A stretch of 64,000 nucleotides of DNA from Malania oleifera. Its lineage: Eukaryota; Streptophyta; Magnoliopsida; Santalales; Ximeniaceae. Every line of letters starts with the position of its first letter. Position 1 is the first letter of the stretch. A model generated the notes under the pieces. That model ran no database searches. It was not told the DNA's origin and saw nothing but the letters and a program-made list of their open reading frames with translations. Location of the stretch: positions 2,976,001 through 3,040,000 of the forward strand of contig NC_080421.1 in NCBI RefSeq assembly GCF_029873635.1. The letters run 5' to 3'. Position numbers and translations under genes: made by a program. Of this stretch, positions 1-64,000 are shown in pieces.

Positions 1-1
1 T

Positions 2-1679
2 GTAAAATTTATAAAAAGTGAGGATGATATTGTCTTGGTTAAGGACGAAGATATTAAAGAAAGATGGCGAAGTTACTTTAGTAAGTTGTTTAACGAAAAC
101 CAAATAGAAGGCTTAAATTTAGAATTGTCAAATGAGGAAAAGACTAAAAATATAAGATTTATTCGAAAAATTAGAGTTAACGAAGTTAAGTTTGCACTAA
201 AAAAGATGAAAAATGGGAAAGCTATGGGACCAGATAACATCCCAATTGAAGTTTGGAAATGCTTGGGTGATAACGGAATTATATGGTTAACTAATTTATT
301 TAATACAATTGTAAAAACTAAGAAAATGCCAGATGAATGGAGGAAAAGTACTTTAATACCTATATACAAAAATAAAGGAGATATTCAAAATTGTAATAAC
401 TATCGTGGAATTAAACTTATGAGTCATACGATGAAACTATGGGAAAGAGTAGTTGAACAAAAATTAAGGTTAGAAACGAAGATCTCAGAAAATCAATTTG
501 GTTTTATGCCTGGGAGATCTACCACAGAAGCTATTTATCTTTTAAAAAGATTAATGGAAAAGTTTAGAGAAAAGAAGAGGGACTTGCATATGATATTTAT
601 TGACCTTGAGAAAGCATATGATAGGATACCTAGGGAAGTTCTATGGTGGGTTTTAGAAAAAAAAGGTGTATGTTGTAGGTATACCGATGTCATTAAGTAT
701 ATGTACGATGGAGTAATGACTAGTGTAAAGACTATAGATGGAGAAACTAGAGAATTTTCAATTACCATAGGTGTACATCAAGGATCTGCTTTGAGTCCTT
801 ATCTTTTTGCTTTAGTGATGGACCAATTGACTAAGAGTATTCAAAAGGAGGTTCCATGGTGTATGTTGTTTGCAGATGATATTGTATTAATTGACGAAAC
901 TAGGGATGAAGTAGAGGCTGAGTTAGAATTATGGAGAGAAGTTTTGGAATCTAGAGGCTTTAAGATAAGTAGAAATAAAACAAAATATATGAAATGTAAT
1001 TTTAATAATAATAGGAGGAATATTGGAGACAAAGTTAAACTTGATGATGAAGAAATAAATAGCACTTGTAGATTTCGATACCTTGGATCTATTATGCAAG
1101 CTGAAGGAGAAATTGAAGATGATGTAATGCATAGAGTTAAAGCAGGTTGGGTAAAATGGAGAAATTCTTCAAGTGTTCTATGTGATCGTAGAATACCCTT
1201 AAAATTGAAAGGGAAGTTTTATAGGACAGCTATAAGACCAGCCATGCTATATGGATCAGAATGTTGGGCGACGAAGAAACATAATATCCAAAAAGTAAAA
1301 GTTGCTGAAATGAGGATGCTTAGATGGATGAGTGGTATAACATTGAAAGATAAATTAAGGAATGAACATATTCGTGGTAAGTTAGGTGTAGCTCCTATAG
1401 AAGATAAGATAAGGGAAGGACGACTCAGATGGTATGGACACTTGCAACGTAGGCTTTATAGTGCACCTGTGAGGAAGAGTGACTTAGTTACTGTGGGGGG
1501 CAGTAGAAGGGGTAGGGGTAGACCTAAAATAACTTGGGAGGAGATAGTGAGTAAGGATTTAATATCTTTGAATCTATCAAAAGAAATGGTCCATGATCGC
1601 ATAAATTGGCGGAAAAGGATTCATATAGCCGACCCCACTTAGTGAGACTAAGGTTTGGTTTTGTTGTTGTTGTTGTTGG
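2..1679 (+). mobile_element. RTE-clade LINE, 3' part with open reverse-transcriptase frame
   Basis: This is the 3' end of a non-LTR retrotransposon. One frame stays open from the window edge to the stop at 1640-1642. It reads through the fingers and palm of a reverse transcriptase, including the GPDNIP block, the HQGSALSPYLF block and the FADD active-site motif near 868-880. A C-terminal region with WYGHLQR and GRGRPK follows. Behind the stop comes a short 3' UTR and a (TTG)n tail (about 1660-1679), which is typical of RTE elements, unlike the poly-A of L1. The endonuclease half lies outside the window. No frame break is visible, so this copy is young compared with those at 29.4 and 49.7 kb. 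Family assignment rests on RT sequence style and the TTG tail. Confidence 0.9.
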
Positions 1680-1774
1680 CAAGTTGAATCATTATATGTA
1701 ACCTACCTAAATATCCAGTTGTCCTTATTATTTGCGAGAACTTAAAAACCAAGATAAAAAATTATAGCGTGTGG

Positions 1775-2045
1775 TTTCTGCATAGTTACCACATGGCGTA
1801 GCGCATGGTTACCACATGGCTTAGTGCACTGTTACAACATGGTTATGGCATGACCTAGCGCATGGTAACCACATGGTTACCATATGACCTAGCACATGGT
1901 AACCACTTGGTTACACTATGGCCTAGCACATGGTTACTGCATGGCCTAGAACACATGCATGGTTACTACTTGGTTAGCACACGGCCTAGCATGCATGGTT
2001 ACCACATGGTTAGTGTATGATCTAGTGCATGGTTACCACTATGAC
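1775..2045. repeat. Minisatellite, 25-35 bp units
   Basis: About eight imperfect units follow one another, each built on CATGGTTACCACATGGTTA plus a CCTAGC(G/A)CATG spacer. Unit length drifts between roughly 25 and 40 bp. It lies just downstream of the LINE tail and has no coding frame. Confidence 0.75.
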
Positions 2046-2050
2046 GACTC

Positions 2051-2554
2051 AATCATTCATTCTAAAATACATGACAATTTATAACACAAACACACCACAC
2101 CAGTGGAAATCTGGAGAGGGCAGGATGTACGCATTTTTTACCTCCATGCTTGAAGGGACGGTTTATGTGATTTGAACACCTTTTGGTTTTGATGTAACCT
2201 TGTTGCCATTGAGTTAAGGTTACTCTCGAGCTCATTCATAATTCATTCTAGTATATTAGATTCATTAATATTAAAAAATAATTTTATGATTGGTAAATAT
2301 GCACGCATTGTAGCTCCACACACACATTAGATATTGTGTTTTAAAAATGCATAGTGGCAAGTTTCCAGAAGTTTGTTCTGAAAAAGGGTTGTTCCTCATT
2401 CTTTGCTCAAGTATCTTCTTGTGGAATTTTAAGGAAGTGAGTCTAGGAACTTGTAAGATTGTTGTTGAAGGTGTCGTACATTATTTGCTTAGAATGGAGT
2501 CAAAAATAAATAAATAACTACATAGGTAGAAATTCAGAGAATTGGAAACAAAAC
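2051..2554. other. Intergenic, no gene seen
   Basis: AT-rich sequence without a convincing coding frame, repeat edge or RNA gene. Confidence 0.5.
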
Positions 2555-2559
2555 ACTTC

Positions 2560-3205
2560 AAGGTCTATTTGATATTATTGTTGTTTTCTGTTTTTCCATA
2601 GTGAAGATACATACTATAAAAACGCGTTTGTTTATGTTCTCACTTTTCGGTTTTTGTTGTTGGTTTTCAGCAGTTTGCTAAAAAATTGAAGACCAGATTT
2701 TATGGTTTTAAACTGTTTTGGCAACCTGTTGTCAGAAATTTTAATATAGGAAAATAGTTTTTTGGATTAAATTATTTAATTTATACACTTTTGAATTAAA
2801 ATAAAAATAAAATGATCATATTGATTTAAATATAGTTAAAATAAATATACATAAATTTAAAAAAATAATAAAAAAGCCAATTACAAAATACTTCTACTAG
2901 TTTTCAATTGTCATGTCTAATAAAATTTTTATTGTAAAGTATAATTTAAAAGTAGAACAATTAAGTAAAATAATTATAGTAAAGTTTATTTTTATTATGG
3001 TAATTTTTATAATGTGTATTATTTGTAATTTTATTATTTTAATAATAGTATTTGATTTAAAGATGAAAATGAGCATTTTAACTAAGTTTTTAATTTATAT
3101 TAACTTTATAAATGTTGATCAAAAGATTACTGGTTTCTAGCTTTTAGTTTCCGTTTATGGTTCTCTAATTTTTGATAGTGATACCAAATGGCTGCTTTCT
3201 TTTCC
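2560..3205. mobile_element. MITE-like AT-rich element with imperfect inverted ends
   Basis: The left end reads GTCTATTTGATATTATTG. The right end, on the other strand, reads GCCATTTGGTATCACTATCA, so the two form a loose inverted pair. The inside is very AT-rich, and its right half resembles 62860-63205, which suggests a dispersed family. No target duplication was found, so the edges are approximate. Confidence 0.35.
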
Positions 3206-5620
3206 ACATTTTTTTTTTTTTTCCTGAAAAACCAAACGAAAAACAGATTATTTCTCGTATGCAAATTTCACCTGTTTTGGATTCCCTTTGTGATTTTATT
3301 TTTGTTTCCTCATTTTCATTCCATTCAATTTGGTAACAAAGTGCTTCTTCCCGCAGAACCCAGGTTTCGACTTTTCACAGGCTCAGTTTACAGGGAACTG
3401 TCCTGATCCAAGGACATTTATGGGAGGTATCCACTCTGGTTGACAATTATGGTATGCCACTGGCATAATGAATCATGTAGGGTGCCTTCTGTGAAGTAAG
3501 ATCTGGATAATGGTTAGTTGTATATTATAGTTATACTACCTTCTTTCTGAGTGCAAATGCTGCTTCCCAATCATATAGTTTGTGTTCACCCACTTGATGT
3601 AGTATTGCATTTGTAGCCCTGCAATCTATAATAAGCTGCTTTAAGGATTGACAAAACATCTTATTTGCCATTGAAAGCCATCAGCTCTGGCCATGGCCTT
3701 AACCTTTTTAAGCAGGTACAGGAGGAACTGCAGGGCGGGAGAATCTTGTAAGTTACTTTTTTAACCTTTTGGAAGAATGGGAAGGGCAAAAAAGTAATTT
3801 AAATTTCACAAAGACCTGAGATACCAGCTGCTGCTATGTATGTACATGTTAAATATTTTTGAGCCCTAGGCTAAGAGCAGTATACATAATATTGAACCCT
3901 GTTTGCTGACCTGTTCATTGCGAATAAAATGAAATAAAAAATTACAAATAATTCTGCCCTTTATTGTATTTTCAAGATTTTCATATGAATGTTACAGAAT
4001 ATTAAGAAAAAAAGTGTTTTCTAAAATGGAAATGAAAATAAAAATTACTTTTCTAACAAATAAGTTCTTCGTTTTGTTACTCCTAAAACATTCTATGGAG
4101 AAATTCATTAGCCCTTCAACATTTTATGAAAAATTAGAAAATAATACAAATATAAATCTATATTTTCTTATACAAATGTGTTTTTTTTAATAAAAAAAGC
4201 AAGATAATATTTTGGAAATTATTTTAAAGATCACGAGAAATTAAATTACATTTGGCTACTAAATGAGTCTTAATCATTTGAACTTTTTGTCTTTACAATA
4301 ATAAGCGCATACTTGCATTAGAGTTATTTTTTGTTTTGTTTTTCATTTCTAATATTTGTTCTTGTTCATTTTTTGGAAGGTCGGGTAGAGGAGTTGTCCG
4401 TAAATGAGGGAATGGGGACCCAAACGAGTCCCGCCTATCAGCAATTTGGTCTTAACGTTCAAAAAAGTTGAAGTCCACAGCCAAATTTGCCCCCGACTTC
4501 AATCCGTTCGAATCAAAAATTTTACTTTTAAAAAAATAAAGAAAAAAGTTAATTTTATATTAAATATTATTAAAAATAAAATTTTATTTTAATATAATTA
4601 AAAGTCAGAAAAAATAAAAAACTAATGATGAATAAAATCAGAAAATTATTCACATATTTGATATATTTTTTTATTATCTTTGTCACTTTGATAACTAAAC
4701 AAACATAAAATATGGGATTTTTATACTTTCCTTTCTTTTCTTTTCTTTAGTATTTTTTTCAAGTTTGAAACAGAGCCTAAATGTCATCTCGTGAAAGCAC
4801 AAATCCACTCCAAGATCAAATTTTGAAAAAAAAAAAAAAACTCATAAATATCATTTGATGTTTTAAAAAAAAAAAAAGTCTGTTCATTTGCCAACTCTAT
4901 GCACCATCCGAAGTAGTTAGTCTTTTTAGCTTTAAAAAAAACATAAATAAAAAACCACAAGGCATCATTAAATACTAACTTCAAAATTTTCGTGTTCCGT
5001 CTCTTTTCCTTTTTTATATATGTATATTTAAAAATTCACTATTTTTCACAAAATATTTGATGCATCTCTCACTTTTTCCGGGCCAAAGCTAATAAGAACA
5101 ATACATCACATGAGATAGCCCCTAAAAAAAAAAGGGAATCAGTCAATTTCCAAGGTTCTTCCCTCCATATATATATATATATCTTATGCTGGGAAGACAT
5201 CGGTATATTTTCTTCATAGTTGGGAGTTTGGAGTTCAAAAAATAAATTAAAGTTTGTTTGAACAAAATGTAATACGAAATTATATAATAATAATTTTATC
5301 TAAATTCAAGTCTATGACTCCAAAACTGTGCTCTCAAATACAATATAATAGAGTGTTTTGGAGCATGTATTTCAAGTCTTGGATTTTGATTTATACAATA
5401 TTGTCCAAAAAATTTACATAGATTTAAATTTAAGGTCAAAAATTTATGCTCCCAATCACAGAGTTAATATATTTCGAAGGAACAAAAGCACATTGACACT
5501 TATTGTACGCATTTTCTCAACAATTCTACCAACATAAGCACATTATGAAAATATATTTTTTTTATACTATTTTTTATGTTTATTGTGTGCACACATATGT
5601 TAAAGGTATAGTTGGCTATT
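3206..5620. other. Intergenic, AT-rich, no gene seen
   Basis: Long A and T runs and short open frames only. None resembles a known protein, and no repeat edges are clear. Confidence 0.5.
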
Positions 5621-5622
5621 AA

Positions 5623-5668
<46 letters not shown>
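5623..5668. repeat. (TA)n microsatellite
   Basis: Uninterrupted TA dinucleotide run of about 45 bp, about 500 bp upstream of the PPR gene. Confidence 0.9.
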
Positions 5669-5670
<2 letters not shown>

Positions 5671-6165
5671 ATAATTTATTTTAAAAAAAAAAAAGGTAAC
5701 TGCAAACACAATTTTTTTTAATAAATTCAAAATAAAAAATAAATAAAATAATTATTCTAAATTTATAACTAAAAAATTGTTATTCCTTTTTCTATTTTTT
5801 TTATTATATCCCAGAGATAAGAATATACAATTCACAAATAAGAGCTTGCAACAATTCAAACATTTGTCAATAAATTTGAAGAACGTTTACCAAACAAAAC
5901 TAATGTAGAGTTTGGTGAGAAGAAATAGATTGAATTGATCAAAAGTGAAGTCAACGAAGATTTAAGAATGGCCTGATGAATTTCAGTTGGTTCTTCTACC
6001 ACTCATTGATGTGTTTTGAGATAAGGCGACAGTTGGGCCTCTCTAGTTTCAAACGTAACGAGATAACGGCTACTAACCACCACCCGCCAAGAGCAAAATA
6101 TTGAACCCGTGTTAGTTTTCTAAATCCCAACGGCAATTTAAAAATAGCGTGCCTCCATTTTCAAG

Positions 6166-8577
6166 ATGGCTGCAACCTTATCTCCCCTCCGCTTCTTAAA
6201 ATCCGACCCTCCAAATAGAGTCGAAGCAGCGAAAGCAAAGCGGGGACATCGCCTCGTCGCAAACCAAACAATCCCCGAATCAACTCGAAGTGGTAAAAAT
6301 GGAGAAAAGCCTTCATCAGAATCTCTGGTAAGGGGACACCATCATCATCTTGCTCAGACAAGGGCTCTTGCAGCTTACTTGGAATCTGGGTGCATAGAAA
6401 ATGCACTCTATCTGTTTGAGAAAATGTCACACAAGAAAACTTTTGACTGGAATATTGTAATTAGAGGTCTCACAAATAATGGGTTCTTTTTAGAAGCCAT
6501 TGATTTCTATCATAGAATGAAAATCCAGGGCGTTCAGGCTGACAATTTCACTTTCCCGTTTGTAATCAAGGCGTGCACTGGGTCAGGCTCTTTGATAGAA
6601 GGAGAGAAGGTTCATTCAAAGCTTATTAAAGTTGGTTTAGAGTGGGATATATACATTTGCAATTCCCTTATTGTTATGTATGCGAAGCTCGGGTGTATTG
6701 AGTACGCAGAGAAGGTGTTCAGCGAAATGCATGTTAGAGACTTGGTTTCATGGAATTCTATGATTTCAGGCTATGTTTCGGCTGGGGATGGTTGGAGCTC
6801 ATTGATGTGCTTTCAGGAGATGCTGGTATTTGGGCTAAAAGCTGATAGTTTCAGCATGATCAGTGCTCTGGGTGCTTGTGCTCTTCAGCATTCTCTGAGA
6901 ATCGGGAAGGAAATTCATTCTCAAGTGATCAGGAGTGAGTTTAAACTTGACATCAAGATTCAAACATCACTTATCAACATGTACAGCGAGTGTCGCAGAA
7001 TGGATTATGCAGAAATGGTGTTTGGTGGGATTTCTCAAAAAAATATTGTAACTTGGAATACTATCATAGGCGCGTATGCTCTAAATGCACACCCCCTTGA
7101 GGCATTTGCTTATTTGATAAAGATGCAGGCAGCTGATGACTTGAGTCCTGACACTATCACCATGATAAACTTGCTTCCCTCTTGTGCACAACTAGGAGCC
7201 CTCATGCAGGGTAAATCTATCCACGGCTTTGCCATTAGGAAAGGTTTTCTTCCTTGTCTAGTCCTGGAGACTGCTCTGGTTGACATGTACGGGAAGTGTG
7301 GGAAGACAGAGCCAGCAGAACGTGTTTTTGGTCAAATGACTGAAATGAACTTGGTATCATGGAATTCCATGATATCTACTTATGTGCAAAATGGGCGGAA
7401 TAAAGAGGCCTTGAAATTGTTCCTCGATTTATGGAATGAGCCTTTCAGACCTGATGCTGTCGCAATCGCAAGCATCCTCCCAGCTTATGCTGAATTAGCC
7501 TCACTGAGGGAGGGCGAACAAATCCATGGTTACATTGTGAAATTAGAGTTTGGTTCAAACATCTTCATCTCAAATTCGATTGTTTACATGTATGCGAAAT
7601 GTGGTTATCTCAAAACTGCACGAAGAATATTTGATCATATGTTGTTTAAGGATGTTGTTTCATGGAACGTGATAATTATGGCCTATGCCATTCACGGGTT
7701 TGGGAGAATCTCCATTGAATTGTTCTGTGAGATGGAGAAAAAGGGGATTGGGCCCAACGGAAGTACATTTGTTTCGCTGCTCTCATCTTGCAGCATTTCT
7801 GGCTTGGTTGACAAAGGTTGGGAATACTTCAATTCCATGAAAAGGCACTACTCTATTGATCCATGGGTAGAGCACTATGGTTGTATGCTTGATCTTCTCG
7901 GTCGTGTAGGAAATCTTGATCTAGCGAATTCATTCATCAAAGAAATGCCGGTGGTTCCAACGGCTAGAATATGGGGATCTTTTCTGACTGCATGTAGAAA
8001 CAACAAAAACATAGAACTGGCCGAACTTGCAGCTAAGCACATTTTATCCTTGAGACATGATAATACAGGGTGTTTTGTCTTGCTTTCTAACATGTATGCT
8101 GAACTTGGGAGATGGGAAGATGTTGAGCAAATTAAAGGTCTTATGCAGAAAGAAGGGATTGAGAGAACCAGTGGATGTACCCTGATTGAGATCAACAGTG
8201 AATCTTACAGGTTCATCAATCAAGATATGTCCCATGTTGAAACCAACACGATCTACAATGTGCTGGATATTATATCAAGAAAGGCCGCGAAAGACATTGA
8301 TGATCACCATACCACCAAGTTCATACCGCTGGATATAATGAAGAAAAAAGCAAACTCGCCAAAAAGTCACAGTGTAAGATTGGCAATCTGTTTTGGCTTG
8401 ATCTCCACAATAGTCGGCAAACCCGTTCTTGTGAGGAAAAACATCAGAATATGCAAATATTGCCACACTGCTGCAAAGAAGATTTCAGAGATTACCAAAA
8501 GAGAGATAATTGTGGGAGATTCGAAGATATATCATCATTTCATAGATGGTCAGTGCTCATGCAGCGATTATTGGTGA
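6166..8577 (+). CDS. PLS-class pentatricopeptide (PPR) protein with DYW domain, At4g35130-like
   Basis: This intronless 803-residue protein belongs to the plant PPR family that edits or processes organelle RNA. A basic, Ser/Thr-rich N-terminus fits a plastid or mitochondrial transit peptide. Residues of about 60-640 hold PPR repeats of the P, L and S types, with recurring (V/L)SWN(S/T)(M/I)I and MYAKCG blocks. An E/E+ stretch follows, then a C-terminal DYW domain ending in Asp-Tyr-Trp. Length and residue order match my memory of Arabidopsis At4g35130, including HDNTGC and ARIWGS. In the DYW domain the zinc-binding pair C763/C766 and the terminal CSCSDYW are present. The deaminase motif normally HSE reads His-Ser-Val (H735-V737), so the catalytic glutamate is missing. 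Cytidine deamination by this protein alone is therefore doubtful. The start is the first ATG of the open frame. Confidence 0.95.
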
Positions 8578-9725
8578 CTACAGAACTTCCAAATACACTT
8601 GATAAAAATAGTAAAACCCATTAACCTGTAAGCTTTTTTCTTTTTTGTCCTGATTTTTTGATGAACACATTGCAGGCACCAGATTATCAGATCTGTAATG
8701 TAAACAATTAAACATCTCTTGTCCATTTGTATATTTTTACTGCCAAGTAATAAAATTGCTCAATATGTTCAAACAACTTCTTATACTCGAGCTTGGATCA
8801 AAATTAACCAAGGCTCACCATTGCGTTCTTGGAAGGCACACATTCTTACCTCCACATTGAAGAAACTGTTTCTATGAAGAAATTGCTTTTATGATTTGAA
8901 TAACACTATTAACCACATGTTTTTAAAAAATTTGCATTTTGGAGGCCACTCACCCAAATTAAGCTGTCTTGCACAACATCTAGCATATTGATTGTGATTT
9001 ACCAATAGTATAAAAGGCTATGAGAGATAGACACGCCAATGCACAAGCTTTGTCATGTGGCCTTGGCAAACCTTGGACATATCCAGAAATGTCGGGGTCG
9101 GAGACTGACATGATACTGAAAAATCATAGTGATCGGAAAAAAGTCACTTGTACAAACTAGGCTGACCAGATCATTGGTTCATTTCTATCTGGAAATGCCA
9201 AACATGTGAATCCATGATCCTCTTAGCAGATTAATTTCAAGGCAGATATGGGGGGTGAATCTGAAACAGAGTTCAGTTCATATGTTAAGAGCCAACAAAC
9301 CAGAACTGTTGAAGGGTAGTGAGATTCATGCATTGGTGAACTGATGCTATTTCTTCCTAGCTGGTTCATGAATTTCCTTCTGGCCAAACAGGCTGGATGA
9401 AGTACCTTGGATTCAATATATCAATTCAGTGTTCGGAGTTATAATTGGATGGTAGTTAAAACTGGATTACCTATATCGAATGCTGCACGTAAATGCCTTA
9501 AACAAGCAAAAATACTGACTTAAGAAAACTCGTTTGTCGCTATATGGATGTAGATTGAAAAGAGTGCTGTTTAAATATATTGCATTGCCCAAAGATCTTG
9601 TTTGAAAAAAAATCGAAGACCTCTTTTTCTTTATGAGGTTTCAAAAATTACATACATCCTTCCTACTTGGAGTTTTAAGGTTTCACCGATCTCCCTTTGA
9701 TTTTTTGAACTTATACCCTTTTCTT
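8578..9725. other. 3' flank of the PPR gene and intergenic DNA
   Basis: Holds the likely 3' UTR, with AATAAAA at about 8749-8755, and then non-coding DNA. The stretch 9600-9990 contains GAGGTTTCAAAAAT-type phrases like those in the fold-back element at 31.7 kb, so it may be a related decayed element. Confidence 0.5.
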
Positions 9726-9855
9726 TTTAGGTACGTCCTGGGTGTCCATATCCGTTTTACGGTCCGTGACTAATCCCACGCCCTGTGTAGCTGGCCCCAC
9801 AACCCATAGAAAGGGTAAATTTTCAGGAGCCCAGCAGCTGAATCGAACCTGCGAA
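9726..9855 (-). mobile_element. 5'-truncated tRNA-type SINE with 17-bp target duplications
   Basis: On the minus strand the 130-bp insert starts with a Pol III B box (GGTTCGATTC) and ends at an A-rich stretch. The A box expected upstream is absent, so it is 5'-truncated. Identical 17-bp direct repeats, ACTTATACCCTTTTCTT, flank it at 9709-9725 and 9856-9872. That is the mark of LINE-driven insertion. Confidence 0.75.
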
Positions 9856-9872
9856 ACTTATACCCTTTTCTT

Positions 9873-10468
9873 GAACATATTTTTAACGGTTTGAATCTTT
9901 TCACAGTACTTCAAGAAAGATTCATGAAATTTTTTAACATTAAAGAGAGAGGTTTGTAATTTTTAGAATTTTATTTTTGTCAAAGCTCATGAGGTCACTA
10001 TGCTTCGGCCCTAAAAAATGAATCACAAAAGATTTTTTTTTCATTCATAAATGAATTCAGAAGAATGGGGTGGATCTAGTCTGGTCTGGTCACATGGAGC
10101 TCTAACATTCTTCTGTTCACCAAACCAAGGACACAAATATGAAGGCCCTGTTTGGTACGACTGTATAAGTACTATTTTATATGTATATATTAATTGAATT
10201 ATTATACAAATTATATATATATTAGTTGAATTATTGTGCAATAATATACCCAAAAAAAAAAAAACACACCTCCCATGAATTAAGAATAGAAGTTCATATT
10301 CCTTTGATTGCTCATCAAAATAATAAAATAAAATAGTAAATAAATATTGTCCTCAAAACTCCATTTTCTATTCACAAATCACCCACCAATAAAATCATTA
10401 AAAATTTAAAATATAAATATTTACAATTCAAAATTCTAGCCACCCAACTGCCAGTCAAACCCAAAATT
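9873..10468. other. Intergenic, no gene seen
   Basis: AT-rich sequence with short TA-rich runs and no supported frame. The part nearest 10468 is probably the 3' UTR of the minus-strand gene. Confidence 0.5.
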
Positions 10469-10876
10469 CTAAAAGTCAACTACGTCTTCTTCATCACCAT
10501 CATCGTCCTCCTTGACACTCTCTGCTATTATTCTCTGTACCGAAAACACTCTCCAGAAGGCTTTCTTGATCGCGACAAAAACGACAGCGTTCAAGAACCC
10601 AATGCAGCCCAACCCGCCGCAACACTCGCCGGAGCACTTCTCCCTCAGCTTCGCAAAGAAGCTCCGGTCGTCGGACTCCGGCGGCGCCAGCATTGGCTGC
10701 AAGTACGCCCATGCCGCGTGCTTCACGAGCGGGTTCTTGATGGGTATCTCGTTCCAGCTGCTCTGGCTGTACGTCGGCGACAGGACGCCCCCCTGCGCTG
10801 CCTGCGCCGCCGTCGGCGACGACGCCGGCAAGAGGTCCTTCAGGCTGGTGTAAGTGAGAGCCCCGACGGCCACCAT
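10469..10876 (-). CDS. Small plant-specific protein of unknown function
   Basis: An uninterrupted minus-strand frame runs from 10990 to the stop at 10469 (173 codons). The better start is probably the internal Met at 10876, giving 135 residues beginning MVAVGALTYTSLKDLLP. The 38 residues before it look like translated leader. Notable blocks are SWNEIPIKNPLVKHAAWAYL in the middle, a Cys-rich segment (CSGECCGGLGC), a hydrophobic stretch (FLNAVVFVAIKKAF) and an acidic tail (EDDDGDEEDVVDF). The GC-rich coding part stands out from AT-rich flanks. The layout recalls small stress- or elicitor-induced plant proteins, but I cannot name a function. The plus-strand frames across it are mirror artefacts. 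Confidence 0.7.
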   Translation of the reverse strand: MVAVGALTYTSLKDLLPASSPTAAQAAQGGVLSPTYSQSSWNEIPIKNPLVKHAAWAYLQPMLAPPESDDRSFFAKLREKCSGECCGGLGCIGFLNAVVFVAIKKAFWRVFSVQRIIAESVKEDDDGDEEDVVDF

Positions 10877-10990
10877 CTCTACATCTCTGATTTGAAAAGC
10901 AGAGTAAGATTTAATGCCCTTTGCTGCGAATAAAAACTCCGAATTTGATGTAATCTCAAGGTGGGTGTCTTTGATTTTTGCGGTTTCCAT

Positions 10991-11924
10991 GGAAAATCGA
11001 GTTTTGAGGGAGAAGGGTTTATCAGGATTTCATCAGTGTGTTGAATCCCTATTGTTTTATTCAAAATGTCTGATCAGATTTTGTATTGGGGAGAGAAAAC
11101 AGGGGATTTTCCCGAGAAGATCTAGGAGAATCTTGTCACAACAGTGACTTGGAAAGGAGGCCGTCTAAGTTTCTCCTGTTTCCCGCGAGAGTGACTGGTG
11201 GGTTGTGGTTTATGTTTGGCGAGTCGCGAGGGATGCACGTGCTTGTGGTGAAGCACATGGGGAAATGAACATTTTGGTAAAATTTTTGTAATCTTGGAGA
11301 GAGAAAATAGAATTTTCCCGAGAAAATCTTGTTACAAACTTACAATAGTCATTAATTAGGAAAAGTATCTCACTACTCATCTAATTATGTTTTATTTTTT
11401 ATTTTTAAATTTGTAATAATTATAATAGCATCCTATTTCTTTCTTTTTTAAGATTCATAAACGAAATTTAAAAAATGACAAAAAAAACATTTTTAACTTT
11501 ATTATACAAATTTAGAAAAATAAAAAAATAAAAATTACATTTTAGCTCATGGAATGCACATTCTTAAGAATAAATTAGTGATAATAAATTACTTAAAATT
11601 AATTATATAAAAAATTATATCATTAGTATGAATCAATGAGACTTCTATATTTCACTATATAATGAATATTTTTTTAATTATACGTTGACTGAAATAATAA
11701 GAAATATATAATAAATAACTAAAATCTTTACTCTCAAATATATCATTGTATTTTATCTTATTCCAAGAAAATAATAACTATTTCAAGAATCAAATGTAAC
11801 CTAAGGTTTATTTTTATCATTACTTAAAAAATTTTAAAAATAACTTTTATTGAATTATATCTTATTCTTTAAAACTATAATTATAATAGTTTAATCGGTT
11901 TCAATTTTACAATTGATAGGATCT
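10991..11924. other. Promoter side of the small minus-strand gene, then AT-rich DNA
   Basis: The first 280 bp are GC-richer and contain a CACGTGC (G-box-like) site at about 11236, upstream of the minus-strand gene. The remainder is AT-rich with nothing recognisable. Confidence 0.4.
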
Positions 11925-11941
11925 CTAAATAAAGAATTGAA

Positions 11942-12080
11942 CTTAAAAAAAAAAAGAGGAGTGTAAAATGAGGACTTCCAAGTTCCAAAGAGGTCATCCA
12001 TCCTAGTACTACTATTGCCCAAACACGCTTAATTACGGACTTCTAATAGGATCCGATGCAATAGTGTTGGTATGATCGCA
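11942..12080 (-). pseudogene. Retroposed 5S rRNA copy
   Basis: Read on the minus strand this closely follows plant 5S rRNA. It has GTGCGATCATACC at the 5' end, then the internal promoter blocks AATTAAGCGTGTTTGG and GTAGTACTAGGATG, then GGATGACCTC and GGAAGTCCTC near the 3' end. A few extra bases sit between those last two blocks. A T run follows on the minus strand. The copy is bordered by 17-bp near-identical direct repeats (11925-11941 and 12081-12097, 15 of 17 equal), which points to retroposition, not a tandem rDNA unit. It is a single copy with several substitutions, so function is unlikely. Confidence 0.8.
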
Positions 12081-12097
12081 CTCAATGAAGAATTGAA

Positions 12098-13190
12098 TTA
12101 AGGTAAATATTGAACTTTAAAAAGTTTTAAACACACGATCACTAAATTAAGACTTAGTAAGTGAATTTAAAGACGTATTTATCCTATGTATTAAAATATT
12201 TTGATGATAAACTTTATAAATTTATCATCAAAATATAGAATAAAACAAAGGGCTCACATGAAATGTACTTTTAGATAATGAGAAGATATAATTAATTGCA
12301 ATCAATACACAACAGCTGGGTCCAATCAAGTGAAGCCTACCACTTGTGTCTTAGTTGTAAATTAGAAATGTGGGGCCCACCACCTATGTTTGATTCTTGT
12401 ATTTATATTAATCTTAATGCTAATTAAAATCCTGAGCATTTTCTCACATGAAATAATATTTCTAGAATCTAATAAGATTAGAATTAGCGTTCTCTTGTTT
12501 ATAAAATTAATGATATAATGCTATTATCACTTATTGTCGAGTGAAGTAGTAGTATACGTGGCATTTCGGGATAAATTTCTAGTAGACACAAGTGCAGGCC
12601 TCACAACTAAACTCACATAAGTTTGAGTTTTGTCATCTCTTTGTTCGATAAATAACTTTGGATGGCCAATTCACAATACTTAATATTTCTTTTCGATGTC
12701 ACTGTTCCTATAAAAGTACAAGTAGAGCATGAGGTCATGCATCTAGGTCAATGCAATGTAAAATATTCGATTTAAAGTTTTAGATTTGAGTCATCCCATC
12801 TAAGGTTGACACAATGCAATGTAATGTAAAGCATTTAGGTCAATGTAATGTAAAAATGTTCTATATAAAAGAATATTTCTTTGTTTCTTTGCATAGAAGC
12901 AAAGAAAAATATAAAAATATGCAAAACAGAAATTTCAATATTAATTTTTTAATAGTCTAAACTTGAAATCTCTAATGTGTAATGTAGAAGTCTCATAGAA
13001 GTCAAACCAACAAGGTGCCCCATAAGGAACATTTTGATTATTTTTATATTCGCTAATTTGAAAAATTACCTTTTCATATAATTGAGATTAATATTATTAG
13101 TATAATCCTATTATTTTATAATCTTAGAGGGAGCATACTCATACCTTAAATTAGATATTTTATAATTTAATATATAATTTAAATTATATA
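12098..13190. other. Intergenic, no gene seen
   Basis: AT-rich DNA. A short repeated phrase (AATGCAATGTAA...) occurs near 12750-12860. No coding frame is supported. Confidence 0.5.
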
Positions 13191-13341
13191 TTTGTGAATG
13201 TCACGGGTTCAAGGTGTGAAAACAGTCTCTTACAAAAATGTAAGATAAGGTTGCATACTATAGAAATATTGTGGTCCACCCCTTCCCTGGTCCCCACATA
13301 CGCCTGAACTTTGTACACTAGGCTGCCCCCTTTTATTTTCT
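13191..13341 (+). mobile_element. Au-like SINE, 5'-truncated
   Basis: The order of blocks matches plant Au SINEs: TCACGGGTTCAAG (B box), AACAGTCTCTTAC, AAGGTTGCATACTATAG, TGTGGTCCACCCCTTCCC, CACTAGGCTGCCC, then a T run. The 5' part of the tRNA-like head is missing. It is diverged, hence old. A related minus-strand piece lies at 48090-48155. Confidence 0.7.
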
Positions 13342-13573
13342 AAAATTCTAGTGGGGGAAACTAGGCTTAACCAAGGTCCACTATTGAAGCTAGCACTTCT
13401 TTTTTTTTTTTTTTTTTTGGTAATGTATTGACAAAGGGTTAATTTATTTTAACGGTAGGGGTTGAGCACAATTAGGTTTAGGTTTCATATTATGTCACAC
13501 TTAATAACAAAAATTTATAACTATATCATAAAAAATGTTGACATTTACAAAAAACTAACTTGTTAATTTTTAT
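13342..13573. other. Short intergenic spacer with poly-T
   Basis: Contains a T run of about 18 at 13401-13418. Nothing else was recognised. Confidence 0.5.
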
Positions 13574-15997
13574 TGTTGTGCAAAGTGCTGAATGTCAATG
13601 CGTAGGGAAAACTACAAATTGAATCGAAACAAGTAATGCAGTAACCAATTATGAATAATACTTAAACAATCAATCATAAAAAAAAAATAAAGGAAAGCAA
13701 ATAATCAAAGACCCAAGAATTTACGTGGTTTGACAATGTGCCTACATCCACGGGAGCAAGTGGTTGATTTTCACTATCAATCATCAAAACTTACATCAAG
13801 GATTACAAATATTATTTATATGCTAACCTTATGCATACAAAAGGCTTAGAAGCTATCTAAAATATTCATGTAGTAAATTCCGAAAGAAAATCCTCCAAAT
13901 CCCCCAATCTGCTCATCTTCCCGATTCAAAATATGTGTTTAGCGCTGAACAATACCATCGACCTTTTTAAAACCAAAGTTGATTCCTACAGATTGAAGCC
14001 GTCGATCGTTATCTTCCAAAGGTGAACCGTTGATCATACCATTAGCCAAACAGTCAAGCGTTTCTTCTTGCAGCCTACTTCCTTATTCTTTGTTTCACCA
14101 TGTTTTCCTGGTGCATGCATTCCACCCAATATGAGCCACATATCCAACAATCTCCACCATGGCGAATATGCACCACTTATGAGACATATGAAAGCATAAC
14201 CTGCTACTCCACTTGGGATTGTAGATTGGGATGTCTCCCATCTAGCACCCGGAGACGTTGATCAAGTCCAAACAATGCTTGAACTTATCCATTGCGACAG
14301 GCTTTGTCATGTATATGTTGCATTCTCAGACATGTAAACTTTCTCAAGTAGAAATTCACCTGAAGCAACTAGTTCCTTAAACCTATGAAACTGCACATTT
14401 ATGTGCTTTGTCTCCGCATGATACACCTAATTCTTTTCCAAATAGAAGGCACTCTGACTATTACACTACAGTCGAACTCCACCTTACTGGATACCTAACT
14501 CCTTAACCAATCTTGTGAGCCACAACCCTTCCTTTGCAGGCTCAGCTACTATCATGTACTCCGATTCAGTAGTAGATAAAGTAATGAGCGATTACATCAT
14601 AAACCTCCAATAAATAGGTCCTCCCACAAGGGTGAATATGTACCCTATGGTAGACCTCCTATCATCCAAATCCTCTGCGTAGTCAGCATCCACATAACTT
14701 ATCACTAATGATCACTCTATTGTCTACTGAACATAATGTCATATCCAGTTGTACCCCTCAAGTATCTGAGAATCCACTTGACTGCATCCCAATATTGTTG
14801 ACCTAGATTCAAAAAGAACTTGCTCACCATGTTGACTACTTGTTCCAGTTCCGACCTTATACATACCATGACATACATCATACACCCCATTGCACTGGCA
14901 TAGGGGACTTTCGACATGTCATGAATCTCATCATCCATCTTTGGGCGCTAGGCGCTAGGCGTAAACAACGTAAAATGACTCACTAACTGTGTACTCACTG
15001 GTTTAACATTAATCATGTTAAACCTCTCTAACACCTTCTCCACAAAACTACCCTGAGATAACCACAAACTCCCTATAGTTCTATCCCTGCAAATCTCCAT
15101 CCCAAGTATCCTCTTAGCCATACCCAAGTCTTTCATGTCGAACTTTTTACTCAACAGTCTTCAACTGATTTACCTCAGTCATATTCCTTAGAGCTATCTG
15201 CATGCCATCAACATAAAGCAATATAAATATGAGTGAATCATCCTCAAGACTCCTCACATAGACGTAACAATTGTACTCGCACCTCCTGTAGCCTATATGG
15301 ATCACATAGGTGTCAAATAGTTTGTACAACTATCTCAGAGACTGCTTGAGTCTGTAAAGTGACTTCTTCAGTTTACAATCCAAGTGTTTATGTCCAAGTT
15401 GGCAAAACCCTTCTAGCTGTGATATGTAGATCAGCTCCTCCAAATCACCATAGAGAAACGTTGTCTTTGCATCCATCTACTCCAGATGTATATCGTAATG
15501 CGCCACTAATCTCAACACTACCTTGATGGAAGTGTGTCTGACCATAGGGGAGAAGATCTCATTATATTATTATTTAATTATTTAATTAATAAATCTTTTA
15601 TTTTTTTATTTTTATTTTTTTTAGGATCACACTTGCTCACATATTATTTTTAGAGTCGTTACCTAGAAGGCTTAGAAACTATCTAAAATATTCCTATCAT
15701 AAATCTCAGAGAAAAATCCTCCAAATCCCCCAATCTACTAATCTTCCTGATTCAAAATTCGTGTTTAGCACCGAACAATATCGTCGAGGTTTCAACACAA
15801 CCGTCAACGATTTAATACCAAAGTTGATTCCTACAGACTGAAACCGTAGACGATTATCTCCCGAGGGTGAACCATCGATCATACCATTGATCAAACAATC
15901 AACGGTTTCTTCCTAAAACTTACTTCCTTATTTTTTTACTTCACCATGCTTTCTCGATGCATGTATTCCACTCAATATAAGCCACATATCCACCATA
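13574..15997 (-). mobile_element. Decayed Ty1/copia retrotransposon remnant
   Basis: A minus-strand fossil. The 3' LTR is about 13574-14149: on the minus strand it begins TGTTGGATATGTGG directly after a purine-rich tract, has a TATA-like block, and ends at TTGCACAACA. A partial 5' LTR copy lies at about 15655-15997. Between them are fragments of the copia reverse transcriptase and RNase H, with blocks such as YVDGMQ, MGCMMYV and LRYLRGT. Much of the internal region is absent and the remainder is broken many times over. The divergence of the LTR pieces suggests an old insertion. Confidence 0.8.
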
Positions 15998-16437
15998 TAA
16001 GTTTAAAAAGGTCACCCAATCAATGCAAGTAAAGCATAGCCAACATATAGCACGTACACATTAAGGCACACTAACACACTCTAATATAATAGCGTTATTT
16101 AATCGACCTGTAAATCAAGATTGTACAACCTACTCTCCCATATCATTAATAATATTATTATGAGCATGTTATTATTTAAACAAATAAAATAAAATAAAAA
16201 TCATCAATGTTAATATTCCTCTTCCTTACAATTTGACTACTAATCCAAACATGTACAAAGTTTTAGCTTAAAAAAAAAAAAAAAAAACACTCAAGAAGAC
16301 CCATAAGATCAAAAATTAATTATTTGGCATGCTGTAATTACAAAAAAAAAAAAAAAAACCAAAATAGACAATATTTTTAACTTAGAACACAAAAAAAAAA
16401 TCTAAATATTAAACTAAATCTCTCAAAAAATTAGCCC
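15998..16437. other. Intergenic, A-rich
   Basis: Several A runs (near 16270, 16340 and 16390). No gene seen. Confidence 0.5.
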
Positions 16438-17060
16438 CACTCCGTTCAACCAAGTCTTTTTCCGATTTATCTTTTTTTAAAAAAAATATATATATATTAA
16501 ATAATACCTTTTTTGGAAAAATAATTCCCGAAATGACTCTAACGTAATCTCACTACTTGAAGTAGTGAGATTTGTCCCGTGTCATTCCGAGAATTATTTT
16601 TTCAAAAAAGATATTATTTAATATTTTTTAAAAATAATAATAAATCGGGAAATAAATCTTCTACGTAATAAATCAGGAAATATAATCTTTTAATATGTTT
16701 TTTTTAAAAATGATAAATCAAAAAATAAATTCTTTTGCGTAATAAATTTTTCTGCGTAATAAATCAGAAAATAAATTCTTTTAATATATTTTAAAAAAAT
16801 GATAAATCGGGAAATAAATTCTTCTACATAATAAATAGGGAAATAAATTCTTTTATGGTAGCGAGATTTATCACGTGTCATTTCGGAAATTATTTTTTCA
16901 AAAAATATATATTTTTTAAAAATTATAAATTGGGAAATAAATTTTTCTGCGTAATAAATCGAGAAATAAATTCTTTTAATATATATATTTTAAAAAATAA
17001 TAAATTGGAAAATAAAATCTTCTGCGTATTTTTATTTATTTATTCGTTTGCTTTTGTTTT
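16438..17060. repeat. AT-rich repeat block built on AATAAATC(G/A)GGAAATAAATTCTT
   Basis: The phrase AATAAATCGGGAAATAAATTCTTCT(G/A)CGT recurs about eight times with drift. A near-palindrome at 16500-16620 centres on CTACTTGAAGTAG, with arms carrying AATCTCACTACT and AAATAATTCCCGAAATGAC. The same vocabulary appears in inverse orientation at 22960-23360, including TTTATTCGTTTGCTTTTGTTTT at the inner edge of both. It is likely a MITE-derived family. Confidence 0.55.
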
Positions 17061-17299
17061 CAACATTAAAAAGTTACTCATTCGATCATGTAATGTAGAG
17101 CAAACTTTTATTTAAAACTTAGATCAAATCATACAAATACAAAAATGTTAATTAGAATCAAAATAAATTAATTTATGCATTAAATGACTTAGAATATATA
17201 TATATAATATATGTAAGGATTTGAACCCGAGTGGGTTCCTACATATAAATTTTTCAGTGGACGCAAATAAATCTAAATTATTTTTATTACAAGAGTACT

Positions 17300-19970
17300 T
17301 GTAACGCCCTGAACCCTTAAACTCGAGTCCGGTGCGTTATACTTAATAAAATCCTAATAATCCATAAATCAATATATATATATACAGCGGAAAACATAAA
17401 CATAATTTCCATATAACAAAATACCAGAGTTTACTAATTCTAAATATAATCCATAATAAATCATTCATCACCTACATTTCCATAAACCTACATAACTCTC
17501 AAAACATTTCATTGTTTTCACAATCATTCCTTACTCAATAGATTTAAAACGTAAAAACATAAAACATAAAATATTTACATCCCCAAACTATTATAAAAAT
17601 ATACTCGTTTTCTTTATATTTCCCAAAAAATGTTATAACACCTTGAACTCTCTAAGTTCGATCTCGAGAAAATCCTGAAAAAGATAAATTCATATTCGGG
17701 TGAGACACATCTCAGTAAGGAAATAAACAATATATTAAAATAGTGTGTGGCTAACATGAGTTTATATAACAACATATCATTTAAAATTTGAAAATCATTA
17801 ATATAATTTCTGAAATCACTTTCTAATCCTAATCAAACACATGCAAAAGATTTAACCCACGAGATTACCCGACGATATGGGTGATTACCCACCCATACAA
17901 GTAACACCCCTCTGCTCTGATACATTTGGCAACTCGAATATTACAGCTGAGGCATACGAGGGCACTCACCTTATTCAATAAGCTCTCAAGTGTTAAATTG
18001 ATCTCGTACTCACACTGTTTAACAATAACTTACCGAAAAAGGCCCTAAGGATAGGGAAATCTACCCGCCCATACAAGTAGGTTCCCTTTGCCCTAGTACG
18101 TTATGCAGCTACTACCACATCTGAAACTACTAGTGCACTCACCTTTCTGAGCAAGCCCTCAGGCGAAAAGTTCGTCTCGCCAAAATATAACATGTTCTAC
18201 TAGCATAAATACTGCTAATACCATAATACATAATTCTTTTTATCATTATTCATTCATACACATCTGTTCATATTCTCATCGTTGACATTTCATAGCGTCT
18301 CATTTTATATGATTTTTTCCCATTTTGCATTCTTCACATATTACATTTCATTTCCATTTCGTTCTTTTCCATTTTATTTTCATTTCATAATCATTTTTAT
18401 TTTAATTCATAAATACTCGGCATCTTTTTAACCGTGGTTGGTTAGTTTCAGCATCCTTTCAGCTGTGGTCGGTATCTTTTCAACCGTGGTTGGTTAGCTT
18501 TGGCATCCTTTCAGTCATGGTCGGCATTTTTTCAGCCGTGATTGGTTAGTTTCAGCATCCTTTCAGTAGCGGTTGGCATCTTTTCAGTCGTGATTGGTTA
18601 GCTTCGGCATCCTTTCAGCTGTGGTCGACATATTTTCAGCCGTGATTGGTTAGCTTTGGCAATCTTTCAGTTGTGGTCGACATCTTTTTAACCGTGATTG
18701 GTTAGTTTCGACATCCTTTCAGCCGTGGTCGACATCTTTTCCGTCGTAATTGTTTCCATGATTGTATTAACACTCACATACAACATATTTCATATATCAT
18801 TTTCATACTCAATTCATTTTTTATATATCTTCCATCTCGTATATATAACATAATTTCACACAAAATTTTATTTTACTCATATCACACAATTTAGTAGTAA
18901 AATTCATATATATGTATTTTCCATACAATAAGTCAACTTGCATTTAACATTCATATGCTAGGAAAAATACCTTTGATTTCTTACATAATTATCCTAAAAA
19001 TATTTTCCACTTCCATCAGTTTATTTTCGCATATACATATTTAATAAATAGCCTTAAACTCAAAAAAAATATAATTTAAATAATTGACATTTTAAACTCA
19101 TACCGAAACATATACACGTATATATAATACAATTTTTTTTTTTATTAAATTTATAAAAATTCTGATTTAATATATATTTTTTCTCTTACCTGGTTTCTTG
19201 AATTACGCCAATAGGAATCCCAAAAAATACCTGCAGCGCTCACTCGGATTATGAATCAAAAATCCTAATTCCATTAAATCAATCCTAAATAAAATATGAT
19301 TTTAATATTTTCTAAACTCATAAATTCTAAATAAATAAATATACCTTTAAATATAGTCAAATTATCAAATTTCTCAAATCTCACCCTTACTTTGGAATGA
19401 AGTCTAGAAAATCTCAATTGAAAAATTACCTACGCCAAAATGACGACGATCATGACTAGGACCTCATGGTGGTGCCTGATCGTCATTTTAACAGCAAATT
19501 TAATAAAAAATTGAGAAATTAAGGAAAAGTTATCTTACCATAGGAATGGTGTTTAAATCACTCCCACAAAAAATATGCTCCAACAGAAATGTTGGTGGTG
19601 GAGTTAGGAATCCAATGACACCTTCCATTTCCCGATCGATCGAATATCTATCGAGAAATAAGGGGGGGAGAGAGAGAGATAGAGACAGAGACAGCGGAGT
19701 GATGAGAGGGTAAAAGACGGCAGAGAAAAGAGGAAGTGGACAATCCAATTTGAAATTGGATTCTGATTGCTTCCTGAAGAAGCATCAAATAAGGTATATA
19801 TATATTTTATAGCTTAACTTTTATATATATATATATATATATTAATTAGTTTTTTTATACTATTTTTTTATTTGTTTATTTAATATATTAATTTAATAAT
19901 ATTTAATTAATTAATTAATAATTACGCTTAATTTTATTTTTTTAATTAATTTATTTTTCAGGTTGTTACA
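17300..19970 (-). mobile_element. Solo LTR of a Ty3/gypsy element (LTR A)
   Basis: The unit begins TGTAACGCCC and ends GTTACA on the plus strand, and is flanked by perfect 5-bp duplications GTACT (17295-17299 and 19971-19975). Its 2671 bp contain no coding domain, so it is a solo LTR. Polarity is minus: on that strand a TATA-like run occurs near 19800, and the block TTACTGAGATGTGTCTCACCC occurs near 17700, as in LTRs B and C. Length and ends fit the long-LTR chromovirus (Del/Tekay-like) type, an inference since no pol domain is present. Confidence 0.85.
18419..18747. repeat. Minisatellite of about 60 bp units inside LTR A
   Basis: About five to six units of the form GGCATC(C/T)TTTCAGC(C/T)GTGGT(C/T)GG...TTGGTTAGCTT. 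It occupies the same relative place as unrelated minisatellites in LTRs B and C. Confidence 0.8.
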
Positions 19971-20113
19971 GTACTAATTAGATTTATTACAAATATATAT
20001 CTCAACTATTAAAATGTAAATTTCTAAAATTATAAAATATACAAATATATTCTAAATTGTATTATGTTAATTTTTTTATTCTATTCTGTTCTTTTTATTC
20101 CCGCTCATGCACT

Positions 20114-22213
20114 TGTTACGCCAGATTTCTGATATACTCTTCAAAATGATCTGAAATGTAAAATAATGATTGAGGTTAAAAGACGCTCAATAAGTAAATA
20201 AGATTATTAGTGTGTAACCAAAATAAGTTTTCATAATATTTTAATTTCATAAAATAATATTTAATATTATAACTTCAAAATTATTTTAAAAATAAATATA
20301 AATTTAAAAATTTTTATATAAAACTTTTACTATCATTTATAGTAGTAAAATTTTATAATCATATATTATAACTGTTAAACTGAACTTTTTAACTTTTAAA
20401 ATTATAACTATAATACTCAATCATGTATATATATTTTTCCTTATTAAATCATTATTTAGGCATAAGAAATGTCGTTGTTCACATAAACATATACTTTTCC
20501 TTCAATTTATCAATAATTCTGTATACGTAAATAAATATCTATAGACACGTACTATAAAAAAATCACCATTAGGCATGTTAATCTTAAGTCATGCTCACCC
20601 TCATGACTGGGTTGTGCGGCCTAAAAATTATACTTAACTGGCTGGCCGGTCAAACTAAATCAACGTACATCATCATTAAGTGAGATTTTCCCTATTAAAT
20701 TCTGATTCGACCCAAGTGTACATTCAAGAGAAATCTACTACCATATAAAAGTACTCTACAAATAGCGTGAATGCATTCTGATCCATTTAAATTTTAAGTT
20801 GTGGTACCGAACATTCGTAATTTTCTGTATCGTCTGTGCCACAAGGGATTTTGAAAATATATTATTATAAAATTTATAAAATTATAATAATATCATGAAA
20901 TTTTCATTTTTACTCATATTTTCGTGAAATATGTAACATAAAAATAAACTCATGTCACATAATTTTCGTGTTAAAAATATTTTTTAAATAAAAATTAATA
21001 CTATAAAATACTCGAGGGTTTAGAATATTTCTTGACTTAAAAATAAATATAAGTATATTAAAAATACAACTGGTATAATTAAGTATGAGTAAAAATAAAT
21101 TCGGGAGAATTTTATGAAAATAACTAACATAATCAAAATTTACTTACAAATAAATTCGAGTAATAATTTTAAATAAAAATTTAACATAATCGAATTTACT
21201 TACCTCTTACTTAATCTTATACTACGATCACAACAAATATCTTTAAAAAATGAGATCGGAAAGAGCGGGTGAGTGAGAATTTTAATTATAACAAAAATTC
21301 TCCCTCCACCACTAATTCTTTCAGTCACTAATCTTTATCTTCTTTTGGAATATTTTTTATGAAAAATGAATGTTGAGAGTTTCCTATTTATAAGAAAATT
21401 TTGGGAAAGAAAATTAAATTTGTAAAAGTGTGGGGAAATAAGTGAAATTATAATTTTTTTAAAATTAAGGAATGGACATGGATGGGTTAGGTATGAGATG
21501 GGGATGAGAATCATTTGAGAGAAATGGGAGCCTTGCCGACACTCCCATTTGATTAATTTGTAATTAATTTACTTAATTAATTAATTAATTAATTTTTTAA
21601 ATTTTTTTTAAATTATTATTATTATTATTGTTATTATTTTTAAACTATATTTTGGTTTTTTTTTTGAAAAAAAAAATTAAATTCGAATTTTGAAAACTCA
21701 TATAGGCCCCACATGATCTTATGGGTCCCACACAATTTCGAGATCCAAATGGATCTTACGTAATTCCAATAGTTCTCGTACAATTTTATTAGCCCTACAC
21801 AGTTTCGTGATTCATGTGAACTCCACACGATTTCTAGACTCATGTGAGACCCACAGTCTTGTGGGACCTGCATAGGATACATATATTATTATTATTATTA
21901 TTTTACCATATATTTTTACAAATTATGTCTGTCAAAATATTATTTTATGTATATGTACTTATTTACGTGTACAAACAGTGTCTATCTTATTTATCTTATG
22001 AAATTCCATTTTGACAAGACCGACCTTCAAGGAGTGACTGAGCCGCAATGGTCTCTAAACACTCGTTAAGATAAGGTCTTTCTTAGGTATCAAATATGGA
22101 ATCAAAGATCTTATAGAAAAATAATTCTGTATTAATATTAACTTAATGACAATTTTTATTATTTTATTATTATTATTATACTTTAATCGTATATATATTT
22201 TTAGGTCATCACA
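20114..22213 (-). mobile_element. Probable gypsy-type LTR (LTR D), no target duplication
   Basis: Plus-strand ends are TGTTACGCC and GGTCATCACA, so on the minus strand it runs TGTGATGACC to GGCGTAACA, an LTR-like pair. On that strand a CTTATAAATAGG TATA box lies near 21390, after a segment of repeated GTGGGACCCACAAG-type phrases (21700-21870). No coding domain is seen. The 5-bp flanks do not match, so it may be a truncated element or a recombinant. Confidence 0.5.
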
Positions 22214-22959
22214 ATATAAAACTTTTGTGATAGTTTTTTAAATACTTAACATTTTATTAAATTATAATTTTAAAAATAACTTAGTTATTATATTACGAAA
22301 TAAATTTTGATAGTAACAAAAAAACTTGAACTTAAAATGAGAATGAAAGATTATCCATCATTTGTAATAATTAACTTAATATGAGTTATAATTTCTTTAT
22401 TCAATAATTTGTCTAAACTGTTATTATAACTTCTATAAGGCCAAAAGAGGCGAGCGCATTAATAAGCAATCGAACAGTTTCGAGGAAAGGTCATATATCT
22501 CCGGAAAAGCATCATCACCTACAACCACAATGTCAAAAATAAAAATACAAAAGAAAAATATCGCACGCTTCATTGCAGCACACAAAGAGCAACGACCTTG
22601 AAATTATCAGAGAGTATCTCTCTAGTCACTGCTTCCATGCACAAAGATAGGAGTGATGGAGATTCACCAATTGTGAAAAACTGTGATGTTGTGGAGAATA
22701 GACATGCAAATCGAAATGGTAGGAAAAAAAAAAATGAAGCGAAATTGGAAGATGTGGATCAAACCAAAATAGGAATCATTTCAAAAATTAAAAAATAAAT
22801 AAATATTATTTAAAACTATTAACTAGTACTCATTAGTCATCACTATAATTAATTTTGTTTCTTAGGAGCAGTCGGGTTGTAGGATGACTGCCTATAAGGG
22901 CGCCGCCGTCTTCGGCGTTGAGTCCATTAATGACTTCTGACTGAACAGGATATTGGAAC
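22214..22959. other. Intergenic, no supported gene
   Basis: A 66-codon Lys-rich open frame at 22598-22798 has no recognised homology or obvious splice partners, so I leave it uncalled. A short GC-richer patch lies at 22865-22925. Confidence 0.4.
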
Positions 22960-23365
22960 AAGACAATAAAAACAAAAGCAAACGAATAAATAAAAAAAAT
23001 TATGTAGAAAAATTTATTATCTATTTATTACTCTTGTCAGATTCATCATTGTCATAAAAGAATTTATTTCCCGATTTATTACGCAAAAGAATTTATTTTC
23101 TGATTTATTATTTTTTTAAAAAAATATTAAATAATATTTTTTTGAGAAAATAATTTCTGAAATGATACGTGATAAATCTCACTACCATAAAAGAATTTGT
23201 TTCTCGATTTATTACGCAAAAGAATTTATCACGCAGAAAATTTATTTTTTAATTTATTATTTTAAAATATATATATTAAAAAAATTTATTTTCCTATTTA
23301 TTACATAGAAGAATTTATTTCCTGATTTATTATTTTTAAAATATATATATATTAAACAAATATCG
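22960..23365. repeat. Inverted copy of the 16.4-17.1 kb AT-rich repeat
   Basis: Contains AAAACAAAAGCAAACGAATAAATA at its left edge and repeated AAGAATTTATTTCC(C/T)GATTTATTA. These are the reverse complement of the phrases at 16438-17060. The core TGATACGTGATAAATCTCACTACC is also shared. Confidence 0.55.
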
Positions 23366-23506
23366 CTACTTATGGGAACATTTAATGGTATACATTTGTT
23401 CTGTCATGGCCACAGACCATATGCAATAACGTTATTAAAAAAATTAAACTTGTGTATCCTTGAATAAAAGAGGAAGAGCCGCATAGGGTTGCCACAGTAG
23501 GCATAT

Positions 23507-23934
23507 GAAACGACGTCGTCTCTCTCTATCCAGTGATTTGAGATTTCTTCCTTATCTACGATGGAGAGCGAGCCCCGCAACGATTTCAATTCGAGAAACC
23601 GTCCATGGCGTTTTCTGGGATCAATTGTGCCGCTTGCAGAATCTTCCAAAACGCCATAGGGTAGTGCCAAAGCGTCAGAGCCAGAGAAGGACAACCTCCT
23701 TCTCGCTCCTTGCTATGATATTGCCGTGAATTAGCTTCCGACTTCCGAGCTTGTTCTGTTTCCCCTCCACTCAATGGTTAGTACAGTGACCATGTATAGT
23801 GGTCATTCTTCTTCAAGCCCTTCGGTAGAATTCGGTACTAATCATTTGCTCTTTTAGCCCATTATTAGGTCGCCATTATCGCTGTTGAAGAAGTTTCCGT
23901 TCTCTTTTGAATTTTCAATTGTGACAGGTAAAAC
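23507..23934 (+). promoter_or_regulatory. Probable promoter and leader exon of the polyamine transporter
   Basis: AAACGACGTCGTC at 23508-23520 is a palindromic ACGT-core motif often found next to plant transcription starts. It is followed by a GC-rich stretch starting ATGGAGAGCGAGCC at about 23561, which has short frames with stops and looks like an untranslated leader. A good splice donor, CAG|GTAAAA, occurs near 23930. Transporters of this family commonly have a non-coding first exon. The link to the gene 1.5 kb downstream is inference. Confidence 0.35.
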
Positions 23935-24927
23935 TTGACTCATGTTTACTGCTTGATTTTTTTTTTCCTGGTACAAGCCCAATGTATCCTTTCGATATAC
24001 GGGTTTGCTTTTTTTTTTTTTTTCTTATCTGGGACTTGGGAATTTTCTGTGTTTGCTGTAGTGTGCAAGAACACCCTATAGGTTTTGGATTCAAAATTAA
24101 GAGAGGTAAAAACGTTGTGTTTGCTTTAGGCCTTCAGCCTACGGTTGGGTCTCCGTCATCGCCATTGAATATAGCACATTGCAGTTTTTGGATTCAAATT
24201 TTGATTTTTCAATTCTGAGATGAAATATTTTTTATGGTTATTAATTAATGTGTTTAATCTTATTACATTACCACTTTACCTAAAAGCTTAACTGTTAGAT
24301 TGTGGGCCAACAATGTATATCAAGCTTTAACAAATCTTAAACAAGCACGAAGTTTGTTTTGAAATTTTCTGGGTTTGTTTGTAATCTACTCACCTGAAAG
24401 AAAATGGTCCCTGGTTGTTATTTTCCCTTCTCTATAAGTTCTGGAAGTAGAATTTACGCCTTAAATTGGCTTTTTTTTTGGGGGGGTGGGGTGATTGTGG
24501 AGGAGGGGGAAGCGAGCAAGCAAACAAACAATACATAAATAAAGCATTCTTATGTTATCTGTGTGATTATTTTGACCTGCCCTTCTGGGGCATTCTTGCA
24601 GATATAAATTTATTGGTGAGTGGAAAAAAATCCAGTTGTTAATGAATTGATAGCATGCTTGCGGGGAAGAGAGACAAAATTCAATCTTTGGTTGTGAAAT
24701 GGGGAAAGAATTTCAGTTTTAAAGTTTTAACAGCTCGCATTTTGAGTGATGATCATATTGTTCAGTCCTACTGTTCTGTCTATCTTGTTTTGGGTGTGTA
24801 ATGAAATAAATAAAGACGCGCGTGTGTAATTCAATTAGGAACTTGATCTGAGATAGACGAAGAGGATTAGGATGAGAGAAGCATGCACTAAATAAGCTGT
24901 TAGATGGTATTGGATTAAATGTGTTTT
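23935..24927. other. Probable leader intron of the transporter gene
   Basis: T-rich, non-coding sequence with no recognised element. It fits an intron between the GC-rich leader and the coding exon. Confidence 0.35.
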
Positions 24928-25455
24928 TTCTTTTCTCCCACAATTTCCAGGCTACTTGAAAAAGGTTCATATTTCTGTGAGTTTTGGAAGACTGGGAGTA
25001 AAGAAAGTATCTACCATTGCATTTTTTCTTTCTTTTTATATGGTCTTCACACTGATAAAGCATATATTTTATTCGGAAAGAGAGTAATTCATTAAGCAAG
25101 CAAACTTTTATGCAGATCTTGAGTGACCAATTAAATAAAATAAAATAGCCCGTGTCTGTGTGTGTGTGTGTGTGTGTAGAACATAATTAGGGTTTTAGTC
25201 CTGAGTCCTAACATAGAAAAAGGGGAGTATGATAAAATCATACATTACATGAACTATAATAGGATATTGCCCCAAATGTGTTCCTTTCCTCCCATCATTT
25301 CCAGGCTCTCGAGAAAATTCATATTTTTGTGATTTTGGGGGCAAAGTATCTATTCTTAACCAAATCCGGCCACAAATGGTTTTCACGTTGATAAAACCAC
25401 ATTTTTTTATGACTCAGAAACAGAATAATTCACTAAGCAAGCAAACTTTTGTGCA
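24928..25455. repeat. Diverged direct duplication upstream of the transporter start
   Basis: About 24928-25113 and 25280-25455 share a series of blocks in the same order: TTTCCAGGCT, TTCATATTT(C/T)TGTGA, AAGTATCTA, then ACTAAGCAAGCAAACTTTT(A/G)TGCA. Between them lies a (TG)n microsatellite at 25153-25178. The second copy forms the first 27 codons of the open frame that starts at 25376, which argues that those codons are leader. Confidence 0.65.
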
Positions 25456-25456
25456 A

Positions 25457-26875
25457 ATGCTGGAGTACAAAAATACCGAATATGTGCGATTGGGGGAAGC
25501 AGCTTCTCACAGGTTTGATAGCTTCAAAAAGGTGTCAATTATACCTCTTATTTTCCTGATATTCTATGAGGTCTCTGGAGGACCATTTGGTGTGGAAGAC
25601 AGCGTCAAGGCAGCCGGTCCTCTTCTAGCGCTTCTTGGGTTTCTGCTTTTCCCATTTGTATGGAGCATTCCAGAGGCCCTTATAACTGCAGAAATGGGTA
25701 CAATGTTCCCCGAGAATGGTGGATATGTGGTTTGGGTGTCTTCAGCTTTGGGTCCCTATTGGGGCTTCCAGCAAGGTTGGATGAAATGGCTGAGCGGGGT
25801 TATTGATAATGCACTGTACCCAGTTCTGTTTCTGGACTACCTAAAATCTGCTATCCCCCTTCTAACCAGCGGCTTCCCAAGGGTAATAACTGTGCTAGTT
25901 TTGACTGTCGCTCTTACTTATATGAACTACAGGGGCCTAAACATTGTGGGATGGGTTGCCGTGTTGTTGGGGGTGTTCTCGCTTCTACCTTTTGTGGTTA
26001 TGGGACTGGTCGCCTTCCCCAAACTGCAGCCTTCGAGATGGCTTGCGGTAGACCTGCACAATGTGGATTGGGGATTGTACTTAAACACTCTTTTCTGGAA
26101 TCTCAATTACTGGGATTCTATTAGCACTCTAGCAGGAGAGGTGGAAAACCCAAATAAAATGCTTCCAAGGGCACTCTTTTATGCTGTAAATTTGGTTGTC
26201 ATGGGTTATTTTTTGCCCCTTCTGGTTGGTACAGGAGCTATGCCACTCAATCGCGAGCTTTGGAGTGATGGGTACTTCTCAGATATTGCTAAAATGCTTG
26301 GAGGTGTATGGTTGAGAAGTTGGATGCAAGCAGCGTCTGCTCTCTCAAATATGGGAATGTTTGTGGCTGAAATGAGCAGCGACTCCTTTCAACTTCTGGG
26401 AATGGCAGAACGTGGGATGCTTCCTGAGTTTTTCGGCAGGAGATCTCATTACGGAACCCCTCTTATTGGAATTCTCTTCTCTGCTTCTGGCGTGATTTTG
26501 CTGTCATGGTTGAGCTTTCAAGAGATTGTAGCAGCAGAGAACTTCCTATACTGTTTTGGAATGATCATGGAGTTCATAGCATTTGTCAAGCTAAGGATAG
26601 AAAATCCTGCAGCATCTCGACCATATAAGATACCTGTTGGTACAGTTGGGGCAATCTTGATGTGTATACCTCCAACTTTACTCATCATTGTGGTTTTAGC
26701 TCTTGCTTCTTTCAAAGTCGTGGTGATTAGCCTCATTGCAGTTATAGTTGGGCTTATCATGCAGCCTTGTTTGAAGTACACTGAAAAAAAGAGATGGTTC
26801 AGGTTCTCAACGAGTTCTGACCTTCCAGATCTTTGTCCACTCCATCACAAGGATGCTGAATCGTCACCGCAATGA
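25457..26875 (+). CDS. PUT: Polyamine uptake transporter (PUT/LAT-type APC permease)
   Basis: A plasma- or organelle-membrane permease of the amino acid-polyamine-organocation superfamily, which in plants carries polyamines and paraquat. The uninterrupted coding exon follows the Arabidopsis At1g31830 (PUT2) type closely. A short N-terminal tail precedes TM1 with [10 protein letters not shown] (substrate-site helix). [24 protein letters not shown], the [11 protein letters not shown] segment, [10 protein letters not shown] and [20 protein letters not shown] follow. There are about 12 hydrophobic helices, and the tail ends with [12 protein letters not shown] place the start at the Met at 25457 (472 residues). 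The frame is open back to a Met at 25376, but that part is a copy of upstream non-coding DNA. A single coding exon is normal for the family. Confidence 0.92.
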
Positions 26876-27975
26876 CGACTTTCTTTCCCGTTAACATGTT
26901 ATGGAAGCAGCTTTTATTTGCCTGAAAACTTTGTCGATATCAACTGTTTTGCAGATAGGTAGGTGGAGAGGTTAAGCACAAATGAAGCATAATCATGGAG
27001 AAGTTAAACATTAAATCGTATTGTATATTTAAGTGTGATGCTTGTCTTTTTTAACCCTTTAGAAGCTAACACCGGTTGCTGAATATGTTCAAGATCACGG
27101 GAGACTTGTATTAGAACAAGGATCCTGCCTCTGAAAGTAAAATATTGCCATTGCAAAAACTAAATTTATTGCTTATTTCATTTTTTAGCTTATTGTTTGT
27201 GGTTATTTTCAATTAAGAATATAATAAAATTAAATCAATTTCATATTGTAAGCTTTTTTCAATTTTCAAACTATTGCTGACAATGTAACACAAATTTTTT
27301 CACGGGCAAAACTAAAATTATTGTTTGTTCGTTTAAATAAGAGTGTGATCAAAATATTGTCCTTTTTTTTTATTTTTGTTGGGTTAATTTATATAAATTT
27401 AAAATGGTGTAAGATGTTTTTGACACTTAATAAAATTGAGCTTGATACTTATTCTAATTTTTGGGCATTATGGTTGTGGTGTTTTGATAGAACAACACAA
27501 AATTTTGTTTTATAAGCTTTTATTAATTTATTGTTTATTCTCATAACAAGAGCATAATCAAATTAATGTTTCCTTTATAATTTTTTCCTTAATTTACAAA
27601 GATGTTATGTCGCCACTAAAAGTGTTAATTCATTTTCGATAGGATTGAACTTGTTGATTATTTTATTTATATGCACAAGGTTTGTATAATCTCAATAAAA
27701 AGAACATATTAAAATGATATTCTTCTAAAATATTGTTAATTAAGAATGCTTCTAATGGTCCTTTTTTTTTAACTTTTGAAAAAGTGCAAAAAATTATCAA
27801 CAAAATTTTACTAGATTGTGAGCTATGAGGAAGCTATGGTTGCAAAAAAATGCTAAAAAATTTGTTATGGATCTTATGAATTCGTGGTGTTATCAAGTTT
27901 TTTGAGGACATAGGTATAGGAGACGAACTAACTCGACAAGTCGGAGTGGATATGCCTTTGAAAAAATAAAATAGA
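26876..27975. other. 3' flank of the transporter and intergenic DNA
   Basis: 3' UTR, then AT-rich DNA with repeated TTTATTG(C/T)TTATT phrases. No gene seen. Confidence 0.5.
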
Positions 27976-28125
27976 AAATGAATTTCTCCTTATTTTGGAG
28001 TATCAATTTGCTCCAACTAATTGATATTCCCTTTTTCTCAAAAAATAAATAAATAAATTTTCTCCTTATTGCACTCGAGAATGTTGCTCCAACTAATTGA
28101 TATTCCCTTTTCTTCAAAAAAATAT
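27976..28125. repeat. Tandemly duplicated block in the SecE promoter
   Basis: Two copies of about 65-70 bp (from about 27979 and 28056) share TTCTCCTTATT and GCTCCAACTAATTGATATTC, with TCAAAAAA at the end of each. They end about 130 bp before the SecE start codon. Confidence 0.7.
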
Positions 28126-28162
28126 TACAAAATTTTAGTGCAGATAACACGGATGCAGCTAA

Positions 28163-28177
28163 GCCGACGTCGTTTTT
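28163..28177 (+). promoter_or_regulatory. ACGACGTCG-type palindromic motif before SecE
   Basis: GCCGACGTCGTTTTT, 73 bp before the start codon. It is the same ACGT-core motif as at 23508 before the transporter leader. Such motifs bind bZIP factors in plants; function here is inferred. Confidence 0.4.
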
Positions 28178-28249
28178 GCAATTTTCGTTAGTTGCCGGAG
28201 ACTATTACCATTTACCATTCACCTTGCAAGCACTCGGTATGTAACGACT

Positions 28250-30601
28250 ATGGGAACTCTTCAACTCTCTCTTCCGCCGTCGTCCAGCCATACCCTCCAC
28301 GGCTGCCACCAACAGCCACCGTCGCCACCGCTACAGCGAAAGCTATTCCCCAAATGTGCACTGAGCAAACAAGCCTACCGCCGCCTTCTCTCGCAGTTCC
28401 CAATCCCCAAATTCACAGCATCTTCCCCCAAAGCCCAACCTCCCAACGCCGCCTCCCACTTCTCCCCTCTTGTCCTTCTTGTAAACCTCTCTCTCTCTCT
28501 CTGATTAAGAATTTACGGCTATTCAGCTAAGATGAAGAATGGTAGCTCCGAAATTAGTTGTTTTTATGCTAATCATGTTTCCAATTGTGTGTGTATGTGT
28601 GTATGTGAGATTAGGGATTTATGATGCCGCTCGGCTACTAATAAGAAGGGAAACTCCAAAATTAGTTCTTTCTATATGAATTTTTTTTCCCACTAGCATG
28701 GAAACACTCATTCTTGGACTTTCTTGCAGATTCCTAGAGGGCGCTTTGGCACCATATATGCTGCGTTTGCAGGAAGAAATCACGATGAATTGAGCTACGG
28801 CGATGAATTTCGTGATGAGCCCTTTTGGTTGAGTTTGATCAAAGAAGCAATCTGGTATTTTACTTGTGTTCTTTTTCTTAATTATGTTGGATTTATTCGT
28901 AGGCATGCTTAGATGATATCCCCATTTGCTGGAAGTGCATTGAGAACCCTAGGGAATTCATATGCTCATATGAAAAAGTTAGAAAGCATGAAGCATGTTG
29001 GGTATTTATCTTCCTTTCAGGGGTTTGAAATCTTTATTGGTCTTTCTGGTGGAGCAGCCAAGTCAGCTTAAATATATTGAATGGCCAAGCTTCAAAAGCA
29101 CGGTTTGTCTCTCCCAATTTTGAATGCATTCTTCGTAAATTCTGATTCATTTGTGTTAAGAGTCAGTCCGATGTTTAAGTTTTAATTAAGAAAACGAAAA
29201 ACAATGAAATGAATGCATGATAAACTGCTTTTTTGGATTAAGGTGGAGGATTGAAGATCGAGAGGAGGCATATTACATTTAAAAAATCAAAGAAAAACAT
29301 TTAATCGATCAAAATATGATTGGCGTGTGGAATAGGCTATCAGGCTATGTGCATGAATGTATATATACAACAACAAGAAGCCGCAAGTCCCACTAGTGGG
29401 GTTGGGTACATAAATTTTTCTCGCTAATTCACCCGATTCAGAGCATTTTCCTCTATTATATTAAGGGCTATTAAATCTTTCCTTACTGTTTCATTCCAAG
29501 TTATTTTATTTCTACCCCTACCCCTTTTCATGTCAAAAATCATAACTAACTTGCTACTCCTAATAGGTCTCTACTAGGCTTGCATTTGAAATGCCCAAAT
29601 CATCTATATCATCCCTCCCTTATCTTGTTTTCAATCATTGCTATGCTTAAATTATTTCATATATGTTCATTTCTTACTGTATCTTTTAATGTTAAACCAC
29701 TCATCCATCTTAACATACGCATCTTAGCAACTTTCATTTTTTGTACATGTTGTTTCTTAGTTGCCCAACATTCTAAACTATAAAGCATAACTGGCCTTAT
29801 AGCCGTCTTATAAAACTTTCCTTTTAATTTTAAGGGTATTCTACGATTACACAACACACTTGACGCTCTCCTCTATTTTACCCAACCTATCTTAATTCTA
29901 TGTGTTACATCTTCTTCAATATCCCTTCATCTTGCATAATAGATTCAAGATATCTAAATCTATCAGTGCTATTAATCTTTTGATTACCCAGTTTAATATT
30001 TTTTCTGTTGCTACTCCTTACCTTACTGAAATTACATTTCATATATTCTATCTTATTTCTACTTATCCTAAATATTTAGACTCTAATGTGGCTCTCCAAA
30101 GTTCTAGTTTAGACTTCTCTCTGCTCTTACTATCATCAATTAACACGATATCATCTGCAAACAACATATTCCAAGGGATCTCATTTTGCATATTCCTAGT
30201 AATTTTATCAATTACTAAAGTAAAAAAAAAATAAGAACGCAAAGTAGAACCTTGATATATACCTATTGTGATTGGAAACTCTCTAGAATCTCCTTCTATA
30301 GTCCTAAAGCTAGTCATTTCTTTATCATACATATCCTTAATGATCTCCCTTCTTTTTTAATACCCACCAAAGCACTTCCCTAAACTCTCTCTAGATCAAT
30401 AAAAACCATATGCACGCACTTCTTCTTTTCCCTAAACTTTTCCATTAAACTTCTTAAAAGATAAAAGTTTTTATTGTTGATCTCTGAGACATAAAACCAA
30501 ATTGATTTTCCAAAATCTTTGTTTCTAATCTTATTCTATGTTCAATTACTCTTTCCCATAATATTTCTCACATGATTCACAATCTTAATTCCATGATAGC
30601 A

Positions 30602-30648
<47 letters not shown>

Positions 30649-32989
30649 CATGTTGAAAATGCAGCGAAGGCCATTTGGTCACTTTTGTAACTTTTTGACA
30701 GAGAAGGATAGCATGAAATTGCATTTTCTTTTCTAGTTTCAGTGAATAAACAATGTTTTTCATTGTTGTATAATGTTTGGAACATCTGTCTATTGTTTCA
30801 TCTCGTTAATCAAAGTTATTTATATAGTTATGGGATGACATACTTTAAAACGGATTTATTAGATTATATTGCTTTTGATGGAACTAAATGGCCAAAAAAA
30901 ATATTCATGCAACCAGATAAAATATTCAAAACCCTGCAAGGAGCAGTTTGTGGCAATAGATTCATCCATAGCCCAACACAACACACCATATAAATTTAGC
31001 CACATGCTTCCATCTTATTTTAAGCCCCCTTCTTATATCTGTTTATATGTTTTTTTTTCTTATATCCACCCCACCTGCTTTATTATAATAAGATCTTCTT
31101 GTCATCTCTCTCTCTCTCTCTCTCTCTCCACATTTTTTAAGATGGTGTTTTGTTTAACTTGAATAGTTTTTAAATAGAATAGAGATTGTGTAAATCAATT
31201 CACTAAATAAGTAAATAGGTCAAATACAAGCTTTGAAATATTTCTAAAATTAGTTTAATATAATTAGAAATACCTCTAATTCTGATTCGCTTAGTGGAAA
31301 ATTCACAAGTTACTTTTCCATTTTTAGCCTTTCATAGAAACACAACACTCAAAAGAAACATACATTCACACGGTTAAAATTGAAAAATAATACATAATTA
31401 GATACCAAACAGTTAAAATAGATCAGTGACCATTTAAATTAAAATTCAAAATTGGTTTACAAAAATCATATTTGAACTTTCCATAGGTTTTGTGGCCTAG
31501 GTCAACACTTGTTGAACCATCTAAGGATTGAATTAGACTTTGTTGACTCTGGTTTTGAGTAGCCTTTTTCTCTGGTGCTGAGTAGTTTGTATTTACTGCT
31601 TGTTCCTTGAAATCATTGTTTGTTCAAGCCACCATAATTTTCTTTGCCATGCCTAATAAGCCAAGATAGAGCCTTATTTTAAAAAAAAAAAAAAAAATAG
31701 TGGAAATGGTAAGAGTAAAAAACACTGATCTCCCCAAAGGTTTGCAAAAAGACATGGACTTTCCCTAAGATTTTGAAAATATCATAGACTTCTCCTGAGG
31801 TTTCAAAAATCTCATAGATCCCCTTTGAAAAATGATTTTTGGGACACTTACACCCCCCGAAAGACTTGCCTTTTTTTTGCAAAATATAAGGGGGAGGTTT
31901 CTGTCTTTTTGACAAAGATCAGAAGAGGTCTATAGAATTCTTAAAACCTTAGGGAAAGTTCTTGAATTTTTGAAATCTTAGGGGGAAGTCAGGATTTTTT
32001 TGTCAAACTTTAAGGGAGGTCAATGTTTTTTACTCAAAAGGTAAACATAATTCAAAATATGCTATGTCAGGCTTGAATAAATCGATAAATTGTAACACAT
32101 GTGTGCAGGCGTGAACACATGTTTCTTTCTTTGCACTAGAATATATCAATGCTAAGTCCAAATATTGAGTCATTTAAGTAAATTTATCTTGTGTAAATGC
32201 TACCAATTAAGGAACAGATACTACCCTGTAGGACAAAATCATTACCACGCCAGAATATAACACGCTACATCACCCTATGTCCCTGCCTGAGGCACTACAT
32301 TGCATTTGGATGTTTATGAGTTCAAGTCATAAGCTTTAGGTGTAATACTACTGGTGTCTCTGTGGACGTCTAACCCGTGAGGCCAATGGATTGAATCCTG
32401 CAAAATCAAGCTGATCACTGCAGTCAATATATGTTCTGCGCAGATGTGTTGTATATGTAATTCATATGTCTTTGAAAATATTTAGGGCTTTCTTTGGATT
32501 AAATATTTTGCTAGAGAAACAAGAAGAAAATGAAACTCGATAGAAATCAGTTTTCATTGTATTTTCTTTCTATCTCAAATATGATTAAGAATGAATACTT
32601 GTTTGAATATGATAGAAAACTAAAAGTACTTTTAAGGTTAATGACATGTAAAATAAATTTTTTGTTTATTGATATGCTCTATATTTGGTTTTGTTTCATG
32701 ACTACCTCCTTTATATTTTCCATTTCTTTCCTTCATGTTGTCCAAGTTCAAAATAGAGCCTATAGCTTTTATGAGATCTTTGACGTGCTACTCTAGCTTA
32801 AATTTGGAGTAGTGTCCAACTTTCATGTAAATTGAGAACATAAAAACATGACATTTTGTTATCATTTTTCCCCAGCTGAAGACGGCAACTCTCACTCTTG
32901 TTCTTGTGGCACTGCTTATCGTTGCTCTCTCCTCAGTTGACTCTGCCCTCAGCTATCTGTTGGCTTTGCTTCTCCGGCGAACCCCATGA
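28250..32989 (+). CDS. SECE: Plastid SecE-type protein translocase subunit, four exons
   Basis: I assemble four exons with GT/AG borders: 28250-28480, 28730-28854, 29021-29102 and 32876-32989, giving 183 residues in one frame. Exon 1 is Ser/Pro/Gln-rich, basic and free of acidic residues, like a chloroplast transit peptide. Exon 2 supplies an acidic linker (NHDELSYGDEFRDEP). Exon 3 ends with QLKYIEWPSF, the conserved amphipathic SecE block. Exon 4 encodes one long hydrophobic helix and ends in a short basic tail. SecE is the small clamp subunit of the SecYE channel, here probably in thylakoid or envelope membrane. Whether it is the SECE1 or SECE2 type is open. The third intron is 3.77 kb and holds a LINE, a (TA)n run and a fold-back element. 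Every exon is too short to stand out as an open frame. Confidence 0.82.
29368..30598 (-). mobile_element. 5'-truncated RTE LINE in SecE intron 3
   Basis: Minus-strand copy of the same LINE family as at 2-1679. It starts in the fingers region (its CATGGAATTAAGATTGTG matches 413-421 onward) and runs through RT to the 3' UTR (ACCCCACTAGTGGGAC) and a short TTG tail. It carries many frameshifts and stops. Direct repeats GCATGAAT(G/A)TATATATA flank it (29351-29367 and 30599-30615, 16 of 17 equal), fixing both ends. Confidence 0.88.
30606..30648. repeat. (TA)n microsatellite grown from a LINE target duplication
   Basis: A TA run of about 43 bp directly continues the 5'-side copy of the LINE target duplication. 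The other copy has only TATATATA. Confidence 0.85.
31101..31129. repeat. (TC)n microsatellite
   Basis: Simple CT run in SecE intron 3. Confidence 0.9.
31708..32037. mobile_element. Fold-back MITE with arms of about 140 bp
   Basis: The left end GAGTAAAAAACACTGATCTCC and the right end, on the other strand, GAGTAAAAAACATTGACCTCC are near-identical. The match continues loosely along both arms (CTTTCCCTAAG, GACTTC, AAAAATCTCATAGA). No coding content. A target duplication is not clear. Confidence 0.65.
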
Positions 32990-33415
32990 CATATTTGACA
33001 CTCTGTGAACGACATACTTTTAATGCATGGTCCTGCTCGCCAAAACTGCAGATGCTGATCAATCCATGTCAACATCATCATGGTAGGCGGAAGTCTGTTT
33101 GCCCCTCGATAACCGGTAGTGTTTGCACAACTCTTGGAGCAAGGTTATAGGGGAAAAACACATGGTTATGAAGTTAAAAATTGATTCAGGGAGAGCGATG
33201 AACAGTTTCAAAGTGCTTTCTCAAATTTGATGAAAATATATTTTTGCTGGAAGTTGTATTGATAACTCTTAAGGAAAAAAAATCTGCACTACCAAAAATT
33301 GCCGACTTTTGCCCCTTAGGGTGCACTTTGCTCAATTATATTTTCATGCACTTCCATTTAAATTTGTGTAACTTGGCACATATTCCTTGTATCCTCCGTA
33401 CAAATAAGAGCCAAG
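32990..33415. other. 3' flank of SecE
   Basis: Likely 3' UTR followed by non-coding DNA. No other gene seen. Confidence 0.5.
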
Positions 33416-33979
33416 TAGAGCTATGGCCAGCTCAAGCTCAAGCTCAACTTGTTTATTTGAAGGAGAGCTCAAACTTGGCTTGAGCTCGACTCTAAGCTTA
33501 AATCTTTTTCCCAAGCTCGGCTCATTTAGCATATAAATAACTTGAGATCAGCTCAACTAAAACTCGTTTCACATAAATAAACCTAGTCAACCTCAATCTC
33601 AAAATCGATTTGATTAAAACTCATTTCAAACTAATAAATGAATCAAGTCGATAAACAAATTATAAATTAATTTAGGATCAATAAAGATAGTTAGAGAAAA
33701 ATATATTTTAAATTAAAAAATTTTAAATCAAATATTTAATGAGACTAATATCAAGTATGTTCACAAGGCTAATATTGAGTTAGTTCACAAGCTATTAATA
33801 AACTAGTGAACAAACTCATAAATGAGTTTAAAACAGTCAGTTCCCAAGTCTAACAACCTGACAAGCTCAAAATTTGATATCAAGCTTAACTCATTTAACT
33901 CAATGAACAAATTCAAGCAACCCCTTATGGAATCCAGTACCACACAGCTCACAAGCAACTCGACTTATTTGCAGTCCTA
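33416..33979. mobile_element. hAT-like non-autonomous element, ends uncertain
   Basis: Repeated AGCTCAAGCTC, GAGCTCGACTC and AACTCA(T/C)TT phrases resemble plant hAT derivatives. The right end on the minus strand reads TAGGACTGCAAATAAGTCGA, a typical hAT start. The left end, TAGAGCTATGGCCAGCTC, is a weak partner. The 8-bp flanks do not match, so the left edge may be lost. Confidence 0.45.
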
Positions 33980-34043
33980 CACATTGTGGCCTGAAGCTGG
34001 GAACTCTTACTCATTGTGGCCTGAAGCTAGGAACTCTTACCCG
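33980..34043. repeat. Two-copy tandem duplication of about 30 bp
   Basis: CATTGTGGCCTGAAGCT(G/A)GG appears twice, each followed by AACTCTTAC. Confidence 0.8.
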
Positions 34044-35605
34044 CTGTTTGAGAGCATGGAATTGAGAAAAAAAAAACGCTAGTGAAAAAAAAGAGTCGAT
34101 GTGAGAATAATGCTAGGGGTTTGCATTATTTCTTTAAAATGATTAAAAGTGATTTCACTTTAAACAATTGGGGTGCAATTGTTGTGAAACTATCTTCATG
34201 TAGCAGCCTTATTTCTGAGAGGGGATGATCGTAGAACAAAGAAAAAGTGAACTGTGATACCCTTTCTAAACTACTAGGTTCTGCTCAAGACATTCAAAAC
34301 AGAGGCAGGAAAGGTGCCCTTCCATTGCCATATTAGCAATGGTCTTTTGTTGGTCTGGATTTCTACCCTCAAAAACGCAAATGAGAAAAAGAAAAATGAT
34401 TAACATATGAGAATACAGAGCCAATTTACCCAATGATCTGTTTGGCTAATAATTCTCGGTACGATTCATAAGCTTCACCATGTTATTTTTGGTTCGCGAA
34501 TGGAGGAATAGAATAAAAATGGGCAAGTGGAATACTGCTTACAAAAGATTAAGCAATTAGCGTTATGTTGGTTAAGTAGCAGAAAGGAATTGGGATTGGA
34601 ATTACAATTCCTTTAGAAATACAATTCCGATCCAACCTTGACTCATGCCAACCAAACATGTTGTGAGAATATTAATTGGCACAAAAGAAAGCACTACTGC
34701 ACAAACGTGAGTTTGATAAATGACTAAATACTATTGACACAAAAAATAAGGGGGGAAAGCTTGATATTGAAATTTTTGAACTAGGGTTATATTCAAGTTC
34801 TATAGCTACAGAAGATGATGAATATAACTCGTAATGTTTGCTAAACAATCTCAAACTATATATTGATATTGTACAGAATATCTAATTCAAAAAGTATAAC
34901 TGTTTATTTAAAAAAGAAAAAAAAAAAAAAAACTTAAATCCAGTAAGCAAATTTAGACTGGACTATAGTAGATTATATTACTAAAGTAGAACATGTTTTA
35001 CAACAGAACCACCAAAAGAGAGTTAGACTGGATCATTGTGAATCCATGGGGGGGTATAAAGCATTCATATTTGCGAGCGGCATAGGAGCATGCTTGTCAA
35101 GAGGTTTGAACATCCACTGTTGTCCTAGTACAACTCAATCTTCAGAAGTCAGGGAAAGAATAGAGAAAAGCAGGTGTATAAAGAAAACAATAAGAATGCA
35201 AAGAGGGCACAAATAGGGAATGCTACTCATAAAATTTGCTCTACCTCAGGATCAAGTGAGATCATTAGCTCTGGAGTACACTTGGAAACCTCTTTCCATG
35301 TTTCTGCACGTTACTTTTGACTTCCTGCTGCCTGCCCACCGCAATGATAATAATCAAAGAAAATAAGAAAACATAATTGGTCAAAGGTGGAGCATTAGAA
35401 GACGCAACTCTATCTGCTGTGACCTAAACCAAAGTAATCCAGTGAAAAGGAAGCATAATTATTTGCTATAGCAATCAAGCAACTTGACTGTGTGTGACGA
35501 CCATTGGCACAATAGCATGAGCACAAACGGTAACGCTGTCACATCTTATTTTTCAAATATAATTTTTTTTATTCATTGTTTTTTTTTTTAATTGAGACAG
35601 AAAAT
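34044..35605. other. Intergenic, possibly a weak minus-strand exon
   Basis: No solid gene. On the minus strand about 35240-35310 encodes a plausible C-terminal peptide ending at a stop near 35240, but no upstream exon or good acceptor supports it. Confidence 0.3.
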
Positions 35606-36340
35606 CAATCATCTATAACAACTGATATACAAATCATGTGAAATGGGCAATTTTTCTCACAAACATGTAGCAAAATCCTAAATAGAGAAGAAAAAAGGGG
35701 GGCTGAAAACAACAAATAACAAACAAATGCACAACAGCGTGCTGTCCATGTGCTGATTTCACTACACATGTCAAAGTCCACAGCACAGCTTCTTCTGCAT
35801 TGAGGCTAGTACCACTGTTTTAAAAGGCGAAGGTGTAAGGCAAGGCGTTTTACCCTCTGTGAGGCGAGGTGAGGCGTAAGCCTTAAGGCGTTGAGGCGTA
35901 AGCATCTTGGGACTATATTTTTTAAAATAATTAATAAATAAAATCAATTTATATATAATTAAAAAATGTGAAAATCAATCATCTATAATAACTGATATAC
36001 AAATCATGTGAAATGGGCAATTTTTCTCTCAAACATGTAGCAAAATCCTAAATAGAGAAGAAAAAAGGGGGGCTGAAAACAACAAATAACAAACAAATGC
36101 ACAACAACGTGCTGTCCATGTGCTGATTTCACTACACATGTCAAAGTCGACAGCACAGCTTCTTCTGCATTGAGGCTAGTACCAGTGTTTTAAAAGGCAA
36201 AGGCGTAAGGCGAGGCATTTTACCCTCCGCGAGGCAAGGTGAGGCGTAAGCCTTAAGGCGTCGAGGCGTAAGCATCTTGGGACTATATTTTTTAAAATAA
36301 TTAATAAATAAAATCAATTTATATATAATAAAAAAATGTG
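35606..36340. repeat. Tandem duplication of about 366 bp spanning a transposon edge
   Basis: 35606-35971 and 35972-36340 are nearly identical. They include ATCATCTATAACAACTGATA, the AAAAAAGGGGGGCTG block, TTGAGGCTAGTACCA, then the first about 150 bp of the hAT element. The duplicated block thus joins host flank and transposon end, so it arose after the insertion. Confidence 0.85.
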
Positions 36341-37097
36341 AAATTTTTTAAAATAATAGATAAAAATAAAAAAACATAATTTTTAAATATCATATAGGCC
36401 AATTTTAAGTTTTAACTAACAAACACAAACAATATATATTAAAAAAATAAGCATGCGCCATAAGAAAAAGTCAAATTAAAAATGTCTCAAGATTCTAATT
36501 TCTAAAAGCCATCTGCAGCCAACACAGTGGCAGAGAGTACCGAAAGGGTAAGAGGGTCGTGGAGAGAGGCGACAGACTGCATAGCGTCGCTGCAGAGAGA
36601 CGACAGCTCCTAAGGGTTCATCGAAGGGAAAAAATACTTCAGAAGGAGTCGTCGGAGGCAGATCAGAGTTTGGAAGGGAACGTCGACTCGTTGGAGAGAG
36701 ACGAGAAGCTTGGAGGAATCGTTGGAAGCAGCAATCAAGTCGTCGGAGAGAGAGGAGGTGTTGGAGGAATAGTCGGAGAGAGAGCAGAGGCTATTGTCAA
36801 GAAGACTCACTGGAGGCTTCGTCGAGGGAGCAGAACATAGGAAGCTTCGTGGGAGAGAGGGAGTATAGGGCTTTCGATGCATTCTGGGTTCTGCCCTGTT
36901 TAATTTATGTTATAAACCAAGAATCCCGAAAGGTGTATGCCTTGGCATTTGAGGTGTAAAAGGAGAGACTTTACACCCGTACGCCTTCTCCCCTGAGGCG
37001 TGCGCCTTTTAGAAGTTACGCATTTCCACTAACGCTTTCGGGCGTTTTAGGCCCAAAAAGCATCAAGGCGCGCCTCAAGACGCCTTTTAAAACACTG
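36183..37097. mobile_element. Non-autonomous hAT element, 915 bp
   Basis: Terminal inverted repeats CAGTGTTTTAAAAGGC and, at the right end read on the minus strand, CAGTGTTTTAAAAGGCG. 8-bp target duplications GCTAGTAC lie at 36175-36182 and 37098-37105. Subterminal GAGGCG(T/A)AAG and CGAGGC repeats crowd both ends. The middle (about 36530-36890) is GC-rich and Arg/Glu-codon-like, recalling the leader region of the large hAT at 54.4 kb. No transposase. Confidence 0.85.
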
Positions 37098-37105
37098 GCT
37101 AGTAC

Positions 37106-38042
37106 CAATAGGAAAATTTTGATGGAAAGAAGGGAGGTCAACGCTCAATTACACCTTGGATGAGATCACAAACAAATGGCAACTGATTAAGAACTCCACT
37201 AGAGCAAGACTAATTCCAATAGTTTGATGCGCACTCAATAAATCCATCCCACTAATTGGCAGGAGATGGGCAAGACATTAGGCACAGCTCAGACTCAATG
37301 TTCAAATAAGCCCAAATCAGGGAAAGGGGCTTCTTCAGATCACCCAGTTTAGAGCCAATACCAGGTGAGAGGTGGACAAAAATCACTTTACGCTGCTAGG
37401 CAAGGATGACTTCGAAGAAAGTATTGAAGAAGAGAGCCGGTCCATTCAGCAGAGTCAAGAGGTAAAGGCCTAATGTGATACCACTTCCAATCTGGACTAT
37501 GAAGCAAGAAAAAGGAAGATGCAAAACAATCAATGGACATGGAAGGATTAAAGGAAATGGGTGAGGGTGGACAATTACCAGCCACTAGGGATATCCAAGA
37601 CCTGGATGGAGGGCAAGATAAGTTTTCTAATTTCTCTGATATAGAGGATGATTGGAGATCAGGGCACTCTCTATGATAGAGGAGTACAGGCAAAGGCTGG
37701 GAATTGCAAAGTCTTCCATGGGCAAGAGTTTGGGATGCCAAAGTGCAGACTGAGCCTTAGGGCTGGGCTAATGGACGGGGAACTTGCATGCAGATCCAGA
37801 ACAGCAGCAGGCAGATGTGTTGAGATCGGCTAAGAGCAGATTTAAATGCTTAGGAAAATTCCTGGGGGTATCTATTGCAGGATTGAGGTCATGAAGCTTC
37901 TAATGGACTTGGAAATAAGATGCAGATGGACCAAGCAACAATGAAGAGAGCAGCAGGAATAGAACTCCTGCAAGATGAGAAAAAGAGATGAAGAAGACAG
38001 CTTTATGGGTGAATTATGAAGACTTCGACGGGAGGAAGTAGA
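37106..38042. other. Unassigned sequence
   Basis: GC-richer than the surroundings, with short frames on both strands (for example 37388-37741 minus). Part may be a decayed retroelement leader; I could not identify it. Confidence 0.3.
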
Positions 38043-38149
38043 CAAGGTGTAGAGGCCCGGAAAATTTAATTAATGAAAATAATAAAAGAAAAAGAAATGA
38101 AAGAGAAGGAAAAGGAAAAGGAAAAGGAAAAAGTAAAAGGGAGATCAGC

Positions 38150-38383
38150 AAGGGTTTATCAACGAATCAATGGTCTTCGTCGACAAATGTCCCTATGGGA
38201 CTCGTCAACGAAGTACACGTGTCTCGTCGACGTGAAGATACCGAGAGTCAGGGGGTTTGTCGGCGAACCAGCCTCCCGAGATTCAAGGAATTTCAGGTTC
38301 ATCGGCGAACTAGCCTCCTCGTCAACGAAGTGTCTTCTTGGGATCGTCAACGAATCACTTTAACTCGTCGACGAACGCTGACC
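38150..38383 (+). promoter_or_regulatory. Array of about eight TCGTCGACGAA-type motifs in U3 of LTR B
   Basis: Half- and full-palindromic copies of (T)CGTC(G/A)ACGAA are spread over some 230 bp and end within 20 bp of the TATA box. This is the layout of an LTR enhancer. Confidence 0.6.
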
Positions 38384-38588
38384 TATAAATAGACCCCGGG
38401 TCATTTTCAGCGTAATTTCTCTCATTTTCTCTCTCTCTCTCTCTCTCTCGAGGGTTTCAATCCTCCTCTCTCTCTTCGATTTCGGCTTCGTTATAGCCGG
38501 GACTAACAATCAGGAACCGCCACGAGATTCGTAGGAAGATTTTCTGTAACTTAATCGGGGCAGATTTTCAATTTGGAGTCCCAGGCAC

Positions 38589-39059
38589 TAGGGGTCATAA
38601 TTCAGGGAAACCCGAATTAACCGACCGAAATTGGTCAGTTCGGTTCGGTTAAGAACACAAGATCGGTCGGTTCAGTTATGGTTTTACAAAGTTCGGTTAA
38701 TCGGTTCGGTTAAGAGGAATGTTAATTCGGTTAACCGAAATAACTGATTTAATAATTAATTGAAATTTAAATATAAATTAATATATGTTAACTTGTTAAT
38801 ATGTTAATTAGTATATGCTAATTTGTCAATATGTTAATTAGTATATGTTAATTTGTTAATATGTTAATTAATATTTGGTAAAAAAAATCTACAATTATAT
38901 TATGTTTTTATTAATTAATTTCAAATTAATTCGGTCAGGTTCAGTTCAGTGAGGCCCCTCTATTTAGTTGGTTCGGTTAACAGTTCTCATTAACCGAAAA
39001 TTTCGGTTAATTCAGTTAATTAACCGAATTTGGCCGAACTGACCGTTTGCTCACCCCTA
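38589..39059. mobile_element. Non-autonomous hAT element inside LTR B
   Basis: 471 bp with ends TAGGGGT and ACCCCTA. The 8-bp flanks CCAGGCAC (38581-38588) and CCAGACAC (39060-39067) agree at 7 of 8. The inside is rich in CGGTTCGGTTAA and TTAACCGAA in both directions, a common plant hAT-MITE style. Confidence 0.85.
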
Positions 39060-39734
39060 CCAGACACTATCCCAAAATCAAGGTAAGTAAAGTATTTTAG
39101 GGTTTAATGAATTATTTGAAGTATTCGGAACCTAAGAAGTGCTAAATGAGAATTGTTCTAGGAATTGAGTTGATTAATTAGGGGAAATGTGAATTTCAAG
39201 TTTTTGAACTACGAACGCCGTGGAACATAGGATTTAGGGTGTAAGTGGATCTCTCAGTAAGTAAGGCAAGGGGAATAAATTATAGCTGTATTTTAGAAAT
39301 TATGGGTTGAATAAATATGTGAAAATGGTGATATGATATTTTGACTGTATATATTATGATATGAATAATAGACCAAACTGTGTGACATATGAGTTATACT
39401 GAGAACATGTTTGAAACTGAGTTGCGTGAACTGCATGGTGAATTATGAGAATATGAGACAAACACATATTGAAATGTTTTAGTGCAGAAAAGAATATAAG
39501 AGAAACCCAGTGATGTTTATATACTGAACTATAATGATAAGAGAATTGTTTTATTGAGAAACAATGAAAAACTGATATATCGAAGAGTATTTTCTAAGAA
39601 ATGATGAAATATGTAAACATGGATGTGTACTGGAAAAAAGATGGAACATGATTAAGAAATGATTTCTATGATAAATGTGGTAGTATGAAATAATGATATG
39701 TTTTATACTGAGAAAAGTTGAAATACGTGAAATG

Positions 39735-39965
39735 AGAACCTATTGCGAATACTCAATTTGGAATATTGAAATGTGAATATGGAAATGTGAATACTACAAT
39801 GTGAATATTGAAATGAGAATATGAAAATGTGAATGTTGGGATATGAATACTGAAATGTGAATATTGCAATGCGAATACTACAATGTGAATAATGAATTGT
39901 GAATAGTGAAATGTGAATGTTGAAATGGGAATACTAGAATGTAAATGTGTAAATGTGAAAATGAG
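39735..39965. repeat. Minisatellite of about 15 bp units inside LTR B
   Basis: About 14 units of the type GAATA(T/C)T(G/A)AAATGT. Confidence 0.75.
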
Positions 39966-40895
39966 AACCCTGATGGATGGATTGTGATAGAAAGCACGAT
40001 ACCAATGCTAGCGGATAATAAGTGCAACCACACGGTCTCATGGAGAGTGTGGCGTGACACTCGAATGAGCCAGTGAGAAGGGTAGTTTTGGCCCCTGGAG
40101 TCCGGACCAAGGTTAGGCAGGTCATTCGTACTACAGATGGGTATATGGATTGTTTATTTTGATCTAACCGGGTACCGCGGATTAGATCCAGCCTTCGGGC
40201 CGCACAACCTCGATCAACCATGGGGCGAAGCATGGCGTGGAGAATATCCTCAGGGCAGTCATGAGTTGCAGACGCACATGTATTGGTTACCGAGAACACT
40301 CATGTGCTAGATGATGAAATGGAAATGAGAAAAGAAAGAGTGTGAGTTTAATAACATAAATAAATAAGGCGAAGTAGAACTCTCCGCCTAAGAGCTTACT
40401 GAGTAAGGTGAGTGCTCTGATAAGCATCAGTTGTAGTCATGCCTGAGTTAATCAGGCAGGCTTATAAACAATATCAGAGCAGAGGGGAGCTACATGTATG
40501 AGCGTGTAATCTCCCCTATCCCCGGGAGCTTTCGTTTATAAATATGGGTTGCATGCGAATGAGTTGAAAAATGGAATTAAAACTTATAAAAGCTTGTGTT
40601 TTATATCTATATAATTATGAGTATAAATTGTATATTTTTCTCGGATGGTATTATCACTGAAATAAGAATATTATGATATAACGAAACTCTTATTGCCACA
40701 CACTGTAAATAATTTATTCCGTCTTACTAAGATGTGTCTCACCCAAATATCTAATATTTTAGGAAATCGTAACAGACCAGGAGATAGAGCTCTAAGATAA
40801 AGAGGAGTTGGAACCCTGATAGACAAGGTGAGTGTTTTGAGCTAAGGATGTATGATTCCCCTAGAGTTTATGGTTGATTTTTGGGGATGTGTTAG

Positions 40896-40901
<6 letters not shown>

Positions 40902-40929
<28 letters not shown>

Positions 40930-40930
40930 G
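40902..40930. repeat. (TA)n microsatellite in LTR B
   Basis: Simple TA run near the 3' end of LTR B. Confidence 0.9.
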
Positions 40931-42849
40931 GATGGTTAGAACTCTGGTTATTTGTATTCTGAATGGTTTATAAATATTGCCTTCCGCTGTTAGTGCTATT
41001 TGTATGACTGTTTACCCGGAACCCACTTCGGGTCGGGTTATGTTTAAATGGTATCCAAGTTTTTGACGTGACCAATATTTGATTAATATTTATTATTTAT
41101 TGGAGAAAAAAAATGGTATGAAAATCGGGGCGTCACACAAGGCCTATATTTTCTGTTAACGGTTATTTAGTCCTTTAGCAGTATAATTAATTGCTAGAGT
41201 TTGGTTTGTAAAGTGTGAGTTAGTAAGGGTATTATGGTCATTCCAATTGTACTTGACATATATTATAAATAGAGGGAGAGACCTATCATTGAGTTTAGGT
41301 CTTCCATTTTACCCAATTATCCAACATGGTATCAGAGAATTTTGGAAACCTAAACCATAAGTGTTACCACCACCATCAAAACTGAAGCCTAAAACCCAAA
41401 ATTCGCTGCATGCCTATCATCATAAAAGATTTTTCAGTGATACTATAACCCTAGAAAACAGCCAGCAACAGCAGAAAATCAGACCAGTCACAGGAATTTT
41501 CTGGGCAACACTGCCCGTTCAAGAACATCAAATCCACTATAAATTTGACAAAACAAACACCGTAGTCACCCACAGACACTGCCGATATGCCACCCACTGA
41601 AATCCCACCTCCAGGCAGTGTCCAACAAACCAGAGGAAGGCTGCCAGGGCTGACCCCACGTGCCAGCACATGAAGCCACTTTCAGGCATGGCTTTGACCT
41701 GAAATGATCCAGCAGTGATCAATCTCTCTATTAACACGTTATTGGATTTTTTCATGATGTTTTTTGCCCAAAGATCTCACCTTTTTTAATTGCTCATGTG
41801 CAGCACCCAAGGAATGATTGTTTGATGCTTCTTGAAGCAGTTTATCAATGGTTATTGAGTTTATTGGGTCTAAAACAGTGGGATTTGCTGCATTTTTTTT
41901 TATTCAATGTTCCAATTCCTTCCATATATCAAAATATCAAGTTGTTGGACACGTGTTTCGCTCAAAGATCCAATCTTTGTTGTGACCAAACAATCGTGAT
42001 AATTCGTTAGCTGTTGTTCGGTGTTAGTAACAGTCATTGGTGACTTTCATGGAGCAGAGGCAGTGCTCATAAGCAGTTTGTGTGAGGCTGTGGCAGTGTT
42101 ATATAAGTTAGTTGGTGATTTCTCCATGGTAGCTTCAGTGGTCCACTTCTCCAATTGTTCCAGTGCTGTGAGTTGCTTTCTTTGGGCTGTGTCTGAGTTT
42201 CTTGGTGCTGTGGCAGTCTTGTACTGATTTATTTATGACTTGTTCATGGTTGGTCACCCTGTTCTGATTGTTCCAGCAATTAATCTTACGGCCATTGGTC
42301 TGAGTTTATGAATGTTGGGACAGAGTTTGCAAATCCCAAAAGTATGGTTCCTTCATTAGTCACTTGTTTGAGTGAACCACGTGCTGTGACTATATCAGAG
42401 GAGGAGTATTCAAGGTTTCTACAGTATCAATCATCTCAAAAAGAATCTTATCACATTGCATCTTTTGCCCATAAAGTTAATCCTACAGTCTGTATGTCAT
42501 CTGATATCCTACTTATTAGTCCTTGGATTATTGATTCTACTACCACTGACCATTTAACAAGTGCAACAAACTTCCTTTCTGATCTCCAATATCCTAAAAA
42601 TCTACCTCAAGTTACCCTTGTTGATAGCTCCACTATTATTGTTAAGGGGATAGGAACAGTAAATTCTACTCCCTCCATCTCTCTTTATTTTTCTTTATAC
42701 ATTCCTAGATCTCCTTTCAATCTCAAGTCAGCTAGTAAGCTTACAAAGTCACTAAATTGTTCCGTTACATTCTTTCCTGATTCTATGGTTATTCAAGACC
42801 TGAAGACAAGAAAGACAATTGGCACAGGACGTGAGGCTCGTGGACTTTA

Positions 42850-45360
42850 TGTAAAAACCCCAAAAAGAAATATAAAAGATTAGTGGATTGATTTCAAAAA
42901 AAATAAATAAATAAATAAATAAATAAATATTTAATTAACTAATTAATTAATCGAATTTAAAAGAAAAAGAAAAAAAAATTAATTAATTAAAATTTATTTT
43001 TTTTTATTTATAAAATATATTATTATTAATATTAATTAAATTTATTATTATTTTTATTATTATTATAACCACCTGAAGCTTCTTGAAGCTTCAGGTGGAT
43101 TCTAAATTTACGCGCAGTATTATTTTCATCTTCTTCTTCTTCTTTTCTTTTCTTTTCTTTTCTTTTCTATTCTCATGCAACTCTCTGAACTCTCTCTCTC
43201 TCCTCACGTTCTCTCTCCCTCTCTCCTTGATTTTGTGACAGATTTTCAACCGATCGAAAATCCGAAGATACTATTGGACTCCATTCGCCGCTGCCGTCAT
43301 TTCTACCGAAGCGGATCAGTGGTAGGAGCGGTGTAAGCGTATTCCCTGGGATAAGTCATTTCTCCCTTTTTCTTTAATTTCTTGCAAAATATAAGTCCAA
43401 TTGACGAACGGACACCACCACGAGAATCTAGAGATGATTCTCTACAAGTCTAGTGAGACGGAATTCTCGTGGGGGTGTCGGGCCAAAACCCCAAATTTGG
43501 GGTGCGGCGATTATTAAAGGACTTATTTTTAATTAATTAGCATTAATTTAGAAATGCTAAAATATTAAGCATCTAAGACTGAAGTAGGATTTCTGAAATT
43601 TAGGGCTCGGGTGAGCGCCGCGGGTGTAATTTTGGGACCCGCAGGCAAAATTTGAAAAATTAAGTAGGGATATTAAATAATAGTTTAAATATTAATTTGA
43701 GGTATATGGAACCTAAGGAAGGTTAGATGAGTATTATTTTGGAGAAATAGATTAATTAATCTGGGGAAAAATGTAAATTTCAGGAGTTGAATTTCGGACG
43801 CTAAGGACGTAAGATTTGGGTCCTAAAGAATTTTTCAATAGTCAGGTAAGGGAATAAACTAAAGCAGTAATTTTTCATACAAATTATTATTGATTATGAG
43901 TAAATTTATTTTCAGAAAAGCATATGTTATATTGTGTATTACGAATGAAATGTACGATTGGGAAAATACTGTTATGATGATTAAAATGTATATGTATGTA
44001 TGAGATGTAAGGAATTCACAATTTTAGAATATGAAGTATGACTTTTAACAGCATATGTGTGGCATGAATATTATTTTATGTGAAATGTATTACGAGGTGA
44101 AAGATTTTACGAACCAAGCATGATTTCAGGTATTATGAAAATATGAGTTATGTTGTGATGGTTTTGACGATTATGTGATAAATGATGTATTTTCAGTATA
44201 TATATACCTAAAACAATTTTGGCACGAGGTCATATATTTATGTTATCAGCACGAGGCCGTATTTATGTTTTTGGCGCGAGGCCATATATTTATGTTATCG
44301 ACACGAGATCGTATTTATGTTATTGGCGCGAGGCCATGTATTTATGTTATCGGCATGAGGCCGTATTTATGCTATCGGCATGAGGCCGTATTTATATTAT
44401 TGGCACGAGGCCATATTTACTATGATTTTGGCGCGAGGCCATATGTATGATTTCGGCGCTAGGTCGTATCTATGTTTTCGGCACGAGGCCGTAATGATGT
44501 TACGTATGATCATGTATTATATGTTTTCACAACCAGGATGTTAGTTTAGTTCAGACCAGGAGCTCGGTACCGTAGCTATAGGTTAATTTTGGCACGAGGC
44601 CTTATTAGTGCTACCGTCCCACGAGAGGGTGGGAGATGGATAGTCGATGTGGCTTTCAGTAGAGTGTGGACGTCCACCTGGCAGTCCGAGCCAGGGTGTG
44701 GCGGGCTCATCGTACTTACAGACATATTTGATTCGACAGTGATCGACCAGCCATTGTCAGGTCCCGCTTTCGGGCTGCACAACCCGTCATGGGAGGTAAT
44801 ACATGATACCAGCTAGCTATTCATCCTAGGTTTATTTTTAGTACGACAATTATAACAGATGATTTTATGTATGTTATGATTTATTAACAGATGTGAAAAT
44901 ATATGTTTACCCAGTACGATATGATAATGTTTATAGAATTATGAAATGTACTGTATACGTATAAATGCATTAAATATTCATGTTGCCACACAGCTGTATT
45001 TAGTTTGTTTTTTCTTACTGAGAAGTGTCTCACCCCCAAACTTAATTAATTTTTCAGGAACCCCTGAGAGACCGGCGGGTCAGGGCCGCCGTTGAGCTAG
45101 TGAGATTACTCTGTGAGAAGGGTAAGAGTTTGTAATAGGGTCAGAGTTATTTTGTGTTTGACCCTATAGATATTTTGATGTATGTGAGGATGTATAGAAT
45201 GCTCTGGCATTATGTTTTATGATTGAATGTTTGAGATTTTATGTTTACTGCTGCTAGGTTTTCCGCTGTGTTTGACAGGTGTCCCCGCTACCCACAGGTT
45301 CGGGTTGACCATTTTATTTATTATGTCATATTTTATGTTAAGAAATTGAGGGTCGCTACA
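42850..45360 (+). mobile_element. Solo LTR of a Ty3/gypsy element inside the copia element (LTR C)
   Basis: Starts TGTAAAAACCCC, ends GGGTCGCTACA, with perfect CTTTA duplications (42845-42849, 45361-45365). 2511 bp without coding domains. It shares TTACTGAGAAGTGTCTCACCC and CGGGCTGCACAACCC with LTR B. A perfect 14-bp inverted repeat CCACCTGAAGCTTC/GAAGCTTCAGGTGG at 43069-43098 lies in U3. It interrupts the copia element, so it is the younger of the two. Confidence 0.9.
44217..44490. repeat. Minisatellite of about 27 bp units inside LTR C
   Basis: About ten units of GGC(A/G)(C/T)GAGGCC(G/A)TATTTATGTTAT with small changes. A stray unit lies at 44588. Confidence 0.85.
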
Positions 45361-47914
45361 CTTTACTACTTTGAGTTGCCTTGTCCACCTATGCCTGCAT
45401 AGTCGCAGCTACACCACTTCAAATCCATCGTCGCCTTGGCCATCCATCCTTGGACAAGTTGAAACAGCTAGTTCCTACATTGAGTCCTGTGTTTAATCTT
45501 GAGTGCGAGTCTTCTCAATTGGGCAAGCATCATCGTGTTCCCTTTGTTTCTCATGCTGACAAACGAGTAGTTAGTCCTTTCATGCTAATTCATTCCGATA
45601 TTTGGGGTCCTAGTCATGTCACATCAAAGTTAGGGTCTCAATACTTTGTTACATTTGTTGATGATTACTCTAGGATGACTTGGTTATATTTAATGAAAGA
45701 TCGTTCCAAGTTTTTTGATATCTTTTTTCTTTTGTTCCCAAAATAAGGACTCAATTTGATATGCTAGTCCGGATACTTCATAGTGATAACGCTAAGGAGT
45801 ATTTTAGTACCCAATTCAGTACTTATATGACTAGCTCTGGTATGATCCATCAGTCCTCTTGTGCCCACACTCCACAACAAAATAAGGCTGCACAGTGGAA
45901 AAACATACATATTCTTGTAGACACTCGTACCCTATTGTATCAAATGAATGTCCCCAAAGTTTTTTGGAGTGATTTTGTGCTGCTCCCTCATCAATAAAAT
46001 GTCATCCTCTGTCCTTGGCAGTAAAATCTCATATTCAGTTATCTTCCCTAAGGCTCCTTTGCTCACCCTTCCTCCTCGTATATTCGGTTGTGTGTCCTTT
46101 GTCCATCAGTTAACTCTAAGAATAGATAAGATGGATCCTCATGCTATCAAATGTATCTTTTTGGTCTATTCTTATACTCAAAAAAAATATCGATGTTATA
46201 GTCCTACTTTACATCGATTTTTTGTCTTTGTTAATGTCATCTTCTTTGAATCTACACCATACTATTCCTTGAGTTCTCAATCCTGATGGTTTCGTGGCTC
46301 GTTTGAAGGTATGCCTTGTTGCTAAGGGCTATACTCAAGTGTATGGTTTGGATTATTCAAACACATTCTCTTCGATCACTAAACTTGCCACAGTACGTCT
46401 ATTCATTTCTTTAGTCACCACTTGTCATTGGCCTTTACATCAATTAGATGTGAAGAATGCTTTCTTACATGGTGTTCTTCATAAGGAGGTATATATGAAG
46501 CAACCACCTGGGTTGGTTGCTCAATGGGAGTTAGACTCAGTATGTCGACTTAAGAAATCATTGTATGGATTAAAATAATCACCAAGGGCATGGTTTGGCC
46601 GTTCTAGTGCTATAGTACTTAGTTTGGCCTTCATTGGTGTGCAGAAGATCACTCTGTTTTTTATCGTCATACTCTATACGGCAAGATCTTGCTTATTGTG
46701 TATGTGGATGACATTGTGATCACTGGTGATGATAAACGAGGCATCCAAGACCTAAAACTTTTCCTACAGAGTAAGTTCCGAACCAAGGACTTGGGACCAT
46801 TGAAGTACTTCTCTGTGTTGCCACACAGAAAGTATGTTCTTGATCTTTTCAATAAGACGAGGCTGTTGGGATCCAAACTGGTTGATACACCCATGGATCC
46901 CAATAGTAAGTTAATGTTAGATATGGGTTATTTGTTGCTTAACCCAAATCGGTATACAATACTTGTCGAAAAGTTGATTTATCTTACAGTCACCCGACCA
47001 GATATATCCTTTGCAACAAGTGTTGTAAGTCAATTTCTCGATTCCACGAGAACAAATCACTGGAATGTAGTAATTCACATTATGAGATATCTTAAAAGTG
47101 CACTAGGGAGATGTCTTTTATATCAGGATTGGAGTCGCACTCATACTTAAGGACGTATAGATACAGATTGGGTTGAGTCACCTTCCAACCGAAGATCCAC
47201 AACCGAGTATTGTATCTTACATATGAACTTGTTTGGCTATGGTGCACACTACATATGAACTTGTTTGGCTAAAGAACATGTTGAAAGAACTAGGTTTTCC
47301 ACATTCTCGACCTATGGAGTTTATATGTGATAATTGAGTTGCTATTCATATTGCCTCCAACCCTGTTTTTATGAGCGGACAAAGCACATTGAGGTTGATT
47401 GTCATTTTATTCGAGAGAAACTTGTCCAAAAGCCTCATTACAACCACTCATGTGAAGTCAAGAGTTTCATCTTGCTGATTTGTTCGCTAAAGCCTTGGAA
47501 GGTACTCATGTGAAATTCATTTGTTACAAGCTAGGAGCATATGATATATATGTTAAAGCTTGAGGGAGAGTGTTAATGATTATTTAGTCATTTAGCATTA
47601 TTATTAATTGTTTGAGTTTGGTTTGTAAAGTGTGAGTTAGTAAGGGTATTATGGTCATTCCTATTGTACTTGACATATACTATAAATAGAGAGAACCCTA
47701 TCACTGAGTTTAGGTCTTCCTTTTTACCCAGTTATTCAACATTTTCTAACACTAAAATCCATCTATAAATGAGTGATCTTATGGCCCGGGGACACCCTAT
47801 GGTCTTAATTTCTTGTACTCTTCAACCACGTTAACATTCTCACTTCAATTACATTTACTTTTTGGATGTGTTCTTTTATACTCTTAATATTCTTATCCAT
47901 ATAACACACATGGT

Positions 47915-48062
47915 GACTATGGTACTAATTTTAAGGGTATTCTATGATCATATCACACACCAAATACACTTCCCCGTTATACCCAGCCTACTCTAATTTT
48001 ATTTAACACATTTTTCCTTCAAATTTTCTTCTACCTGCATAATATATCCATGTAATACCAAT
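47915..48062 (-). mobile_element. RTE LINE fragment
   Basis: TTTTAAGGGTATTCTA(T)GATCA and CCCAGCCTACTCTAATT match the minus-strand LINE copy near 29825-29905. A weaker match may extend left to about 47800. It is short and heavily decayed. Confidence 0.55.
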
Positions 48063-48089
48063 CTACTAGTAGAGACTACTATATGCAAT

Positions 48090-48155
48090 AAAAGGGCATG
48101 CAGGGATCTAGGGAAGGGGCAGTGGATCTATAGTATGCAGCCCTACCTTGCATTT
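48090..48155 (-). mobile_element. Au-like SINE fragment
   Basis: On the minus strand it reads GCAAGGTAGGGCTGCATACT, then CCACTGCCCCTTCCC, then TGCATGCCC followed by TTTTA, which is the 3' half of an Au SINE. Confidence 0.55.
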
Positions 48156-48452
48156 GATGCTAATAACCCTCTCAATGTCAAAAAATGCATTCCTCTTACA
48201 TAGTTGGAAGTTGAAACTCTATTACAATAAGACATCACTATCTCTTGTAAGACCATGTACGAATATATAATTTATATTACAGACTTTCCCATTAGCCACT
48301 ATGCTTACAGTGAAGAGTCTCTCAACATGATACTGCAAAAATATTTTTAGATAATTGACTAAAACCTCTTTAAAAAAAAATTAAACCAGTCATTTTTTAT
48401 AAGGTACCAGGTCCAACAAAGAATCAAGAATAACACACAACAAATTTCAAAC

Positions 48453-49411
48453 CTTTTGGAGTTTCTTCAAAACAGAATCTTCAAATGCTTGATATCCAGC
48501 CCCAACAAGGTTATTCAAGTGATTGTGTTCCACAAACTCTGGGACACTAGGAACTTCTTTTGTTACAGCTTGTTGAAGAGGTAGGACAAGGAGAGGATTC
48601 GAAACATCTCCCAATACGTTCCCTGTGGCAGCAACCTATCAAGCACAATAGACAGCTAACATTAGCCGTAGATAAACTCTTTAGTCCAACAATCAATATA
48701 CTTTAAATATAGTCAATAATCTAATCATAAACTCACAGCTGCATCTCTAGACGCCATAACAACAATTGCTGAACCTCTTTTCTTAGAACTCTTGATCACT
48801 ACATCTTCAACCCCTCCAAACTTCTCAAATAATTCCCTCAACCTCTTAGCATCATAGTCCTCACCAACCCTCTCCCACGACACCTTGAGTACCTTCTCCT
48901 TATCCAAGCCGCCCCCATCGCCAACCCTGCTGCTCTCTTTTCCTACACCTGCAGTCTCTTTCTTTGAGATTGGTGTTTTAGATGCTGACTTATTTGCATG
49001 CATGGCTCTGATTCTTGCAATCTCTTCCTTGAGCTGCCTAGCAATTCTTTCTTCTTCTTCTCGAGATTTTGCAATGGGGTCTGGAGCAAAGGCCGCTCGC
49101 TCTCTTTCTTCAAGATCCGACACCATCTTTCTGCGTTTGGAATCATATTGAGTTTGGCGGTGCTGTTGTTCACGCTTGACACGGAGTAGATCGTCAAACA
49201 ATTTTCTGGCTTTTGCATCCTTTAAAATCTCGTAAGATGATTTAAGCTTTTGGAAGTTTGCATGAGCATTTGGGTCATCTGGTCTCTTGTCCGGGTGCAA
49301 TTCCAAAGCCTTCGATCTATAAGCTGTTTTAATCTCCTTTTCTGAGAGCTTTGCCCCTTCCTCACCAGAAGGTAATCCCAAAACCCTATAGTGATCAACC
49401 TCAGCTTCCAT
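48453..49411 (-). CDS. DNAJC17: DNAJC17-like J-domain and RRM co-chaperone, two exons seen
   Basis: Minus-strand gene. Exon 1 is 49411-48737 (225 codons) and exon 2 is 48635-48453 (61 codons); the join is in frame with GT/AG borders. Residues of about 5-80 form a J domain with the Hsp70-activating HPD (LELHPDK). A charged helical region rich in Glu/Lys/Arg follows. Then comes an RRM (VLKVSWERVG ... AIVVMAS) and the tail LVGAGYQAFEDSVLKKLQK. Homologues (human DNAJC17, fission yeast Cwf23) act with the spliceosome in the nucleus. The start is the Met before EAEVDHYRVLG; an upstream in-frame Met at 49465 gives an unlikely extension. A short last exon (a few residues) is expected but not found before the copia element that ends at 47741. 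Without splicing the frame stops two codons after exon 2. Confidence 0.88.
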
Positions 49412-49654
49412 TTTATGCAGCATGTTACGATACTGCAGATATAGATTCAAATACCAATTTCTCAAATTCTTTCCCCTTTTTTTTCAGCAAGAAGATGGCT
49501 CCAAATCAAATATAACCAGATCTAAACAAACTAAAAGAGATTCAAATAAAAATTTTACTTGTTTTTGGGGCTAGGTAAGACGTGCAATTTCAACACCAAT
49601 AAACCCTGAATTGAGGTAACTTCAATTTAAATGAAATAGACATCATTCATGCTC
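49412..49654. other. Promoter side of the DNAJC17-like gene
   Basis: Short non-coding region between the co-chaperone start and the LINE copy. Confidence 0.5.
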
Positions 49655-50742
49655 AATTATGAATTATGAAATCATTGACAAGGGTGTATGCAGTAGGTAT
49701 ATTAATGTTATTAAGGATATGTACGTTGGAATAATGGCCAACATTAGGACTACACGTGGAGAGATTAGGAAATTTTCAATCACAATAGGTGTACATCAAG
49801 GATCTGCTTTGAGCCCTTGCCTTTTTGCTCCAATGATGGATAAACTTACTAGGAGTATCCAAAATGAGACTCCTTGATGTATGTTGTTTGTAAATGATAT
49901 TGTCTTGATTGATGAAATTAGGGGTGGAGTAGAATCTAAGTTAGAATTACTAAATAGAAGCTTTAGAATCTAGAGGTATTAGGATGAGTAGAAATAAGAC
50001 TAAATATATGAAATGTAATTTCAAACATAGCAAGAGGAATATTAGAGACAAAGTTGAACTTGATGATGAAGAAATCAATAGCACTAGTAGATTTTGATAC
50101 CTTAGATCTATTATACAAGCTAAAAGGGAAATTGAAGAAGATGTAATGCATAGAGTTAGAGTAGGTTAGGTAAAATGAAGAAGCATTTTGAGCATGTTGT
50201 GTGATCATAAAATACCTTTAAAATTAAAAAGGAAGTTCTATAGAACAACTATAAGACCAGCTATGTTATATGTATAAGAATGTTGGGCGACTAAGAAACA
50301 ACATATCCAAAAAATAAAAGTTGTTGAGATGAGAATGCTAAAATGGATGAGTGGTATAATGTTAAAAGATAAATTAAGAAATAAGCATATTCGCGGTAAG
50401 TTAGGCGTAGCTCTTATATAAGATAAATTAAGGAATGAGCACATTCATTATAAGTTAGGCATAACTCCTATATAAGATAAGATAGGGGAGGGCGGCTCAG
50501 ATGGTTTGGGCACCTAAAACATAGGTCAAATAGCACGTCTGTGAGGATGAATGAGTTACTGTTAAGGGTAGTAGAAGGGGTAAGGATATACCTAAAATAT
50601 AGGATGCGATAGTGAGTAAGGATTTCATAACTCTGAATTTGTCAAAGAAAATTGTCCATGATCCCACAAGTTTGCGAAAAGGGATTCACATAGCCAACCC
50701 CATCTTGTGGGACTTAAGTTTGGTTTGTTGTTATTGTTGTAT
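49655..50742 (+). mobile_element. 5'-truncated RTE LINE
   Basis: Starts inside the RT (GGTGTATGCAGTAGGTAT matches about 665-682) and follows the family through VHQGSALSP, a degenerate FADD region and the 3' UTR to a TTGTTGTTATTGTTG tail. Many stops and frameshifts, plus a small internal duplication near 50370-50470 (AAATTAAG(A/G)AAT(A/G)AGCA twice). A target duplication was not resolved. Confidence 0.85.
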
Positions 50743-51572
50743 AATAATTAACAATACTCATATTGAAGAACTCAAAACACATTCATCATTCATCAATGAA
50801 AACAAACTAATTCAATCTAATCACAAGCAATTAAAAAAATGAAAACAAACTAATATTATAGTACTTTGTAACTAATGTCATATTATGGTCCATTTATCAA
50901 GTTAACTATGTTAAGCAAGTAGCAACTAAACAAGAGAATCAAGAGACCAACAACAGCAATCCAAGTTCCATACTTCCACAACATGATAAAAGTATAGTAT
51001 TGATAATTTGATATTAGTATTAAATTGTTGACATCAATACACCAATATCATCAACCATTAATTTTTTGAAAAAACAATGGTACAAAAACATGGGGGGTGG
51101 GTAAAGTTGCATAATCAGACTAGCAAAGACACGTGATATGGTTCCTGTGAGTGCGAACTAGTAAAAAATAGGTTAAGTAGATAAACAAGAGGGTCGGAAG
51201 GAGGACGGAGGGGCTCATGTTGAACAAAGAAGAGTCTTCGAGCCTTCGAGAAAGAAAAGGCTTCAACCCTTCAACGGACTTAAAGAGAAGACGGTAGGAC
51301 GTCTGATATGTCCGGCGAAGAAGGTTGGGAGGCTAGTTCAACGGCAAGGAGTGGGGGGGATGTGGTTGAGAGTCAAGCTAGGGCTTCGACGAAGCTCCTG
51401 CTTGTCTCTTCTGCCTTGTTTTTTTTTTTTTGGGGGGGGTGGCATAGCCCAAGGAAGGAAGTGAAACGCGGCGTTTGGTTGGAAAACGTGTCCTGAGCAT
51501 GTCGACCTCTGTACAAGCGTGTCTAGACGTGTCGATAAATAACCAAAAATAAAAATAATAAAATTAGGATCT
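50743..51572. other. Intergenic, no gene seen
   Basis: Non-coding DNA. A GC-richer part at 51180-51500 has a short frame (51308-51496) with no recognised similarity. Confidence 0.45.
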
Positions 51573-53009
51573 ATTTAGTGTAGACTTGGCAAAGCGGATC
51601 GGGTCGGATAATCCGTAACAGATAAGGCAGATTATCAGGTAAAAAAATCATAATTCATATTAGACTCATTTAAGTGGCGGATTAGGCTGTTTTGGGTCAG
51701 ATAATTCATGGCGGATGGGCAAATAATCCGCCATTCTCAAATATAATTTTATTAATAATTTATTTCGACATAATTTTTCAAAGAAACAAATTACCACACA
51801 ATAAAATAATTCATAGATTAATATAAAAGGTAACCAATATTGGGTAAAATGAGTTTAACCAAAACTTTTTTAAACATAAATAAATTACATTAAACAGTAG
51901 CAATCAATAGGTAACCCCAAAAAGAACTTCAAATGGAAACAGAAAATGGGTGTCTTGGATTGAGCTACAAAGCATCTGAGAGTACTTTATATATAACATA
52001 GCATTTAAACACAACGTTCAGATTTAATTTAAAGCAATCACCCAATATAAATTGAGGTCTTGTTTAATTCAAAGCATTGGAGTATACTCTTATCATGAGT
52101 GCTAATTGCAGAATGAATTCGCGGTAGGTAGAACAATGAGGAAGAAGCATGTAAAAGAAAAATAAAGGTAATGGATTGCGTTGAGAAGTATTAACGGCAC
52201 CAGGCCAAGACGTAGTACCAGACAAAAAGGGGGTGATTATCAAAAGAATCCAACCAAAAATGGAGGCCTAGGGTAAAAGTTTCACAACAAATCAGTGTAT
52301 ACAATGTCTTCAACTTTCTTCCCATGCAATTTATCCATCTAACAATATCATTCCTCTCCCTCCAGAAACACAAGAACACACAGCCTAAACCTTCCTCGAT
52401 TTATTGTTGATCCTCTCCTTTCCTGCCATGAACAAGAGAACTAAGGTAGTTTGGCACAACCCACATAACATTGAACCACTGCCAATTAAGGAACCAAAGC
52501 TCCCCAGAAGCCAAGGCAGTGAGGCTAAATATGACTCCTCATCCATTTTACGCATATGGCACCATGCATACATATAATGTTCATGAAATTTTGAAGAAAT
52601 CAATATTGAAGAATTTCTGTTCATTTGATAATTAGAACGAGTGCTTGCACAAGTGCTGGATTGAGAAAATCCCCACTAATCTACTCAGCATTTTTTTTAA
52701 ACAGATTTTGAAAATCTAGTGCCATGCCTGTATACTTTTTTTCTTTCCTTATGTTAGGCTAAACTATGATATAATTTAAATGGATATCAATTCTCAACGC
52801 AAACATTGAAATTGATTTTTATGCTGGATAGGGAGTTGTGAAATATCAGTTGTTATGAAATATCCGTAGTCTTTAGAAGTATCCTGAAAGAGACCATGTC
52901 TGTACATACAGGCATACTGCATCTGCGTACATGTACGTATATAAACCAGAACATACCCAATTTAATACAACAACTGATTTAGCACAGATTACAACCACGG
53001 ACAGTTCTG

Positions 53010-53560
53010 TCCTATGGGTTGATTTCGAATAAGGTAGGAGGAAGACCCGAGTGTCTTCGGGGGACGTTGGAGGCCCCCTATGGTTAACAGGAGTGAGGAA
53101 GACATTGGCGCTAGGTGAACTGTGTGGGTGTTGGGCGGAAATATTGTGGACCGAGATGACTCTTCGTAATCTGGGAAGTGAGGCAGATTGAAGGAGACTC
53201 TGGCATCCGCAGGAGGTGAATCAGATTGAATGGAAGCTTGCATCCATGCGTGCACGTGTGAGTGGAGGATAACTGGGGCTGGGCGCTGGGCCAAAGCCCA
53301 TTTGAGTCCTTGTACTAGTTAGTTTCTTTATTGTTGCTTTTGTTACTAGTTGTTGGTATAAAACTGGGAGCAGCGGATATAGTGGGGTTAGCTAGAGAAT
53401 TGGGAATCTATTTTGTTTCTTTGTTTCTTTGGAGAGTGGCTCTCTCGAACCAACCAACCTGTAACTTCATTTCCGTTTTTATTGCCTTCAGTATTCATTC
53501 ATTCCATTTTCTTATTGAAATTCATCCAATCATCTAGCTCACACTAGGAGATTCATTACA
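53010..53560 (+). repeat. 5' LTR of the gene-capturing retroelement
   Basis: Homologous over its whole length to 61013-61607. Includes GTTGGTATAAAACTGGGAG (TATA-like) near 53352. Confidence 0.9.
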
Positions 53561-53689
53561 ATTGGTATCAGAACCAAACTCCGACCACCATGGGAGAGGG
53601 AACTCGCATGAACCAGATGTTGGAGTCCATTGCTGCCCTAAAGAGATCACAAGAAGAGCATTAGAAAGCTCAGGAGGAGATGCAAATCA

Positions 53690-54240
53690 CTCAAGCCGAA
53701 CAGCAAAAGCTACTCATCACCGTGACTCAACTGTTGGGAGCTCTCTTCGATGCTGTGAAGCTTCTCAACAAGCAGAAACTTGACCAGGAAGGGCCAGGAG
53801 AGACATCAAGCCACGAGTTCGGATACCAACACCGTGAGAGCTTCAATGGGGAGCAACACATTATAGACAAAGCAGAGGCAGAGACATTAGCGTTCCGGGC
53901 GGAGATCATCCTCTGCGAACTTATCAGTAACTCCTCCGGTGCTCTAAACAAGATTCCGATGAAGGGTGAGGCAGTCAACGAGGAGGCGGTTGATGAGATG
54001 GACGGTGACGATCAGTGCGAAATCGTGGAGCTCTACGCTATGGAGTCGCTTGTCGAGCACATCCATTTCTACGAGATCTGCGGAAAGGGATTTCATCAAG
54101 ATGTCAATCTGATAAAGCGCATGCGAGCTCACGGAAACCAACTCACAACCCTAGAAGCGCTCGCCAAGTCACCGAGCTACGCTGAGACCAAAAAGACGAG
54201 GTTCTCGCGCCTGTTCTAGGGCTGCAATCACATAAAATCT
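53690..54240 (+). pseudogene. Captured fragment of a STOP1/STOP2-type C2H2 zinc-finger gene
   Basis: The translated text carries the family's block before and across its first zinc finger: an acidic lead-in (CEIVEL), then EHIHF.EICGKGF, then MRAHGNQ, ALAK, TRFS and a GCN..KSH block. In plants these proteins are nuclear regulators of proton and aluminium tolerance. Only the middle of the gene is present. The left border with the gag-like start is not sharp. The right border passes straight into peptidase-like sequence. It is part of the LTR element above and is a fossil. Confidence 0.7.
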
Positions 54241-54383
54241 CACTATCTTGTGTTTGGTTTGATTTCCCTGATGAAGTCATCAGCGGGTGTCTCGAAAGTG
54301 AGTTCTATGGGGGCTTTAGGAATGTCTTCGTTCAAGAGTCCCCCTATAATGGAGTTTTTGCAAGGGTTGAAATTGCTTCCTGC
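54241..54383 (+). pseudogene. Captured fragment of thylakoidal processing peptidase (Plsp1/TPP), part 1
   Basis: VFGLISLMKSSAGVSKVSS and SSFKSPPIMEFLQGLKLLP follow the region of plant thylakoidal type I signal peptidases that lies before the membrane anchor. The family removes thylakoid-transfer signals in chloroplasts. The inner hAT is inserted at its right end. Confidence 0.75.
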
Positions 54384-54909
54384 CATAGTAGTTAAAAGCG
54401 CGCCTCAGGCGCAAGGCACAGTGAGGCGATGAGTCTGCCGCCTCATACCAGGTGGGGTGAGGCGACCTGCAAGAGGCGACCCCAGGCGAGACGAGGCGCA
54501 GTGAAGCGCGAGGCGCAGTGAGGCGCGCCTTGTGTATTTTTAAGCCATTTAAAGGAGACAAATAGCCCAAGCCAGACTCTTACCCCTCATTCGACTCAAA
54601 CGAACAGAGCCCTAGCCCCTTTCGACCCTTCAAAGCCCTTCGTGAGTTCGTTTGCGAGCCTTTGAACCAGCCGGAAGCCTTCGCGACTTCGTCTTCGAGC
54701 TTCGACCAGGATCGTGAGCTCATCTTCGACATTTTGAAGAAGCACGACCTGCGCAACTTCGTTTCGAACCAGCGGGAGCCCTCGCGAGTTCGTCTGCCTG
54801 CCTTCGAAGCAGTCGTGAGCTCGTCTGACTGCCTTCGAGCACGACGTGAGTTCGTCACGTCGCCTTCAACATTTCGAACCAGCTGGAGATCGTCTTTAAG
54901 CCTTCGAAC

Positions 54910-55140
54910 CTTTGTAAGTCTTCTTCTTCTTTTTCTTCTTCTTCTTCTGCTGCTGCTGCTGCTTGCGTCCCGCTGCCTGCTGCTTCTCTTCTCTTCTTCT
55001 TCTTCTTCTTCTTCTTCTGCTGCTGCTGCTCCTGCTGCCTGCTGCTTCTCTTCTTCTTCTTCTTCTTTTTCTTCTTCTTCCTGCTGCATGCTTGCTGCGT
55101 GCTGCTGACTGCTGCCTGCTCTTTTTCTTCTTCTTCTTCT
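54910..55140. repeat. (CTT)n and (CTG)n low-complexity run
   Basis: Alternating CTTCTT and CTGCTGCTG runs directly behind a GTAAGTC splice donor. The long Ser/Leu/Ala or Glu/Lys frames across it on either strand are composition artefacts. Confidence 0.85.
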
Positions 55141-55149
55141 TCTTTATAT

Positions 55150-55535
55150 GTAAGCTTACTGTTTTTTAATTTATAATATTTAGTTTAATTAATGTAAGCT
55201 TATAAATTATAACTAATAACATAATATTTATTTTTTTCACAGAAATTTAGCTACTGTTTTTAATTTATAATATTAAGTTTAATTAATGTAAACTTACAAA
55301 TTATAACTAATACATAATATTTATTTTTTTTACAGAAATTTAGCTACTGTTTTTTAATTTATAATATTAAGTTTAATTAATGTAAGCTTACAAATTATAA
55401 CTAATACATAATATTTATTTTTTTTACAGAAATTTAGCTACTGTTTTTTAATTTATAATATTTAGTTTAATTAATGTAAGTTTATAAATTATAACTAATA
55501 CATAACATTTATTCTTTTTATTGAAATTTAGGTAC
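55150..55535. repeat. Four tandem units of about 94 bp in the hAT leader intron
   Basis: Each unit has ATGTAAGCTTA, an AT-rich middle, and TATTTTTTTTACAGAAATTTAGCTACTG. Each of the first three thus holds a donor-like GTAAG and an acceptor-like TTTTTNACAG; the last unit is degenerate. Confidence 0.85.
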
Positions 55536-55605
55536 TGTTTTAATTTGTTTGGAAATGCATTATGTAAGTCTTAAATTTTAAATATATGATGCATTGTTTT
55601 TTCAG

Positions 55606-58280
55606 TTAGGATACGGGATACCAAGTCTAAAATCTTAAATGGAAGTATGCACATTTGGAGGATCAAAAAAATAGAAATAATTTGACTTGCAATTTTTGTG
55701 CTAAAGTCACAAGGGGAGGAATATTTCAAGCAAAACAACACATTGTCGGAGGATTTCGAAATGTGAAAGAATGCTCTAAGTGCCCTGCTCATGTACGTGA
55801 GGAGATTAAAGAGTATATGTTGAAGAAAGATATGGAAAAGGAGGAAAATGAGTTATTGCCCGACTTTGATGATATAGATCATTACGATGAAGATGAAGAA
55901 GATGAAGTTCAAGAAATTGACATTCGTGGCAAGAGAGTGTTTACTAGTGATGGAAGTAAAAGATCATACCAATCCAACTTGAAGAAACCAAAACAGAAGG
56001 GGCCTATAGACTTGGTTTTTACTCCCGATCCAAAGAAAGCGATTCAAGCTAGGAAAGAAGGGAAGATGAAGCAAACATCAATAAATGAAGCGTGCAAAAA
56101 AGAACTTAGAAAAAAGGCAATGGGAGATTTTGCTAGGTGGATGTATGATGCGGGGATACCATTTAATGCTGTACGTTTAAGCAGCTTTGCAGTGGCACTT
56201 GAATCGATTGGACAATATGGTCCTGGAATAAAGCCACTTAGCTATCATGAAGTGAGAGTTCCTTACCTAAAGGAGGAAGTCAGTCGAATGAAAGAGTTGT
56301 TGAAGGTCCATAAGGAGGAATGGACAAAATATGGCTGCTCAATTATGTCTGATGGTTGGAGAGATTCAGTTGCTAATAAGGACATAATCAACTTTTTAGT
56401 GAACTCTCCAAGGGGATCAGTATTCATCAAGTCTATTGATGCTTCTAATATTGTCAAGAATGCAGATAGAATGTATAGATTACTTGATGAGATGGTCGAA
56501 GAAATTGGAGAATCAAATGTGATTCAAGTGGTAACTGACAATGCGTCAAACTATGTTGCAGCAGGTAAGAACTTATTTTTAGAACTACTTTCTATAGTGT
56601 ATATATTGTTTATTTTAATATTTTAATGGCTTCATTCCTTGATTTTTCAACAGGGAGATTGTTGGAAGCGAAGAGGCACATTTATATTGGACACTGTGTG
56701 CTGCTCATTGCATTAATTTAATTTTGGAGGATATTGGGAAGATGCCTTCAATTCATGCAACTTTGAAAAGGGCAATTTTTTTGAATGGCTATATCTATAA
56801 TCGTGTTGGCGTTGTCAACTTGATGAGACAATTCACTGGAGGAAAGGAGTTGCTAAGACCTGCAGTTACAAGATTTGCAACTGCCTTCATCACCCTTCGT
56901 TCAATCCATCTTCAAAAGAATAACTTGAGGAAGATGTTTACTTCTGAAGATTGGAATACTACTAAATGGGCAAAGGAGGCGGCTGGCAAAAGAGCAGCTA
57001 CTATTGTTTTGATGCCTACTTTTTGGAGTACCATCGTCTATGCTCTTAAGTTAACAGGTCCACTTGTTCGTGTACTCCGTTTGGTTGATGGGGAAAAGAA
57101 AGCCTGCAATGGGATATATTTATGAAGCAATGGATAGGGCTAAGGAAGCCATAGCTAAGGCTTTTGGTGAGAGAGAGGATAAATTCAAGGAGGCATTTGA
57201 AATTATTGATACGAGGTGGGGATGCCAACTCCATCAACCGTTGCATGCAGCTGCACACTACTTGAATCCAGAATTTTTCTATTCAAACCCCAACATTTTG
57301 CAAGATGAAGAAATTATGACGGGTTTGTACAAATGTATTGGAAGGTTACTGCCAACTATTGAAATGCAAGATAAAGTTTCAAATGAGTTGGAAAAATACA
57401 ATGCCGCTAGTGGCGTCTTTGGAATTAGTTTGGCAGTGAGACAAAGGAAGACAAAAGCACCAGGTAAAGTGGCATTTGTACTACCTCTTCATTTTTGAAA
57501 ATTATTTTTGCTATTTACCTAGTAGGTATTCATTTAAAATTTATTTTATAACAGCGCAATGGTGGATGGCATATGGATCAACAACTCCAAACTTGCAAAA
57601 GTTTGCTGTGAAAATTCTTAGCCTCACGTGTAGTGCTACCGGCTGCGAAAGAAATTGGAGCATATTCCAACATGTAAGTCACTAGTATATCATGGATTAA
57701 TTATTAAAGAACAAGAACTACCAATCTACTGCTTTTTAGAATCATTATTAACCATATTACTTTAAACTTTTTGCAGCTTCATAGCAAAAGGAGAAATAGG
57801 CTATCCCAGCAACGCTTGAATGATTTGGTATTTGTGAAATATAATCGAACTCTGAGGCGTCGATACGACAAACGTGACGCCATTGATCCCATCCTCCTGA
57901 AGGACATTGATGATAGTAATGAGTGGTTGATTGGTAGGATGGATGGTGATTTTGATGAGGATGATGAACTTGTGTTTGAAGATGATATTTTGACTTGGGA
58001 TTCTGTTGCTAGAGCTGCTGGACTAAATAACCCCCCGCATCACACTAGATCAAGAATAAGTACAAATATGCCATCATCGTCTAAAGGAAGAGGAAGGGCT
58101 TCATCTAGTAGTGCAACCACTGGTAGGGGTCGGACCACAATGTTGGAACTTGTAGATGAGAATGAAATCCAAGTGGATAGTGCAGAGGAAACGGAAGAGG
58201 AAAAAAATGTTGGAGAAAACAATTCTAATGATCAAGAGGAAGATGATGATATCTTCACCGACCTAGTTGATGATGAGTGA
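55606..58280 (+). CDS. hAT transposase, four exons, two frameshifts
   Basis: Exons by GT/AG borders: 55606-56564, 56654-57463, 57555-57673 and 57777-58280. Exon 1 has a BED zinc finger (CNFCAKV ... KQHIVGGF) and the start of the DUF659 catalytic region with IMSDGWRD and VTDNASNY. Exon 2 continues it (LEDIGKMPSIHATLKRAI). Exons 3 and 4 give the hAT dimerisation domain (TCSATGCERNWS ... RLNDLVFVKYN) and an acidic tail. The probable DDE residues are the Asp of SDGW, the Asp of VTDN and the Glu of CERN; all are present. Exon 2 is one base short near 56675 and one base long near 57095. No in-frame ATG was found before the BED finger in exon 1, so the start may lie upstream or be lost. This copy is unlikely to be active. 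Confidence 0.9.
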
Positions 58281-58604
58281 TGAGTGATGATTGAGGACGA
58301 TTTTTAGATTTTATATTTTGAAATCTTTTATTGTACTCTTTTCTTTTGATGTTGAACTATGTTGAATTGTTGATGCTTTTGGGCTTCATCTTGGCAATTT
58401 TATTAAATTTCCAATTTTTTTATTGAATGTTTTGGCATTTTAAATTCTAATATCACTAGATATTCATATGTTCATATATAAATTACCCCAAATAGATATT
58501 TTACAACATTTTAATAATTGTGCGCCTCACGAAGCGAACGCCTTGGCTTCAAAGACCCTTTGCGCCTCGTCTCGCCTTGCGCCTCTGACTACTATGCTTC
58601 CTGC

Positions 58605-58846
58605 TAAAGGTTTCGATAGTTGAGGAAGTGGATTAAGGGGGAACAGGGTGTTATGAGGATGAAGATGATGAGAAATATGAAGAGATTTTTTAGTAGTTCG
58701 CTGAGATTTCTGAGAAGTTTGGTCGAAAGGGACTGGAGAGGAGCAATTGGCTTGCGCGATTGCTGAATTTTTGTTGGGAGGACGTGAAGGCTATTTTTAC
58801 AGCTTTGACTGTGAGTCTATTGTTTCGTTCCTTTTTAGCGGTGGAA
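58605..58846 (+). pseudogene. Captured fragment of thylakoidal processing peptidase (Plsp1/TPP), part 2
   Basis: Continues part 1 beyond the hAT. NWLARLLNFCWEDVK and FTALTVSLLFRSFLA match the stretch leading into and through the membrane anchor of the peptidase. The text changes abruptly to NUP188 just before the peptidase active-site region would begin. Confidence 0.8.
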
Positions 58847-60866
58847 TGCACCAGGCAGATTTTTATGCATGCTTTATATCATGGAATTTGCTCCAAAGAA
58901 AACAATGCCATTAAAAAGGAGGTACTGAATTTGGTTTCTAATGGATTGGAAGGCAACTTGTGTTCTCCAGAACCCTCTATCTTCTAGCCATCCTGAACAT
59001 ATGGATGTTGATTTGTTCACTTTGTGGGTTGAGGAGATATTGATAGAAGAAAATTTGGTATTGGACATCTTCTCCTTGCTTATTATGAGTCATTTTGCAG
59101 TTGCAATAGTGAGCAATGGAAAAAATTATGCTCAATTTATAAGGGAATCATATTTGGGTCATTTAACTGTGGAAAGCTGGCAGTATCCACTTAAGTAGTA
59201 CTGTCAATTTATCATGCCAAAGTTCGACTTTCACCTATCTTTATAGAAAACTTGGACCTGAGCAATTTTCTTCAAATGATTCATGATGAAAAACCGTTCA
59301 CGCAAGGTTCCTTTGTGTCTTCTGTGACTGATATGCAAGAGTTGGATGCTATAAATTCTGGTTTTGATGTGTTTCAAACAAAAGAAGCTGGGCCTTCAAT
59401 TCTTACATGGGCAGTGTTTCTGTGTTTAATTTCATCACTTCCAGGAAAAAAGGAAATTAATTTTCTAATGGAGATTGACCATATAGGTTTGGTTCGTCAA
59501 GTTTTTGAGGCAGCATCATTGAACAATTTTCTTGAGATCCTTCAAAGTGATGTATTGGAGGATTTTGATGTACCTGTTGCTGGTTACAAAAGTGTTATGA
59601 GAACATTTGTTTTTACATTCATAGCGTCTTATGAGATCAATCATCAGGTAGAAGATAATACCCTCAAGTTGACTCTGGACCTCCTTTGTAGCGTTTATCA
59701 AGGAGAGGAGTTACTTTGTGTGCAGTCTTGGGACAAGGACAGCTTCATTGATGGGCCTATTCACTGCCTTCTTTGGAATTTAGAGGGTGAATTCCCATTC
59801 AGGATTGTGGAATTTATTCGCCTTTTATCTGCCCTCTCTGAAGGAGCTTGGCCTGCAGAATGTGTGTATAATTTTCTAGATAAATCCGTTGGTATATCAT
59901 CTTTGTTTGAGATTAGCAGCAATACTTTGATGGATAATACTTCTGGAATTTCCGAAACACATTTGCCTTTGCACGATCCTGGAGTTGAAGGTTTGATTAT
60001 TCCTAGTGAAACACATGGCCATGTTTTGAAAGTAATTGACCAAAATGTTGCTCTTGTATGGTGGGACTCATGGGAGTATGCTCAATCTGGGGTGCTTGTA
60101 CTGCTTCTTCGCCTGACTCAAGAGCTTCATATTGATAGCAATGAGGAAGTCCTTGTTACTCTTAATCTGCTTTGTCATCTAGTTTCCTTCAACACAGTTG
60201 TATGTGTTAATTTGATAAATGTTGGCAGCCCATTGCTTGTTTCGGAAACTCATACAGATGGCCAGATGGAAACAAAATTGTGGGTTGATGTGGTAGGGAT
60301 TGTATGCACATTCATCAAAAAATTATCACCTAATTTGCATGGCAGTGTTGTAATGTCCATGGGTTTTAGCATTTTGGCAAAGATATTGAAATGTTCACCA
60401 TCTCATGTGACTGTAGTGGCTCTAAAGACAAATATATTTGAGGTGAATTTAGCAACGAATACATTTGATGTCGGCTGTAATGTTACAAGAAGTGCCTCAT
60501 GGTTGCTTTCTGGAAAACTTGCAAAATTTCTTTTAATAGACCGCGAGCAGAATGACAACTATTGCCCATTAACTACTTCAGTGCGAGAGTTCACCATGCA
60601 GGTTTTGAAAATGATTTTGTCATTGCTCGTCATATTCTCTCGTCAATATGTTTTAGTTCATCACGAGTCTTGGGAATACAAAGCAAAGGATGTTCGTTGG
60701 AAAGTGACGTTGAAGGTGCTTGAAGCCATAAAAAAATGCATTTTTTTCAATCCCATACTCATATAAACTGTGCATGGTCATTCGAGGCATTTTTCTTTAT
60801 GATTCTTCCATTGACAGTACATTCTTTCGAATAATTTGTACGACTACTGAGACTTTAAAGAGACGC
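58847..60866 (+). pseudogene. NUP188: Captured intronless fragment of nucleoporin NUP188
   Basis: About 2 kb of sequence matching the plant NUP188 (DUF3414) scaffold nucleoporin as I remember it. Blocks include ECTRQIFMHALY, PEHMDVDLFTLWVEE, TWAVFLCLISSLPGK, VYNFLDKSVGISSLFEI, GVLVLLLRLTQEL and FRIICTTTETLK. The normal gene has many introns and none is visible here, so the piece came from an mRNA. It runs directly into the retroelement's pol tail (RIKGRGKILATDVL). The longest uninterrupted stretch is 59252-60766. It is part of the LTR element and not a working gene. Confidence 0.88.
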
Positions 60867-61012
60867 ATTAAGGGAAGGGGGAAAATTTTGGCAACAGATG
60901 TACTGGTTCGATGGGAGGGGCAAGAGAAGGAAGATGTAACGTGGGAGTGGTATCATACGTTGAAGGAGCAGTTTCCTCACCTTGTGGGCAAGGTGCTTTG
61001 AGGGGAGGGTAT

Positions 61013-61607
61013 TGCTATGGCTTGATTTCGAATAAGGTAGGAGGAAGACCCGAGTGTCTTCGGAGGACGTTGGAGGCCACCTATGGTTAACAGGAGTGGG
61101 GAAGACACTGGCATTGGGTGAACTGTGTGGGTCTTGGGCAGAAATATTGTGGACCGAGATGACTCTTCGTAATATGGGAAGTGAGGCAGATTGAAGGAAA
61201 CTCTGGCGTCCGCAGGAGGTGAATCAGATTGAATGGAAGCTTGCGTCCGTGCGTGCACGTGTGAGCGGAGGATAACTGGGGCTGGGCGCTGGGCCAAAGC
61301 CCATTTGAGTCCTTGGACTAGTTAGTTTCTTTATTGTTGCTTTTGTTACTAGTTGTTGGTATAAAACTGGGAGCAGCGGGAATAGTGGGGTTAGCTAGAG
61401 AATTGGGAATCTGTTTTGTTTCTTTGTTTCTTTGGAGAGTGGCTCTCTCGAACCAGCCAACCTGTAACTTCATTTCCGTTTTTATTGCATTCAATATTCA
61501 TTCATTCATTCCATTTTCTTATTGAAATTCATCCATTCATTTCATTCACTCCATTTTCTTATTGAAATTCATCCAATCATCTAGCTCACACTAGGAGATT
61601 CATTACA
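61013..61607 (+). repeat. 3' LTR of the gene-capturing retroelement
   Basis: About 96% like the 5' LTR. It is 44 bp longer, mainly from an extra copy of a TTCTTATTGAAATTCATCC unit near 61510-61575. Confidence 0.9.
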
Positions 61608-61819
61608 TTCTGCTGCTTCCGCAGTTGGTTAAAGCCATGTCATGTATCACCAAAACATCCAACAGAAAGAGAAGATGAAATTTATGAATTATAAAGGCCA
61701 GCGAAAGAATTAATTTTCATTGCCCTACCTTCTTTTCTTGTTTATGTAGAAGCAGAAAATTCTGTAGAAATATGTAATGTCCTAATATGCAATAACAGAG
61801 ACGCGGAAGAAGCAGATCT

Positions 61820-62110
61820 GCAGAAGAAGAAGAAGAAGAAGAAGAAGAAGAAGAAGACTTACAAGTTCGAACTTCGAAGCAGATGAACTCACGAAGGCTC
61901 GAAAACGAGTTTGCGAAGAGCTCCTTCTGGTTCGAAATGTCGACGATGAACTCACGAAGCTCCTGACGAACTCGCGAAGGGCTCCTGCTGGTTCGCACTG
62001 TGGAAGACCAACTCACGAAGCTCCTGCTGCTGGTTCGAAGGGTCCACGACGAACTCACGAAGCTCCTGACGAACTCGCGAAGGGCTCCTGCTGGTTCGAA
62101 GTGTGGAAGA
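61820..62110 (-). other. hAT leader-like GC-rich segment of the outer element
   Basis: Read on the minus strand it repeats TTCGAACCAGCAGGAGC and CTTCG(C/T)GAGTTCGTC and ends TTGTAAGTCTTCTTCTTC. The inner hAT leader at 54600-54920 has the same phrases in the same direction and the same donor and CTT run. It is likely an untranslated first exon. Confidence 0.6.
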
Positions 62111-62540
62111 CCAAGGGTTTCGTGCCGGAATAGGGCTAGGGCTCGTTGTGCTCTGGAGCCTGGCAATTTGAGAATCTGGGACAGTGGGACTGGGCTGGCA
62201 TGGGGCTGGGAGTGGCTGGGGCCGAGCGGGGCTGGGTGCTGTCAGCTGCGTCTGTGTGGCGACAGTGGCTTGTGGGCCGTGTCACGTGTGGGCACTGGGA
62301 TTTGGCCTTGGGCACTTGAGCAGTGGGCTGTTGGGCTTTTATGGATTAATAAGTAATAGGCTTTTAAGCATGTTGGTATCCGCCAGATAAATCCGACCCG
62401 ACTCACTAAGGAGGCAGATATAAAAATAAAAAATTATATTCAATTTATTTAGCAAGCGGTTGATAATGAATCGGTTAAAATGGGTCGGATGCAGTTTGGA
62501 TTAACGGATTTTTATCCATTTTGTCATATCTAATTTGGTG

Positions 62541-64000
62541 TCGTTTTTTATTTTTAATTTTTATTTTTATATAGTCAAAAAATAAATTATGAAAATATAT
62601 ATGTCTATATTGTCTTCTTCTATTGATGGATTGTATCTATTTGTAAACAAAAATTAAATTAAATTTTATAATTTTCAGTTATTTTGAGAACCTCTCGTCA
62701 ATATATTTTAATATTTATAATTAAATTTTTGAATTAAATCACTCATTTTTTCCATACTTTTTAATCAAAATTTAAATAAAACAATCACATGAATTTAAAA
62801 TATAATTTAAATAAAAGGGTCTATAATTTTTTAAAAAATTTAAAATTCATAAAAATTATTAGCAAAATATTTTACTATACTTCAATTGTCATTGCACAAT
62901 AAGATTGTTCTTATAAAATTAATTCTGAAATATAATTATTGAGTGTAATAATTATAATGTTTTTATTTTTATTATAAATTTTTAATTTATATTACTTCTT
63001 AATTATATTAGTTTAATCTTATCTTGTAACTATTTGATTGAAAGACAAAAATGAGTATTTGTTTAATCAAGTTTTTACTTTATTTTAGTTCCAAAAATAT
63101 TAACAAAACAGAATACTGATTTTTTATTTTAATTTTTTTCTAATTTTTTAGTTTTTGTTTCTAATTTTCATTTTCATAATTGTTTACAATGATATCAAAA
63201 AGTCCTTTAATATACCTAACGTCGTCGATCATGCCAAGAGCGTGTCAATATCCCACGTGCATTAGAGATCAAAAGCTTGTCTCTTTTAAAGTGTTAACAT
63301 TGCTAAGTCCTTACGTTTGCTTTGGATGAATAAGTAAAATAATGATAATCTCGCATTTTACGAGAACAAGGGATAACACAGTAACATCACACGCTATTAT
63401 TATATTTATAGTAAATTAATTATTATGATATTAAATAATATAATTTGTGGGATGTTGTTTACATTATTTGATGAATTCAATAAGGTTATTAAAGTCATTT
63501 TTTGCAAAGAAAAAATTGGTGGAATATATGGGCTTCATATAAGAAAAAAAAATAAGCATACTATCCAATTAAGTCCAACACTACCTACACATGTATAAAA
63601 GACTTCAGTGCATTAATTTTTTTTAAGTATATTTTTTTATTTTGTCATGTCTTAAAGGTTATCAACTATTCTTCTCTCTTTTATTACAATCATATGACAA
63701 GGCACAGTTAAATATCATATAGTGAGAATCATTTTTATCTCAGTATTCATATCCTATACGTATCATTTCATAGCTTTTAGTATCATTTTCAATGTGTTCA
63801 TTCAAATCAACTCCTATTAATATTTTCTTATTTCCAAAAATCCCTTGTACCATATCTATGTCTTCTCAAAATTATCTTTTTGATCCCGTTTTGAACTCAT
63901 AAAATATTATGGAGATTAAAAGAAAATATCAAATAGTTCACATTTTTATGTTAGGTTGTCGAGGAAAATGAGAAATAAGATAAATATATATATACCAAAA
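62541..64000. other. Intergenic, AT-rich, no gene seen
   Basis: No coding frame. 62860-63205 resembles 2880-3205 loosely (AATTGTCAT..., AAAATGAG(C/T)ATTT, ...GATATCAAAAAGTC), so it may be a copy of the same MITE-like family. Nothing else was identified to the window end. Confidence 0.45.

Follow-up and report, generated by a model that had tools for sequence, protein, structure and literature searches.

The maize LTR element Bs1 has, to our knowledge, no reverse transcriptase of its own, and Pack-MULEs and Helitrons, which shuffle several fragments, are DNA elements that capture at the DNA level, introns included. According to a review, Bs1 holds pieces from a membrane ATPase, a xylan endohydrolase and a beta-1,3-glucanase gene of its host and gives rise to a chimeric gene (PMC13317346). 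Genome surveys list 425 intact LTR elements with host gene fragments in maize, together with maize counts for Pack-MULEs and gene-capturing Helitrons, which likewise collect host gene fragments (PMC2774510), and 672 and 1,343 captured genes in the LTR elements of rice and sorghum, respectively (PMC3726574). Under its conditions, the maize survey reports no element that combines pieces from two or more standard nuclear genes (PMC2774510). Gene capture by LTR elements is already known and single captures are well documented. Here, we describe a family of LTR elements in Malania oleifera whose members have taken up host gene pieces, from as many as eight genes, and rearranged them, mostly with the frame intact. 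The family resembles Bs1 in that an LTR element carries several host gene pieces, but differs from it in having four to eight pieces per element, one join present at at least 13 loci and reshuffled cargo. In contrast to the elements in the maize survey, one Malania element (S2) holds eight host pieces and, unlike the cargo of Pack-MULEs and Helitrons, the Malania NUP188 piece was taken from spliced RNA. Three captures in one element, which had been regarded as unusual in the preliminary description of the locus, are not so by themselves, because Bs1 itself carries three (PMC13317346). Our literature search found no account of an element that captured as many as eight host genes serially, with reshuffling and with the frame kept.

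The window is the 64,000-nucleotide stretch of M. oleifera DNA that was analysed, and its positions 53010–61607 form an LTR element containing a gag start, host gene pieces and a chromodomain tail, interrupted by a hAT transposon:

53005–53009, no strand: 5′ copy of the target-site duplication (TSD) TTCTG (direct flank comparison)
53010–53560, + strand: 5′ LTR, 551 nt (LTR–LTR alignment)
53563–53575, + strand: primer-binding-site (PBS)-like TGGTATCAGAACC (read from sequence)
53590–53875, + strand: gag-like start, ATG at 53590, one in-frame TAG (recurs in other loci)
about 53872–53949, + strand: captured HSP90 N-terminal piece (PDB matches)
53950–54243, + strand: captured STOP1/STOP2-type zinc-finger piece (host STOP gene alignment)
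54246–54383, + strand: captured thylakoidal processing peptidase (TPP), part 1, including the hAT TSD (host locus L048)
54384–58596, + strand: hAT transposon, later insertion, outside the retroelement proper (ends, DUF659, genomic copies)
58605–58841, + strand: captured TPP, part 2, host match 58608–58841 (host TPP exon)
58842–60860, + strand: captured NUP188 piece, spliced, exon matches 58869–60860 (16 host exon matches)
60861–61001, + strand: gypsy-type chromodomain tail, stop TGA (PF00385; relative L072)
61000–61012, + strand: polypurine tract (PPT) GAGGGGAGGG(TAT) (sequence context; similar tracts in S1–S3)
61013–61607, + strand: 3′ LTR, 595 nt (LTR–LTR alignment)
61608–61612, no strand: 3′ copy of the TSD TTCTG (direct flank comparison)

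The LTRs and matching 5-bp duplications reported previously were recovered, with TTCTG on both sides and 527 of 551 aligned LTR bases identical (K2P 0.045); the 3′ LTR is 44 bases longer than the 5′ LTR, at an internal duplication. The 3′ LTR begins with TG and ends with CA, and the start of the 5′ LTR is mutated from TG to TC. With an LTR pair of common origin, TG...CA ends and a short TSD, the element is an LTR retrotransposon, and it has both a PBS 3′ of the 5′ LTR, which we take to be of the initiator-Met tRNA type, and a PPT 5′ of the 3′ LTR. The hAT insertion, which encodes DUF659 (E = 5e-39) and has many copies across the genome, is flanked by the TSD CTTCCTGC at 54376–54383 and 58597–58604. 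A chromodomain (PF00385 at 60855–61001, E = 4.4e-6, 27.0 bits against a cut-off of 25.1) lies at the 3′ end of the coding region, a feature of the Ty3/gypsy chromodomain group. As had been claimed for reverse transcriptase, no pol domain was detected by Pfam in 10 plus-strand ORFs of the element, and nearly all of the interior outside the hAT is accounted for by non-pol sequence. The window element is non-autonomous, having neither a reverse transcriptase nor an integrase core. Stop codons, frameshifts and the hAT insertion mark it as a decayed copy of its family.

The 523-aa ORF at 59195–60766 matches plant NUP188 (9sob_B, E = 1.6e-180), and cotton NUP188 (P0001) aligns to 58841–60745 and 60732–60878, with a frameshift late in the piece. 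Intron sites guessed from disrupted gene models in other plant species gave way to those of the host NUP188 gene itself, which spans 54 kb (C5:5738128–5792334) and gives 16 exon matches with splice-site edges. Because these matches abut one another contiguously in the element, the NUP188 piece derives from spliced mRNA. The pieces had all been described as intronless, which holds for NUP188, whereas STOP and TPP are uninformative on intron loss because the host STOP gene has a single exon and the TPP piece lies within one exon. The STOP piece aligns with its host gene (C7:8571900–8573600, P0042) over 294 bases without gaps at 85.4%, TPP part 1 with host locus L048 over 138 bases at 86%, and TPP part 2 with a host exon (C8:90601192–90601425) over 234 bases at 91%. 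These alignments confirmed the identity of TPP, which had first been suggested by a protein match; in the protein database search with 58592–59389, 0 of 15 candidates passed, and Pfam and NCBIfam gave nothing usable for the TPP pieces. The three captured genes named in the preliminary description are thus each confirmed against host loci, but their count was too low, as HSP90 is a fourth, located before STOP. All 60 PDB matches listed for this piece are HSP90-type (best E = 0.0019) and form two collinear blocks, with ~17 codons absent between two Glu-Ile repeats; NCBIfam gave a weak HtpG match only (E = 0.053) and Pfam no match.

The NUP188 donor lies ~2.7 Mb from the window element on the same chromosome, with the STOP donor on C7 and the TPP donor on C8. 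This proximity of the NUP188 donor would suit a rival reading in which host fragments came in as DNA between unrelated repeats, through nested insertion, gap filling or local duplication. For NUP188, such entry is refuted by the 16 joined exon matches, and the spliced piece, the matched LTRs, the TSDs and the five LTR-to-LTR copies on three chromosomes make it extremely improbable as a general explanation. Neither host introns retained in the fragments, nor LTR-like ends of unrelated origin with fragments duplicated from a neighbouring locus, which had been named as evidence against capture, describes this locus, because the NUP188 exons are joined, the LTRs are of common origin and the donors lie elsewhere.

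A search for sister copies had been suggested, and searching the 1.49-Gb assembly (40 of 90 candidates scored) revealed the same STOP–TPP join at at least 13 loci, so the element replicated after capture. Four sisters (S1–S4) have LTR pairs and TSDs; together with the window element they were read LTR to LTR, lie on three chromosomes, each with a 5-bp TSD, and carry four to eight host pieces each. The LTR-pair K2P is 0.045 for the window element, 0.067 for S1, 0.007 for S2, 0.035 for S3 and 0.031 for S4, making S2 the youngest of the five. DExH and PPR pieces are added in S3, and trehalose-P synthase and copper ATPase pieces in S4. The trehalose-P synthase donor was not found, because the closest host matches among the candidates scored (40 of 42) reach 66–67%; the same host-genome search did not reveal a donor for the copper ATPase or the PPR piece.

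Since the STOP–TPP join is common to 13 copies, this fusion arose once, as it also would have if a pre-fused host transcript or retrogene had been captured in a single event instead of successive mRNAs. However, the STOP piece is longer in S4-type copies, which lack HSP90; in L013–L017, HSP90 follows a different gag and retains an HSP90-like start codon and leader; and S2 and S3 hold further genes. The divergence from the host gene is also unequal between pieces (0.167 for STOP, 0.158 for TPP part 1 and 0.073 for NUP188), which is expected if capture times differed, and no fused host locus was recognised in three genome searches, two of which scored 40 of 90 and 40 of 42 candidates. A single capture is therefore most unlikely, and we favour successive capture of mRNAs.

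At the gag–HSP90 join there are four shared bases, GCAG, and at the STOP–TPP join two bases (TA) that match neither donor, with no clear microhomology. The native frame is kept at nearly all joins assessed, later indels aside, with one exception, the join from trehalose-P synthase to VARLMGL in L013, which is out of frame in the single copy compared; several decayed copies have frame shifts between blocks. In S2, a single frame of 1107 codons runs uninterrupted across eight host pieces, all in their native frame. This frame and those at the joins could indicate that the fused protein is useful to the element or host and kept by amino-acid selection, in line with NG86 dN/dS values of 0.47–0.62 between copies and with six copy pairs compared to an equal-mutation-rate expectation (binomial p 0.0075–0.094). 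The nonsynonymous share of 0.645–0.711, however, agrees with the value expected under neutrality when the transition bias is set to 3 (0.68–0.70; 0.72 at a bias of 2 and 0.75 at a bias of 1), so that purifying selection on the cargo finds no support once transition bias is modelled. Furthermore, the STOP finger has lost two zinc-ligand positions in the window copy, S1 and S2, and the cargo varies between copies. Amino-acid change in the cargo thus looks near neutral, and selection on the protein itself is an unlikely explanation; we prefer selection on the open frame.

The gag start (query 1–315 of 53561–54383) was found alone at many loci. In one relative (L022 and L072) it is 94% identical to that of the window element (L022) and belongs to an element with pol, having RVT_1 (E = 7.6e-35) and RT_RNaseH (E = 3.7e-25), and its chromodomain is 83% identical over 94 bases (L072). 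No integrase was detected in the scanned ORFs of L072, and the ORFs read in this relative are broken. The gag-like start and chromodomain-like tail proposed earlier are thereby borne out, as is the non-autonomous, multi-capturing gypsy-type element, to which spliced NUP188, the chromodomain and the reverse transcriptase-bearing relative all point. We consider it highly probable that the window element belongs to a non-autonomous Ty3/gypsy-type chromodomain family that captured host mRNAs by template switching, was mobilised in trans and in which an intact frame was favoured. In the most likely course of events, a partner element, possibly like this relative, would have supplied a reverse transcriptase that copied family RNA and co-packaged spliced host mRNAs, and template switching, partly at short shared sequences, would have joined their pieces, with HSP90, STOP, TPP and NUP188 taking the place of pol. 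As the chimera kept its PBS, PPT and LTRs, we propose that it could be mobilised in trans and spread. In later rounds, pieces (trehalose-P synthase, copper ATPase, DExH helicase, PPR and others) may have been gained or lost, and recombination among copies may have shuffled them. Selection would have favoured chimeras whose frame stayed open all the way from gag to chromodomain; the probable reason is that translation helps to keep the RNA stable or fit for packaging, and the amino-acid content of the chimeras would be of little consequence. The chances appear evenly balanced that this pol-free lineage habitually captures host mRNA, extending and swapping its open frame between gag and chromodomain with any co-packaged transcripts, with selection seeing frame and not content, and so acts as a natural exon-shuffling engine emitting long multi-domain chimeric proteins.

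The family offers dated copies of differing age and cargo in one genome; its joins can be placed in sequence, several of its donors are identifiable and it has a probable partner element, and the steps of exon shuffling by retroelements, including selection on an open frame, are therefore testable. The window copy and P0041 share amino-acid changes at 14 of 98 sites. P0041 was rejected as a second, separate sister, its sequence placing it at S1, and the 14 changes were rejected as family-wide; because several are absent from S3, they mark only part of the family. One family copy is a predicted gene labelled as a zinc-finger protein, which illustrates a hazard for annotation.

The LTR retroelement of the window (the window copy) carries an LTR pair with 24 differences over 551 aligned bases (K2P 0.045) and is flanked by the 5-bp target-site duplication (TSD) TTCTG. 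Just inside the LTRs lie a PBS-like stretch at the 5′ end and a polypurine tract at the 3′ end. Pfam searches of ten plus-strand ORFs gave clear matches to DUF659 of an inserted hAT transposon and to a chromodomain (E 4.4e-6 when that piece was searched alone), and no pol domain. The matching 5-bp duplications, the chromodomain-like tail and the lack of reverse transcriptase noted in the preliminary description are thus borne out.

Features of the window copy (window coordinates)
53010-61607, LTR retroelement, whole element
53010-53560, 5′ LTR, as aligned to the 3′ LTR
ATG 53590 to about 53875, gag-like start
about 53872-53949, HSP90 piece
53950-54243, piece of a STOP1/STOP2-type zinc-finger protein (STOP)
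54246-54383 and 58605-58841, piece of thylakoidal processing peptidase (TPP), split by the hAT
54384-58596, hAT transposon with DUF659, 8-bp TSD CTTCCTGC, interrupting the TPP piece
58842-60860, NUP188 piece
60861-61001, chromodomain
61013-61607, 3′ LTR, which has 44 additional bases at the site of an internal duplication

The three captured genes first recognised, STOP, TPP and NUP188, all stand, and a fourth, HSP90, had gone unreported. The HSP90 query was short (39 aa) and matched in two collinear blocks, with a best E of 0.0019 in the PDB search; the top 60 of the 124 sequences at E up to 1 were all HSP90-type. Five further loci have the same HSP90 piece preceded by an ATG and a leader.

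Host donors were sought in an assembly of 1,494,336,490 bases, which agrees with the genome size of 1.5 Gb in the literature (PMC10199050). The NUP188 gene was recovered with 58605-60878 (27 of 27 candidates scored) as 16 exon matches at C5:5738128-5792334 (C-numbers are host chromosomes), which leave out element bases 58842-58868 and differ from the element by K2P 0.073 on 2,034 bases. Splice-site sequence is present at most edges of these exons, the same exons abut in the element, and gene models from other plants, in agreement, have breaks that recur at certain sites of the captured region. The STOP piece found two proteins among 132 candidates, both from Malania oleifera; one, that of the host STOP gene, is encoded on C7 with letter-for-letter agreement over 441 aa. 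Host STOP is a single exon over its coding region and the captured TPP piece falls within one exon, and therefore neither is informative on splicing. The claim that the captured stretches are intronless accordingly holds for NUP188, a piece that came from spliced mRNA; STOP and TPP do not bear on it.

Sister copies with the same cargo, for which a genome search had been proposed, were found: 53561-54383 (40 of the 90 candidates scored) recovered the STOP–TPP join at at least 13 loci. The same search gave one further locus, at 1.35 Mb on C4, that has part of STOP, as well as the host STOP gene itself and many loci where the gag start stands alone; all family locus counts are lower bounds. NUP188 cargo also occurs at C12:86182754 and C9:42020762, trehalose-P synthase cargo at C6:61657755 and copper ATPase cargo at C2:144411106. 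A DEAH–PPR block is present at 88-94% in at least 15 loci beyond S2 and S3, one of them partial and one the C4 locus. At least eight more loci match the PPR part alone at 85-91%, and these eight may be elements or host genes. Nine loci (L013-L021) were covered mostly over 3.4-3.5 kb, with 3′ parts seen only for L020 (L040) and L013 (L041). Four sisters were read from LTR to LTR.

Sister elements
S1, L009, C5, TSD TAAAT, LTR K2P 0.067
S2, L010, C9, TSD GGGTC, LTR K2P 0.0072
S3, L011, C9, TSD CATAG, LTR K2P 0.035
S4, L020 and L040, C4, TSD CACCT, LTR K2P 0.031

S1 has the cargo of the window copy without the hAT. Its gag-HSP90-STOP-TPP frame is annotated as a predicted M. oleifera protein, 'zinc finger protein STAR3-like' (P0041, C5:2460500-2466600), whose model skirts one stop codon and stops at the next. 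S2 has one open frame, 1107 codons long, that starts at the gag ATG and ends a few codons inside the 3′ LTR; in this frame HSP90, STOP and TPP precede trehalose-P synthase.

Later domains of S2 (Pfam and PDB matches, numbered on the 1193-aa stop-to-stop frame)
354-772, trehalose-P synthase
778-815, DEAH helicase
808-880, PPR
877-997, copper ATPase
987-1154, NUP188

The closest host loci to the trehalose-P synthase piece (L010:2820-4771) are 66-67% identical, far below the other pieces; its donor was either not recovered or lost. S3 has two long frames (570 and 595 codons) separated by a single frameshift, with HSP90, STOP, TPP, NUP188, DExH helicase, PPR and a chromodomain. S4 has a longer STOP piece without HSP90, followed by TPP, trehalose-P synthase, copper ATPase (continuing into L040, as judged by eye), the phosphatase part of trehalose-P synthase and a chromodomain, and the cargo of L013 includes a VARLMGL-type protein piece (PF14383, E 1.4e-5). 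As cargo varies in this way, and S2 combines an S3-like DEAH–PPR block with an S1-like NUP188 end, cargo is gained, lost and exchanged among family members.

Native frames are connected at all five joins of the window copy, where later indels shift blocks relative to each other, and all nine joins of S2 lie inside its open frame. Under random frames nine in-frame joins have a chance of 3^-9, only a guide because inheritance accounts for part of the joins and deletion for some. S3 and S4 keep frame at the readable joins, S4 with one stop ahead of the chromodomain in the same frame. There are contrary cases: the VARLMGL join of L013, a single copy, is out of frame, and in L016, L019 and L021 the frame differs from one block to another, at least for L016 at a join kept in frame by L018 and L020. 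From gag to the first part of TPP, the nonsynonymous share of changes among the window copy, S1, S2 and S3 is 0.645-0.711 (six pairs, binomial p 0.0075-0.094 against the equal-mutation-rate expectation). Neutrality predicts a share of 0.75 if there is no transition bias, 0.72 if the bias is 2 and 0.68-0.70 if it is 3. Between the copies, transitions outnumber transversions about three to one, so that no clear constraint on amino acids is evident. Two positions that are zinc ligands of the STOP finger by the C2H2 pattern are lost in the window copy, S1 and S2 and kept in S3.

A relative on C2 (L022 and L072) shares the family's gag start at 94% and chromodomain at 83%, and has RVT_1 (E 7.6e-35) and RT_RNaseH (E 3.7e-25); the frames read in it are broken. 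An element of this kind would mobilise the family. At the gag–HSP90 join, the gag of the relative and the leader-bearing form of HSP90 have GCAG in common, the STOP–TPP join has two bases that neither donor accounts for, and the HSP90–STOP join may share AAGAT. Taken together, the initial observation is confirmed and extended, and its interpretation as a non-autonomous, gene-capturing gypsy-type element is supported.

Literature searches, limited to open-licence papers, listed no title or abstract opening on this family or on an LTR element holding captures from more than three genes. Bs1 carries three captured genes (PMC13317346), whereas S2 carries eight host pieces; in a maize survey none of 425 LTR elements held fragments from several genes, under the conditions of that survey (PMC2774510). 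The multi-capture family is a variant within a known phenomenon, gene capture by LTR elements.

The ORFs of the hAT are separated by intron-like breaks, its left end recurs at 87-95% in 36 further loci of the 40 scored, and a hAT of the same kind adjoins the L013 element (L041). Just outside the 3′ LTR, 61790-62140 resembles a subterminal stretch of the hAT (54638-55140) in inverted and degenerate form and is perhaps a related hAT fragment. The window also contains a repeat in three copies 71-85% alike (662-1661, 29571-30560 inverted, and 49680-50726) and tandem repeats at 39719-39984 (14-bp unit) and 18367-18782 (52-bp unit).
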